Source of the DNA: a virus | DNA length: 41,998 nt | Virus record (IMG/VR): IMGVR_UViG_3300022890_000048 | Span: 1 to 41,998 of that record | Reading direction: 5' to 3' (one strand) | Shown: positions 1-41,998 of the stretch, in pieces | Position numbering within the stretch: the stretch's first letter is position 1 | Layout: every line of letters starts with the position of its first letter | Position numbers and translations under genes: made by a program | The notes under the pieces: model-generated | The model's database searches: none | The model's input: the letters and a program-made list of their open reading frames with translations, nothing else | Told to the model about the DNA's origin: nothing

Positions 1-81
1 AAAAATGTTAAAGGAAAATGGAGAATATGACACCAATATCATAATCGCACAGCCAAATGCCTGGAGAATGTATACTGAAAG
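1..81. repeat. 81-bp terminal direct repeat, left copy
   Basis: These bases are identical to the last 81 bases of the window. The repeat lies inside one open reading frame that continues smoothly from the right end into the left end. This is what an assembler leaves when a circular or circularly permuted genome is written out linearly. It is unlikely to be a true physical terminal repeat because it sits in the middle of a gene. Confidence 0.95.
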
Positions 82-271
82 AAACAAAACAAACATAGGA
101 TTCTTAGTCTGGGAAGGAGACAAAATACCAAAGTCTTGGATGAAAGATTGTCTCAACCCAGAGATAGATTTGATATTCGTGCCTTCCTCTCATACTTTAC
201 GGGCAGTTTCAAATAGTATGGGTTGTTTATCTGAAGAAGAATGTAAAATATTACTGGAGAAATTAAAATGA
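1..271 (+). CDS. Split GT4 glycosyltransferase, N-terminal half (3' part of gene)
   Basis: This is the end of a gene that begins at 41769 and crosses the assembly join, giving a protein of 139 residues. It has the features of the N-terminal Rossmann domain of a GT-B (GT4-like) glycosyltransferase, including the segment IFVPSSHTLRAV, the usual acceptor-side VPS-xHT motif just before the inter-domain linker. It then stops at LLEKLK, while a normal GT4 continues into a second domain. That domain is encoded at 674-1393, after an HNH gene. The stop codon overlaps the HNH start (ATGA). The two halves together have a normal GT4 length and probably assemble as a split enzyme or are both dead; the sequence cannot decide which. 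Confidence 0.8.
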   Translation, partial: KMLKENGEYDTNIIIAQPNAWRMYTERNKTNIGFLVWEGDKIPKSWMKDCLNPEIDLIFVPSSHTLRAVSNSMGCLSEEECKILLEKLK

Positions 272-681
272 GATACAAAATAAAGAAAGGGCAACATATA
301 AGTCCAAGTACAGAATTTAAGAAAGGACACAAACAATCACCAGAAATATGCTCCAAGAAATCAAATAAAGGAAGTAAAAATCCAAATTGGAAGGGGGGAA
401 TAACAAAATTGCTCGTTAGATTAAGACACACAAATAAATACTACCAATGGAGAAGTTCCATATTTGAGAGGGATAACTGGACTTGCCAAACTTGCAATAA
501 AAGGGGAGGGAATTTAGAACCCCACCACATAGTTGCTTTTGGAAAATTAATTAAATTGTATAATATTCAAACGGAAGAAAAAGCATTAACTTGTGAAGAA
601 TTATGGGATGCTGATAACGGCATAACTTTATGCGTTCCTTGTCACAAATTAACTAAAAATTGGGGCAAGAAAAATGAATAA
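268..681 (+). CDS. Free-standing HNH homing endonuclease inserted in a glycosyltransferase gene
   Basis: A 137-residue protein. The N-terminus is basic and carries a NUMOD3-like DNA-binding segment (GSKNPNWKGG near residue 35). The HNH fold follows: Cys73 and Cys76, the HH pair at 86-87, Asn117 and a Cys122-x2-Cys125-His126 zinc site. HNH enzymes of this kind cut DNA at intron-less or gene-less alleles and spread by repair. The gene overlaps the glycosyltransferase halves on both sides (ATGA at 268, ATG of the next gene at 674). There is almost no non-coding sequence around it, so it is not housed in a group I intron. Confidence 0.85.
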   Translation: MRYKIKKGQHISPSTEFKKGHKQSPEICSKKSNKGSKNPNWKGGITKLLVRLRHTNKYYQWRSSIFERDNWTCQTCNKRGGNLEPHHIVAFGKLIKLYNIQTEEKALTCEELWDADNGITLCVPCHKLTKNWGKKNE

Positions 682-1393
682 TAAAGAAAAATTAAAAGAA
701 TTAATAGAAAACAAAATCCACGTAATACCCCACGGAGTAGATCCCAATTTATTTAAACCAGGCAAAAAGAAAACAGACATTTTTACTTTCCTATGCAATA
801 AAGGATTCAGAGGATTAGAAGATCGTGGGGGAATCCAATATGCGATTAAGGCATTCATAGAAGAATTCAAATTCGGTGAAGCACAAATGATATTAAAGAT
901 TAATCCGGCATACCCAATCGGAGATATGAATCAACACCTGAAAGATCTCGGAGTAAAAGAAGATTCACCAAAGATTGGAGTCTGTGCAGACAATATGAAA
1001 TATGAAGATCTGCCTAACTTATACAATGATTGTGACGTATTCGTAGCTCCAACAAGAGCAGAAGCGTTTAATATCCCATGTTTAGAAGCATTGTCTTGCG
1101 GGAAACCAGTGATTACTTCGAACTTCGGAGGACAAATAGACTTCTGTAATGATAAGAATGGATGGATAATTGGTGGAGAACTTAAAACAGTGGAGCATGA
1201 ACTGATGTACGAAGAAGTAAAATGGTTAACCCCAGACATAACAGAATTGAGAAAAGCTATGAGAGAAGCATTTAATGATTTAGGAAACAAAGGAAACGTA
1301 GCAAGAAAAGATGCAGTAGAAAGAACATGGGAGAATACAGCCAAGAAGGTTGCAAAGATAGTCCAGGACCAAGTTGGCGGTGATTCTGGATAA
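674..1393 (+). CDS. Split GT4 glycosyltransferase, C-terminal half
   Basis: A 239-residue protein beginning inside the end of the HNH gene. It carries the C-terminal, nucleotide-sugar-binding domain of a GT4 enzyme: KIHVIPHGVDPNLFKP opens the domain, and the donor-site signature E-A-F-N-I-P-C-L-E-A-L-S-C-G-K-P-V (the EX7E motif) lies near residue 135. It lacks an acceptor domain, which is supplied by the gene at 41769-271. Its first residues (MNNKEKLK) repeat the last residues of the other half (LLEKLK), so the piece before ELIENKIHV was probably remodelled when the HNH gene arrived. Confidence 0.85.
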   Translation: MNNKEKLKELIENKIHVIPHGVDPNLFKPGKKKTDIFTFLCNKGFRGLEDRGGIQYAIKAFIEEFKFGEAQMILKINPAYPIGDMNQHLKDLGVKEDSPKIGVCADNMKYEDLPNLYNDCDVFVAPTRAEAFNIPCLEALSCGKPVITSNFGGQIDFCNDKNGWIIGGELKTVEHELMYEEVKWLTPDITELRKAMREAFNDLGNKGNVARKDAVERTWENTAKKVAKIVQDQVGGDSG

Positions 1394-1460
1394 TTTCTTA
1401 ACTCTAACGGGTTTTTCATCCGACCAACTATTATGTTTGATAGTTTAATTAATAGAAACA

Positions 1461-1468
1461 TTTAAAAA
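1461..1468 (+). promoter_or_regulatory. TATA-like box TTTAAAAA upstream of 1497 operon
   Basis: An archaeal-type TATA box about 33 bases upstream of the ATG at 1497, so a leader of only a few bases is expected. It lies in the 103-base gap after the glycosyltransferase half and is the only obvious promoter for the run of genes to 3566. Confidence 0.55.
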
Positions 1469-1496
1469 GGTTAAATACATTAATTAATCAAGTAAA

Positions 1497-1727
1497 ATGG
1501 CATACCAAACAATAACCTCAGACAAGGAAAAACGTACAGCCTTAAAACTGTGTTTGATAGGTTTGTTGGGTTTGGGCGGTTTGCATAGGTTCTACGTCGG
1601 AAAGATTGGATCTGGTCTATTGTACTTGGTAACTTTCGGCTTTTGTTGGATCGGAACATTAGTAGACCTATTGCAAATAAGCCTTGGATCTTTTAAAGAC
1701 AACGTCGGAGCACCGTTAAGAGAATAA
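1497..1727 (+). CDS. TM2-domain membrane protein
   Basis: A 76-residue protein with the TM2 pattern: LLGLGGLHRFYVGKIGSG, then a second hydrophobic segment ending in WIGTLVDLLQI. The GLHRFY-x-GK loop between the two helices is the hallmark of the family (PF05154). It should sit in the membrane as a helical hairpin. TM2 proteins occur in bacteria, archaea and some phages but have no settled role. It is first in an operon with cytosolic coiled-coil proteins and the variable-region protein at 2453. Confidence 0.85.
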   Translation: MAYQTITSDKEKRTALKLCLIGLLGLGGLHRFYVGKIGSGLLYLVTFGFCWIGTLVDLLQISLGSFKDNVGAPLRE

Positions 1728-1960
1728 TGGGAAGAAAAAGAATAGATCCTATGAGAAGGATCACACAAAGAAGTATCGGCTTGGAACTTAGACAAATTCT
1801 TTTCCTTGCTAAATACGATGGTCAAACAAAAGACGTAGACGGAAGAAGGATACCAATAATCCAAGTGGATAAATGTTTTAGGGATACCCTTGACGAACAA
1901 ATAAAAGAGATTGATGGTGAGAATTCAGAATTTTTAAGAAAAGATGAAGATAATAACTGA
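1727..1960 (+). CDS. Hypothetical protein, 77 aa
   Basis: No family recognised. It is basic at the N-terminus (RKRIDPMRRITQR) and acidic at the end (DGENSEFLRKDEDNN). No membrane segment or cysteine pair is visible. Its ATG overlaps the stop of the TM2 gene (TAATG), so it is translationally coupled to it. The context suggests an accessory or host-interaction operon. Confidence 0.6.
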   Translation: MGRKRIDPMRRITQRSIGLELRQILFLAKYDGQTKDVDGRRIPIIQVDKCFRDTLDEQIKEIDGENSEFLRKDEDNN

Positions 1961-2156
1961 AAAACAATTAGAGGGCATAAGAAAGATTATGATAGAGAAA
2001 GATATTTTTATCCTCCGCTCAATGAATGAAATTAGAAGGGCATTAAATCTTCTTCGAGTTGCACAAGATAACGTAGATTTTCTGTTGGGCATTCCTGAAA
2101 AAGTAGAGAGAATCACAAGACAAGAAATGATATTAAACATAGAGGAACAATTATGA
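1944..2156 (+). CDS. Hypothetical helical protein, 70 aa
   Basis: A predicted all-helical protein rich in Ile, Leu, Arg and Glu, with no cysteine pair or membrane segment. It overlaps the previous gene by 17 bases and the next one by an ATGA. The tight spacing on both sides supports it as a real gene, but I cannot assign a function. Confidence 0.55.
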   Translation: MKIITEKQLEGIRKIMIEKDIFILRSMNEIRRALNLLRVAQDNVDFLLGIPEKVERITRQEMILNIEEQL

Positions 2157-2452
2157 GAGAACTAACTGAAGAAGAAGCAAAAGCAACAAAGAAAGGGATT
2201 GAATTATTAGAGAAACAAATCAAAGAAGCACAAGAGGCCCAAGTATACGCAACCAAAAAGATGAAAGCAATGGAACAGGCCTGGGTATTCGAAGACTATT
2301 CAAAACCAATAGAAAGACGTAGAACAAGAGAAAATGCAAATCGAACAATAGATCAGGCTAAAAAGGACATAGAAGAGATCACAGAGAAAGTTAAACAATT
2401 AAACAAACAATTAAAAGAAGGGGTTGAGGTAAGAAAACCCACTGGAGTTTAA
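2153..2452 (+). CDS. Hypothetical coiled-coil protein, 99 aa
   Basis: Almost entirely charged helix: Glu, Lys and Gln with heptad-like spacing of Ile, Leu, Val and Ala, for example EEITEKVKQLNKQLKEG near the end. A coiled coil or small scaffold is likely. It abuts the next gene with no gap (TAA then ATG). No catalytic or metal-binding residues are visible. Confidence 0.6.
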   Translation: MRELTEEEAKATKKGIELLEKQIKEAQEAQVYATKKMKAMEQAWVFEDYSKPIERRRTRENANRTIDQAKKDIEEITEKVKQLNKQLKEGVEVRKPTGV

Positions 2453-2890
2453 ATGAAACTTAAAACAATAAAACAATTAGAAAAACAAAAACTTGAAATA
2501 GATGAACAAATACTTGAAATAGATAAACAAATTGAAGAACTAAAAAACAAATCAACTTGGAGAAAGTTTAAATGTCTTCCAAATGTAGAACTATCAAATA
2601 TTCAAGATTGGGATGAACCTTATGACAAAATTGTGATACCAAAAGGATGTAGATTAATGGAGGCGTGGGAATTTGCTAAACTAATTGAGAGTGAAGAAAG
2701 TGATGATTTTTTAGGAAAGTATAAAGGGAAATTTTCTTATTTTTGGTTAAACCAATCAAAATATTGTAAAACAAATAACTTTTCCTTCCGTGTGTGTCTC
2801 GACAGTGGCTCGTTCTGGGGTGTCGACTACGACAGTCTTGGGGACTCCCTCGAGGGCGGTCGGGTAGTTTTCGTGAGGGATTTGAAATGA
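2453..2890 (+). CDS. Coiled-coil plus C-type-lectin-like protein with DGR-like variable C-terminus
   Basis: A 145-residue protein in three parts. Residues 1-35 form a coiled coil (KQLEKQKLEIDEQILEID). Residues about 45-110 resemble the scaffold of CLec/formylglycine-fold diversity proteins (IPKGCRLMEAWEFAKLI, then YFWLNQSKYC). The last 33 or so residues (RVCLDSGSFWGVDYDSLG, then GGRVVFVRDLK) match the pattern I associate with the targets of diversity-generating retroelements in small archaea and CPR bacteria. The DNA for this tail is about 60% GC in an AT-rich genome, and 19 of 24 codons end in C or T, as expected where AAY codons of a template have been mutated at the first two positions. 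No reverse transcriptase or template repeat is visible in the window. Confidence 0.6.
   Translation: MKLKTIKQLEKQKLEIDEQILEIDKQIEELKNKSTWRKFKCLPNVELSNIQDWDEPYDKIVIPKGCRLMEAWEFAKLIESEESDDFLGKYKGKFSYFWLNQSKYCKTNNFSFRVCLDSGSFWGVDYDSLGDSLEGGRVVFVRDLK
2784..2880 (+). other. Candidate DGR variable region (VR)
   Basis: I count 54 G or C in the 90 bases at 2791-2880, against an AT-rich background of roughly one third GC. Codons are NNY-biased and encode exposed residues (Asp, Ser, Gly, Tyr, Trp) up to the invariant-looking tail GRVVFVRD just before the stop, the usual place of a VR. Identification rests on composition and protein pattern. The decisive test, a template repeat with adenines at the variable positions, cannot be made here. 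Confidence 0.5.
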
Positions 2891-2895
2891 GTTTA
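2878..2895 (+). repeat. RBS-stop-start cassette, copy 1
   Basis: An 18-base sequence, GGATTTGAAATGAGTTTA, spanning the ribosome binding site, the ATGA stop/start overlap and the first codons of the next gene. Identical copies occur at 32711-32728 and 32890-32907, and a shortened copy at 33141-33153, about 30 kb away. Here it joins the variable-region gene to the next small gene. Confidence 0.7.
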
Positions 2896-3075
2896 TTAGA
2901 AGACTTAGAAAAATCAGCACAAAGACTAAGAAGAAGACAAGACAGAGAGGAACGAATAAAAAACAGAGGACCTGGCATGATAGTATTGATAGGATTCATG
3001 CAGACATTATTCTACTTTGTAATCACATTAGGGTTAGCAGCATTAATTAAATTTTTATGGAGTTATCTATGGTAG
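2887..3075 (+). CDS. Small membrane protein, 62 aa
   Basis: The N-terminal half is a charged helix rich in Arg and Glu (MSLLEDLEKSAQRLRRRQ). Residues about 33-58 are one strong hydrophobic segment ending in LWSYLW, so it is a single-pass membrane protein with its basic part probably in the cytoplasm. The ATG at 2887 is preferred over upstream starts because it overlaps the previous stop and has GAGGGAT upstream. Function unknown. Confidence 0.65.
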   Translation: MSLLEDLEKSAQRLRRRQDREERIKNRGPGMIVLIGFMQTLFYFVITLGLAALIKFLWSYLW

Positions 3076-3566
3076 ACGAAGTTAAACCGTTAATTCGAGT
3101 TCAAACACCAGATGAGAAAGCAGATTTTATTGATATCTCAAGAAGACACGCAACACCAGAAATGGTACTACGGGCGCAGATAGCAGAAGCAGAACAAAAG
3201 GCAAATGCACCAAAGATACCGTTCGACAAGAAACTACCATATCCTGGAACAGCAGTTATTGAAGATTTCAATAAAGCAGCTAAAATGGCAGAATTGTCAG
3301 CAGTAGGATATGTTGGAAATAAGAAGGTGTCTGAAACAACAAGAGAGAATCTAAGAAAAGAAGCATTAAAGAACATGGACTGGACAAAATATACAGATCC
3401 TAAGAACTTTTTGTTAATAGACTCATCTGAAAGAATTGACGAACATCTAACCAAAACCAACCCCGGAAAGTCGATCTTTGTTAAGAAGAGATCATATACT
3501 TTCAAGGGACATGTTCAAAAATATGTGGTGATGGAAGATGCAGCAAGTGCAATTAATCGAGCATAA
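3069..3566 (+). CDS. Hypothetical protein, about 165 aa
   Basis: A soluble, charged protein with no family I recognise. It includes the segment DFIDISRRHATPEMVLRAQI and a basic C-terminal half. I prefer the ATG at 3069, which has GGAG six bases upstream; an in-frame ATG at 3057 is possible. The start overlaps the preceding gene by a few bases. It is the last gene of the operon and is followed by a structured non-coding gap. Confidence 0.6.
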   Translation: MVDEVKPLIRVQTPDEKADFIDISRRHATPEMVLRAQIAEAEQKANAPKIPFDKKLPYPGTAVIEDFNKAAKMAELSAVGYVGNKKVSETTRENLRKEALKNMDWTKYTDPKNFLLIDSSERIDEHLTKTNPGKSIFVKKRSYTFKGHVQKYVVMEDAASAINRA

Positions 3567-3570
3567 TCAT

Positions 3571-3668
3571 ACTTTGCGAAGTGCGGGATTTATAACCCCA
3601 AGAGTCCCTGGTCTAATGCGTAAGTCCAGTTGAGCAGATTTATCTTCTCAAACTACTGGAGCCAGGGA
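3571..3668 (+). ncRNA. Structured leader RNA candidate upstream of ParB-methyltransferase
   Basis: The 114-base gap holds several nested inverted repeats. ACTT-tgcg-AAGT lies at 3571-3582. TCCCTGG (3605-3611) pairs with CCAGGGA (3662-3668). Inside that, TCCAG pairs with CTGGA, and TTGAG (3630-3634) pairs with CTCAA (3647-3651) around a 12-base loop. A TATA-like ATTTATAA at 3588-3595 would start transcription near 3617, inside the outer stem, so the full fold would need an upstream start. It could be a leader that regulates the next gene or a DNA-binding site; it is not a recognisable tRNA or riboswitch. Confidence 0.4.
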
Positions 3669-3680
3669 ACCTTTATTAAA

Positions 3681-5057
3681 ATGGAAAAATTAGAAATAGA
3701 GTACATACCAATAGCGGAGATAGTTCCTTACAAGAACAATCCGAGAAAGAATGACAAAGCAGTAGAAGTAGTAGCAAAAAGTATTAAAGAATTCGGTTTC
3801 AAGAACCCAATAATTCTGGATAAGAAGAACGAAATAGTTTGTGGACATACAAGATTAAAAGCAATACCTAAAGCAAAGGAGCTAATATTAGAAGAACTAA
3901 AGGTGCAAAGGATAGAATTAGATAACGCAAAAATCAACAAGCCCGAAAGAATAGAAGATATTAATAACGTTATTGAACAATTAGAAAATAATCTTGCCGG
4001 AATACAAGAAGTTCCTGTAATTTGGGTTGACGATCTAACAGATGAACAAATAAAAGCATTCCGAATCATGGACAACAAATCAATAGAGTACGCGAGATGG
4101 GACTTTGACTTATTAAAAGAAGAGTTCGAATCAATGACCAACTTAGAATTCACCGGATTCACAGAAGCAGAAAGAGAGAAGATCTTAAATCCAGATGACA
4201 AGTTCAGCGTAGGAGACAAAGAACCCAAATACAAAATAGAAACCGGAGAAGTCTGGCAATTAGGCAAACATCGATTAATATGCGGAGACTCAACACGGGA
4301 AGATACATACCTTAAATTAATACCAAGCGGCACCGACATCCAATGCGTATTCACAGACCCACCATATGGAGTAAGTTATTCAGGAACAAACAACCCAAAC
4401 GGAAGAGAGTGGAAAGTGATTGAAGGAGACGATTTAAGGGGAGACAAACTATACGATTTAATAAAGGAATCCTTCACACACATTAATGCCCACTTAGTAA
4501 AGAACGGAGCAATCTATGTCTTCCATGCATCGTCTAATCAAATCATATTCGAGAAGGCATTAAACACAGCCAACTTCCAAGTAAAACAGCAATTAATATG
4601 GCACAAGCACCATATCCTTGGACACTCACACTATCACTGGTGTCATGAGCCTTTATTTTATGGATCAAGAATAAACGAGAACCCAGACTTTTTCGGCACA
4701 AGATGCAATAAGACCACATTAACAGAGATAGATCCAGATGCAATGGACCTGGAACAATTAAGGAAGTTCGTCAAGAAGATCAAGAAACATAGCACAGTAT
4801 GGGAGATCAAGAAGGATTCAACCAAAGATTACATCCATCCAACTCAGAAACCAACCAAATTGGCGATTAGGGCCATCGTGAACAGTTCAAAGGTAGGTGA
4901 TGGAGTATTAGACCCCTTCGCAGGGAGTGGAAGCACGTTGATGGCCTGTGAGGAAAAAGGGAGAGTTTGTTATACGATTGAATTAGATCCGGTATTTTGT
5001 AGTCATATTATAGAAAGATGGGAAAAACTAACAGGAAAAACCGCAGAAAAGATGTAA
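3681..5057 (+). CDS. ParB-like nuclease domain fused to DNA methyltransferase
   Basis: A 458-residue protein. Residues 1-100 are a ParB/Srx-like domain with the VCGHTRLKA (GHxR) motif. The rest is an N6/N4 DNA methyltransferase with catalytic FTDPPYG near residue 225 and the AdoMet-binding DPFAGSGST near residue 410, the motif IV-before-I order of the beta class. This fusion is common in tailed phages and usually protects viral DNA from host restriction or marks it. I choose ATG 3681 because it starts directly at the ParB domain; an upstream TTG would place the start inside the RNA hairpin. The 3' end overlaps the terminase gene by 40 bases. Confidence 0.9.
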   Translation: MEKLEIEYIPIAEIVPYKNNPRKNDKAVEVVAKSIKEFGFKNPIILDKKNEIVCGHTRLKAIPKAKELILEELKVQRIELDNAKINKPERIEDINNVIEQLENNLAGIQEVPVIWVDDLTDEQIKAFRIMDNKSIEYARWDFDLLKEEFESMTNLEFTGFTEAEREKILNPDDKFSVGDKEPKYKIETGEVWQLGKHRLICGDSTREDTYLKLIPSGTDIQCVFTDPPYGVSYSGTNNPNGREWKVIEGDDLRGDKLYDLIKESFTHINAHLVKNGAIYVFHASSNQIIFEKALNTANFQVKQQLIWHKHHILGHSHYHWCHEPLFYGSRINENPDFFGTRCNKTTLTEIDPDAMDLEQLRKFVKKIKKHSTVWEIKKDSTKDYIHPTQKPTKLAIRAIVNSSKVGDGVLDPFAGSGSTLMACEEKGRVCYTIELDPVFCSHIIERWEKLTGKTAEKM

Positions 5058-5398
5058 CGAAATGTAACAGATTAAAGCCCAAACAGAAGGCAATGATTGA
5101 ATCAATGAAAGCAACGCTTGGGATTGTAACTGCATCTTGTAAGCAAGTAGGAATAGAAAGAGTCACACATTATCGGTGGCTGAAAGAGAATCCAGAGTAT
5201 GCTAAGGGAATAAATGAATCTGAACTTGATTTAAAAGACTTTGCAGAAGGGGCCCTCCTCCAATTATTACATGAAAAGAACCCCATGATTGTCTGGAACG
5301 TCAACAAAACCCGAAACAAAGACAGAGGATACATGGAAAAACAGGAAATAGAACATACTGGTCAGGCATTTAAATTAATAATAGAGAATCCGGACTAA
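5018..5398 (+). CDS. Terminase small subunit (putative)
   Basis: A 126-residue basic protein with an N-terminal helix-turn-helix (ASCKQVGIERVTHYRWLKEN), typical of phBC6A51-type small terminases. This is followed by a helical region and a C-terminal tail. The small terminase recognises the packaging site and hands DNA to the large subunit. It lies two genes upstream of the large terminase, separated by a methyltransferase. The start is inside the end of the previous gene; its basic N-terminus MGKTNRKNRRK fits a DNA-binding tail. Confidence 0.75.
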   Translation: MGKTNRKNRRKDVTKCNRLKPKQKAMIESMKATLGIVTASCKQVGIERVTHYRWLKENPEYAKGINESELDLKDFAEGALLQLLHEKNPMIVWNVNKTRNKDRGYMEKQEIEHTGQAFKLIIENPD

Positions 5399-6615
5399 TG
5401 AATAAAATAATACAAGGTGAATGTTTAGAAGAACTAAAGAAACTTCCAGAGAAATCAGTAAATATGTGCATGACTTCTCCACTCTACTGGGCATTAAGGG
5501 ATTATGGAACTGCAACTTGGGAAGGTGGAGATGATAATTGTGACCATAAAGAAGCTAAAGAGAAGTCAAGATATGATTATGATTTAAGTAAAGCACAAAC
5601 AGGAACACATAAGGGTGCTAAGGAAGGAACAGACCAAGCAAAATGGAAAGACAAATGCCCTACTTGTGGGGCTATTAAAGTAGATAAACAATTAGGATTA
5701 GAACCAACCTTTGACGAATATATAAATAAGTTGTGTGATATTTTTGATGAAGTAAAAAGAGTTCTAAGAGATGATGGAACTTGTTGGGTTAATTTGGGTG
5801 ATACTTATTTTGGTTCTGGAAAGGGTGCTGGTGGAGACCCAGCTAAATGTAAAGAGTCTTACACTATGCCGACAGATTGGAAAAGACCAAGTAGAGATGA
5901 ATTCACAAAGGCAGGGATAAAAAAGAATTGTTTAATTTGTGGCAAAGAGTTTTTAGGAAAAGAGAATTCACAATTTTGTTCTAAAAAATGTCTAAACAAA
6001 AAAGGGAATGATTTTAGAAGCCAAAATAGACAACTACCAGATAAAACATTAACCTTGATTCCAATGCGTTTCGCAATAGAAATGGTTAATCGTGGTTGGA
6101 TATTGAGAAACACAATCATCTGGCATAAACCAAATTGTATGCCGAGTTCTGTTAAGGATAGATTCACAGTAGACTTTGAATACCTTTTTTTCTTTAGTAA
6201 GAAAAAGAAATACTATTTTGAAACCCAAAGAGAACCACACCAAACAGAAGAATGGAAAACAAGAAATATGAATAAAAGAAAAAAGAACGATAGTAATCCC
6301 CAATATGGAAAACATTCTCACGGACCTCAAGATTATCATCCTCAAGGACGTAACAAAAGAACAACATGGGCTATCTGCCCTAAGCCATTCAAGGAAGCAC
6401 ACTTTGCAGTTTATCCAGAAGAGCTTTGTGAAACTCCAATTAAAGCTGGGTGTCCTGAAGGTGGAATAGTATTAGACCCATTCGCAGGAGCAGGAACTAC
6501 TTGCTTGGTGGCGTTGAAACAAAACAAGAAGTTTTTAGGGATTGAGTTGAATCCAGAATACATTGAGATAATAAATAAAAGATTAAAACCTCATTTAGAA
6601 CAGGGGAAGCTATGA
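5398..6615 (+). CDS. DNA methyltransferase with altered motif IV (TSPLYW) and zinc-finger insert
   Basis: A 405-residue beta-class DNA methyltransferase of the TSPPYW type. Motif IV near residue 26 reads TSPLYW instead of TSPPYW; one C-to-T change in the codon (CTC from CCC) accounts for it. Motif I (DPFAGAGTTC) is intact near residue 360. Two Cys clusters are present: CPTCG near residue 93, and a CLICGKEF to FCSKKC treble-clef-like finger near residues 178-198, which looks inserted. The protein may therefore be catalytically weakened or have altered base specificity. It is wedged between the two terminase genes and overlaps both. Confidence 0.85.
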   Translation: MNKIIQGECLEELKKLPEKSVNMCMTSPLYWALRDYGTATWEGGDDNCDHKEAKEKSRYDYDLSKAQTGTHKGAKEGTDQAKWKDKCPTCGAIKVDKQLGLEPTFDEYINKLCDIFDEVKRVLRDDGTCWVNLGDTYFGSGKGAGGDPAKCKESYTMPTDWKRPSRDEFTKAGIKKNCLICGKEFLGKENSQFCSKKCLNKKGNDFRSQNRQLPDKTLTLIPMRFAIEMVNRGWILRNTIIWHKPNCMPSSVKDRFTVDFEYLFFFSKKKKYYFETQREPHQTEEWKTRNMNKRKKNDSNPQYGKHSHGPQDYHPQGRNKRTTWAICPKPFKEAHFAVYPEELCETPIKAGCPEGGIVLDPFAGAGTTCLVALKQNKKFLGIELNPEYIEIINKRLKPHLEQGKL

Positions 6616-7952
6616 ATGAAATTCGATGGAAGCCAAGTAGAAGACAGAAAGAGGCCCTCAAATACTTATTAGATCATGAAACTACTGAATTATTCTATGG
6701 TGGCGGTGCCGGAGGTGGAAAATCATACTTAGGTTGTGCTTGGACAATACTCTCTTGTTTACAATATCCTGGAATAAGAGGTCTAATGGGTCGAGCAGTG
6801 TTAAAATCATTAAAGGAATCAACACTATTGACATTCTTTGAGATCTGCAGAGATTGGGGATTAAAGAAAGATAAAGATTTCAAGTACAATTCAATTGAAG
6901 GAACAATCAAGTTCTCTAATGGATCGGAAGTTTATTTGAAAGATTTATTCGCTTATCCGAGTGATCCAGAGTTCGATAGTTTAGGTAGTACTGAGTATAC
7001 CTTCGCTTTTTTGGATGAGGTGTCCCAGATATCGGAAAAGGCAAAAAACATCGTTATGAGCCGTCTGCGGTTCAAATTAGATGCATATGACTTGATACCT
7101 AAGCTATTAATGGCAAGCAATCCATCTAAGAACTTTGCATATAGAGAATACTGGCAACCATGGAATGAGAATAAACTGCCAGCTTTCAGAAAATTCGTAC
7201 CTGCATTGGTAGATGACAACCCATTCATCAGTGATTACTATAAAGAGAATCTAAAGAAATTAGATAAGAACTCAAGAGAAAGACTTCTTTATGGGAACTG
7301 GAACTATGATGACGATCCGAGTAGGCTCTTTGATTACGATAAGATGATGCAAGTTTTTAATCTTGGATATGAAAGAAAGCCCCAGGAAAGAAGGTATATC
7401 AGTTGTGATGTAGCAAGATTCGGGCCAGATGAAACAGTAATAATCGTATGGCGAGACTTTTGTATCTATAAAATTTATCACTTCGGCAAGAGATCAACAA
7501 AAGAAACTGCGGACTTTCTTAAAAAGTTAGTAGATATAGAGGGTGTACCGAGGAGCAATATAGTAGTAGATGAGGACGGGGTAGGGGGCGGAGTTGTAGA
7601 TCAGGTACAAGGTTGTAAAGGATTCATAAACAATTCTCAAGCAAAGAGCACAAATACTATCTATAAGAAGAACTATGCAAACCTCAAAACAGAATGTTAT
7701 TTCTTATTAGCCAAGTACATTGATGAGGCAAGAATAGGTTGCGAACCAATAGACATAGACGTAAAGAAGAGGATAATTGAGGACTTAGAACAGATCAAGT
7801 GGAAGGATCCAGAGAAGGATAATAAGATATCTATCACTCCGAAGGAAGAGATTAAAGAGAATCTCGGTAAATCACCGGATTTCGGGGATGCTTTGATGAT
7901 GAGGATGGTGTTTGCTCAGAGAGAAGGGACCTTTGGATATATTGCAGTTTGA
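6612..7952 (+). CDS. terL: Terminase large subunit
   Basis: A 446-residue packaging motor. The Walker A motif is at residues 30-38 (GGGAGGGKS) and Walker B with the catalytic Glu near 131-137 (FAFLDEVS). The C-terminal RNase H-like nuclease shows CDVARFGPDETV near 240 and VDEDGVGGGVVDQ near 315, with a final acidic position in DFGDALMMR. It powers DNA translocation into the prohead and cuts the concatemer. Starts with an ATGA overlap after the methyltransferase and ends the packaging operon. Confidence 0.95.
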   Translation: MNEIRWKPSRRQKEALKYLLDHETTELFYGGGAGGGKSYLGCAWTILSCLQYPGIRGLMGRAVLKSLKESTLLTFFEICRDWGLKKDKDFKYNSIEGTIKFSNGSEVYLKDLFAYPSDPEFDSLGSTEYTFAFLDEVSQISEKAKNIVMSRLRFKLDAYDLIPKLLMASNPSKNFAYREYWQPWNENKLPAFRKFVPALVDDNPFISDYYKENLKKLDKNSRERLLYGNWNYDDDPSRLFDYDKMMQVFNLGYERKPQERRYISCDVARFGPDETVIIVWRDFCIYKIYHFGKRSTKETADFLKKLVDIEGVPRSNIVVDEDGVGGGVVDQVQGCKGFINNSQAKSTNTIYKKNYANLKTECYFLLAKYIDEARIGCEPIDIDVKKRIIEDLEQIKWKDPEKDNKISITPKEEIKENLGKSPDFGDALMMRMVFAQREGTFGYIAV

Positions 7953-7975
7953 AGTATAAAATCAGTGAATCAATA

Positions 7976-7984
7976 TTTAAAAAA
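7976..7984 (+). promoter_or_regulatory. Late-type promoter, TATA box for portal gene
   Basis: TTTAAAAAA lies about 25 bases before the portal ATG at 8005, which predicts a leaderless message. The surrounding element, TATAAAA, then 9-10 bases, then ATCAATATTTAAAAAA, recurs before other structural genes at 12870, 17022, 26611 and 27832. Confidence 0.7.
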
Positions 7985-8004
7985 GAGTTTTAACAACAAT
8001 TTAT

Positions 8005-9966
8005 ATGACAAAGGGCTATATTGCACTTTCAAAGGCACAAAAGCATATCTCTATTACTGAACAGTTTAAAGGAGAGACCAACGATGAAGAAGTAAGATTC
8101 CCCAAGTCACTGGGGGTTAAGCATCCGGTGGATTTCAAAGTAATGGAAGCATGGTACAATGGACATCCATTCGTTAAGGGAGCAATTGATAAACACGTTG
8201 ATTCAATCGTAGCAGATTTCACAGTTGATTCAAAAGATGACAAAAGTCTAACATTAATTGAGAGCTTTATTGCTAACACTAATTTTTTAGTATTCTTAAG
8301 ACAATGGATTTTAAATGCCCTTATCTCTGGAAACGGATTTATGGAATTAGATCTGGAAAATGAAAAAGTGAGAGTATTGGACAGTAAAACAATGTACGTA
8401 AAGCGTAATAGTAAGGGGAAAGTAATTGGTTATAATCAATATGTTGGAGAGATCAAGTCGTTTAAGAAAGACAGAAAAGAGATGATCCCATTCGGACCAG
8501 GAAATATTGCACACTTCCCAGTAAATACCTTAGCCGATAATGCCTATGGGTTGGGATTAATCTGGCCAAATAGAAATGCATTGGACATGCTGGCTCAAAA
8601 TGAATTGGACATGCATAAGTTAGTAAGCAGAAAAGCCGGAGCACCGTACCACGTAAAGATTGGACAACCAGGAGAGGCAGCACAGAAAGAAGACATAGAT
8701 GACTTCAATTCAAAGTTAGAATATTTAAATAGTAGAACAGAATGGGTAACAGACGGAAATGTAGAGATCAAAGGAGTAGACTTCGGAGATTTAGGGAAGA
8801 ACTTCGCGACATCATTAGAACATGATATCCAAGAATTAGTATTTGGTTTTCAAGTGCCAGCAACATTAATGGGTGTGATGAATGTGCCTGAAGGATTAGC
8901 TAAAGTACAGTTAGAAGCATTCCAAAGAAGGATTAAAAGTTTACAGGAGTCAGTAGAAAAAGTAATAGAGGAAAAGATATTCAAACAAATCTTAAATGCA
9001 AATAAGTTAGATACAGATATAGAAATCACTTGGAACCTCCCCGGTGAAACAGAGATCAACAATCGTATAGAGAGATTAACTAATTTATTGGGCGGAACAG
9101 TAGCTATTTCAGAGAACATGAAGAGAATGATAGAAAAAGAACTTGCTCAAGTATTAGACTTTCAAGATGCAGAGAAATATCTCAATGAACCAGACGAAGA
9201 GTTGAAAGGATTAGATGATGACCAAGCTAAAACAGATCCAATAGTTGATCCACTAAAACCAAAGCCAGAGAATCCAGAACGTAAGAAAGAAGAAAATATC
9301 AAACAACCAGAAGTTCCAGGGGAAAAACCTGCAGCCAAAGAAGAACATGAACACGTATTGACTGAAACAGGAATGTGCGGATGTGGATGCGGGCAACAAT
9401 TAACAGAAGAAGAGGTAGCAGAATATACGGTGGAAGAATGGTGCCAGTTACAAGAGGTGGCTGGATTTAATTATGTAGATTATTTAGTAAACATCCTCGG
9501 AAAGGCAGATACAGAGAAGTTCACAGACTTATTGGCCACAACAGAGCAACAATTAGATCTTGGATTATTAAGTCAAACAGATATAGAAAAACTAAGAGTA
9601 GTATTAAAGGATGGCTTCCAAAAGAACAAAACAATCAAACAAATAGAGTCAGACATAGGGAAGTTCATTAATCTTAAAGATAGATACGTAATTAATGAGC
9701 ATGGTGATAAGGTGCTTAAAGCAAGAGCAGAATCAAGGGCAAACAATATAGCAAGAACAGAAACTGTCAGATTAGCGAATAAGGGATTACTAAAGACATA
9801 CAATGAATCAGGGATTAAAAAAGTTAGATTTCTTGCTGCACTATCAGAGAGAACTTGCCCGCAATGTAGTGCATTAAATGGTGAAGTCTTTGAAATAAAT
9901 GAGGCAGAAGATTTAATCCCAGTGCATTCGTCTTGTAGATGTACTTGGATGTCTGTTCTTGATTGA
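8005..9966 (+). CDS. Portal protein fused to MuF-like head protein
   Basis: A 653-residue protein. Residues about 30-430 are an HK97/SPP1-like portal (WYNGHPFVKGAIDKHVDSIV; VFGFQVPATLMGV). Then a Pro/Lys/Glu linker and a small Cys cluster (CGCGCGQQ near residue 454) lead to a MuF domain: ARTETVRLANKGLL, and near the end a zinc-like site in SERTCPQCSALNGEVF with HSSCRC. The portal forms the DNA gate and connector, while MuF proteins are carried in the head and may be ejected. In most phages these are two genes; here they are one. Translation probably starts from a leaderless mRNA. Confidence 0.9.
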   Translation: MTKGYIALSKAQKHISITEQFKGETNDEEVRFPKSLGVKHPVDFKVMEAWYNGHPFVKGAIDKHVDSIVADFTVDSKDDKSLTLIESFIANTNFLVFLRQWILNALISGNGFMELDLENEKVRVLDSKTMYVKRNSKGKVIGYNQYVGEIKSFKKDRKEMIPFGPGNIAHFPVNTLADNAYGLGLIWPNRNALDMLAQNELDMHKLVSRKAGAPYHVKIGQPGEAAQKEDIDDFNSKLEYLNSRTEWVTDGNVEIKGVDFGDLGKNFATSLEHDIQELVFGFQVPATLMGVMNVPEGLAKVQLEAFQRRIKSLQESVEKVIEEKIFKQILNANKLDTDIEITWNLPGETEINNRIERLTNLLGGTVAISENMKRMIEKELAQVLDFQDAEKYLNEPDEELKGLDDDQAKTDPIVDPLKPKPENPERKKEENIKQPEVPGEKPAAKEEHEHVLTETGMCGCGCGQQLTEEEVAEYTVEEWCQLQEVAGFNYVDYLVNILGKADTEKFTDLLATTEQQLDLGLLSQTDIEKLRVVLKDGFQKNKTIKQIESDIGKFINLKDRYVINEHGDKVLKARAESRANNIARTETVRLANKGLLKTYNESGIKKVRFLAALSERTCPQCSALNGEVFEINEAEDLIPVHSSCRCTWMSVLD

Positions 9967-11108
9967 TGGGACAAATTACTAATTCAACGATGGGGAGCCC
10001 AATCGCTATAGTTAACCATCAAGGAAGATTATTGGTTGATATTGGAAGCTCAATAAATATCGGTTCGGTATCCGCGCAAGTGGACTCAATATATGTTCAA
10101 AGCGGTGCGATGTACATCCAAAGCGGGACAGTAACAGTAGATAATTTATATGCTGGAAGTGAATCTTGGGTAAAAGAAGTTCCAAAGACAGAGGTTTATA
10201 CTTCTGGAATAGTTAGTGTTAGTGGAGTTGTAGGTGTGGAGTTTAGTAATGATTACGTTAATGTTATCCAATCAGGAACCCAGTGGGCAGTTAGCGGAGT
10301 GGTTACAGCTAATACTGGTTTATACGCAGGAAGCGAGACAACAATTCTAAACTTTGGGGACTTAGGAAGCAGCAGAGTAGTAATTGGAAGTGTTGCTATA
10401 ACAGGAAGTGTTCAAACATTCGGAACATCAATAACTGTTGGAAGCGAGTCTTGGATTAAGAACTTTGATGACTTGGGTAGTTCAACAGTAGTGACTAACT
10501 TCAGTGATTTGGGCAGTACCAGAGTAGTGCAAGGAAATGTAGACGTAGATAATTTATATGCGGGAAGTGAATATACAATACTCAATTTCGGTGATCTCGG
10601 CTCAAATAGTGTTATAACTAATTTCGGGACACTTGGTTCCTCGAGAGTTATTGAGAACCTTGGAGTTTTAGGATCATCAAGAGTTATAACAAATGTGGTT
10701 GGTGTAACCCCAAGCGGAACTTTTACAGTAGCAACAGATAATTATCTCGGAAGCGAGGTATATCAAGGAACAAGCCCATTGGTGGTTCTCGGAAGCGTGA
10801 ATATAGACAATGCAACGACCATAGGGAGTATAGGCAACCAAATAGTAACTGGTAGCGTAAACGTGACCAATTTTGCACAAGTGGGCAGTTTAACAACACA
10901 GGGGGTTGCAATATCAGGAACTCCAGAAGTATTCGTTGATACAAGGGAAAATACTTCTAATTCTTACAATCCAGACATGATATTAGTTTATTCTGGTGGG
11001 GTCATAGGTAGCATTTATAAGAACACCGGAACGGGAAGTATAATTCAAGTCCTTTCTTATGATGCAAGCGATAATTTAACAAACGTCAGTCCGTGGGGGG
11101 CAGTATAA
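9966..11108 (+). CDS. Repeat-rich fibre or decoration protein
   Basis: About 380 residues built from short beta-forming repeats rich in Gly, Ser, Val and Asn. NFGDLGSSxVV recurs at least five times, and DNLYAGSE occurs three times in close variants. The opening (IGSVSAQVDSIYVQSG) is closely similar to the start of the protein at 27952, so the two are paralogues. Such repeats suit a trimeric beta-helical fibre or capsid-surface spike. The ATG at 9966 overlaps the portal stop, so the protein is coupled to the head genes and may be a head fibre rather than a tail fibre. Confidence 0.65.
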   Translation: MGQITNSTMGSPIAIVNHQGRLLVDIGSSINIGSVSAQVDSIYVQSGAMYIQSGTVTVDNLYAGSESWVKEVPKTEVYTSGIVSVSGVVGVEFSNDYVNVIQSGTQWAVSGVVTANTGLYAGSETTILNFGDLGSSRVVIGSVAITGSVQTFGTSITVGSESWIKNFDDLGSSTVVTNFSDLGSTRVVQGNVDVDNLYAGSEYTILNFGDLGSNSVITNFGTLGSSRVIENLGVLGSSRVITNVVGVTPSGTFTVATDNYLGSEVYQGTSPLVVLGSVNIDNATTIGSIGNQIVTGSVNVTNFAQVGSLTTQGVAISGTPEVFVDTRENTSNSYNPDMILVYSGGVIGSIYKNTGTGSIIQVLSYDASDNLTNVSPWGAV

Positions 11109-11968
11109 TGGGAGACGTAGCAACATTGAATCCTTTTACAGGGGACTTACAATTGATTAATCGGGCTACTGGTGATACAGGATATACTAACTTAACAGAG
11201 TTTGTAGACCAAACAGCTTGGAGATTATTTTATTCTAATGCAGATGGAGATGTTACAGAACTTGTGTTTGGAGATTCAGATAAAGTTTTAACTTCTAACG
11301 GAGCAACATCAGCACCAACTTGGGAAACTCCAAGTGGTGGTGCACAAACACCTTGGACGGCAAACATAGAAGGGGCAGAATATGCTCTTGGAAGTGTTGG
11401 GGACATAGACCACGACGACGCAACAGCTTCAGATTGGAATTTAATAAACAAAGACCAAGACAAAGATATTAATTTAAAAATTAATGATGGAGGAACAGAG
11501 AGGACAGCAATACAAATTCATGGAGATAGCGGAATAATATCACACCCTCGACAAAGTTTTGTGGTTGCTTACATAGGAGCAAGGCAAACTATTGCCAACG
11601 CTACAAATACAACCTTGAATTTTGACACAGAAGAAGTTGATGTTTTAGGAGAATTTAACACAACAACCAAAACATTTACAGCGATAGAAGCAGGAGTTTA
11701 TAATGTTACATGCACAGCATCTTGGCTGAATGTAAATGTAAATAAAACATATTTTATTCAGATCCGTTCTTCATCAGCCCCAACGCTAGCAAGATTTTCA
11801 AATACTACGGTAGCTCAAATACTTTTAGGGCAAATGAACTCTATTAATGTAAAACTAGCAGCAGGGGGTACAATATATGTTCAGGGTTATCAGAACAGCG
11901 GTGGAAACGAAATTGTTGAGGGCGGATCGTCATGGGAGAGTACTTTAACCATAACAAAGGTATCATAA
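11108..11968 (+). CDS. C1q/TNF-like domain structural protein
   Basis: About 286 residues. The N-terminal part resembles phage tail-fibre stems, with LTSNGATSAPTWETPSGG, a common linker before a receptor-binding head. Residues about 155-286 fit a C1q-like jelly roll (TTLNFDTEEVDVLGEFN, FTAIEAGVYNVTC, and a terminal strand SSWESTLTITKVS). C1q-like trimers bind surfaces or ligands in many phages. Its ATG overlaps the stop of the repeat protein, so the two are probably assembled together. Confidence 0.7.
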   Translation: MGDVATLNPFTGDLQLINRATGDTGYTNLTEFVDQTAWRLFYSNADGDVTELVFGDSDKVLTSNGATSAPTWETPSGGAQTPWTANIEGAEYALGSVGDIDHDDATASDWNLINKDQDKDINLKINDGGTERTAIQIHGDSGIISHPRQSFVVAYIGARQTIANATNTTLNFDTEEVDVLGEFNTTTKTFTAIEAGVYNVTCTASWLNVNVNKTYFIQIRSSSAPTLARFSNTTVAQILLGQMNSINVKLAAGGTIYVQGYQNSGGNEIVEGGSSWESTLTITKVS

Positions 11969-12216
11969 TGAAAATTTTAAAAATAGAAAGCAACAGTATC
12001 AATAAAGAAAAAAAGATAGTAATAACTTTGGAAGGTTACCCACACGCTAAACCTGTATTTCCAGCAGACATATCAGAAGAAGAATTAAAAACAAAATTAG
12101 CAGAATGGAAGATAAACCAAGACGAAGTGGATGCTATCAATGCTAATGCTGTTGCAGAAAAGGTAGTAGAAAAAGACATTAGTGAATTAAGGGACTTAGA
12201 AGGAAAAGAAATATGA
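11968..12216 (+). CDS. Hypothetical protein, 82 aa
   Basis: A small protein with a beta-rich start (MKILKIESNSINKEKKIVI) and a helical, acidic C-terminus. No family recognised. It follows the C1q-like gene with a TAATG overlap and precedes another small gene with ATGA. Similar short proteins often follow fibre genes as chaperones, but that is only a guess from position. Confidence 0.55.
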   Translation: MKILKIESNSINKEKKIVITLEGYPHAKPVFPADISEEELKTKLAEWKINQDEVDAINANAVAEKVVEKDISELRDLEGKEI

Positions 12217-12395
12217 AAGAAGAAAGAATAACCATAGAACCGAAAGATAAAGAGCTCGGATTAGAGATAATGGAATTTATGAAGGACATAGAAGATATCA
12301 TGGATGCCGCAAAAAAGGTAAGTCAACCTTATTATAAATTCGATCCATCAATGTTTTTGATGTGGAGGTTAAATGAAAATAGAAGAAAGGCCTAA
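12213..12395 (+). CDS. Hypothetical protein, 60 aa
   Basis: An acidic helical protein with Met and Asp clusters (IMEFMKDIEDIMDAAKKV) and a basic end. No cysteines or membrane segment. Overlaps both neighbours, which supports it as a gene. Function unknown. Confidence 0.5.
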   Translation: MKEERITIEPKDKELGLEIMEFMKDIEDIMDAAKKVSQPYYKFDPSMFLMWRLNENRRKA

Positions 12396-12525
12396 ATGTG
12401 AAAAGCCAGGATGTGAAGAGTATGCCATAGTCTTATGGGGAGATATGTGGCTTTGCGGGAATCATTTGGTAGAATTGCAAGAGAAATTAAATAAAGAACG
12501 GAGGGATATGTTAATACATGGTTAG
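12373..12525 (+). CDS. Mini zinc-binding protein, 50 aa
   Basis: A short frame starting inside the end of the previous gene. It carries Cys9-x4-Cys14 and a second pair in LCGNH near residue 32, a CxxxxC...CxxH arrangement that could hold one zinc ion. The rest is charged helix. It overlaps the next start by eight bases. The tight overlaps and the metal-ligand spacing argue that it is real. Confidence 0.55.
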   Translation: MKIEERPKCEKPGCEEYAIVLWGDMWLCGNHLVELQEKLNKERRDMLIHG

Positions 12526-12844
12526 GATAATCAAGAAAACACAGCAAAGAGTAGTAACTATGCCGCACATAGGGGATGTTATAGAGTTTTCAAACTCAGG
12601 TCACGATGCAGTAGATAAAGAGAGTGTCCCAATTATTGGTCCCTGGGAAGATACCTTGATAGATGGTGTTACAACTTCTGGCGGACCTCCCAGCAGACAA
12701 CAACTCATGTGGGGTGGGCACGGAAATAAGCTCCAAGGAACAACTGCAGCCTTAATGGGTGCGGAATTAGATAGCTTAAATGTGGTAGGACAACGGAAAT
12801 CTACGCATAGAAGACGTAAAACAACAGTATCAATTGATACATAG
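12518..12844 (+). CDS. Hypothetical protein, 108 aa
   Basis: No family recognised. It has a Gly/Pro-rich middle (TTSGGPPSRQQLMWGGHG) and a basic tail (RKSTHRRRKTT) that could contact DNA or RNA. It is the last gene before the promoter of the prohead protease gene, so it closes the portal operon. A minor head protein is possible from position only. Confidence 0.55.
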   Translation: MVRIIKKTQQRVVTMPHIGDVIEFSNSGHDAVDKESVPIIGPWEDTLIDGVTTSGGPPSRQQLMWGGHGNKLQGTTAALMGAELDSLNVVGQRKSTHRRRKTTVSIDT

Positions 12845-12869
12845 TTATTTTATACTTAGTTTATCAACG

Positions 12870-12877
12870 TTTAAAAA
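12870..12877 (+). promoter_or_regulatory. Late-type promoter, TATA box for head operon
   Basis: TTTAAAAA about 25 bases before ATG 12899. The same ATCAACGTTTAAAAA core is found before the HNH gene at 17022. The spacing decides the start: 12899, giving a leaderless mRNA, rather than a TTG 15 bases upstream. Confidence 0.7.
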
Positions 12878-12898
12878 GCAAAATTGAGTAATTTAACC

Positions 12899-13858
12899 AT
12901 GGCTCTCGAAGAAAAAGAACTGGCTGTGAATAACATAGAACTTAAGTGGAACGAGCAGATAGTTGAATTTGATTCAAAAACCGAAGCATCTGAAGATTTC
13001 AAGATTAAAGGGATAGCAATAAACGAGACAACTACTTCTAATGGGCATAAATTTCTTTCAGAAGAATTAAGCAAATCAGCTGGAAGCCTAATGGGTGTAC
13101 CATTACTTAAAGATCATGAAAATAGAATAGAAAACATTGTTGGGAGAGTAACAAACGCATACTTTGACTCAATGCAAAATAATATTCAATTTGAAGCAAA
13201 GATCATGGATGTCAAAGTCCGAGAGATGATAAAAGATGGAAGGATTAATTCAGTAAGTGTTGGAGCATCAGTAAGTGAATTAGAAGAAACAGAAGAAGGG
13301 GAAATTATCCCAAGAGGAATCCAATTTAAAGAATTAAGTTTGGTGGCAGTTCCAGCAGATCAAGGGGCAACATTCAATGTGGCTTTAATGGAAGCATATA
13401 ACAAAGATAATCCAAAAGTTAAGGCAGAAGAATTAAGAAAAAATAAGGGCCTAACAAAAGCACAATCATTCTCATCTAATGAGAAACTTAAACAAATGAA
13501 AGGGGGAAAATTACAAATGACAGAAGACACACCAGAGGAAAAAGAACAACCTGAAGAAAAAGTCGAAGCACCAGCAGAAACTGCAGAGGAAACTAAGGAA
13601 GAATCGAAAGAAGAACCTAAAGAGGAACCAGCAGTTACAGAAGAGAACGTTAAGAACTGGGTTAAAGAGGCTATCAAAGAATCTGACGCCGACGAAGCGC
13701 CTAAAGAAGCACCAGCTGAATCTAAAGAGGAAGTTAAGGATGAAGTTAAGGATGAAGAAGACGAGGACGAAGAGGAAGTTGAGGAAGGTTTAAAGTTCGT
13801 ACAAGAATCCGGAAGTTTACGGGGTGGAGCTATCACTGTAGTGCGAAAACTTAGATAA
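12899..13858 (+). CDS. Prohead protease fused to acidic scaffold
   Basis: A 319-residue protein. Residues about 20-165 match the herpesvirus/HK97-type prohead serine protease fold, with candidate catalytic His73 in LLKDHENRI and Ser118/120 in INSVSVGAS. Residues about 200-300 are extremely rich in Glu, Lys and Pro, the composition of a scaffolding domain. The end (GSLRGGAITVVRKL) may be a capsid-binding or cleavage tail. The protease matures the prohead and removes the scaffold. It lies directly upstream of the decoration and capsid genes. Confidence 0.85.
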   Translation: MALEEKELAVNNIELKWNEQIVEFDSKTEASEDFKIKGIAINETTTSNGHKFLSEELSKSAGSLMGVPLLKDHENRIENIVGRVTNAYFDSMQNNIQFEAKIMDVKVREMIKDGRINSVSVGASVSELEETEEGEIIPRGIQFKELSLVAVPADQGATFNVALMEAYNKDNPKVKAEELRKNKGLTKAQSFSSNEKLKQMKGGKLQMTEDTPEEKEQPEEKVEAPAETAEETKEESKEEPKEEPAVTEENVKNWVKEAIKESDADEAPKEAPAESKEEVKDEVKDEEDEDEEEVEEGLKFVQESGSLRGGAITVVRKLR

Positions 13859-14319
13859 TGGCAAATCCATTAGGAGCAGTCGTAATAGCAGATGGAGGAA
13901 ACCCAAGAACTTTGACAGGTATTGCTTTAGAAACAATCTCTGGAGGTCAAATAGTAGTAGTATCAGGCGCATTTGATGCAGTAAGTTCAGGAGCATCGAG
14001 CTTTAAAACTTCAGACATCGAAGTAGCTCAGATAGTTAGTGCTGAGAGAGCAAACGGTGTAGCACTTAGAAATGCAACTTCAGGTAATGAAGTGGTATTC
14101 CTTACAAGAGGAGCAGTTATTGTTCCATCTTTGGGATCAGTTCTACAAGGTACATCAATTGAAGCAGTTAGTGCAGATGGAGTTAGATCTCTATCTTCAG
14201 GAGCAGTTCCAACAGGATTGTATGCAGGAGTATCTGCAAACAAGGTTATTGGAAGAGCATTAACAGCAGCAGGATCAGTAACAGCAGGAAACTATGCGTT
14301 AATTGATTTTAGTTTTTAA
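13858..14319 (+). CDS. Putative capsid decoration protein
   Basis: A 153-residue protein of alternating short beta strands rich in Ala, Gly, Ser and Val (TLTGIALETISGGQIVVVSG). Size, composition and position between protease and major capsid protein match head decoration or stabilisation proteins of siphoviruses. It starts on the last base of the protease gene and ends one base before the capsid ATG, so equal or greater expression with capsid is expected. Confidence 0.65.
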   Translation: MANPLGAVVIADGGNPRTLTGIALETISGGQIVVVSGAFDAVSSGASSFKTSDIEVAQIVSAERANGVALRNATSGNEVVFLTRGAVIVPSLGSVLQGTSIEAVSADGVRSLSSGAVPTGLYAGVSANKVIGRALTAAGSVTAGNYALIDFSF

Positions 14320-14320
14320 G

Positions 14321-15184
14321 ATGGCAAATTTGAAACACATAACAGAATATATTGGTACAGAAGACGGAACAGCAGGAACACTATTAATTCCTAAATTAAT
14401 AGTTTCTAAGATGATCGAAGAAGTAGACAAAAAATTACTTCCAAGAGAATTAGCTGCACAAGTTTGGACACCAAATATGATTCAAGGATCATCTTTCACA
14501 GTTAACTTGGAAGATCCAGACACAATGGATGTTCGAAAAGTTGGAGAAGGTGCTGAAATACCATTGGACGCTCTTGAATATGAAACTGTAACATTTACTC
14601 CAAAAAAGTATGGTGTTGCAATTAGAATAACAAGAGAGATGATGGAAGACGCGCAATTCCCAATACTTGAAGGGCAAATTAGAGCCGCAGGTAGAAGATT
14701 CGCTGAGAAAGAAACTGAGTTAATCTTAACAGCATTAGACGGAGCAGGTACTACAGTTGCTGGAGGAGCAGCCGCAACAATTGCTAACATAACAGAAGCT
14801 ATGGAAGGAATTGAGTCATATAGTTACACACCTACAGATATAGTAATTGGTAGGGAATTTCTTTATGATTTGAGAAATATCGATACTTTTGTTGAAGCAG
14901 CTAAGGCCGGAAACACAGACATGTTAAGTAGAGGGTTCCTTGGAACAATCTATGGATTAAATGTAGGTGTATTCGACGATAAGGCAAGCCCAACACCAGG
15001 AACATACAAGAAATACGCATACGTACTTGACAGAAGTCAAGCATACGGTCTTGCAGTGAAGCGTGATTTAACAGTTGAAAATTTCGACTTACCAATTTAC
15101 GATATGCAAGGAACAGCTATTACTTGGAGATTTGACGTCCAACTATTGAGAAGCAACGCTGTGGCAAAGATCACAACAGCTTAG
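14321..15184 (+). CDS. Major capsid protein, HK97 fold
   Basis: A 287-residue protein. The N-terminal arm is followed by an E-loop region (FTVNLEDPDTMDVRKVGEG), then a spine-helix segment (FPILEGQIRAAGRRFAEKE) and a P/A-domain ending in AITWRFDVQLL. This matches HK97-type capsid proteins. It forms the icosahedral shell. There is no long delta domain, because the acidic scaffold is on the protease gene. The ATG at 14321 is chosen over an upstream ATT because it follows the decoration stop directly. A T-rich tract after the stop probably ends a fraction of transcripts. Confidence 0.9.
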   Translation: MANLKHITEYIGTEDGTAGTLLIPKLIVSKMIEEVDKKLLPRELAAQVWTPNMIQGSSFTVNLEDPDTMDVRKVGEGAEIPLDALEYETVTFTPKKYGVAIRITREMMEDAQFPILEGQIRAAGRRFAEKETELILTALDGAGTTVAGGAAATIANITEAMEGIESYSYTPTDIVIGREFLYDLRNIDTFVEAAKAGNTDMLSRGFLGTIYGLNVGVFDDKASPTPGTYKKYAYVLDRSQAYGLAVKRDLTVENFDLPIYDMQGTAITWRFDVQLLRSNAVAKITTA

Positions 15185-15196
15185 GGTTCAAAACAA

Positions 15197-15224
15197 TTTT
15201 TTTTATTATTTTTTTTATTATTTT
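15197..15224 (+). terminator. T-rich terminator after capsid gene
   Basis: A run of 24 T residues broken by four A residues, without a strong hairpin. Oligo-T tracts of this kind end transcription in archaea. It sits 13 bases past the capsid stop and 30 bases before the next start, so it could set the high capsid-to-tail expression ratio by partial termination. Confidence 0.55.
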
Positions 15225-15253
15225 CAGAGACAATTAAATAGGAGACAAAAAAC

Positions 15254-15478
15254 ATGACAACAGGAAGTTTAGCACTCGGCTTAGTTCGAGGAATGAAGCA
15301 AGAAATGGGCGCATCGGGAGCAGGAATTCCGGCACTACTTTATGTAGAAGGAACACCAGACGGAAATTTAATGGCCGTTACAGGTAACGATGTGGTTTAC
15401 GACGCAGTAAACGACCAATTCTACAAGTCCGAAACAGCCAGTGAAACAGATTGGATTAAATTGGGAAGTGTTGCTTAG
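15254..15478 (+). CDS. Hypothetical head protein, 74 aa
   Basis: A small protein with GLVRGMKQEMGASGAG and a beta-rich C-terminus (VVYDAVNDQFYKSETASE). It has a clear GGAG ribosome binding site about ten bases before the ATG. No family recognised; position between capsid and connector genes suggests a minor head or decoration protein. Confidence 0.6.
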   Translation: MTTGSLALGLVRGMKQEMGASGAGIPALLYVEGTPDGNLMAVTGNDVVYDAVNDQFYKSETASETDWIKLGSVA

Positions 15479-15486
15479 GAGTTTAA

Positions 15487-15942
15487 ATGGCCCTAAGTTC
15501 AATAGGCAGTATTGCCAACCACATCAGTGAGAACTTTCCAAACTTACCGATAGGTATCAGTGGAAACCTTGTTGAAATTGTTAATTTATCTCTTTTTAAT
15601 ACAGAAAACTATACTGGACAAAGCATAGGATCTAATTCTATAAGTGAAACATACCAGCACGCTATTTTAAATTTTGCACAAGCAGATATAATCGACCTTG
15701 TATATGGTCAAGCATCTACATTCTTGACATCCGGAGTAACACATTCCGTAACAACTTCTGAAGTATCCACAGTGAAGTTAGAAGGATTATCCGTTGAAGA
15801 CGGAGAAGGTAAAACTACAATCAGCGCAGTAAATGCACTTGGTGGCTTAGGTAAAAGTGCAGCAGATCAATTCAGAAAGATGGCAGAAGGTTCACTTAAA
15901 AATATTGGTCGAAAAGTTAACTTCGGCAAAACTTTGGCATGA
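15487..15942 (+). CDS. Putative head-tail connector protein
   Basis: A 151-residue protein. A helical core and its place directly after the capsid cluster fit gp6/gp15-type adaptor proteins that dock under the portal. I see no diagnostic motif, so the call rests on gene order. It is coupled by ATGA to the next gene. Confidence 0.45.
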   Translation: MALSSIGSIANHISENFPNLPIGISGNLVEIVNLSLFNTENYTGQSIGSNSISETYQHAILNFAQADIIDLVYGQASTFLTSGVTHSVTTSEVSTVKLEGLSVEDGEGKTTISAVNALGGLGKSAADQFRKMAEGSLKNIGRKVNFGKTLA

Positions 15943-16634
15943 CTGCAACAACAAGACTACAATCTGGATTCGATAAAATAGTTAGCCATGCTTCTAAGGT
16001 TTGTAAAATAAAAGCATTTGACCAAACGATAGGTAGTGTTTGGGATGATGATACAGCTTTGACAGGTAGGATCCAGAAGTATAGTATAACTGGATCATTA
16101 ACTCCAGACGCAACTGGAACTTATTTTGAAAGTGGAATGACTGGCGGAAAAATTTCTTATGTGAGAACTGATGGAGCATATTGGATTTGGCAGCAAGGTA
16201 CACCACCCAATAATGGTTTATGGTTTATGACAAAATATAAGAATCTTGAAAGTGGTGCTATGTGGGGGGGGGTTGTAGATTTATCTTCTGATCTACCCGC
16301 ATTTGCTGGTTCAGAAACTGGAACTGGTATAACTACGCCACAAGATATCTGGACAAGCGGAATAGTTCTACCTTTAGATCATCGAGCAGGCACTACAGAC
16401 TTCTTATTAGTACAAGAAGGAAAATTAGCACAATCAGATCAAAGACTCTTTATTAGTGGGGGTGTAAGATTAGCTGGTTCAGAAATACAAGTTAAAATTC
16501 AATTAGGAAGTCCAAGTGGAGATAATTACTTTGTTATCCCGGACGGAATAATCAATCATGAAATAGCTGGTACATCTATCTTCCAAAAGGCATATATTCG
16601 GAGACTGACCAATGGGTCTTTAATCAGAGAATGA
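15939..16634 (+). CDS. Putative head closure (stopper) protein
   Basis: A 231-residue beta-rich protein whose start (GFDKIVSHASKVCKIK, then IGSVWDDDTAL) resembles head-closure proteins. It is longer than the usual stopper of about 110 residues; the extra part may be an insertion or a separate domain. ATGA overlaps at both ends place it in the connector operon. Confidence 0.45.
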   Translation: MTATTRLQSGFDKIVSHASKVCKIKAFDQTIGSVWDDDTALTGRIQKYSITGSLTPDATGTYFESGMTGGKISYVRTDGAYWIWQQGTPPNNGLWFMTKYKNLESGAMWGGVVDLSSDLPAFAGSETGTGITTPQDIWTSGIVLPLDHRAGTTDFLLVQEGKLAQSDQRLFISGGVRLAGSEIQVKIQLGSPSGDNYFVIPDGIINHEIAGTSIFQKAYIRRLTNGSLIRE

Positions 16635-16999
16635 GCGTAAGCATGAGCGTTTTGGGATTGGCGCGGCTTCATTTATATCTTGGCAAGAAAAATAATAACA
16701 TAGCAGTATTAGAAAAGGCAGGATTGACTAAGGCGGCAGCATTCATGCAGAGCGAGGTTAAAGCGAGTATAGCTGGACGAAGAGCCGAACACGTAAGTGT
16801 GGATACTGGAAGATTCCTTAATAGTGTTAATTTTCAGGTAGGTAATGACGATGCTGTTATATTTAGTAACGTCCCTTATGCAGATTTTTTGGAATTTGGT
16901 ACTACCAGTTTTCAGGCGAGACCGCACTTCAGAAATAGTAAAGCAAGGAACCAGAAAGAGGCAATAGGGATTATTAACAAGGAGATTAAGAAGGCTTAA
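16631..16999 (+). CDS. HK97 gp10-like head-tail joining protein
   Basis: A 122-residue protein with the family pattern: helical N-terminus, VDTGRFLNSV, then YADFLEFGTTSFQARPHFR. The GT...RPHFR stretch is typical of HK97 gp10 proteins, which sit at the neck of long non-contractile tails. Followed at once by a promoter and an HNH gene that break the normal neck gene order. Confidence 0.85.
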   Translation: MSVSMSVLGLARLHLYLGKKNNNIAVLEKAGLTKAAAFMQSEVKASIAGRRAEHVSVDTGRFLNSVNFQVGNDDAVIFSNVPYADFLEFGTTSFQARPHFRNSKARNQKEAIGIINKEIKKA

Positions 17000-17021
17000 T
17001 TTTATACTTGATTAATCAACG

Positions 17022-17030
17022 TTTAAAAAA
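17022..17030 (+). promoter_or_regulatory. Late-type promoter upstream of HNH gene
   Basis: TTTAAAAAA within ATCAACGTTTAAAAAA, nearly the same as the prohead protease promoter. A leader of roughly 45 bases follows, containing ACAAGCGAGT twice (17053-17062 and 17078-17087). It could serve the HNH gene and the tail genes behind it. Confidence 0.6.
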
Positions 17031-17094
17031 CAAAAAAACAAAATACTATTGTACAAGCGAGTACAAAAGAGAAAACAACAAGCGAGTTGGAAAA

Positions 17095-17424
17095 ATGAAA
17101 AAGAAATGTATAGAATGTGAAAAAGAATTTGAAGTAAGTAAATATAATAATTATTCTGGTTTAAGGAAGGCTCATTCTTTTTGTTGTAAAGAATGTAAGG
17201 ACCGATTTTTCCATAAGGAATACGACCAACAAGAAAAAGTTAAGGCATTGCACAATGTTCGGGCAAAAGACCGATATAAATCGCGGGACAAAGAAAAGTT
17301 TTGTCAAGAGTGCGGTTCTGAAGAGAATGTGGAAATACATCACATCACCTATGATTTGGAAAATAATTATATTAAATTTTTATGTAGAAATTGTCATAGA
17401 AAACTACATAGGAGTTTTATATAA
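17095..17424 (+). CDS. HNH endonuclease, 109 aa, inserted in the neck-tail operon
   Basis: Two zinc modules. Residues 5-34 hold a CIEC plus FCCKEC treble-clef-like finger. Residues 70-101 hold FCQECG, the HH pair in IHHITY and CRNCHRKLH, the classic HNH nuclease site. Likely a selfish homing endonuclease. ATG 17095 is chosen because the frame upstream of it runs through the promoter. The stop overlaps the tail-terminator start (TAATG), so the insertion kept downstream coupling. Confidence 0.8.
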   Translation: MKKKCIECEKEFEVSKYNNYSGLRKAHSFCCKECKDRFFHKEYDQQEKVKALHNVRAKDRYKSRDKEKFCQECGSEENVEIHHITYDLENNYIKFLCRNCHRKLHRSFI

Positions 17425-17870
17425 TGGTAAATTCTCAAACATTCGTAAGAGACACTCTGTATTTTATAAAGACTGACTTATTGGCAAATATTACAGATCC
17501 AATTTCAGCGTCGAGACCGTCGAATTCTAAATTCATTTTGACAGAATATCCTCAAAGAATAGCAGTATATCCAATAATCACAATCAAGATCCCAAACTAT
17601 GTTGCAAACCGTGCAGGAATGCAAGTAACAAATATGGATATGCAAATGACAATAGAAGTAAGAATCTGGGCAAGGAATGTTAAAGAGAGAGATACACTAT
17701 TCACAGATGTTTTAAACAGATTAAAAGATATTCAATTCACAGCAAGTGGTTCAACCAAAGCAGAACTTCATGATTTCAACATGCCAAGCGCAGTAGAAAT
17801 AAACGAGGAAGGAGACCAAGGAATTAAATCAAAGGTTATGGAGATTATCTATAACTTTTATAATATATAA
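17424..17870 (+). CDS. Putative tail terminator protein
   Basis: A 148-residue alpha/beta protein whose size and position, just before the tail tube gene, match lambda gpU or SPP1 gp17-like tail terminators, which cap the tail tube and join it to the neck. It contains MQMTIEVRIWARNVKERDTL, the central strand and helix typical of such folds. The call rests mostly on gene order. Confidence 0.6.
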   Translation: MVNSQTFVRDTLYFIKTDLLANITDPISASRPSNSKFILTEYPQRIAVYPIITIKIPNYVANRAGMQVTNMDMQMTIEVRIWARNVKERDTLFTDVLNRLKDIQFTASGSTKAELHDFNMPSAVEINEEGDQGIKSKVMEIIYNFYNI

Positions 17871-17885
17871 ATGTAAGGAGGAAAA

Positions 17886-18893
17886 ATGACCAGATACATA
17901 TCCGATCTTAATAAAGTTGTAATGCTCTACGAAAGTGGAACTTATGCGAATGCGTTAACAAGTGGAATGTGGCTTGGAGAAGTTACAGACAACTCTTTGG
18001 CTGATGAAGAAGGTTATCTAAAAGATATATTCTTGGGTGATAAATCAAGATCAGTTGGAAGATACGAAAGAGGACCAAACGACGTAACCGGAACAATCAC
18101 ATACCATCCAGTTGATATGAATCTCGTTGCTCACCACATCGGTTCGGTACAAGAGATCTCAGGAGCTTCTACGGAGCATAATGCTACAGAAGTTTCTACA
18201 GATGTAAACCAGAATCCGTTCACAAGTGGACCAGCAGGAGATTTAAACACGCCATATAGTTTTACTGTCGAAGATTCGAAACAAGCAGCAGGAACAGGAC
18301 AGAATTTCATAAGAACTGTACACGGGTGTGTTGTTGATAGTATGTCAATTAATATTGCTCAAGGCGAGAAAGTCGCAATAGATGTTAATTGGCTTGGACA
18401 AGGAGTAGTATTCAGTTCAGGAACAACAACAACAGTAACCGTAGCAGATCAATCACCATATTTGTGGTCTGATTGTAGCTTAACAGTTGCAGGAAGTTCA
18501 CTAACCACTGCGAAAGACATGACTTTAGACATCAACCAGAATGTAACCGGCCCGCACTACTTGAATGGATCAAGACAAATTGCTGAACCGTTCTTCGGAA
18601 CCAGAGAATATGCATTAAGCATAACTACCGATTTGTCCACAGACCATGCCAAGATGTTGTACAACGAGTACTACAAAGGCGGCAGTACATTGAATTGGGT
18701 CTTAGACATGAATGCAGATACAACAGGAAGTCAGCACGCTATCTTCACAGTAAGCGGTGCCAGAGTAACTTCTATGGAATTACCAAGTACATCAGAAGGG
18801 ATAAACGAAACAACATTTGAGTTAAGCGCAGGAAGTATGGACTTAGTTGACTATACAAATCCAGCACAAATAGGTTCGTACAATCCTTTTTAA
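17886..18893 (+). CDS. Major tail tube protein
   Basis: A 335-residue beta-rich protein with a perfect AAGGAGG site eight bases before its ATG, as expected for a highly made protein. Sequence such as ERGPNDVTGTITYHPVDM and the terminal TTFELSAGSMDLVDY fits the tube family. It polymerises into the non-contractile tail tube. It is longer than the usual 150-250 residues and may carry a surface domain. Confidence 0.75.
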   Translation: MTRYISDLNKVVMLYESGTYANALTSGMWLGEVTDNSLADEEGYLKDIFLGDKSRSVGRYERGPNDVTGTITYHPVDMNLVAHHIGSVQEISGASTEHNATEVSTDVNQNPFTSGPAGDLNTPYSFTVEDSKQAAGTGQNFIRTVHGCVVDSMSINIAQGEKVAIDVNWLGQGVVFSSGTTTTVTVADQSPYLWSDCSLTVAGSSLTTAKDMTLDINQNVTGPHYLNGSRQIAEPFFGTREYALSITTDLSTDHAKMLYNEYYKGGSTLNWVLDMNADTTGSQHAIFTVSGARVTSMELPSTSEGINETTFELSAGSMDLVDYTNPAQIGSYNPF

Positions 18894-18912
18894 ATTGTAA
18901 GGAGGTAAAAAG

Positions 18913-19164
18913 ATGAAAACCAAAGAAGTTGAGATAGAAGGCAAGAAATATACCGTGAAGGAGATTGGCTACCTTGACTCTGTAGAATTGCAAGATAGCA
19001 AAGAAAAGGGAACCAGGGTATTGATTTCCAAACTCTTGACATTATCAACAGGAATGACTGAAGAAGAGTTAGTTGTGCTTTCAAGAACTGAGGGAGAAGA
19101 ACTGCAAAAGGCAGTTAACGATATCAATGGACTGAGCCCTTTGCCGAAACCAACCAAAGAGTAG
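18913..19164 (+). CDS. Tail assembly chaperone, short (G-type) product
   Basis: An 83-residue helical protein between tail tube and tape measure, the fixed place of the lambda G/GT chaperone pair. It starts after a strong AAGGAGG site. Residues 10-77 form the core that binds the tape measure. The reading frame ends at a TAG at 19162, but a slippery sequence just before the end allows part of the ribosomes to continue in the -1 frame. Confidence 0.8.
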   Translation: MKTKEVEIEGKKYTVKEIGYLDSVELQDSKEKGTRVLISKLLTLSTGMTEEELVVLSRTEGEELQKAVNDINGLSPLPKPTKE

Positions 19165-19307
19165 AGACAGAGTTAAATCTCTGTAAGTTTTTTGGTTGGT
19201 CGCTCGCGCAAACAAGAGAATTGAGTCTTCCGGACTTTAATTCTGCAGTTAGGCACATCAATAAGTTCGTCAGAGACCAAAAGAAGCGGAACAAAAGGAA
19301 AAAATAA
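18913..19307 (+). CDS. Tail assembly chaperone, long (GT-type) product by -1 frameshift
   Basis: Reading shifts by -1 at CCCTTTG (19137-19143), giving 77 residues of the G frame plus 54 of the -1 frame, 131 in total. The extension contains LNLCKFFGWSLAQTRELSL, then a helix and a Lys/Arg-rich end. The FGWS...L pattern near its start is characteristic of phage T-type chaperone extensions. The -1 frame has no start codon of its own and is closed upstream by TAA at 19116, so it can only be reached by slippage. Its stop overlaps the tape measure ATG. Confidence 0.8.
19137..19200 (+). promoter_or_regulatory. Programmed -1 frameshift signal: slippery heptamer and stem-loop
   Basis: The heptamer C-CCT-TTG is in the X-XXY-YYZ register of the first frame. 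After a spacer of five bases, 19149-19158 pairs perfectly with 19191-19200 (ACCAACCAAA with TTTGGTTGGT). Four more weak pairs follow, then an inner stem ACAGAG/CTCTGT (19167-19172 with 19179-19184) with a six-base loop. Slip site, spacer and strong stem together form a textbook -1 signal. Confidence 0.85.
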
Positions 19308-21817
19308 TGGTAGATATAGGTGGAGCAATAACGCAAGGAGCAACAATATCTATTGTCATTAAGGCAATAGATCAATATAGCAAGGCGTTTAAATCAGCGA
19401 ATATGGCTGTTTCTGCGATGGGTATGGCATTCAAAGCTGGTGCAATCGCAATAGGTGCCGCTTCAGTTGCGCTTGGAGCTGTTGGGGTAAGTGCAGTTAA
19501 AACAGCAGCAAGTTTTGAGACTGCCTTCACGGGCGTAAGGAAGACATCAGATTTAACAGAACAAGGATTCGAAGAACTACAAAATAGGTTCGAAGAATTA
19601 ACAAAAGTAACCCCAGTAACATTTGAACAATTATCTGCAATAGGTGAAATTGCTGGTCAATTGGGTGTAGAGGGAGTTGATAATTTAGAAAAGTTCACCA
19701 AAACGATAGCAGATATCTCAGTAACTACTAATTTAACAGCAGAGGCGGCAGCTACATCATTCGCAAGGATTGCTAATGTTATGCAAATACCTTTAAGCGA
19801 AGTAGACAGAATGGCTTCATCGGTGGTTGATTTAGGTAATAATTTCGCCACAACAGAATCAGAGATTACTAATTTTGCAGAAAGAATCGCTGGTGCAGGT
19901 AAAATCGCAGGATTTACAACAGACGAGATACTTGCAATAGGGGCTGCAATGACTTCTGTTGGTGTAGAGGCAGAAGCAGGTGGTACGGCTGTACAGAAAG
20001 TACTTCTTGCTATGCAAGAGTCAGTTTCTACAGGCGGAGATAAGCTCGATGCATTTGCTGAAACTGCGGGAATGACCTCAGCAGAATTTCAAACAATGTG
20101 GGAACAAGACGCATCCGGCGCATTTGCCAGATTTGTTAATGGTTTGGGTACTGCAGGAGATCAAGCCTTTGGAATTTTAGATGAACTTGGACTTAAAGAT
20201 CAGCGTTTAATTAGGTCATTTTTATCTTTGGCCAATGCGGGTGACTTAGTAAATAGAACATTGACTACTTCTGAAAGTGCATGGTCCTCAAATAGTGCCT
20301 TAGTAGAAGAGGCAACAAAGAGATACGATACCTTTGATTCTAAGATGGCTATGGTTAAAAACCAAATAAGATTAGTATCAGAAGAAATAGGTGTAGCATT
20401 CCTCCCGGCATTAGTAGAACTTGCGGCAACTTTTACTGAAGAAGTACTTCCAGCATTAGAACCATTAATCCCAAGATTAGTAGAGATATTCACAACAGCG
20501 GCAGAACTCGCTTCAGGAGCCTTGCCTATGCTCACAGAGGGCTTCATATTCTTAGCGGACATATTTCTCAACCAAATAATCCCCGCATTCCAACCGGTGT
20601 TGGATGTTATTAAAGAATTATCACAAGATCCATTTTTTACAGGGGCAATAACAACAGCCATTGAAGGAATGGCCCCAGTGGTTACTATCCTTGCAGAAGG
20701 GTTCGCATCATTGGCAAGAGCAATAGTTCCTTTAATAGAACCAGCAGCAGAATTAATACAATTATTTGCAGAGTTATTCGTTGATGTAATAACACAATCC
20801 GCACCAATAGTGGTTGACTTACTTCTCGCATTGTCAGAAATCTTCAAAGATATCTTCGCAAGGTTAAAACCCTTAATACCAAAGATCATAGAGTTTGCAT
20901 CACGACTGATAGACAAGATCGTTCCGAGATTACCTAAACTGGTTGACATATTTTTTAAGTTAGTAGATATCCTCTTTGAATTGTTTGTAGCAGTAGAACC
21001 ACTCTTAGAACCATTAATGGACATTGCCATACTTCTTGCGGATTTGTTAATAGATGCTATAGAGCCACTTATCCCATACTTAGAAGATATTGGGGAATTG
21101 TTTGCCGATTTGCTCGTGGCTCTAATACCAATCATACCATCCATTGCAGAATTGGTTGGGGCTCTTGTTTTTTTAACAGTAAAGATATTGGATGAGTTAC
21201 TTCCAGCACTTAGTTGGTTAATAGACATTCTTGATGGGCCGGTAGTTGATGCGATAGTTAAGAATATCGAAACAGTGATAAATTTTGTGAAATGGATAGG
21301 AAAAGCCATCGACGCTATCTTTATATTCGATGATTTGTTCGGAAAATCAAAAAAGAGTGCAGAAAGCGCTGCTTCAGGGATTGATTCTTATACAAGATCA
21401 CTCAATAATGCGACTTCAGCACAAGATGATTTAATTAGAAGACAACAGGAAACAATAGATCTTGCGAATCAAACTTCTGATGCTATAAGAGCAGAACCAA
21501 TAGACCTAACAAGAGATGCTATAGAAAGAGATGATAGAAGTAGAAACAGAAACAGGAACAATAATCGGTCGGATCCAATAGTTTTAAATGGCCCAAACCA
21601 GAATGATGATCCAACAAGATCACCTGTGATAAGACTTAATGATTTCATACTCACAAAGAATGGGCAAATCATCGAAACAAATCCGAATGATACTATCTTC
21701 GGAATGCAAGGTGGTGGAGCAAACGTGACAGTTAACATAGATAGAATATACGGGACAGATCCAGAAGAAATGATGGAAGCATTCGAAAGTAAATTGAGGA
21801 CTTTAATTCGCGCGTAA
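19307..21817 (+). CDS. Tail tape measure protein
   Basis: An 836-residue protein of the TP901 family. A hydrophobic segment rich in Ala, Gly and Val lies near residues 35-65, then the conserved core SFETAFTGVRKTSDL. Residues about 360-670 are a long series of hydrophobic helices rich in Ile, Leu and Pro that probably insert in the cell membrane at ejection. It sets tail length; at about 0.15 nm per residue the tail would be near 125 nm. The ATG overlaps the stop of the chaperone extension. Confidence 0.9.
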   Translation: MVDIGGAITQGATISIVIKAIDQYSKAFKSANMAVSAMGMAFKAGAIAIGAASVALGAVGVSAVKTAASFETAFTGVRKTSDLTEQGFEELQNRFEELTKVTPVTFEQLSAIGEIAGQLGVEGVDNLEKFTKTIADISVTTNLTAEAAATSFARIANVMQIPLSEVDRMASSVVDLGNNFATTESEITNFAERIAGAGKIAGFTTDEILAIGAAMTSVGVEAEAGGTAVQKVLLAMQESVSTGGDKLDAFAETAGMTSAEFQTMWEQDASGAFARFVNGLGTAGDQAFGILDELGLKDQRLIRSFLSLANAGDLVNRTLTTSESAWSSNSALVEEATKRYDTFDSKMAMVKNQIRLVSEEIGVAFLPALVELAATFTEEVLPALEPLIPRLVEIFTTAAELASGALPMLTEGFIFLADIFLNQIIPAFQPVLDVIKELSQDPFFTGAITTAIEGMAPVVTILAEGFASLARAIVPLIEPAAELIQLFAELFVDVITQSAPIVVDLLLALSEIFKDIFARLKPLIPKIIEFASRLIDKIVPRLPKLVDIFFKLVDILFELFVAVEPLLEPLMDIAILLADLLIDAIEPLIPYLEDIGELFADLLVALIPIIPSIAELVGALVFLTVKILDELLPALSWLIDILDGPVVDAIVKNIETVINFVKWIGKAIDAIFIFDDLFGKSKKSAESAASGIDSYTRSLNNATSAQDDLIRRQQETIDLANQTSDAIRAEPIDLTRDAIERDDRSRNRNRNNNRSDPIVLNGPNQNDDPTRSPVIRLNDFILTKNGQIIETNPNDTIFGMQGGGANVTVNIDRIYGTDPEEMMEAFESKLRTLIRA

Positions 21818-21840
21818 TTAAATAAAAATGGAGGAACAAA

Positions 21841-22272
21841 ATGGAAGAAAAAGTAGGACTTAACGGAAGAGTTGAATTGATTCACGTGTCTAATGGTATT
21901 GCTACAAGAGTACCAAACACTGTTGTGAATGAAGGAAAAGCACTATTGGCTGGTTTGATGGTTGGTAGTTTTAGTGGACCATCAAATATGGCAATTGGTA
22001 CTGGATCTGAAACAATAGCAGGCACAGAAACAACACTTGGATCAGAACAACTTCGTGAAGGTACTGACGCAACTTTGACAACAACTTCGGTTGCAGACGA
22101 CACAAGTACATTTGTGGGTAGTTTTGGTGTTAGTGGAACACACGCTATTCAAGAAGCAGGTTTATTCGATGCAGCTTCAGCAGGAAGCATGATATCAAAA
22201 ACCGTATTCTCAACAATCAACGTTGTGAGTGGCGATAGTATCAATGCGACTTGGGACATACAAGTTAGTTAA
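21841..22272 (+). CDS. Tail-tip or fibre-associated protein, paralogue of 26238 product
   Basis: A 143-residue beta-rich protein with the segment PSNMAIGTGSETIAGTETTL followed by EQLREGTD. This Ile/Met-A-I-G-x-G ... L-x-x-E pattern recurs in the product of 26238-26588 and is common in tail appendage proteins. It has a GGAGG site eight bases upstream. It follows the tape measure, where distal tail proteins normally lie, but the sequence is closer to appendage proteins. Confidence 0.6.
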   Translation: MEEKVGLNGRVELIHVSNGIATRVPNTVVNEGKALLAGLMVGSFSGPSNMAIGTGSETIAGTETTLGSEQLREGTDATLTTTSVADDTSTFVGSFGVSGTHAIQEAGLFDAASAGSMISKTVFSTINVVSGDSINATWDIQVS

Positions 22273-22339
22273 ATAACATTTTGGAACCGAAAGAGAATGG
22301 CAATAACTTTCAATATACCTGTAAGGGGGTTAATCTAAA

Positions 22340-22819
22340 ATGGCATGGAACGATAATAAAAGTTCAGGAGACGACATACTTAGTGCAGACTGGGACGCGA
22401 TGGTTGCGGATCAACAAGGCAAGAGCATCATTTTCGGAGGAAATACTGGAGAGAAGCAATGGAACAACGGGTTCTCAGGATACTTCACGATAAACGGAGG
22501 AAATGTGGCAGATGAATACGCACACGCAACAGAGTCGTTTGCTGATATAATTATGCCGAAAGCTGGGTGGTTATCAAATATGTATACTTATGTTGCAACT
22601 AACGCTATAAATGCTGGATCTTCAATAGTATTTACTGTTAGAAAGAACGGTGTAGATACTGGGATGACAACAAAATACGATGCTACCACTACAGGATCAC
22701 AAATAAATGTGGGATCTGTTGAAGTTGCGGTAGGAGATTTACTAAATATGCTTGTAGAAACAGCAAACGACGGAGGAGCAACTGCGTCAAGTCTAAGTTG
22801 GGGCTTAGAATTTAAGTAA
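22340..22819 (+). CDS. Putative fibre or tail-surface protein, 159 aa
   Basis: Begins MAWNDNKSSGDDILSADWDA, an opening typical of phage fibre attachment regions. The rest is a beta sandwich rich in Thr, Gly and Asn. No receptor-binding family assigned. An AAGGGGG site lies upstream. It follows a 67-base gap without other features. Confidence 0.55.
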   Translation: MAWNDNKSSGDDILSADWDAMVADQQGKSIIFGGNTGEKQWNNGFSGYFTINGGNVADEYAHATESFADIIMPKAGWLSNMYTYVATNAINAGSSIVFTVRKNGVDTGMTTKYDATTTGSQINVGSVEVAVGDLLNMLVETANDGGATASSLSWGLEFK

Positions 22820-22843
22820 GGGCATAGTTAGATCATATTCAAA

Positions 22844-23782
22844 ATGGCAAGCTGGGAACAAACACAATATAGTGCAGACTTCGATACTGGTAAGTTTGAC
22901 AAATCAAAATTTGATATACTGAACAATCTCTTTGTAGGAGATGACGAAGATATTGCGACACTTTCTGATAGCTTTACAGCAATTTCAAATTTCAAGTTTA
23001 TTGGGTCAGGAACGGCTATCAATCCGTATCAAGTAAGAGATTGGAACGAATTGACTAAATGTATAAACAAACCATTCAGCTATTTTAAATTAATGAATGA
23101 CATTGACAAAAATTCTGATTGGTATTCTGTGGACGCCGGTTCAGATGCGAATGGGGGGTTGGGATTCAGAACGATAGTTCTCCTTTTTGGCGGGTTTGAT
23201 GGAAATGGAAAAACAATAAATGACCTTTATGTTAAGAGGGATGGTGAAGATTATCAGGGGGTATTTGGTACTGTAAGGGGGCCTGTTCATGATCTTGGGA
23301 TCAACGCGTCGATATTTTCAGACGGAGATTATGTTGGGGCTTTAGCAGGTAACCTTGATAGTGTCGGTTCGGTTTATAATTGTAAGACAACTGGAAAAGT
23401 AGAAGGTGCAACAAAGGTCGGTGGAATGATTGGGTTCCAAGACGATGTGACTTCTCTTGTTAAAAATTGTTATAGTTCTGTAGCGGTTTCCGGGGGTGAT
23501 GATGTCGGGGGTTTGGTTGGAAGATTTCTTGAGGGGTCTTGTATTAATTGTTATAGCACTGGCAAAGTGGAGGGTACAACAAGAGTTGGTGGGTTAATCG
23601 GTTCTATTGGAATTGGTGTTGCCGAGGATTGTTTCTGGGATACCGAAACTTCCCAAATAGGTAGTTCGGTAGCAGGTTCTGGATTAACTACCGCACAGAT
23701 GCAAGATGTAGATACTTTTAGTGGAGCAAGTTGGGATATCGAAGAAGTAAATAATTGGACTAATGAGGTTTGGGTTATATAA
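22844..23782 (+). CDS. GLUG-repeat adhesin-like protein
   Basis: A 312-residue protein. The C-terminal half has GLUG-type repeats with the pattern VGGLVG or VGGMIG followed by NCYSTGKVEG. These repeats stack into beta-helical or beta-sheet surface structures found in microbial adhesins. A second GLUG-like protein is at 28639. It probably forms part of a tail appendage used in host contact. Confidence 0.75.
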   Translation: MASWEQTQYSADFDTGKFDKSKFDILNNLFVGDDEDIATLSDSFTAISNFKFIGSGTAINPYQVRDWNELTKCINKPFSYFKLMNDIDKNSDWYSVDAGSDANGGLGFRTIVLLFGGFDGNGKTINDLYVKRDGEDYQGVFGTVRGPVHDLGINASIFSDGDYVGALAGNLDSVGSVYNCKTTGKVEGATKVGGMIGFQDDVTSLVKNCYSSVAVSGGDDVGGLVGRFLEGSCINCYSTGKVEGTTRVGGLIGSIGIGVAEDCFWDTETSQIGSSVAGSGLTTAQMQDVDTFSGASWDIEEVNNWTNEVWVI

Positions 23783-24744
23783 TGGGATATCCTTTTTTAA
23801 GTTGGGAGGCTAAAAGTTTTACTCCTGAGGTGCTGGATAGTTTTACAATAGTAGAGGCCATAGATATTTATCGACCAACGAGACATTTTCAAAATCCATT
23901 CTATCCCGAAGACGACACAACCTTGTTGGATAACCTTACAATCTATAAACAAAGTAAGACTTACACTCCAGAAACATTCGCAGACGAGTCCACGCTGTCA
24001 GAAAATATAATAATACAAAGGGTGAGCGAGCATAGTGTAATGCAGATATCAGAATCTACTACATTATCAGACGATTTTAATTATTTAAAGAATCCAACAA
24101 ACACCATTAAACAGTTCGATGATTCAGTAACTTTAGGAGAATCAATCCACATAGCGAGGGTAACAGAGATTACTAATATAGAGATTAATGATATTGAATC
24201 GTTATCTGAATCAATAGATATAAAGAGGAACGCAGAGGTGAGGACTTTGCAGATTAACGATAGTGTGGTTCTCTTAGACCCTTTTAGTTATACAAGAAGT
24301 GCGATAACGTTTTATAGGTTCTTTGATGAAGAACTACAGATAGAGGATTCATTCGATACAGATAAGTCCAGACACGTATTCGTGGAAACTTTTGATGATG
24401 CAATAATCCCAAAGAGTACCTTGGCTATAAGAAGACAATCTGAGCAAACTGCAATAGATATGCAAGACACAACAACCGTTTCTGATTTGTTCACAATAAC
24501 TCGTTCCGGCAGAAAGTTCAGCTTTTCAGTTTCAGATAAAATAACTAATTACGAAGGAACAACTATTAAGGCTGGGACCCGTGTTAGAAAATGGCTGTCT
24601 GAATTTGCACTCCAAACAGATATCTTTAAGAAAGAAGTCCACAAGAAGATTATAGACGTACCAACATTCACAGATGATCTTGATATTAATAAAATCATCC
24701 CACCAAAGTTCAGAAGACTTTATACGAGGTTAGTAATAACATGA
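23782..24744 (+). CDS. Repetitive structural protein, 320 aa
   Basis: Made of imperfect repeats of about 35-40 residues, each holding a D-S/T-x-x-L-S/G-E/D-x-I/F core (for example DSVTLGESIHIARVTEI and DIESLSESIDIKRNAEV). The pattern suggests a linear beta stack in the tail tip or a fibre shaft. Starts with a TAATG overlap on the GLUG gene and ends with an ATGA overlap on the hub gene. No family named. Confidence 0.6.
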   Translation: MGYPFLSWEAKSFTPEVLDSFTIVEAIDIYRPTRHFQNPFYPEDDTTLLDNLTIYKQSKTYTPETFADESTLSENIIIQRVSEHSVMQISESTTLSDDFNYLKNPTNTIKQFDDSVTLGESIHIARVTEITNIEINDIESLSESIDIKRNAEVRTLQINDSVVLLDPFSYTRSAITFYRFFDEELQIEDSFDTDKSRHVFVETFDDAIIPKSTLAIRRQSEQTAIDMQDTTTVSDLFTITRSGRKFSFSVSDKITNYEGTTIKAGTRVRKWLSEFALQTDIFKKEVHKKIIDVPTFTDDLDINKIIPPKFRRLYTRLVIT

Positions 24745-26225
24745 CACAGTATGATACATCCAAACAGATAATAGTAGAAAGGACAGCCGGCGAATCAAAT
24801 GGAACAAGCAACTTTAAGATCTCTTTTGATAGTCCATTTGGTAAATATAATGATGAGTTTACTTTAAACCAGAAGGTAGAAGTATATTCCGACGAGGAAA
24901 ACCCTCCAACGACACTTATTTTTACAGGGATAATAGAAGATATAAGATTCAGTGGGCGGGGTGCAAAACAAACCGTTGAATTAACTGGTAGAGATTATGG
25001 GGCAATATTACAAGATATAATCGTGGATCCAAGAATTTTCAAGAACGCAGAAGCAAGCAAGATCATTGAATCATTAATGGCCCAGAACGTATCTCCCACA
25101 CTCATATCCGTAAATAATGTAAACCCAACAACAACAACTATAGAAAGGATAACTTTCAATGGAGTAAGTGTATTTGATGCAATAGATAGGGTAGCAAAGA
25201 TCGCGGGATTTTATTTTTATGTAGACGAAGACAAAGACTTGCATTTTGTTGAAAAGGATACAATTCTATCTTCAGAAGTTTTAGATGATACAAACATAAC
25301 TTCCGCAGTATTTAGAGAATCAGATCAAGAGATTTATAATCAGATAACAGTATACGGGGCAAGACAATTAACTGGAGCAAAGGAAATATTCACTGTTGGG
25401 ACAGATAATACTGGTTCAAAGTTTGATTTAACTTCAAAGCCATATAATGTTACAGTTAATTTAAGTGGTACAACAAATACACAACTGCAACCAGGGGGAA
25501 TTGTTAACATTAGTAACCCAGCAGAACAAGATGTAAAGTTTTTAGTTGATTTTCAGCAAAAGGATGTTATCTTGACAAGTGGAACTACTGCAGGAGATAA
25601 CACTGTACCAAATGGTAGTGTAGTCATAATTGATTATCAGAGGAGTACTCCACTAATTAGAAGAACAAGGGACGACACAAGTATCGCAGCTTATGGGCCA
25701 AAGCATAAACTAATTGTAGATAAGAACATAAAAGACTTAGAAGAAGCAAGCATTGTAGCGTCATCAACCTTATCTGAATTGAAGGATCCCAAAATAGAGG
25801 GAAAGGTAGATGTTGCAGGAATAACAAACGTAACGCCAGGCAACTTAGTGACTGTACATATTCCGGACCAAGGACAACCGAGCAAGCAATATGCAGTTTA
25901 TAGTAGTATTTATGATCTAACACCGACGACAACACTAAGAGATAACACTACAAGTCTCAGATTGAATAAAAAAGTTTATGATTTTGCTGATACAATGAAA
26001 GAACAAATTTTAAGATTAAGAGAATTGGAAGCATCAGACGTTGATACTTCGGTAACAAACATAGAAATCTCCACAGGAAGCGTAGGGGTGTCCGGGGCTT
26101 ATCAGATAGTACAAACAAGCATTGGTTCTGGATTTTACTTTAACATTCCTGGGCATGATGTATTAAATAATCCAAGATCTATATTGGGGCCATGGGTTGG
26201 AGGATCCGTAGTATTAAATGGATGA
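24741..26225 (+). CDS. Tail hub / baseplate protein (late control D-like)
   Basis: A 494-residue protein whose first 350 residues resemble gp27/gpD-type hub folds: FTGIIEDIRFSGRGAKQTVEL followed by a TGRDYGAIL segment and an AIDRVAKIAGFYFYVDED helix-strand unit. These form the trimeric ring at the end of the tail tube. The last 100 residues are different (TGSVGVSGAYQIVQTSIGSG) and may bind a fibre. It is joined by ATGA to the repeat protein. Confidence 0.75.
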   Translation: MTQYDTSKQIIVERTAGESNGTSNFKISFDSPFGKYNDEFTLNQKVEVYSDEENPPTTLIFTGIIEDIRFSGRGAKQTVELTGRDYGAILQDIIVDPRIFKNAEASKIIESLMAQNVSPTLISVNNVNPTTTTIERITFNGVSVFDAIDRVAKIAGFYFYVDEDKDLHFVEKDTILSSEVLDDTNITSAVFRESDQEIYNQITVYGARQLTGAKEIFTVGTDNTGSKFDLTSKPYNVTVNLSGTTNTQLQPGGIVNISNPAEQDVKFLVDFQQKDVILTSGTTAGDNTVPNGSVVIIDYQRSTPLIRRTRDDTSIAAYGPKHKLIVDKNIKDLEEASIVASSTLSELKDPKIEGKVDVAGITNVTPGNLVTVHIPDQGQPSKQYAVYSSIYDLTPTTTLRDNTTSLRLNKKVYDFADTMKEQILRLRELEASDVDTSVTNIEISTGSVGVSGAYQIVQTSIGSGFYFNIPGHDVLNNPRSILGPWVGGSVVLNG

Positions 26226-26237
26226 AAGGAGGATAAA

Positions 26238-26588
26238 ATGGGAATAACAACAACCGCATTAAACGTAATCGCAGCGAATATGGCTGGCTCAGCCATTCCA
26301 TCCCATATAGCAATAGGGATAGGAAGTACCGCATTCACAAGTGGCGATACGGTACTTGAAAATGAAACAGACCGGAACCAGATAAATGAGTATGATTTAA
26401 CGGCGAATGAGCAAGTGACTGTCATAGGAAACTGGGCACCATTAGAAATAAGTGGGACCATCCTAAAGGAATACGGAGTAATGACTGTCGGGAGTTCAAT
26501 GTTGAATAGGGAAGTTTTAACAGGGAGTTTAGTGTTCGATGGTGAACAAGAACTTCAGATTCAACAAGTATTTAAATTGTATATTTAA
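26238..26588 (+). CDS. Tail appendage protein, paralogue of 21841 product
   Basis: A 116-residue protein with IPSHIAIGIGSTAFTSGDTV then LENETDR, the same pattern as at 21841. A GGAGG site is eight bases upstream of ATG 26238, 12 bases after the hub stop. Probably a small tail-tip protein or fibre adaptor. Confidence 0.6.
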   Translation: MGITTTALNVIAANMAGSAIPSHIAIGIGSTAFTSGDTVLENETDRNQINEYDLTANEQVTVIGNWAPLEISGTILKEYGVMTVGSSMLNREVLTGSLVFDGEQELQIQQVFKLYI

Positions 26589-26610
26589 GTATAAAATTAA
26601 ACAATCAATA

Positions 26611-26619
26611 TTTAAAAAA
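26611..26619 (+). promoter_or_regulatory. Late-type promoter for His-rich fibre gene
   Basis: TTTAAAAAA with ATCAATATTTAAAAAA core and TATAAAA 13 bases upstream. The distance to ATG 26640 is about 25 bases, so this mRNA should be leaderless. Confidence 0.7.
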
Positions 26620-26639
26620 CAAAATTAACTTAATATAAA

Positions 26640-27458
26640 ATGGCAGAACTGTTTAGTCAATACGCGAGCGGGGTTCAATTAGCAGCAGGTGTGATAGCTG
26701 GAAGTACACTTGGGGTAAGTGGGCTCAATCCAATAATCGATAGACTCAATTCTATTTCTCCGAGTGATGATCTTGTAAGCGGTACTGCATTGACAGTTTA
26801 TGCCTCGGCAAGCAACCTTGGAGCACCAGTTGGAACTGTGGCATCATGGCTGAAAACATTAACCGGAACCCCAGCATTACCAGACAATTGGACAGAATGT
26901 GATGGTTCAGTAGTTAGCGACGGAGATTCGGTATATGATGGGGAGACACTTCCAGATTTAAATGGAGATAACCGATTTCTACGTGGAAGTTCAAGCTCCG
27001 GATCAACGGGCGGAGCAGCAACACATACACATACTGGTGGTAGTCATAGTCATAGTTTTAGTGATTCTTTTACAACTTCTTCAGATTCACATACCCATAC
27101 AGTTAGTGTTAGTGGATCAACAAGTTCAGCAGGAGCGCACAGTCATACATTAAGTGGGAATACTGGGGATTGTGACGACACACATGATTTTGTAACCAGT
27201 GTTAGTGGCCCCGGGGTTACAAGTGTTAATTCAGCAGGTGGGGCAGATAATTCCCACGCGCATCCACAAATAGGAAGTACAAGCACTTATTCCAATCACT
27301 ATCATACTTTCTCTGATACTGCAACAACAGGTTCAGACTCACATTCACACACAGGTTCGGTATCTGGAACAACAGGTGCGGGCGGAACAGGAACTACAAG
27401 TTCAGCGAGTACCCTTCCTCCTTACTATAGTGTAGTGTGGATCATACGAATTAAATAG
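26640..27458 (+). CDS. Tail-collar-type fibre with His-rich repeats
   Basis: A 272-residue protein. Residues 60-110 form a phage tail-collar domain (PALPDNWTECDGSVVSDG ... LPDLNGDNRFLRG). The rest contains many His-x-His units (THTHTGGSHSHS and similar) separated by Ser/Thr/Gly. In T4 gp37-like fibres, His-x-His pairs line up to bind metal ions in a narrow trimeric needle. It ends with LPPYYSVVWIIRIK, the normal ending of collar proteins. Confidence 0.85.
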   Translation: MAELFSQYASGVQLAAGVIAGSTLGVSGLNPIIDRLNSISPSDDLVSGTALTVYASASNLGAPVGTVASWLKTLTGTPALPDNWTECDGSVVSDGDSVYDGETLPDLNGDNRFLRGSSSSGSTGGAATHTHTGGSHSHSFSDSFTTSSDSHTHTVSVSGSTSSAGAHSHTLSGNTGDCDDTHDFVTSVSGPGVTSVNSAGGADNSHAHPQIGSTSTYSNHYHTFSDTATTGSDSHSHTGSVSGTTGAGGTGTTSSASTLPPYYSVVWIIRIK

Positions 27459-27463
27459 ACAAA

Positions 27464-27622
27464 ATGAAAAAATACAATTGGAAAATAACTGCTAAGAAGT
27501 TTGGAATTATTGCATTGGAAATCCTGGTAGCAGGGGTTCTTTCTTATGCGACAGACCATCCAGAATTTTTAGTAATCGTTCCATTAGCTGAAGCATTTAG
27601 AAATTGGATCAAGCACAGATGA
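27464..27622 (+). CDS. Small membrane protein, 52 aa, possible holin
   Basis: A basic N-terminus (MKKYNWKITAKKFG) is followed by a hydrophobic segment from residue 14 to 30 and a second weaker one (FLVIVPLAEAF). It overlaps the next gene by ATGA. Position after the fibre gene and before another small membrane protein is the usual site of lysis genes. No endolysin is visible, so the role is uncertain. Confidence 0.55.
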   Translation: MKKYNWKITAKKFGIIALEILVAGVLSYATDHPEFLVIVPLAEAFRNWIKHR

Positions 27623-27810
27623 AAGATGGGTGCTCTTACGGAAAAGTGACAAGACAAATAGTGACTGACATAAAAGATGATATTCAAAGCATAAAGGCAG
27701 ATCTTAAAGATGTTTCAAATCACTTTCATAATCGACTTCCGACTTGGGCGTCTGTGGTATTAACCCTTCTTGGGATCGCCCTCGGAGCATTATTATCTGC
27801 ACAGTTTTAG
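27619..27810 (+). CDS. Small membrane protein, 63 aa, XhlA-like topology
   Basis: The N-terminal 40 residues form an amphipathic helix (VTDIKDDIQSIKADLKDV). The last 20 are one hydrophobic segment (WASVVLTLLGIALGALL). This order matches hemolysin XhlA-type proteins that work with a holin. ATG 27619 is preferred to an upstream in-frame TTG because of the overlap with the previous stop. Confidence 0.6.
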   Translation: MKDGCSYGKVTRQIVTDIKDDIQSIKADLKDVSNHFHNRLPTWASVVLTLLGIALGALLSAQF

Positions 27811-27831
27811 TATAAAACCGATTAATCAATA

Positions 27832-27950
27832 TTTATAAAACAAATTTGCGATGTTTATATGTGTCGTGAGGACCGCCTTCGACACTTAAAATACAAAAAC
27901 AAACAGGAAAATGATTTATATATTCAAACAGAGAATTGAAAGGAGGATTA
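27832..27950 (+). promoter_or_regulatory. Double promoter with leader hairpin before 27952 gene
   Basis: The first box, TTTATAAAA (27832-27840), belongs to the late-type element. Transcription from it would run into a hairpin, GTGTCG (27861-27866) with CGACAC (27880-27885), extended by an inner AGG/CCT. A second TATA-like TTTATATA is at 27915-27922, and a strong AAGGAGG site is at 27940-27946. Together they suggest two start points with different leaders for the fibre gene. Confidence 0.5.
27859..27939 (+). CDS. Possible leaderless leader peptide, 26 aa
   Basis: An ATG 23-24 bases after the first TATA box opens a 26-codon frame (MCREDRLRHLKYKNKQ, then a short tail) that ends one base before the ribosome binding site of the next gene. 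Position fits a leader peptide that could influence the hairpin and the gene behind it. It is short, so chance is a real alternative. Confidence 0.25.
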   Translation: MCREDRLRHLKYKNKQENDLYIQTEN

Positions 27951-27951
27951 A

Positions 27952-28632
27952 ATGACTTATACATTATCAGACGGTTTAAGAGATAGAGAATACAATAAGT
28001 TCGTAGCAAACGCAGGATCAATATCTTCTGTAGCAGTATCGATAGTTTCTGGAGGAAATTTCTTTATTGGTTCGGTAAGTGCAAATGTTGATGCAGTATA
28101 TATCCAATCAGGAAATAACGTACACCTTGGAAGTGCTTGGTCGCAGGTAGGTTCTGTTTTAGTTACTAACGTAACAGAAGTTGGAAGTTTAGCAGTACAA
28201 ACAGTTGATGGAACAGTAATAACTGGATCAGCAGTAGTTGTTGAAAACTTTGGAGATTTGGGAAGTTCGGTAGTAGTGACTAACGATGTGGTTGTGAATG
28301 GATCTGTGGTAACATACAAAGACGACACAAACTATATCAAGGAACTTAGAAACGCAACATCGATTTCGGCAACAACAACAGATCTATGGTTAGCAGGAGC
28401 AGGAAGCAAAGCAGTAGCAACAGACATAGTGGCATCAATCGGAAGTCCGGCAAACAACTTGACAATTTCAACAGGTGGATCAGACCTTTATACAGTATTC
28501 CTTGGAGAGAATGGTGGATTTGTGACAAACTTGCAAACACCAATAGAAACAGCGGTTGGAGGTTCATTTGCTTTGACAACAACAACTGTGGGAAGTACAT
28601 CGGTAACTCTTACAGGATACAACATAATTTAA
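27952..28632 (+). CDS. Fibre/decoration protein, paralogue of 9966 product
   Basis: A 226-residue protein. The start (IGSVSANVDAVYIQSG) and the NFGDLGSSVVVTN repeats match the protein at 9966. The C-terminal 90 residues differ (a beta-rich domain ending in TTVGSTSVTLTGYNII) and may be a receptor-binding head. Strong AAGGAGG site; probably made in quantity. Confidence 0.65.
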   Translation: MTYTLSDGLRDREYNKFVANAGSISSVAVSIVSGGNFFIGSVSANVDAVYIQSGNNVHLGSAWSQVGSVLVTNVTEVGSLAVQTVDGTVITGSAVVVENFGDLGSSVVVTNDVVVNGSVVTYKDDTNYIKELRNATSISATTTDLWLAGAGSKAVATDIVASIGSPANNLTISTGGSDLYTVFLGENGGFVTNLQTPIETAVGGSFALTTTTVGSTSVTLTGYNII

Positions 28633-28638
28633 TAGAAC

Positions 28639-29511
28639 ATGACAGACATTGCAAGCTGGGCAGATTTCAGCGGAATTAGTACTGACCTTAGTGGAGACTA
28701 TGTATTAACTACTAATCTATCCTCTTCGGATGCAGGATGGGCAGGAATAGGTAGTCCTTACACTCCATTCGGTTTCATTAGTGGGGTAAGTTATACTACA
28801 TTTACTGGAACATTTAATGGAAGTTATTTCACAATATCAGATATACATTGTGTTAAAATTGTAGATAGTTACATTGGGATGTTTGCTAATCTTTCTGGTT
28901 CAGCAGAAGTAAAAAATGTTGGGGTTGTTAATTCTACGTTTAATGGATATGGTGATGCTGGGACAATTGCTGGTAGAAATGCGGGACTTATTGAAAATGT
29001 TTATTGTGACGCAAACTCTTCTGCTGAAAGTGTTACTGCTGGAGGAATCGTGTCAACAAACACTGGAAGTATTTTAAATTCATATAAAGCAGGAACAACA
29101 GCTTCTGCGTTTGATGCAGGAGGAATTGTATATAGCAATAGTGGGATAATAGAAAATTGTTATAATGTTGGAAAAGTTTATGCCATGAGTGATGCAGCAG
29201 GATTCGCTAATGCAAATACAGGTTCTATTATTAATTGTGGTTGGTATACTGGTGCTGGAGGAGAAGCATTATATGCAATAGCAATTGGTTCACTAAGTGT
29301 AACACATGAAACTGGTTCATTAATAGATTTTTATAATAGAGAATATGATTACGTTTCAGAAACACAAGATGGAATGTACAGAGATTCAAATGGAAGTTAT
29401 TTATGGGATAGTCCACCATGGTATTGGCAGACTGCGGCTTTGCCACTTTTCACAGAAGAAATTTTATCTATTAAAAAAACTATGTTATCTCCAAATACTA
29501 AATATTGGTGA
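28639..29511 (+). CDS. GLUG-like adhesin protein, paralogue of 22844 product
   Basis: A 290-residue protein with beta-helix repeats such as TAGGIVSTNTGSILNSYK and DAGGIVYSNSGIIENCY, the GLUG pattern. The N-terminal segment (FTGTFNGSYFTISDI) is also typical of this adhesin class. The C-terminus has WDSPPWYWQTAALPLF, a closing motif seen in several such proteins. Starts seven bases after the previous stop. Likely a receptor-binding appendage. Confidence 0.7.
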   Translation: MTDIASWADFSGISTDLSGDYVLTTNLSSSDAGWAGIGSPYTPFGFISGVSYTTFTGTFNGSYFTISDIHCVKIVDSYIGMFANLSGSAEVKNVGVVNSTFNGYGDAGTIAGRNAGLIENVYCDANSSAESVTAGGIVSTNTGSILNSYKAGTTASAFDAGGIVYSNSGIIENCYNVGKVYAMSDAAGFANANTGSIINCGWYTGAGGEALYAIAIGSLSVTHETGSLIDFYNREYDYVSETQDGMYRDSNGSYLWDSPPWYWQTAALPLFTEEILSIKKTMLSPNTKYW

Positions 29512-29519
29512 TACAAACC

Positions 29520-29578
29520 TTTAAAAATGATACTTTCTTATTATTCCAGAGTACTTTCGAGTATTTTGCGAGTACTTT
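29520..29578 (+). promoter_or_regulatory. Promoter with three in-phase operator-like repeats
   Basis: TTTAAAAA at 29520-29527 would start transcription near 29548. Immediately there, AGTACTTT (29550-29557), AGTATTTT (29560-29567) and AGTACTTT (29571-29578) repeat at 10-11 bases, one helical turn. A regulator bound here would block the start site. Confidence 0.5.
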
Positions 29579-29601
29579 AATTAAATATGGAGACACAAAA
29601 T

Positions 29602-30117
29602 ATGGAAAAGAATTTTGTTAACACCGTAACTTTTAAGAGCTTAGTTTGGATTATGGCTTTATTGGTTCTCTTTACAGCAGGAAGCGCATTTGTATTAGTA
29701 AATGCACCAGCTATTGAAGTACCAGCAGTTGATTGTCCAGTTCTACCGGCCTTAAATAACTCGGATGTTCTCGGCGCAGTTCAAGATGTTCAGTTGACTT
29801 TAGACGAAGATAAAAACTGGCAAGATGTGGCTGAAGAATTAGCAACAGACGAATTTGAAAGCAGAGACAACAAAGATATCTACGAAGCAATTGATGCACT
29901 ACTTGGAGACATTGACGAGAGAGAAGACATTGACAGAATCGTTGTAAAAGACGAGGAAGTTACATCTTACGACGTTGATGACGAAGACGCAGTTGTTGTA
30001 CAAGAATTAAAAGTATATTACGAAGACGTTGACGGCAACGATAAGAAAGTATATTTGGAAGTTACAACTGAAATCAATGAAGGCGAAGTAGAAGACCAAA
30101 ATATCGTTCTTGCATAA
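29602..30117 (+). CDS. Acidic membrane-anchored or secreted protein
   Basis: About 171 residues. Residues 8-33 form a hydrophobic segment (LVWIMALLVLFTAGSAFVLV) that can be a signal anchor. The rest is strongly acidic (Asp/Glu-rich, e.g. DDEDAVVVQELKVYYEDVD), which would place it outside the cell. I take ATG 29602 because GGAG lies about eight bases before it; an in-frame ATG at 29587 is possible. It has its own promoter. A role in exclusion or surface modification is possible but not shown. Confidence 0.65.
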   Translation: MEKNFVNTVTFKSLVWIMALLVLFTAGSAFVLVNAPAIEVPAVDCPVLPALNNSDVLGAVQDVQLTLDEDKNWQDVAEELATDEFESRDNKDIYEAIDALLGDIDEREDIDRIVVKDEEVTSYDVDDEDAVVVQELKVYYEDVDGNDKKVYLEVTTEINEGEVEDQNIVLA

Positions 30118-30129
30118 GACGAGTTAAAT

Positions 30130-30153
30130 TTATTTTTATTTTATTTTTTTAAT
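30130..30153 (+). terminator. T-rich terminator after acidic protein gene
   Basis: A long run of T with scattered A, starting 13 bases after the stop. No hairpin is needed for archaeal termination. It would separate the virion genes from the accessory region. A 21-codon frame starting at 30156 follows but I do not regard it as supported. Confidence 0.5.
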
Positions 30154-30213
30154 TTATGCAGAAAGCAGTTTTAGAACAAGGAAAAAGATTCCATGCAAAG
30201 AAGGTAATTGGAT

Positions 30214-30444
30214 ATGAGTAGATTAACCTTAGAACAGATACAAGAATTAGAAGTAGAAGGAAAATATGTTTGTCCTTATGTTAGAAATCCAAGACTTGTT
30301 TATGGCAAGGCCTTTGGAGACTGCGCGCTCAGACCAAAAGGATTGAACAGAACTTGTTTAAAACCGAGACTATTCGATTCAGATGATGGATTCAAAGAAT
30401 GTTATGTATATCAAAGATGGGTTGCAAAAGCTGGTAGAGAATGA
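30214..30444 (+). CDS. Four-cysteine protein, 76 aa
   Basis: Four cysteines in the order VCPYV, GDCALR, RTCLKP and KECYVYQRW. The spacing is too wide for a simple zinc ribbon but would suit a metal or iron-sulfur site. ATG 30214 is preferred to a TTG six bases upstream. It is coupled to the next Cys-containing gene by ATGA. No named family. Confidence 0.6.
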   Translation: MSRLTLEQIQELEVEGKYVCPYVRNPRLVYGKAFGDCALRPKGLNRTCLKPRLFDSDDGFKECYVYQRWVAKAGRE

Positions 30445-30629
30445 AATGCAACAGTAACAAACAAAGAATTTACTGGGAGAGAACACGTTTAAAATCAGCA
30501 TTGGAAGGATTAACACAACCAGAAAAGATAAGGTATGTAGAAAAGCATGGTGAAGAATTAAGAAATGAATACTGTGATAAAATATGCCAGTATAGAGATC
30601 AATGTGACAGCCGATCGGCCAGACTGTAA
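30441..30629 (+). CDS. Small basic protein with Cys cluster, 62 aa
   Basis: A basic helical protein with three cysteines near the end (EYCDKICQYRDQC) and one at residue 3. A zinc or cluster site is possible, perhaps shared with the neighbour at 30214. The last codons contain the perfect palindrome GCCGATCGGC (30610-30619), which is unusual in this AT-rich genome. Confidence 0.5.
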   Translation: MKCNSNKQRIYWERTRLKSALEGLTQPEKIRYVEKHGEELRNEYCDKICQYRDQCDSRSARL

Positions 30630-30666
30630 TGGCGGCAAAAATTATGGAAATTGGATACGCCGCCGT
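30629..30666 (+). other. GC-rich inverted repeat
   Basis: GGCGGC (30631-30636) and GCCGCC (30659-30664) can pair, with two more weak pairs outside and a 22-base AT-rich loop. It directly follows the Cys-rich gene. It could be a terminator, an RNA element or a protein site. Its loop shares the segment ATGGAAATT...GGATACGC with 30794-30812. Confidence 0.45.
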
Positions 30667-30689
30667 ATAAGATATGTAAGTAATTAATG

Positions 30690-30733
30690 TATATAAACCT
30701 TTGGTTTAGTTCGCACAATCCAGTTCGCACAAT
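30690..30733 (+). promoter_or_regulatory. Promoter with tandem 12-base repeats
   Basis: TATATAAA at 30690-30697 is followed by AGTTCGCACAAT at 30708-30719 and again at 30722-30733. The repeats cover the expected start of transcription and have a 14-base period. They may be operator sites or iterons of a replication origin, since this is the largest gene-poor stretch of the genome. Confidence 0.5.
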
Positions 30734-30763
30734 TAAACAAGGAAAAAACCAGTTTTTAGAAGG

Positions 30764-30773
30764 TTTTAAAAAA
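30764..30773 (+). promoter_or_regulatory. TATA box for the 47-aa gene
   Basis: TTTTAAAAAA lies 25 bases (centre to start) before ATG 30794, matching the leaderless spacing seen elsewhere in this genome. Confidence 0.45.
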
Positions 30774-30793
30774 GAAAGATACGTAGATAATTC

Positions 30794-30937
30794 ATGGAAA
30801 TTAAATTGGATACGCAGCAACTTTTTTATGGAGCGGGGATTCTCCCCATTTGTCGTCGGTACTTTTGCCCAGGGCTTTGTAAGAACCAGGAAATAAAGGA
30901 GTTTTCTGTTATACTACTTGAGGTTAAAAGAGTGTAA
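30794..30937 (+). CDS. Small Cys-containing protein, 47 aa
   Basis: A short frame with MEIKLDTQQLFYGAGILPIC at the start and CRRYFCPGLCKNQE next, giving cysteines at C-x7-C-x3-C. The ending FSVILLEVKRV is beta-like. The YGAGILPI stretch superficially recalls the first strand of NUDIX enzymes, but the protein is too short to be one. A TATA box at the leaderless distance and a terminator hairpin at its end support expression. It could be a remnant of a longer gene. Confidence 0.4.
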   Translation: MEIKLDTQQLFYGAGILPICRRYFCPGLCKNQEIKEFSVILLEVKRV

Positions 30938-30952
30938 GGATCTCTTTTTTTT
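30926..30952 (+). terminator. Hairpin terminator
   Basis: AAAAGAG (30926-30932) pairs with CTCTTTT (30942-30948), loop of nine bases, followed directly by more T. It overlaps the end of the 47-aa gene and would end transcripts started at 30690 or 30764. Confidence 0.6.
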
Positions 30953-30995
30953 AAGATTGAATTATATTAATCTTAATTATAAATCCTTTAAAAAA
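30952..30995 (+). promoter_or_regulatory. Operator-like dyad and TATA box before 31036 gene
   Basis: TAAGATT (30952-30958) and AATCTTA (30969-30975) form a perfect 7-base dyad with a 10-base gap, ending 12 bases before TTTAAAAAA (30987-30995). The downstream gene encodes a ribbon-helix-helix-like protein, so self-repression at this dyad is a natural idea. A 10-codon frame at 31007-31039 ends on the ATG of the gene and could be a leader peptide. Confidence 0.5.
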
Positions 30996-31035
30996 CAAAA
31001 AAAACAATGATTGTACGAACCTTTTTTAAAAAACA

Positions 31036-31311
31036 ATGAAAAAATCACTAAATCCAACTGCACATGCAAAAGGACTCAAGCCATGGAACAAACTGGTACT
31101 ACAAAATAAACCAATTGCCTTCAGACCGAAAGATGATGTTAAAAAATTCTTAAAAGAATTAGATCAAACAGATCAGAATCTTTCAAAACATATTAATAGG
31201 GCTTTAAGATTACTGGAACAATATCGAAAGGATCCAACAGCATTAATGAAAGATTTAAAAAGAAAGCATTCCTTAGATTTCCACTATGTCAACCGAAACG
31301 CTTTCTACTGA
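31036..31311 (+). CDS. Ribbon-helix-helix-like DNA-binding protein (putative)
   Basis: A 91-residue protein. Residues 27-63 fit a ribbon-helix-helix: the strand PIAFRPKDDVKKFL, then LDQTDQNLSKHINRALRLL, where the N-L-S-x-x-I-N-R-A-L pattern is typical of helix 2. Such proteins act as transcription repressors or antitoxins. It overlaps the following gene, which is unknown, so a regulator-partner pair is possible. An inverted repeat upstream could be its operator. Confidence 0.6.
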   Translation: MKKSLNPTAHAKGLKPWNKLVLQNKPIAFRPKDDVKKFLKELDQTDQNLSKHINRALRLLEQYRKDPTALMKDLKRKHSLDFHYVNRNAFY

Positions 31312-31522
31312 TAGACGATTTAAAATTGATAGATTATTAAAAGGATCCGTCGAAGTTTCTATGTTTAATAAAGAATTAGCAAAAATTATTGGTAGATATG
31401 GTTACGGTGGAAATGTTAATGAAGTAGAAGAAACACCCGAGTGGGCCTTGCATCAAGGGAAGGAGATTATTTCAGAAACTCACAGTGTGTGGGAAAATTT
31501 CTGGATGGCAAAGAAAAGATAA
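31286..31522 (+). CDS. Hypothetical protein, 78 aa
   Basis: No family recognised. Contains IIGRYGYGGNVNEVEETPEW and ends WMAKKR. It starts 26 bases inside the ribbon-helix-helix gene, a tight arrangement seen in two-gene regulatory or toxin-antitoxin units, but no toxin motif is visible. Confidence 0.5.
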   Translation: MSTETLSTDRRFKIDRLLKGSVEVSMFNKELAKIIGRYGYGGNVNEVEETPEWALHQGKEIISETHSVWENFWMAKKR

Positions 31523-31527
31523 TCAAA

Positions 31528-31659
31528 ATGGCAAACAGAGATACAACAGGTCCAAGAAGCGGAAGCACAGGTCCAAGAGATGGGAGAGGAAATGGAAAGG
31601 GCAGAGCTGGCGGAAAAGGAACTGGAAGAAAGACTGGCGGACAAAAAGGCAGTCGATAA
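31528..31659 (+). CDS. Gly/Arg-rich protein, 43 aa (DUF5320-like)
   Basis: Almost wholly Gly, Arg, Lys, Thr and Ser (NRDTTGPRSGSTGPRDGRGN, continuing with GKG and GGK units). The GPxxG...TGP/GPRDGRG pattern resembles short DUF5320-like proteins. It has no stable fold by eye and may bind nucleic acid. Starts five bases after the previous stop. Confidence 0.55.
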   Translation: MANRDTTGPRSGSTGPRDGRGNGKGRAGGKGTGRKTGGQKGSR

Positions 31660-31695
31660 ATAAATCTAAAAAAATTGAGAGAGAAATGAAGTGTG

Positions 31696-31726
31696 CACTA
31701 AGGTACCGACGAGGTTCACCTTAGTG
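31696..31726 (+). promoter_or_regulatory. Perfect 9-base dyad hairpin upstream of 31768 promoter
   Basis: CACTAAGGT (31696-31704) pairs perfectly with ACCTTAGTG (31718-31726), and the 13-base loop contains a further ACC/GGT. It ends 11 bases before a TATA box. It can act as a terminator of the Gly/Arg-rich operon or an operator for the next. Confidence 0.5.
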
Positions 31727-31737
31727 AACAGGGAAGG

Positions 31738-31746
31738 TTTTATAAA
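31738..31746 (+). promoter_or_regulatory. TATA box for 31768 operon
   Basis: TTTTATAAA centred 26 bases before ATG 31768, so a leaderless transcript is expected. Likely drives the string of small genes that follows. Confidence 0.65.
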
Positions 31747-31767
31747 TGGGTTATACGTGGTATAAAC

Positions 31768-31986
31768 ATGGAAACAACAGGAAGATTAATATTTGACATT
31801 AAAGAATTGAAGACAAAATCAACTCTAAAGAATCTACGAGGAGTAAAGATTGTAAAAGACTGGAGTGTATTGATATTTGAAGATGGATATGAAACCATGA
31901 ATATTCATTCTGGTTATTCAAAAGTTAAAGCACAACGAAAAATGAACACAATTTTAGAGAGGAAAAAGAGGATGAATAAAAAATGA
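31768..31986 (+). CDS. Hypothetical protein, 72 aa
   Basis: A mixed alpha/beta protein (LIFDIKELKTKSTLKNLRGV, then strands VKIVKDWSVLIFEDGYE) with a strongly basic end (ILERKKRMNKK). No named family. It overlaps a 16-codon frame at 31983-32033, which I do not count as a gene. Confidence 0.55.
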   Translation: METTGRLIFDIKELKTKSTLKNLRGVKIVKDWSVLIFEDGYETMNIHSGYSKVKAQRKMNTILERKKRMNKK

Positions 31987-32020
31987 AAACAAACAAACAA
32001 AAGAAGACGAGAGACTTACA

Positions 32021-32146
32021 ATGGAAGGAGTAACTCCAGAAGTCTGGAAGTGTGGTAAGTGTGGAAGAAAATTTTATGCACTGCGTGGATGCGATTGTGT
32101 AAGATTCCCAGAGATATACAAGAAAGATTCGGAGGATTTAGAATGA
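32021..32146 (+). CDS. Mini zinc-ribbon protein, 41 aa
   Basis: Contains WKCGKCGRKF and, after ten residues, CDC: a CxxC...CxC set that can bind one zinc. Joined by ATGA to the AbrB-like gene. One of several very short zinc proteins in this region. Confidence 0.55.
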   Translation: MEGVTPEVWKCGKCGRKFYALRGCDCVRFPEIYKKDSEDLE

Positions 32147-32304
32147 AACCAACAATAACAAGAACAAGAACTATTTATGAGGGAGATAAGATCAAGAAGC
32201 TAATAGCAATCAAGGTAGTCAAAAAGGCAGGCAACTCGGGGCACGTGATCCTACCAAAAGAACTAATTGGAAAAGAGGTAAAGATACAATATGATTTGCA
32301 ATAA
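32143..32304 (+). CDS. AbrB/SpoVT-like small DNA-binding protein, 53 aa
   Basis: The C-terminal part, VVKKAGNSGHVILPKELIGK, is a swapped-hairpin AbrB motif (K-x-G-N-S-x-x-V-x-x-P-K-E-L). These dimers act as transition-state regulators or antitoxins. The ATG at 32143 follows a GGAGG site and overlaps the zinc-ribbon stop; starts further upstream in this frame would lie in that other gene. Confidence 0.75.
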   Translation: MKPTITRTRTIYEGDKIKKLIAIKVVKKAGNSGHVILPKELIGKEVKIQYDLQ

Positions 32305-32413
32305 TTGCGGAAAAGATATTGAATACGATTTTATGATTGAAGAAGAGTGTGCAGACTGTTTTGGATTAACTAAAGAACAGGAGGACCGAATATTGGCAAG
32401 AGAAAATGAATAA
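32291..32413 (+). CDS. Mini zinc-finger protein, 40 aa
   Basis: MICNNCGKDIEYDF then ECADCFG gives two CxxC pairs about 17 residues apart, a complete zinc-ribbon in 25 residues. Overlaps both neighbours. The small size matches its neighbours at 32021 and 12373. Confidence 0.55.
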   Translation: MICNNCGKDIEYDFMIEEECADCFGLTKEQEDRILARENE

Positions 32414-32723
32414 ACTTAAAACTTTGAAAGATATGAATTTACCAATATTGTTTCATAACTTTTATGAAGAAGAAGCTGATAAGGTTGGTTGGGAAACTAA
32501 TAGAAAATGCAGAGTAAAGTTTGATGACCTTCCAGAAACAAATCAAGAAACAATGATTAGAACTTGTGAGAGGATTAAAAATAAACTAAAAGCCGAAGCT
32601 GTGAAATGGATTAAGCATTGGAGAAATTTAGACCAACATTGTCCAAAGTGCGATATATGGAATGAAAAAAGACAAGACGACATGATGCACTTCTTCAATC
32701 TCACAGAGGAGGATTTGAAATGA
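32406..32723 (+). CDS. Hypothetical protein with CxxC, 105 aa
   Basis: A helical protein with a Cys at NRKCRV, another in RTCERI, and HCPKCD near residue 85, which may together hold a zinc ion. It resembles short phage proteins annotated as DUF. The end EEDLK is part of the cassette sequence shared with the next genes. Confidence 0.55.
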   Translation: MNKLKTLKDMNLPILFHNFYEEEADKVGWETNRKCRVKFDDLPETNQETMIRTCERIKNKLKAEAVKWIKHWRNLDQHCPKCDIWNEKRQDDMMHFFNLTEEDLK

Positions 32724-32728
32724 GTTTA
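32711..32728 (+). repeat. RBS-stop-start cassette, copy 2
   Basis: Identical to 2878-2895. It is followed by AAGTGATAAAGAA, also shared with copy 3, so both downstream proteins start MSLSDKE. Confidence 0.75.
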
Positions 32729-32902
32729 AGTGATAAAGAAGTTAAGATTATTAATCCGAATGGGGAAAAGGGAATTGGTTTTTATTTCCCAGCAGGAGAG
32801 GTCAAAGAATTTATTAAAGAGTTGAAGAAAAGAATCCCAGACGCATACAAAGTCCATGTTGTATTTTTAATTGACAAACTTGCAGGGGAGGATTTGAAAT
32901 GA
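32720..32902 (+). CDS. Hypothetical protein, 60 aa (cassette family)
   Basis: Starts MSLSDKEVKIINPNGEKG and contains VKEFIKELKKRI, ending LAGEDLK. The start, the VKEFIK core and the end are shared with the next protein, while the middle differs, which points to duplication and exchange of the central part. No cysteines. Function unknown. Confidence 0.55.
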   Translation: MSLSDKEVKIINPNGEKGIGFYFPAGEVKEFIKELKKRIPDAYKVHVVFLIDKLAGEDLK

Positions 32903-32907
32903 GTTTA
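32890..32907 (+). repeat. RBS-stop-start cassette, copy 3
   Basis: Same 18 bases as copies 1 and 2, and within a longer match to copy 4: CTTGCAGGGGAGGATTTGAA also precedes 33150. Confidence 0.75.
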
Positions 32908-33153
32908 AGTGATAAAGAATGTAATATTATAATAAATAAAGTTGATTTAAATAAATATCAAACTATTGGGGATTTAGAAATAAGAGGAAAAGAATCTTTA
33001 GAATGGAAAAAAGGATTTTTTAAAGAAAATGTCAAAGAATTTATTAAAAAGGTTGAAGATGATATATTGAAGAATTTTGCGTTTGTGAATGAGGAAACAG
33101 AAGACTTAGCTATTGAGGCATTACATGAACTTGCAGGGGAGGATTTGAAATGA
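32899..33153 (+). CDS. Hypothetical protein, 84 aa (cassette family)
   Basis: A paralogue of the preceding gene: MSLSDKE at the start, NVKEFIKKVEDDI in the middle and ELAGEDLK at the end. It is longer by a central insert (KYQTIGDLEIRGKESLEWKK). Coupled on both sides by ATGA. Confidence 0.55.
   Translation: MSLSDKECNIIINKVDLNKYQTIGDLEIRGKESLEWKKGFFKENVKEFIKKVEDDILKNFAFVNEETEDLAIEALHELAGEDLK
33141..33153 (+). repeat. RBS-stop-start cassette, shortened copy 4
   Basis: Only the ribosome binding and ATGA part (GGATTTGAAATGA) is kept. The next gene starts differently (MNDRKNK), so the cassette boundary lies at the start codon. Confidence 0.65.
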
Positions 33154-33311
33154 ACGACAGAAAAAATAAAATACTCTTGAATTTATGGCTTACTCAATCA
33201 GAATTAATAAGTATGAATGCTTTAATGAGAAAGAAAAATGAATATTTTGAAGAAGTAGTTGCGGAGATCATTGAAACCGCGTATAAAAGAGGAGACTTAC
33301 AAAGAAGATGA
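33150..33311 (+). CDS. Hypothetical helical protein, 53 aa
   Basis: A short helical protein (LLNLWLTQSELISMNALM then a charged helix FEEVVAEIIETAYKRG) without cysteines. The pattern of one strand and two helices could be a short ribbon-helix-helix, but this is not certain. Overlaps the cassette gene and the zinc-finger gene by ATGA. Confidence 0.5.
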   Translation: MNDRKNKILLNLWLTQSELISMNALMRKKNEYFEEVVAEIIETAYKRGDLQRR

Positions 33312-33694
33312 AAGAAACAAAATGTGAAAAATGTGGAAAGTTATTTATTAAGAAGAAGTATGGAAAGGTTAATCTGTGTAAGGAATGCAATGATGAAAGA
33401 ATTTATAGACGATATTTAAATAATATAGCTGAGCGTGCAGAAATAGTTTCAAAAAATAGAAAAAAAGTAAAAAGATATTGTGTATTGTGTGGGAAGGAAA
33501 TCACAAATAGATATTACTCGGCAAAATATTGTACAGCTTGTAGTACTGCTTCATTTATAGTTAAAAATAGGGAATATGCAAAAAGGCACAGCAGAAAACG
33601 GAATGAAGAATGGAAGAACTTAAGCGAGCAAGAACAATTAAGAAGGATGGAGTTGGTATCGCAGAAAAAATTATATTTGGAGGAAAAAACATGA
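33308..33694 (+). CDS. Double zinc-finger protein, 128 aa
   Basis: Two treble-clef-like fingers: residues 6-27 (KCEKCGKLF ... LCKECN) and residues about 58-80 (YCVLCGKEI ... YCTACS). The rest is a long basic helix. It resembles HNH nucleases that lost the catalytic His pair, or a DNA-binding zinc protein. Overlaps the next gene slightly. Confidence 0.6.
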   Translation: MKETKCEKCGKLFIKKKYGKVNLCKECNDERIYRRYLNNIAERAEIVSKNRKKVKRYCVLCGKEITNRYYSAKYCTACSTASFIVKNREYAKRHSRKRNEEWKNLSEQEQLRRMELVSQKKLYLEEKT

Positions 33695-33837
33695 TTAAAA
33701 CTTTATATTCAAATGGATTCGGGTACAAATATTATCCAGCCATTAGTCGGAACTTCTTAGAGGTTCTATTAAATAAACAGTGGGCAAACAAGAAACCCAC
33801 AGGAGAAACAAATGGAGAACGTAGAAGGAATTGTTGA
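33691..33837 (+). CDS. Hypothetical protein, 48 aa
   Basis: Starts MIKTLYSNGFGYKYYPAI, aromatic and basic, ending GERRRNC. The start overlaps the previous stop by ATGA and has GGAGG nine bases upstream. It overlaps the next gene by 26 bases. No function seen. Confidence 0.45.
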   Translation: MIKTLYSNGFGYKYYPAISRNFLEVLLNKQWANKKPTGETNGERRRNC

Positions 33838-34171
33838 ATCAATGCGGAAGGACAAGAAAGGAATTAAGGTTGGAGATATTTGGTATAGCAACTTTAATCA
33901 GAATGTCCCATGCGAATGGAAGGACAAAGTAAAGGTTGAATATGAGATAACCGAGAAAGATGGAAGAACATATCACAACTGGGCCAAGATAGAAGTCTTG
34001 GAGAAAGGAGAAGCACCACGAGCGCCAGAAACAGAAACAAGAATTAAAGTGGATGCCGGAAACTGTGTATTAAGGGGAACTGAACTGTTCGTAGCAGGAA
34101 AGACAGAAACCTTAATGTCAGGTACACTGGAAGCAGTAGCCGCATTTAAGGCAGCAGAAAACGAGTTATGA
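33812..34171 (+). CDS. OB-fold-like protein, 119 aa (possible ssDNA-binding)
   Basis: Residues 1-62 look like a five-strand OB barrel: VEGIVESMRKDKKGIKVGDI, WYSNF, VKVEYEI, TYHNWAKIEVL. The C-terminal part (KTETLMSGTLEAVAAFKAAE) is helical. OB proteins of this size in viruses often bind single-stranded DNA. If so, this is the only replication-related protein visible here. Confidence 0.5.
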   Translation: MENVEGIVESMRKDKKGIKVGDIWYSNFNQNVPCEWKDKVKVEYEITEKDGRTYHNWAKIEVLEKGEAPRAPETETRIKVDAGNCVLRGTELFVAGKTETLMSGTLEAVAAFKAAENEL

Positions 34172-34608
34172 AACGTTTTTATGAATTGTCTGGGCATCAG
34201 CAATGGGTTGAAATAGAAAATGGAACTATATTGAAATTCAGCTGTAGTTGCCCAGACTTTTCTTTTAGGAAACTAAAGAAAATTGGAAAGGGACCAGATG
34301 CAAAGGTAATAAGTGTTGGAGAATGTAAACACCTCAAAACAGTATTGGGGATACTAAACATGCATAAGGATCAAACAAGCAAGCATCTAAATGGACCAAC
34401 AAAGATGACCAAAGAACTAAAGAATTTGATAATGGAAAGATCTAAAGGGTTATGCGAGGCACACAGATGCTCAAATGAAGGGGCAGATTTCCATAGAATA
34501 ATCAGAGGATCACATGGGGGAAAATATACTAAAGAGAATACAGTTTATTTATGCTCAAAACATCACAAGATATTTCATGCCGGAGAGTTTAAATCACAAT
34601 CGAAATAG
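34168..34608 (+). CDS. SWIM zinc finger fused to HNH-like nuclease domain
   Basis: A 146-residue protein with two zinc modules. Residues about 25-55 carry a SWIM motif, CSCPDF then ECKHL (CxC...CxH). Residues about 95-140 carry an HNH-like fold, with Cys residues in GLCEAHRC, H-R-I-I-R-G at the first catalytic position and CSKHHKIFH as the second zinc and His element. SWIM domains bind DNA or proteins. A fusion with HNH is unusual and suggests a targeted nuclease. Confidence 0.65.
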   Translation: MKRFYELSGHQQWVEIENGTILKFSCSCPDFSFRKLKKIGKGPDAKVISVGECKHLKTVLGILNMHKDQTSKHLNGPTKMTKELKNLIMERSKGLCEAHRCSNEGADFHRIIRGSHGGKYTKENTVYLCSKHHKIFHAGEFKSQSK

Positions 34609-34619
34609 GCGCAGGAAAC

Positions 34620-34691
34620 ATGTTCCTCATTGTAGGGGCATGGTTGGCTTGGCAGATAATTGCCTGGTTCCTCGTACAAGCAACAAAATAA
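34620..34691 (+). CDS. Very short membrane peptide, 23 aa
   Basis: A single hydrophobic helix (MFLIVGAWLAWQIIAWFLVQ). A CAGGA sequence lies just upstream. It fills the gap between two nuclease genes. Too short for certainty. Confidence 0.3.
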   Translation: MFLIVGAWLAWQIIAWFLVQATK

Positions 34692-34692
34692 A

Positions 34693-35004
34693 ATGGACAA
34701 GCAAAAAGAAGAACAAAAAATGAAGAAGCTGAAAGACAAGCTCTGGGCTATCAAAGTTAAAGAGATGGCTGGTGGAAAGTGTGCAATCTGTGGAAAAACA
34801 GAATATCTAAACGCACATCATATAATCCCAAGAGAAGTAGCAGACTCAAGATGGGAACCCTTAAATGGGATAGCTTTATGTCCACTTCATCATAAATTTT
34901 CAAGAGAGATCTCTGCGCATAAAAATCCCTTAGCATTTTTTGCTTGGATGACAGAGCATAGAGAAACACAATTAAAACTTTTACTGAGCAAATGCAAGAA
35001 ATGA
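34693..35004 (+). CDS. HNH endonuclease, 103 aa
   Basis: Zinc site CAICG, then AHHIIPREVADSRW with the catalytic His pair, an Asn in LNGIALC and LCPLHHKF at the end. A compact HNH nuclease of the phage type. Not inside a recognisable gene, so it may be a virus nuclease or a homing endonuclease. ATG 34693 has no clear ribosome binding site. Confidence 0.8.
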   Translation: MDKQKEEQKMKKLKDKLWAIKVKEMAGGKCAICGKTEYLNAHHIIPREVADSRWEPLNGIALCPLHHKFSREISAHKNPLAFFAWMTEHRETQLKLLLSKCKK

Positions 35005-35321
35005 TAAATACATCAATAGAAACAGAAGAGAAACCAAGAAAAATAAGCCCAAACAATGTATACTATTGGGCAGAGCAAGAAGGAATCTTAGTTGGATCAC
35101 AAAAATCAAAGGCTAAGAAGTTCTTAGAGAAAGGATGCGTTCAATATCAAGGAGAAGGACAATGGAAAGTACTCCCAATAATTGGATACAACAAGACAAC
35201 ACACGAAGTAGACATGTTAAATAGAACTTGTAAATGTCAGTTTTTCAGAAAGACTGGAAGTGATTGCTCACACATTAAAGCAGTAGAATTAAAAATATTC
35301 ATGGACAAATGGAACAATTAA
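35001..35321 (+). CDS. SWIM zinc-finger protein, 106 aa
   Basis: Residues about 75-95 form a SWIM motif: CKCQFF and then CSHIKAVEL (CxC...CxH). The N-terminal 60 residues (NNVYYWAEQEGILVG) may form a helical DNA-binding part. It overlaps the HNH stop by ATGA. It is the second SWIM protein within 1 kb, so the two may act together. An in-frame ATG three codons earlier is possible. Confidence 0.65.
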   Translation: MINTSIETEEKPRKISPNNVYYWAEQEGILVGSQKSKAKKFLEKGCVQYQGEGQWKVLPIIGYNKTTHEVDMLNRTCKCQFFRKTGSDCSHIKAVELKIFMDKWNN

Positions 35322-35325
35322 ATAA

Positions 35326-35409
35326 GCGGTCAAGGTTGCCTTGGTAGGCAAAGAGTTTTGAAATAGAAAACCTGTAAAATTGTAGTGGGTTCGAATCCTG
35401 CTGACCGCA
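35326..35409 (+). tRNA. tRNA-like gene, anticodon not assignable
   Basis: A perfect seven-pair acceptor stem (GCGGTCA with TGACCGC) followed by an A, and a canonical T-loop (GGGTTCGAATCC). The 84-base length suits a type II tRNA (Leu or Ser). The core is odd: the base at position 8 is A rather than T, and the only strong anticodon stem (GTTTT/AAAAC) has a loop, GAAATAG, without the conserved T before the anticodon. It may have an intron, be degenerate, or be a tRNA mimic. Confidence 0.55.
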
Positions 35410-35452
35410 TTGGGCTTGTTGCCCAAAAACAATTAGTTCTAACGAACTTTTT
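35410..35452 (+). terminator. Two hairpins after the tRNA-like gene, second with T-run
   Basis: TTGGGC-ttgtt-GCCCAA (35410-35426) starts one base after the tRNA-like gene. AGTTC-taac-GAACT (35435-35448) is followed by four more T. Together they make a likely terminator for the tRNA-like transcript and the genes before it. Confidence 0.6.
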
Positions 35453-35481
35453 GCACCTTAAACATGACACCTCGGAAAGAC

Positions 35482-35523
35482 GGGGATGTGGGTGAAATGG
35501 TAAAACGGAGTAGCCCACATTTT
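35482..35523 (+). other. Long hairpin before small membrane gene
   Basis: ATGTGGG (35486-35492) pairs with CCCACAT (35514-35520), extended by weak G-T pairs. The 21-base loop contains TGAAATGGTAAAAC, similar to a tRNA D-arm, but no T-arm or matching acceptor end follows. Could be an RNA leader of the next gene. Confidence 0.4.
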
Positions 35524-35562
35524 ATAATCATGGAAATCAGAGAAAATGAAAGGAGGTTCAAA

Positions 35563-35685
35563 ATGGAAGTACAATTTAAAGATTTAAGTGGATGGTTAAA
35601 AACAGCAGTAGTCTGGGGATTTATCTCGTTAGGATATTCTGTGGTAGCGTTTTCAATAGGATTCGCAATTGGAATGACATATTAA
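35563..35685 (+). CDS. Small membrane protein, 40 aa
   Basis: One hydrophobic segment (TAVVWGFISLGYSVVAFSIG) after a short polar start MEVQFKDLSGW. ATG 35563 is chosen for the strong AAGGAGG site eight bases upstream; longer starts run through the hairpin. Function unknown. Confidence 0.6.
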   Translation: MEVQFKDLSGWLKTAVVWGFISLGYSVVAFSIGFAIGMTY

Positions 35686-35686
35686 G

Positions 35687-35956
35687 ATGAAGTTCACAAC
35701 ATATGTGTTAAAGCGTGGTAAGTTTGAAGAGATCTGTATAAATGTGGAAGAAGAAAGTAAGCCGTATGTTGTTGGGAAACTTAAAAGTGAAATTAAATAC
35801 ATTGTTGATTTTTTCAAAAAGCTCAAAGAACTCGGAGAGATAAATAGTATCTGGAGACCAAAGAATAAGAAACTTCAGAAAGAAATAGACAAGTTAGTAG
35901 ATATAAAAAAGAAGTTAAAACAGGACATAAGAAAGATGAATATCATCTTTGCGTAA
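35687..35956 (+). CDS. Hypothetical protein, 89 aa
   Basis: A short beta start (KFTTYVLKRGKFEEICINV) is followed by two long charged helices (KKLQKEIDKLVDIKKKLKQD), probably a coiled coil. It begins two bases after the membrane gene, so the pair is likely co-expressed. No family recognised. Confidence 0.55.
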   Translation: MKFTTYVLKRGKFEEICINVEEESKPYVVGKLKSEIKYIVDFFKKLKELGEINSIWRPKNKKLQKEIDKLVDIKKKLKQDIRKMNIIFA

Positions 35957-35971
35957 GGAATACCACATACA

Positions 35972-35979
35972 TTTAAAAA
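35972..35979 (+). promoter_or_regulatory. TATA box for regulator and glycosylation operon
   Basis: TTTAAAAA 25 bases before ATG 36001, fitting a leaderless mRNA. It is flanked by CATAC and GTATAAAA rather than the late-type ATCAA core, so it may belong to another temporal class. Confidence 0.65.
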
Positions 35980-36000
35980 GTATAAAATCGTGGTAAAAGA

Positions 36001-36210
36001 ATGAAGAAGTATCGCCTTAGAAAAATAGTGCAATCAAAGGACAGGACTTTATATGGGATAACATTCCCGCAAACCATTTCTGCATGTTTTACTGAGGGAA
36101 CATTATTCACATTTCAAATTTCTGGTGCTTGTGTCTTGTTAAAATCTGGATGTGATACACCAACTAAAAAAGAGGTAGATAATTTTGACTTGGAGTCAAT
36201 AAAAATATAA
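36001..36210 (+). CDS. Putative AbrB-like small protein, 69 aa
   Basis: The middle reads RTLYGITFPQTISACF then LFTFQISGACVLLKSG, which recalls archaeal AbrB-like hairpin proteins (G-I-T-x-P ... F-x-I-x-x-S-G). No other motif is visible. It is the first gene of the glycosylation operon and touches the next gene by one base, so it could be its local regulator. Moderate confidence in the fold only. Confidence 0.5.
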   Translation: MKKYRLRKIVQSKDRTLYGITFPQTISACFTEGTLFTFQISGACVLLKSGCDTPTKKEVDNFDLESIKI

Positions 36211-37475
36211 TGAAAAAAAAGATGGTGATAACGATCTTGTCGGATAGTCCTTTTATTACAACTGGATATTCAGACCAAGCGAAAAAGTTAACAAACTATT
36301 TAATAGAGTGCGGGCATGAAGTACATTGGTTAGCAAATGGTCATATTGGGAAAACAATAGATTATGCAAAGATGGAAGACGGAACAGAGATAAAGTGTAA
36401 AGTATATGGAAGATTAAATCATCAGTATTTCGCAGACATGATATCAGACCATCTAAAAAAGACTAACTCAGATATTTTTTTTATTATTTTAGACACATTT
36501 ATGTTACATGGGGATCCAAACAACCCAAACAATGGATGGTTTTTGAAGATAGATCACTCACCAGCTAAAGCAATCTTTTGGTATCCTTCAGATGGTGGTG
36601 GTGGAATGCCCAAAGGATGTGATTTAATATTAAAGAAGTGTGATCTTTCAATTGCTTATTCTAAATTTGCACAAAAACAAGTAAAAGATTATTATAATTT
36701 AGATACAGAATACATTCCATTAGGTACCGAACCAGAAAGGTTTTATAGACTTCCAGACGAACAAAGGAATGCAATAAGAGTCAAGTGGAACTTAGCGGAC
36801 AAATTTGTAGTTGGAGTAGTAGCAAGAAACCAACCGAGAAAGTTTCTGGACAGAACAATTAAGGCATTCAGATTTCTGGCAGACAAGGTACCCAATGCTG
36901 TTTTATTATTGCATACAGATCCAAACGACCAAGCAGCTCCCTGGAAAATGAGTAGTTTAATAAAAAGATATAATCTTGAGAATAGGGTTTTATTTACTGG
37001 AATGAATGCAATGAACTCTTTTGATTGGAACCAAATGAATGAAGTTTATAATGCGATGGATTGTTTCTTTTTAAGCACAAGTGGTGAAGGATGGGGCATC
37101 CCATTAGTAGAAGCAATGTCTTGTAAAGTACCAGTAGTCGCAACAAATTATACAACCATTCAAGAAATAGTAGTAGATAATAAATCTGGGTTCGGAGTTA
37201 AACTGGCGGGTGTAGAAGAGATGAACCAATTTGAAAAGGGAACAAAAGAGTATGACATCGAATCATCAAACGGAACATTAACCGGAAGTTGGGAAGTAGA
37301 AAGGGGCTTCTGTGATGTGCAAGACGCAGCAGAAAAGATGGCATACATAGCCAATAATCCTGAAAAAGCAAAAGAGATGGGAGAAAATGGCAGAAAAGCA
37401 GTGATTGAAAAATACAACCAGAAGATAGTAAATAAACAATGGGAAGAAACAATGCTCAAAGCATGCGGACAATAA
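36210..37475 (+). CDS. GT4-family glycosyltransferase
   Basis: A 421-residue GT-B enzyme. The N-terminal domain has FITTGYSDQAKKLTNYL, the glycine-loop that binds the acceptor. The linker segment is EYIPLGTEPERFY, and the donor site is STSGEGWGIPLVEAMSCKVP near residue 290 (EX7E motif). It moves a sugar from a nucleotide donor to a lipid, glycan or protein. Related in plan to the split enzyme at 41769-1393. First of several sugar-transfer genes. Confidence 0.85.
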   Translation: MKKKMVITILSDSPFITTGYSDQAKKLTNYLIECGHEVHWLANGHIGKTIDYAKMEDGTEIKCKVYGRLNHQYFADMISDHLKKTNSDIFFIILDTFMLHGDPNNPNNGWFLKIDHSPAKAIFWYPSDGGGGMPKGCDLILKKCDLSIAYSKFAQKQVKDYYNLDTEYIPLGTEPERFYRLPDEQRNAIRVKWNLADKFVVGVVARNQPRKFLDRTIKAFRFLADKVPNAVLLLHTDPNDQAAPWKMSSLIKRYNLENRVLFTGMNAMNSFDWNQMNEVYNAMDCFFLSTSGEGWGIPLVEAMSCKVPVVATNYTTIQEIVVDNKSGFGVKLAGVEEMNQFEKGTKEYDIESSNGTLTGSWEVERGFCDVQDAAEKMAYIANNPEKAKEMGENGRKAVIEKYNQKIVNKQWEETMLKACGQ

Positions 37476-37476
37476 T

Positions 37477-38733
37477 ATGGAAAAATTAGTAGTGGTAATA
37501 ATGGGGCAGAACTGTGAGAAGTTTATAGGTATGGCCCTGGATTCTGTTTCGGATGCAGACGAAATAATTTATTGTGATGGGGGAAGCACAGATGATACAC
37601 TGCACATAGTGGGTAATAATTTCGATCCAGATGACAAAACTATCAGTGGGGAGATAATAGAAAACAAGTATGATCAAGAAGATAAACAGATGAATGGAAA
37701 ACAAAGGAACTTTTATTTAGACCATTTAAAGAAGAAATATCCCGGTTGGTGGTGCTTGGCTATAGATGCAGACGAAGTAGTAGAAGACTTAACTAAGATT
37801 AAAGAGTTCATACAAAAAGCAGATCCAGAAAGATTATACAACCCAAAGATGAGGCATTTTATTGGAGACTTAGGACACGAAGATGCAACAGTGCCTGAAC
37901 ATTTTGTATATGGAAGATTATTTAAAATAAAGAGTGAATTGGAATATCCCTTGAGAGAACATTCAATAATAGTAATGGGAAAGAGAAGCGTAGATTATGT
38001 TAATGTCCGACCAACAACCATCTGGCACATGGCTTATTGCTCAGCATGTTGGGATTACAAAAAGAGATATAAAAACCACCTGGCAAAGTCAAAGATGCAT
38101 TCCCCGGAATTCTTAGATCATTGGTATAAAGACCATTTATTCGGACAGTACCCAAAAAGCCCAGTTAACCCATTGGATATCCCAGAAACAATATTGAAAG
38201 AATTTGAAATAGATAAGGATGAGTTTTATTTTCAAAATAGAGGATTAGAATTAAGGCATTTTCTTATGTTTAAGAATTGGTTTGATAAGTTTAATCCTAA
38301 GAGGGTGTTAGAATTTGGATGTGGATTTGGGCCATACGGAGTTGCAGCAACATATCTTGGATGCAAATACTCAGGAGTAGAAATAAGTAAGTATGCTACA
38401 TTAAAGAATCCGTTCTCATTGGATCTCATCAGGGGAGATATAACTAATGATTTGACACTCCCGGAATCTGACTTAGTCCTTGTGATAGATGTCCTGGAAC
38501 ATTTAGAGGAAGAAGAATTAAATAAAACATTGGGTAATATTGCTAAACACGGAAAGAACTATGTCTTTTCAATACCATATTTTGGTGATCCAAACCTTGA
38601 AGCAGATCCAACACATAAGATTAAACAGAAAAAAGAGTGGTGGGTAAAGAAACTTGAAAAGCATTTTAAAATAAAAGAAGTACCAAGTAATTGGTTGTTT
38701 AAAGAACAAATGTTGATAGGAGAGAAAAAATGA
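37477..38733 (+). CDS. GT2-like glycosyltransferase fused to class I methyltransferase
   Basis: A 418-residue two-domain protein. Residues 1-210 are GT-A/GT2-like: CDGGSTDDTLHIV near residue 28 and AIDADEVVEDL near residue 95 (DxD-like metal site). Residues about 260-418 are an AdoMet methyltransferase: VLEFGCGFGPYGVAATYLG (motif I), then LVIDVLEHLEEEEL (motif IV-type). It could add a sugar and then methylate the glycan. Overlaps the epimerase start by ATGA. Confidence 0.8.
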   Translation: MEKLVVVIMGQNCEKFIGMALDSVSDADEIIYCDGGSTDDTLHIVGNNFDPDDKTISGEIIENKYDQEDKQMNGKQRNFYLDHLKKKYPGWWCLAIDADEVVEDLTKIKEFIQKADPERLYNPKMRHFIGDLGHEDATVPEHFVYGRLFKIKSELEYPLREHSIIVMGKRSVDYVNVRPTTIWHMAYCSACWDYKKRYKNHLAKSKMHSPEFLDHWYKDHLFGQYPKSPVNPLDIPETILKEFEIDKDEFYFQNRGLELRHFLMFKNWFDKFNPKRVLEFGCGFGPYGVAATYLGCKYSGVEISKYATLKNPFSLDLIRGDITNDLTLPESDLVLVIDVLEHLEEEELNKTLGNIAKHGKNYVFSIPYFGDPNLEADPTHKIKQKKEWWVKKLEKHFKIKEVPSNWLFKEQMLIGEKK

Positions 38734-39539
38734 AAGTATTAATTACTGGAAGTCAAGGATTTGTAGGGCACAATCTATACAGAAGACTTGAGAAAATGGG
38801 ACTTAAGGTTTTTGGTGTGGATAAAGTAAATAACAAATATAAGCAGAACTTCAAAAAGATGGACTTAACAAAAGAAAAAATAAAAGAGAAGTTTGATTTG
38901 ATATTCCATCTCGCATCAGATGTCGGAGGAGCAAATTATATTAATGGAGACAATTACAAGTACGACATCTTATCAAACAACATGAAGATCGATTTAAACA
39001 TTGTAGAATATTGTAAAAAGAAAAAAGTGAACTTAGTTTATTTTTCAAGTTCATGTGCTACAGAAGGACAAAATACTTATGGAATTAGCAAGAATTTATC
39101 TGAAGAATTAATCTTGAATTCTGGAATAACCTTTTTAATAGTGCGTCCACAAAATATCTATGGTCCCGGAGATAGAAAAAGAGGAGTTAAAGAACAAGTT
39201 ATAATGGCTTTATTTAGAAAGATACTGCATGAAAAAGAAATAATTCTTTGGAATGGAAGATCTATGCGTAGTTTTATTCATGTGGAAGAGTTATTAGATA
39301 GAATCTTTGTTGCGTGTCAATACCCAAATCATATAGAGGAAATTGGTGGTGAATGGATAACAATAAGGAAACTTGCAGAAAAGATAATGAAAGTATGTTC
39401 TGAGAAAAAAAATGTTATTGATGAAAAAATATATGAAAAGAAGAAAAGATATTTGAATTTTAAAAAGACAGAAATTAAATTGATGGATGGATTAAAGGAG
39501 GTTTACGATGACTACATTAATAATGCCCACAAGAAATAA
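38730..39539 (+). CDS. NAD-dependent sugar epimerase/dehydratase (extended SDR)
   Basis: A 269-residue protein. The NAD-binding TGSQGFVGHNL lies at residues 6-16, the DLTKEKIKEKFDLIFHLAS region follows, and the catalytic Y-x-x-x-K (TYGISKNLSEEL) is near residue 117 after SSSCATEG. Such enzymes convert NDP-sugars (epimerase or dehydratase). It supplies the nearby transferases with a changed sugar donor. The 3' end overlaps the next gene by 32 bases. Confidence 0.85.
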   Translation: MKVLITGSQGFVGHNLYRRLEKMGLKVFGVDKVNNKYKQNFKKMDLTKEKIKEKFDLIFHLASDVGGANYINGDNYKYDILSNNMKIDLNIVEYCKKKKVNLVYFSSSCATEGQNTYGISKNLSEELILNSGITFLIVRPQNIYGPGDRKRGVKEQVIMALFRKILHEKEIILWNGRSMRSFIHVEELLDRIFVACQYPNHIEEIGGEWITIRKLAEKIMKVCSEKKNVIDEKIYEKKKRYLNFKKTEIKLMDGLKEVYDDYINNAHKK

Positions 39540-40152
39540 TAAAGAATCTTTCAGACAAGCAATGATGTCTATATTAGAAACAGTGGATGAAGAATACAAA
39601 TTGATAATAGTAGAATCAGAAAGCACAGATGGAACTGCACAATTGGCAGATAGCTATGCAAACAATCATGAACACATAGAGGTATACCATACAAAGAAAG
39701 CCGGATTAGTTAAAGCATTCAACTTCGGCATGAGAAAAGCCAAAGGGGATGTTTGTTTAATTCATGATGACGTGATCTTCCCAAGATTATATAAAAAGTG
39801 TTGGTTAAGAGAATTAAAGAAATTGAAAGGGCCAAATGTTGGAATAATAACCTGTGTAAATGGTGGGGGATTGAGCGGACCAGACTATTTAAACGGGCTT
39901 TATTGGGTTGGAACCTGGTGCATGTACATCCCAGAAGAAACAAGAAAAGAGATTGGAGTATTAGATGGAACATTTAAAGTAGGGGACGACATAGATTATT
40001 CGTATAGAGTTATCAATGCTGGAAAGAAGATAATCATTGCAGACTTTTCAGTAAATCATCACAGAACAGGATCCCATGTAGAAGATCAAGGAGACTTCCA
40101 CGAGTTAGTAGTCAAAATGGGAAATAAATTCAAGAAGAAACACAACCGATGA
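39508..40152 (+). CDS. GT2-family glycosyltransferase
   Basis: A 214-residue GT-A enzyme. The start MTTLIMPTRNNKESFRQAM is the usual GT2 opening; VESESTDGTAQLAD binds the nucleotide, GDVCLIHDDVIFP carries the metal-binding Asp pair near residue 87, and KVGDDIDYSYRV holds the catalytic ED-like site. ATG 39508 is chosen for a perfect AAGGAGG eight bases upstream. Compact, without membrane helices. Confidence 0.85.
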   Translation: MTTLIMPTRNNKESFRQAMMSILETVDEEYKLIIVESESTDGTAQLADSYANNHEHIEVYHTKKAGLVKAFNFGMRKAKGDVCLIHDDVIFPRLYKKCWLRELKKLKGPNVGIITCVNGGGLSGPDYLNGLYWVGTWCMYIPEETRKEIGVLDGTFKVGDDIDYSYRVINAGKKIIIADFSVNHHRTGSHVEDQGDFHELVVKMGNKFKKKHNR

Positions 40153-40994
40153 TATCAATAGACATAGCAACAAGAGATCGACCATGTGAACTGGCATTAT
40201 TACTGCAAAGTTTAAGAACCCAAACGCACCAAGAGTTCGATATTTTTATTTTGGATGACATGTCTGGAACTCCATTAAATAATTATCATTTCTTAAATAT
40301 GATTATCGCAAGAATGAAATTAGAAGGGCATAAAATTAGTGTAGAAAGAACAGAATACAATCATGGAGTAAGTAAAGCCAGACACGTATTAGCAGAAAAG
40401 TCAATGGATTATGAGTATATTTTAAGAGTAGATGATGATGTAATTCTTGCAAAGGATTATCTGGAAAGAATGTTAAAAGTAATAAAAGCAGGATATGATA
40501 TAGCAAGCGGAGTAACTCCGACAATGGGCCCGCAATTTATTAGAAACTCCAAGATGGTAGAAAAGGCAAACGAAGTATGTTTCGAGGGAGATAAAATAGT
40601 ATATGACGGTGACGACTGTGGAATAGAATATACAGATGACAAGATCGTACCAGCTGACCATTTCAGATCATGCGCACTCATCAAAAGGGAAGTGCATAAA
40701 CAAGTCAAGTATTGGCCAACAAGACTGACAAAGCACGGATATAGGGAAGAAACCCTCTTCAGTTTCAACGCGGTCATGAAAGGATTCAAGATTGGTGTTG
40801 ATTTGGGGGCAAATGCATGGCATTTGATGACCCCCTCTGGAGGAGAGAGATTCGCCGAGTCAAATCAGATGATCCAACAGAACCAAAAGATGTTAAACGA
40901 ATTTATCGCTGAAAATAGGGCCGAACTAAAAGCCAATTTCAAAGGAAAGGTAAGCAAACTTAAACTAAAGAAGGAAACAAACTTAGTAAAATGA
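40149..40994 (+). CDS. GT2-type glycosyltransferase
   Basis: A 281-residue GT-A enzyme. Motifs: IATRDRPCELALLLQSL at the start, FILDDMSGT, EYILRVDDDVILAKDYL with a triple Asp near residue 98, and HGYREETLFSFNAVMKG near residue 200 (donor/acceptor ED motif). The C-terminus is basic and coiled. Coupled by ATGA to the ClpP-like gene. Confidence 0.85.
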   Translation: MISIDIATRDRPCELALLLQSLRTQTHQEFDIFILDDMSGTPLNNYHFLNMIIARMKLEGHKISVERTEYNHGVSKARHVLAEKSMDYEYILRVDDDVILAKDYLERMLKVIKAGYDIASGVTPTMGPQFIRNSKMVEKANEVCFEGDKIVYDGDDCGIEYTDDKIVPADHFRSCALIKREVHKQVKYWPTRLTKHGYREETLFSFNAVMKGFKIGVDLGANAWHLMTPSGGERFAESNQMIQQNQKMLNEFIAENRAELKANFKGKVSKLKLKKETNLVK

Positions 40995-41557
40995 TTGGGC
41001 AAGGAGAGGAGAAGAAAGAACCAAAACCGAGCAAGACGACGATAACAAAGACTCCGATTGGGTACAAATACTTTGTCGTTTTTCCGAACACCATAGATGA
41101 CGAAGCCCCGGAATTTTTAGATCTGGTAAACCTCTTGAACAAGGCGTCAGAGAAAGATGAGGTGGAGCTTGTTCTAAATTGTCGCGGGGGTTCTGTTGAT
41201 ACCACAGTATTAATAGTAAATACTATAAGAGAATCAAAGGCAACCGTGACCACGATTTTAAATGGGGGGGCGTATTCTGGTGGTTCGTGCATCTTTCTTG
41301 CTGGGGATAAAAAGATAGTCAAACCAAATTCCTCTTTCATGGCCCATTACTATAGTTCTGAGGTTAGGGGGAAAGGAACAGATTTGGAATCTCGGGCAGA
41401 CTTTTGCAAGAAGCAGATGGGGGCTTTTTATAGGGACATCTACAAGGGGTTCTTATCGGATAAAGAGATCGACGACGTTTTATCTGGAAAGGATATCTGG
41501 CTGCTTGGGACGCAAGTAGAAAGGAGATTAAAAAGGGGAAGGGGCAAAAAACAATGA
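40991..41557 (+). CDS. ClpP-like serine protease
   Basis: A 188-residue protein with the ClpP/crotonase fold: VELVLNCRGGSVDTTVLIVN (oxyanion region), NGGAYSGGSCIFLAGD with the candidate catalytic Ser near residue 95, and SSFMAHYYSS with the catalytic His near residue 118. The end is basic. No ClpX-type ATPase is nearby. In tailed phages ClpP-like enzymes are often prohead proteases, but here one already exists at 12899, and this gene sits in the sugar operon. It may process surface or envelope proteins. Confidence 0.8.
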   Translation: MIGQGEEKKEPKPSKTTITKTPIGYKYFVVFPNTIDDEAPEFLDLVNLLNKASEKDEVELVLNCRGGSVDTTVLIVNTIRESKATVTTILNGGAYSGGSCIFLAGDKKIVKPNSSFMAHYYSSEVRGKGTDLESRADFCKKQMGAFYRDIYKGFLSDKEIDDVLSGKDIWLLGTQVERRLKRGRGKKQ

Positions 41558-41772
41558 AAAAAGCAAGCGAAACACATAAGAAACCAGACTTTAATCAGAA
41601 GGCAATAAAGGACTTTGCAGACTTGGATGTAGTATCTGGCGGAGGATATCTGTGTATGCTAAAGAAGAATAATGGAGAAGTGCACTTATTCACAAACATA
41701 AATTCAAAGGAGATGATAGATAGTTGCGAGAAAGAGTTTTCAGATATCATCAAGAAGTGGGGGAAACGATGA
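41554..41772 (+). CDS. Hypothetical protein, 72 aa
   Basis: Basic start (MKKASETHKKPDFNQKAIKD), then a beta-rich part (GGGYLCMLKKNNGEVHLFTN) and a helical end. No named family. Overlaps the ClpP-like gene and the split glycosyltransferase gene by ATGA, so it belongs to the same operon. Confidence 0.5.
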   Translation: MKKASETHKKPDFNQKAIKDFADLDVVSGGGYLCMLKKNNGEVHLFTNINSKEMIDSCEKEFSDIIKKWGKR

Positions 41773-41998
41773 TTAATATAATCGGAACAATTTGGGGCAC
41801 ACAAGGATATGCAATCCATTCAAGAAACCTTGCTCGGGCAATAGATAATGAATGTGGGGCTAAGTTAACAACAGACCTAATACAAGGATGGGAAACTCAA
41901 GTCAACGATCAAGAGTTAAAAATGTTAAAGGAAAATGGAGAATATGACACCAATATCATAATCGCACAGCCAAATGCCTGGAGAATGTATACTGAAAG
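41769..41998 (+). CDS. Split GT4 glycosyltransferase, N-terminal half (5' part of gene)
   Basis: Starts MINIIGTIWGTQGYAIHSRN, where the Gly loop (GTQGYAIHSRNLARA) is the acceptor-side glycine motif of GT-B enzymes. The frame continues past the window end into bases 1-271 with no break, giving 139 residues. Coupled by ATGA to the previous gene. See the entry at 1-271 for the break by the HNH gene. Confidence 0.8.
   Translation, partial: MINIIGTIWGTQGYAIHSRNLARAIDNECGAKLTTDLIQGWETQVNDQELKMLKENGEYDTNIIIAQPNAWRMYTE
41918..41998. repeat. 81-bp terminal direct repeat, right copy
   Basis: Exact copy of bases 1-81; I compared them base by base across both ends. The unique genome is thus 41,917 bp. 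Either a true circle or a circularly permuted, headful-packaged genome would give this. Confidence 0.95.

Follow-up and report, generated by a model that had tools for sequence, protein, structure and literature searches.

What a SWIM zinc finger does when it is joined to an HNH-like domain in a viral protein is the question raised by an open reading frame (ORF) in IMG/VR virus record IMGVR_UViG_3300022890_000048. The window analyzed here is the whole stretch of 41,998 nucleotides, positions 1 to 41,998 of that record. Its ends carry an exact 81-base direct repeat (1-81 and 41918-41998), which suggests that the window is a complete genome. Terminase, portal/minor head, tape measure, and tail genes were recognized in it, and the terminase was nearest to those of Flavobacterium phage 11b and Cellulophaga phage phi10:1 (45%). 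The features of the locus are listed in Table 1.

Table 1. Features of the SWIM-HNH locus (window coordinates)
Feature	Position	Strand	Remarks
Upstream ORF, 119 aa	33812..34171	+	4-base overlap (ATGA) with fusion start
SWIM-HNH fusion ORF	34168..34608	+	146 aa, one open frame
SWIM finger of fusion	aa 1-76 = 34168-34395	+	conserved motif
HNH part of fusion	aa about 81-141 = 34408-34590	+	conserved motif, AF2 model, HNH fold matches
Compact HNH nuclease, 103 aa	34693..35004	+	likely ATG 34693; frame open from 34660; HNH_2
Second SWIM zinc-finger protein, 109 aa	34992..35321	+	PF04434 24.5 bits, above cut-off

Several other elements were observed elsewhere in the window. Further HNH-type ORFs were found by profile at 268-681 and 17008-17424 and appeared homing-like by eye. 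The region 32696-33153 contains a tandem gene duplication, with two small ORFs with related starts and a 26-base block holding GGAGGATTTGAAATGA in three copies. The ORF at 32059-32304 matched DUF2080 above the cut-off (25.6 versus 21.5 bits), a family that is named as transposon encoded and is mostly archaeal. Downstream of the locus, at 38730-41557, genes for a nucleotide-sugar epimerase, a GtrB-like protein, a glycosyltransferase, and a ClpP-like protein (ATP-dependent protease) are located.

A sequence-only reading of this DNA had claimed that the protein starting at 34168 is a SWIM-HNH fusion. The claim was borne out, as both motifs are present in the open frame and both halves are kept in relatives. 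In the ORF translation, the SWIM motif reads C26xC28...C53-K54-H55, and the HNH residues are C96/C101, H109, N124, C129, H132/H133, and H137. Pfam placed both halves below the cut-off (SWIM, 14.2 versus 19.6 bits; HNH, 14.7 versus 21.4 bits). The SWIM family PF04434 scored 15.7 bits on the fused protein of a relative (L012) and gave no match up to an E value of 1 in three other viruses (G155, G156, and G158). PHROGs HNH families matched the second half with E values of up to 5.6e-7. A regular expression for the full SWIM plus HNH arrangement was matched by none of 100000 shuffles of the fusion protein, and only three window ORFs of at least 45 aa (the fusion, the compact HNH, and the second SWIM ORF) fit either of the two regular expressions.

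Relatives were searched for in IMG/VR with an HNH pattern common to the window and L012 that was written without any SWIM term. The scan returned 10 stretches: one from the same virus, two chance matches, and seven true relatives. The chance matches (L051 and L053) were left out because the pattern lay outside any ORF of that frame. Four of the seven relatives (L012, L050, L052, and L056) encode a fused SWIM-HNH protein that is 36 to 42% identical to the window protein. In L054/L061, SWIM and HNH are encoded by two genes overlapping by 38 bases; the L061 SWIM gene aligned with the window protein with 46% identity over 67 columns (E value of 4e-20 for that single comparison). A possible -1 frameshift between these two genes was considered and dropped, as the HNH frame, read by eye, is +1. 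In L055/L062, a SWIM-like gene stands on its own roughly 1 kb upstream of the HNH gene; its match to PF04434 in L055 (E value of 0.013) was below the cut-off. The seventh HNH gene (L057) lies at a contig end. A SWIM finger is therefore fused to or overlapping the HNH gene in five of the seven relatives and nearby in a sixth, though it was absent from the pattern used to find them. L012, unlike the other relatives, had already been found earlier through its SWIM. A SWIM pattern returned 13 stretches, of which 12 carried a SWIM ORF; fusion to HNH was seen only in L012 and in L017, which belongs to the same virus.

Alignment of these sequences was used to check the catalytic residues of the HNH part, and all catalytic positions were found to be present. 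The spacing from H109 to N124 (15 residues) and from H109 to H133 (24 residues) is the same in all eight HNH sequences. For six loci, the invariance of H109, R110, R113, GGKY, and N124 is built in by the search pattern; C96, C101, C129, C/H132, H133, and H137 all lie outside that pattern and are likewise kept in 8/8. The SWIM residues C26, C28, C53, K54, and H55 are kept in each of the six sequences with that half, four of which were found through the HNH pattern alone. PMC6212794 describes a similar catalytic set for TagI, His229-Asn245-His254 (spacing 16/25), with activation of water attributed to the first His and metal bound by the last.

The fold of the fusion protein was modeled with AF2. 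A first structure model based on 2 sequences was poor (pLDDT of 52) and was set aside. With 13 sequences, the ten-residue blocks of the HNH part (residues 81-140) reached a pLDDT of 70 to 95, with a mean of 87, and the secondary structure (E107-110, E125-128, and H130-138) followed the expected strand-strand-helix order. The SWIM half was modeled poorly, with blocks of 42 to 63 for residues 1-70. Comparison of the HNH half by VIA gave Z values of 6.7 to IscB, 6.6 to Cap5, 6.3 to EcoKMcrA, 6.1 to the Gme HNH nickase, 5.8 to ZRANB3, and 5.7 to T4 endonuclease VII; according to the tool's own note, such values alone are no proof of kinship. Foldseek against the PDB gave no match at an E value of 0.001 or better. 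By sequence, the best PDB relative of the HNH half was EcoKMcrA (6ghc; E value of 2.1e-7, HNH part only), and the best BFVD match was annotated as an McrA restriction endonuclease. The catalytic spacing, the modeled fold, and the zinc Cys/His pairs assign the second half of the fusion to the HNH (beta-beta-alpha-metal) class, and cutting is predicted for it.

The distribution of the fusion beyond these relatives was followed in further collections. Close-relative scans of viral contigs retrieved the fusion only from a fragment of the same virus (100% identical over the compared parts). Another scan returned 159 stretches, in which the only relatives were the same virus and the L012 contig; a scan of genome contigs returned 87 stretches, none of them a relative; and yet another returned six, one from the same virus and five not encoding the protein. 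One phage search gave five records at E values of 3 to 4, one of them annotated as SWIM type. Two more phage searches gave eight records each, none covering 80% of the query and all matching from query residue 58 or later. Further searches of phage collections and a search of a plasmid collection gave no match. A single stretch came from one scan, a SWIM-only ORF in a contig of a Methanobrevibacter MAG; the genome of this MAG contains two weak matches to the SWIM part (8.9e-4 and 0.045). In the phylum of this MAG, 11 of 151 genomes matched at an E value of 1e-6, all at profile positions 62 onward and in open frames of 347 to 431 aa. The portal was found in 0/151 of these genomes.

The virus lineage and the genomic surroundings were compared in the window and its relatives, which were sampled by the HNH motif itself and include several records that are fragments (coverage was 40,000 of 42,386 bases for G155, 40,000 of 42,737 for G157, and 20,000 of 22,503 for G159). 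All eight viruses fell into one single-linkage BLAST group for the portal/minor-head ORF, to which the window is linked by a short match (32% over about 130 residues). HNH identity tracked portal identity in seven viruses (r of 0.60, with 83 of 5040 permutations as high); G155 was left out of this comparison because its portal is partial. The HNH and portal trees agree only partly, and several supports are weak. The BLAST group of the small-terminase-like ORF contains six viruses, including the window. That of a winged-helix-like ORF also contains six, and the window is absent from it as well as from the group of the helical ORFs found upstream. Winged-helix-like ORFs lie less than 2 kb downstream of the gene in five of the eight viruses, not in the window. 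The large-terminase genes (terL) of seven carriers form two BLAST groups, one with G154, G156, G157, G159, and the window and one with G001 and G158; that of G155 could not be placed. The G154 portal has its nearest matches in tailed viruses of haloarchaea (27% identity, half its length aligned).

The start of the fusion gene overlaps the gene upstream. All six records that contain the fusion or the L061 pair show the ATGA overlap, not counting the same-virus record G002. In the window, the upstream ORF and the fusion are probably translationally coupled because of this 4-base overlap. The upstream gene itself varies: G154, G155, and G158 encode a related helical protein at this position, and other ORFs occupy it in the window, G156, and G001. 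The window's upstream ORF had no Pfam match up to an E value of 1 and no PADLOC match up to 0.1, and it matched PHROGs only at 0.07 or worse and the PDB only at 0.99 or worse. It also showed no similarity to the A3 family of relatives. That family occurs in G001, G155, and G156 and matches only PHROGs of unknown function; assigning it as a recombination protein would be a guess. An OB-fold or SSB reading of the upstream ORF and of the A3 family was made by eye only and was dropped, as the searches gave no support. The A3 family was not found in the window.

Genes for putative junction-processing nucleases were found near the fusion in several relatives. RusA scored above the cut-off in G155, 1.1 kb from the fusion or the pair, and in G156, 0.9 kb from it. 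A protein with a GFPDF...VECK motif, read by eye as PD-(D/E)XK-like, is encoded 0.4 kb (G154) and 0.1 kb (G158) away and at the far contig end in G001; Pfam, NCBIfam, and PDB searches with this protein gave nothing. Counting both kinds, four virus lineages have such a gene no more than 1.1 kb away, and a fifth has one at a distance. The window, G157, and G159 yielded neither gene, and no record yielded both, as if one resolvase replaced the other; several of these records are fragments. A Rad51-type protein (PF08423) was detected in all 14 control genomes and in none of nine virus records, several of them fragments; a partner of this type may also come from the host.

The compact HNH and the second SWIM ORF are both present downstream of the fusion as the sequence-only reading described, each above a Pfam cut-off. 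The compact HNH scored 30.7 bits to HNH_2 (cut-off, 21 bits), and the second SWIM ORF overlaps its end by 13 bases. The proposal that the three genes form a set did not hold: among 10 virus records, some of them fragments, only the window and the identical fragment G002 contain both downstream proteins, and none of the remaining records showed either one next to the fusion. A conserved three-gene module was therefore rejected, and on this evidence the two proteins are local neighbors of the fusion and not parts of one machine. The best relative of the compact HNH (L032, positions 161-508) overlaps the start of a large-terminase gene and is likely a packaging HNH; for this reason the compact HNH may itself serve packaging, with no tie to the fusion. 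The record with this relative (G160) contains the compact HNH and no SWIM (PF04434) match. Weak HNH matches in the same search were other HNH genes in G001 (three places) and the fusion-family HNH gene in G157. The second SWIM protein gave no match up to an E value of 0.1 in the phage collection, and a close-relative scan of viral contigs found only the same virus.

Two side observations concern these neighbors. In L033 and L034, which contain relatives of the compact HNH, TGA is apparently read as an amino acid. Reading it in this way raised the number of ORFs of at least 60 aa from 9 to 24 (L033) and from 5 to 20 (L034). The in-frame stops of the HNH frame are TGA in 4/4 and 3/3 cases, respectively, of which 3 and 2 align by eye with a glycine of the window protein. 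Just 3' of the second SWIM ORF, a tRNA-like element (35326-35409, plus strand) has a perfect acceptor stem and an odd anticodon loop. Rfam scored it at 27.4 bits as tRNA-Sec, below the 47-bit cut-off; ARAGORN did not find it under default settings and called it Ile-aat under relaxed settings.

The explanation we tentatively favor, at somewhat short of an even chance, is that the fusion is a small SWIM-targeted HNH nuclease or nickase that processes the virus's own replicating or recombining DNA. The nuclease is probably a working one because its HNH looks intact and the pairing with SWIM is kept in distant relatives. The N-terminal SWIM finger would bring the HNH nuclease to its target, either a DNA structure or a partner protein, and the HNH half would then cut or nick viral DNA during replication or recombination, acting beside or in place of a Holliday-junction-type nuclease. 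The gene would be one of the nonstructural, presumably early, genes of an uncultivated tailed virus lineage. Among the functions that the sequence-only reading had suggested, recombination fits the surroundings of the relatives best, given the nearby RusA or PD-(D/E)XK-like genes, of which the window has neither. A bolder version appears doubtful: SWIM-HNH would be a new class of nucleases directed by SWIM, either nickases of recombination intermediates or junction nucleases, and a core early gene of an undescribed tailed-virus lineage, possibly of archaea. In this version, the occurrence of fused, overlapping, and separate forms would show SWIM to be the usual partner that targets this HNH subfamily, and the SWIM proteins that belong to recombination mediators in eukaryotes would be tied directly to DNA cutting.

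Another suggested function, packaging, was weakened. An HNH protein assisting terminase cutting has a precedent in HK97 GP74, which promotes cos cleavage (PMC9410871). The gene lies upstream of terS, terL, or portal genes in G154, G158, G156, and G159, and the neighboring compact HNH has the relative that overlaps a terL gene. However, terminase is not a direct neighbor of the fusion: in the window the distance is about 26 kb by coordinates or about 14 kb across the end repeat, and in G154 the fusion lies about 4.8 kb upstream of terL. The division of the carriers' terL genes into two BLAST groups is also unlike what a terminase-matched partner would display. A packaging helper is therefore considered unlikely. 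A SWIM finger, or the fold around it, might instead read the state of DNA so that the HNH cuts foreign or host DNA while the virus is protected by its own methyltransferases. The McrA-type matches in the PDB and BFVD point in this direction. So do methyltransferase genes: ParB-methyltransferase-like ones occur in the window and its relatives, and G154 has another DNA methyltransferase (phrog_116) that is related to genes of G001 and G155. Sensor-plus-HNH architectures are described in PMC6212794. The McrA match, however, covers the generic HNH part only, the PADLOC matches are weak (a type IV REase model at 0.0031, on the same part), and the SWIM half, for which the model is weak, had no match among modified-base recognition domains. 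Such an anti-rival or anti-host, modification-sensing nuclease is improbable.

Homing genes are usually sporadic. A free-standing homing endonuclease with a SWIM DNA-binding part would agree with the other HNH genes of these viruses (the two in the window and several in G001) and with the annotation of some phage matches of the HNH half as homing endonucleases, but the SWIM-HNH pairing recurs in divergent viruses, the start overlap is constant, winged-helix-like ORFs follow downstream in most of the viruses (the window not among them), and HNH identity follows the portal in this HNH-sampled set. This reading is very unlikely. A noncatalytic DNA-binding or regulatory zinc protein is only slightly less so: SWS1, a SWIM protein, belongs to the Shu recombination mediator complex (PMC6821187), but fused relatives of the divergence given above retain the catalytic and zinc positions, some of which a degenerate pseudoenzyme would be expected to lose. 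These considerations leave the nuclease or nickase acting on the virus's own DNA as the preferred explanation.

If this explanation is true, the conserved nuclease would show SWIM directly guiding DNA cutting and would provide a first functional handle on the nonstructural genes of a largely unannotated virus lineage. With about 146 residues, the protein should be easy to express. Even if it is merely another small phage HNH protein, it adds a domain architecture unreported in the literature searched, in which no report of SWIM-HNH fusions was found. Nor did the phage and plasmid collections, at the limits applied, yield SWIM as an HNH targeting domain. Most known SWIM fingers belong to recombination mediators, SWI2/SNF2 proteins, and transposases.

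Comparison with known systems places the fusion among proteins with an N-terminal noncatalytic domain and a C-terminal HNH, as in EcoKMcrA, SRA-HNH TagI, and EVE-HNH VcaM4I. Its HNH half aligns with that of EcoKMcrA, as given above, whereas the whole protein is about half the length of 6ghc (287 residues), is viral, and carries a SWIM-type finger in place of NEco, SRA, or EVE. With IscB, Cap5, and the Gme HNH nickase, it has the beta-beta-alpha-metal fold in common (Z values of 6.1 to 6.7), for the HNH part only; the NCBIfam IscB model matched the HNH half of L050 at 1.6e-8 but with 34.1 bits versus a cut-off of 175. The fusion has the SWIM finger in common with Shu2/SWS1-type proteins, with a link to recombination as a working idea for the fusion. 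It differs from these in that its SWIM is joined to a predicted nuclease, and no Rad51-type partner was found in the nine virus records, several of them fragments. HK97 gp74 is likewise a small viral HNH protein, from which the fusion differs by its SWIM and by its position away from terminase in the window and G154. HNH proteins that carry an extra targeting domain are already known; SWIM in that role was absent from the literature searched.

Follow-up and report, generated by a model that had tools for sequence, protein, structure and literature searches.

The window analyzed here, i.e., the complete 41,998-nt record IMGVR_UViG_3300022890_000048 of an uncultured tailed virus, carries a glycan operon in which the gene of the fifth glycosyltransferase, GT4d, appears to be interrupted by a free-standing HNH homing-type gene. 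We consider it rather probable that this enzyme is produced as two polypeptides that pair.

The last 81 bases of the window are identical to its first 81 bases. The record is therefore circular or terminally redundant with a unit of 41,917 bp, and position 41998 is a mere contig end. ORFs of the region 36001–41998 were called and then scanned with Pfam and PHROGs, with best E-values per gene between 1e-31 and about 1e-6, i.e., beyond chance. The island genes overlap or abut head to tail on a single strand (plus). A small AbrB-like ORF (36001–36210) is followed by the GT-B type glycosyltransferase GT4a (36210–37475; Glycos_transf_1, E 4.9e-26; phrog_2170, 3.6e-42; relatives at 43–60%) and a GT2-methyltransferase fusion (37477–38733; Glycos_transf_2, 1.1e-6; Methyltransf_23, 8.3e-7), which is also present in relatives. 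Next come an NAD-dependent nucleotide-sugar epimerase/dehydratase (38730–39539; Pfam Epimerase, 1e-31; phrog_540, 2.8e-49) and the glycosyltransferases GT2b (39508–40152; Glycos_transf_2, 2.4e-17) and GT2c (40149–40994; Glycos_transf_2, 2.2e-14). A ClpP-like peptidase (40991–41557; CLP_protease, 7.7e-17; phrog_1827, 9.6e-46) and a small ORF without assigned function (41554–41772; weak phrog_16565) precede GT4d. Pfam and PHROGs thus confirmed the gene list of the initial annotation, i.e., GT4a, GT2-methyltransferase, epimerase, GT2b, GT2c, ClpP-like peptidase and a fifth glycosyltransferase. The single glycan operon that it had proposed is genuine, but its end had been wrongly placed at 41998: given the 81-base repeat, GT4d continues over the junction to position 1393, and the island spans about 7.3 kb of the 41.9-kb unit. 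Five sugar-transfer genes had also been counted correctly, whereas it had been missed that the fifth is a split gene.

The first part of the GT4d N-terminal half (41769–41998, plus strand) runs over the contig end, with its last 81 bases equal to bases 1–81, and the remainder (1–271) ends in the interdomain linker, as read from the joined translation of 41769–41917 and 1–271. An HNH homing-type endonuclease ORF follows at 268–681, and the C-terminal half at 674–1393 has its own start codon, the EX7E motif and a Glycos_transf_1 match (4.5e-15) with conserved columns. The stop of the N-terminal half and the start of the nuclease overlap as ATGA, and the nuclease stop overlaps the ATG of the C-terminal half. 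Pfam matches of the nuclease ORF to HNH_2 (0.0013) and HNH (0.0011) are both just below the curated cut-offs; its 48% identical homologue in the related contig locus L100 (L-numbers denote loci of related viral contigs) matches HNH_2 at 1.5e-6. In the intact GT4d of L013, the linker reads ITEEEATKLLEKKREEKMSNKEKLKQLIEKK, which can be aligned to the last residues of the window's N-terminal half, LSEEECKILLEKLK, plus the first residues of the window's C-terminal half, MNNKEKLKELIENK. From this match we conclude that the nuclease probably entered a natural GT4d linker without evident loss of residues. The same L013 gene contains at nt ~413–428 the in-frame sequence GGAGGAGAAAATG, an RBS-like site before the codon at which the window's C-terminal half starts; it could be the mark of a rejoined split gene or chance.

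The split in the window rests on one assembly, with L008, L038 and L100 as separate examples, and its two junction strings were not found in other viral contigs. L001/L003 and L045/L046 are near-identical strains of the window from other assemblies. Contigs of such strains stop at 41470 or start at 741 and 746, beside the split region, and these breaks could reflect population variants.

To collect relatives, we scanned viral contigs with TerL, GT4a, the ClpP-like protein and an alignment of GT4d, and then searched the resulting records with TerL. They form a clade of uncultured tailed viruses with TerL 44–80% identical, most of them represented by incomplete contigs. When the window proteins were mapped onto 22 records, a conserved order emerged, i.e., orf89, AbrB-like ORF, GT4a, GT2-methyltransferase, variable genes, GT2b, GT2c and GT4d. 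In 15 of these 22 records (one counted across contig ends) the island runs directly into o3057, TerS, TerL, portal, protease and MCP; the other seven, in which it lies elsewhere in the structural map, form a deeper branch. Genes scattered or absent in close relatives would have pointed to random cargo. Since the order of the glycosyltransferases instead recurs, mostly just upstream of the packaging genes, gene comparison argues that the glycan operon is core equipment of this clade. The GT2-methyltransferase fusion is among the most widely kept members. In the relatives, the genes of the variable middle include epimerases, radical-SAM/B12 enzymes, an FkbM-type methyltransferase and a UDP-glucose/GDP-mannose dehydrogenase-type gene. 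The radical-SAM enzymes, some with a B12-binding domain (L006:6496–9654, L100:3120–8180), suggest unusual sugar or methyl chemistry. Two DNA methylases adjoin the terminase genes of the window (3630–5057 and 5398–6615), one of them with a ParB-like N-terminal domain; the methylase at 3630–5057 is common to several relatives. Among annotated phage records, none reached at least 60% identity to TerL, portal, MCP, GT4a, GT2-methyltransferase, GT4d or the ClpP-like protein.

Three GT4d copies are split, i.e., those of the window, L008 and L038/L101, and 31 other loci have the gene in one piece. The inserted ORF of L008 (214 aa, 8789–9433) has a weak DUF559 match, and that of L038/L101 (207 aa) matches DUF559 at 1e-10 and Vsr marginally. 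In a maximum-likelihood tree every split copy sits among intact copies and three changes are needed; the placement is well supported for the window and L038 and weakly supported for L008. The tree therefore indicates that GT4d was split three times independently, by two nuclease types. In the closest relative of the window, L037/L100 (TerL 80%), GT4d is intact, and it is GT2b that is split by the HNH gene 48% identical to that of the window (L100:8177–10054), with the C-terminal piece of GT2b joined to an FkbM-type methyltransferase. Related nuclease genes lay in or beside the island for nine of twelve copies including the window, a count biased by queries that were themselves taken from the island. 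What looked like a split baseplate-hub gene in L039 turned out to be a laminin-G-like insertion plus a frameshift and involved no nuclease.

To place the splits in the fold, we modeled the intact GT4d of L037 with AlphaFold (31 sequences; pLDDT 94.9). The model shows a GT-B fold, and among PDB structures it comes closest to GT-B enzymes, e.g., GlgM, MshA and a chlorella-virus glycosyltransferase (3oy2). In this model, the splits of the window and L008 fall after the helix 112–128 and before the strand at 133, and that of L038 in a loop at about 140–156. Every GT4d split is thus predicted to separate one Rossmann domain from the other, at a point where production in two pieces would most likely be tolerated. 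In L021, L026 and L027, GT4d is intact and has a long low-complexity linker, in frame, at the same hinge that is broken in L038; these linkers may be tolerant loops or scars left by insertions since lost. Assignment of GT4d to the GT4/GT-B enzymes is based on the two Rossmann domains of the intact-homologue model with its PDB matches, on Pfam and on EX7E, which in the window's C-terminal half reads E-AFNIPCL-E. Accordingly, GT4d resembles the retaining glycosyltransferases MshA, GlgM and 3oy2 in its fold and in having EX7E in the C-terminal domain. It differs from them in sequence (only 15–19% identity) and, in the window, in being encoded as two chains.

An insertion into an enzyme gene might simply knock it out, so that the halves would be remnants and the virus would do without this sugar step. 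Such loss seems to occur in the clade: in L043 (3230–3780) GT4d breaks off shortly past the domain hinge and unrelated sequence follows; this is possibly a decayed or recombined and probably a dead copy. Moreover, a sister strain of the window differs in the C-terminal half by four codons, with three amino-acid changes. However, among 62 columns conserved to at least 90%, the split copies keep 60 (window), 58 (L008) and 61 (L038), compared with 57–62 in intact copies, and the EX7E motif is among the residues kept by all three independently split copies. The split halves also diverge from reference copies no more than intact copies do among themselves. Both halves remain open reading frames that can be translated, with overlaps or RBS-like sites; in L008 and L038, the start of the C-terminal half follows a GGAGG or GGAGAG. 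A scan for internal SD-start pairs was uninformative. As the conserved residues are retained at the level of intact copies, the split halves appear not to be decayed and still to be constrained, and we regard a knockout as unlikely.

Still less credible is that the nuclease resides in a self-splicing intron or between the halves of a split intein, with GT4d restored to one piece after splicing. Homing endonucleases are common in introns and inteins, and Rfam could miss a ribozyme of a new class. However, a search for a group I intron around the HNH ORF found no ribozyme core: Rfam gave no match in 1–2200 even at E ≤ 1 and none in the whole window, and it gave no intron in L008, L038 or L100. 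Matches to miRNA families at the start of L008 were spurious and due to a contig-end palindrome. The insert consists almost wholly of the nuclease ORF, which overlaps its neighbors at both ends and leaves no space for a group I core. Each GT4d half has its own stop or start, and the short tails of the halves correspond to the natural L013 linker and not to an intein.

We therefore return to the two-piece enzyme. No membrane segments were found in any of the island proteins, which hence likely act in the cytoplasm. There, soluble enzymes would build a probably methylated glycan, with which the GT2-methyltransferase fusion is in line; the acceptor would most likely be the virion or the host surface. 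The structural proteins showed no excess of N-glycosylation sequons, so there was no sequon sign of virion N-glycosylation. With PADLOC, a search for a defence role yielded only a weak mad2 match, which fell on the methyltransferase domain, and this role was rejected. Insertion of a free-standing HNH homing-type gene into the linker between the two Rossmann domains would have given the nuclease its stop/start overlap and left the C-terminal domain with a start codon of its own. GT4d would then be made as two polypeptides that must pair for function. From the conservation of both halves and from the precedents of Aeh1 nrdA/mobE and phage 25 gene 43 we infer that they may form an active enzyme.

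During co-infection, the nuclease presumably cuts GT4d alleles that are uninterrupted and thereby spreads, and it may carry along neighboring glycan genes via co-conversion; homing activity and co-conversion are both proposed here by inference. A footprint of co-conversion was sought and rejected: L013 and the window share 87% DNA identity over the first 15 codons of the C-terminal half compared with 64% overall, but in other parts of the gene 91% is reached by other pairs. As a broader and tentative idea, which we hold to be possible and not yet probable, glycosyltransferases of this clade would naturally work as two pieces, and the nucleases responsible for the splits would swap glycan-gene alleles among co-infecting viruses. 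Homing would then, beside host selection, shape the variety of viral surface glycans.

The ClpP-like peptidase had been noted initially for its position in the island and for lacking a partner ATPase. The latter stands, as no AAA_2 match was found in the window record. Ser96 and His119 are invariant in three aligned proteins and both align with solved ClpP, and the triad Asp was assigned by eye, beyond the solved-structure alignment. As to the presence of such genes in islands elsewhere, one relative (G016/L088) has a ClpP-like gene inside the island, adjoining GT2c and followed by a small ORF, but it is the only one with a CLP_protease match among 30 related records (many of them fragments), and the gene is not a regular member. 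That the peptidase functions within the glycan system, e.g., by processing a glycosylated surface protein, would agree with its location beside GT2c in both viruses and its kept catalytic Ser and His, and is nevertheless improbable in view of the 29 related records with otherwise similar islands in which it was not found, the 1,792 phage records with ClpP-like genes and the separate prohead protease of the window (12884–13858). In one inspected record from this set, the gene lies beside nucleotide-metabolism genes. The window protein belongs to the same family as the phage ClpP-like peptidases of phrog_1827 and, to our knowledge, these commonly have no AAA+ partner either. It differs from them by its location inside a glycosyltransferase operon, and we best see it as sporadic accessory cargo.

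Two further proposals of the initial annotation fared less well. The AbrB-like regulator at the head of the operon is weakly supported: the position of the ORF is conserved in at least 11 aligned records and its AlphaFold model has the beta-beta-alpha-beta-beta order of AbrB, but no Pfam or PHROG family matched and the mean pLDDT was only 63. A link to a DGR was not supported, as no RVT_1 reverse transcriptase was found in the record. The near-identical L003 differs from the window almost exclusively in the tail-fibre gene or shortly behind it, at two short clusters (26910–26973 and 27554–27636) of substitutions and small indels. Since they are not adenine-biased, these differences point to recombination rather than a DGR.

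As to the host, a TerL profile run on species genomes matched MAG contigs of Patescibacteria (best 51–54%) and Bacteroidota (up to 50%), but this gave no host assignment, as none of the matches came with the MCP or the glycosyltransferase island of the clade. Nor did the clade MCP turn up in 380 genomes from the same phylum as a Paceibacterota MAG. The closest matches of portal and MCP come from haloarchaeal tailed viruses and one Bacillus phage, and reach only about 25%. A DUF2080 protein (window 32059–32304) and a protein group including an archaeal Hjc-type resolvase match (L062:1323–1658) give sequence hints of an archaeal host.

In T4-like phages, homing endonucleases are known to have split the genes of a few enzymes of DNA metabolism. 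In the present clade, repeated splitting appears to affect a glycosyltransferase of a virus glycan operon, every time between domains, and in an entire clade of uncultured tailed viruses that seems to have a glycan pathway as core equipment. In the open-access literature searched we found no earlier description of a split glycosyltransferase of this kind. The closest precedent is nrdA-a/mobE/nrdA-b of Aeromonas phage Aeh1, where a free-standing endonuclease gene splits a core gene without intron or intein; T4 gene 60/mobA/39 and phage 25 gene 43A/43B are further cases (PMC2988022). Like Aeh1 nrdA, GT4d consists of two ORFs with start/stop overlaps, has intact homologues in relatives and keeps its conserved residues. 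Several features of the Aeh1 type are found together in GT4d, i.e., an endonuclease ORF between the halves, 31 intact homologues, no intron or intein, and constrained halves. In contrast to the Aeh1 type, the broken gene encodes a glycosyltransferase and belongs to a glycan operon, the break lies between two domains, and a single gene family was split at least three times, by nucleases of two types (HNH and DUF559/Vsr-like).

In 2009, Dassa et al. reportedly described fractured genes that combine split inteins with homing endonucleases of a Vsr-like (EDxHD) type. They share with GT4d a gene broken by a nuclease gene, and the nuclease of L038 has DUF559/Vsr-type matches. They differ in that the GT4d halves contain no intein sequence and their tails are natural linker.

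If the GT4d halves work together, they would provide natural split GT-B enzymes for study and use. They would also allow a direct test of whether homing endonucleases drive the exchange of surface-glycan genes, as raised for Haloferax glycosylation islands, where free-standing homing endonucleases were proposed to move island parts by gene conversion (PMC5867893). Both settings have homing-type genes amid glycosylation genes. In Haloferax, however, these are LAGLIDADG genes of cellular genomes and split no glycosyltransferase, whereas here viral HNH and DUF559/Vsr-like genes break the glycosyltransferase genes themselves.
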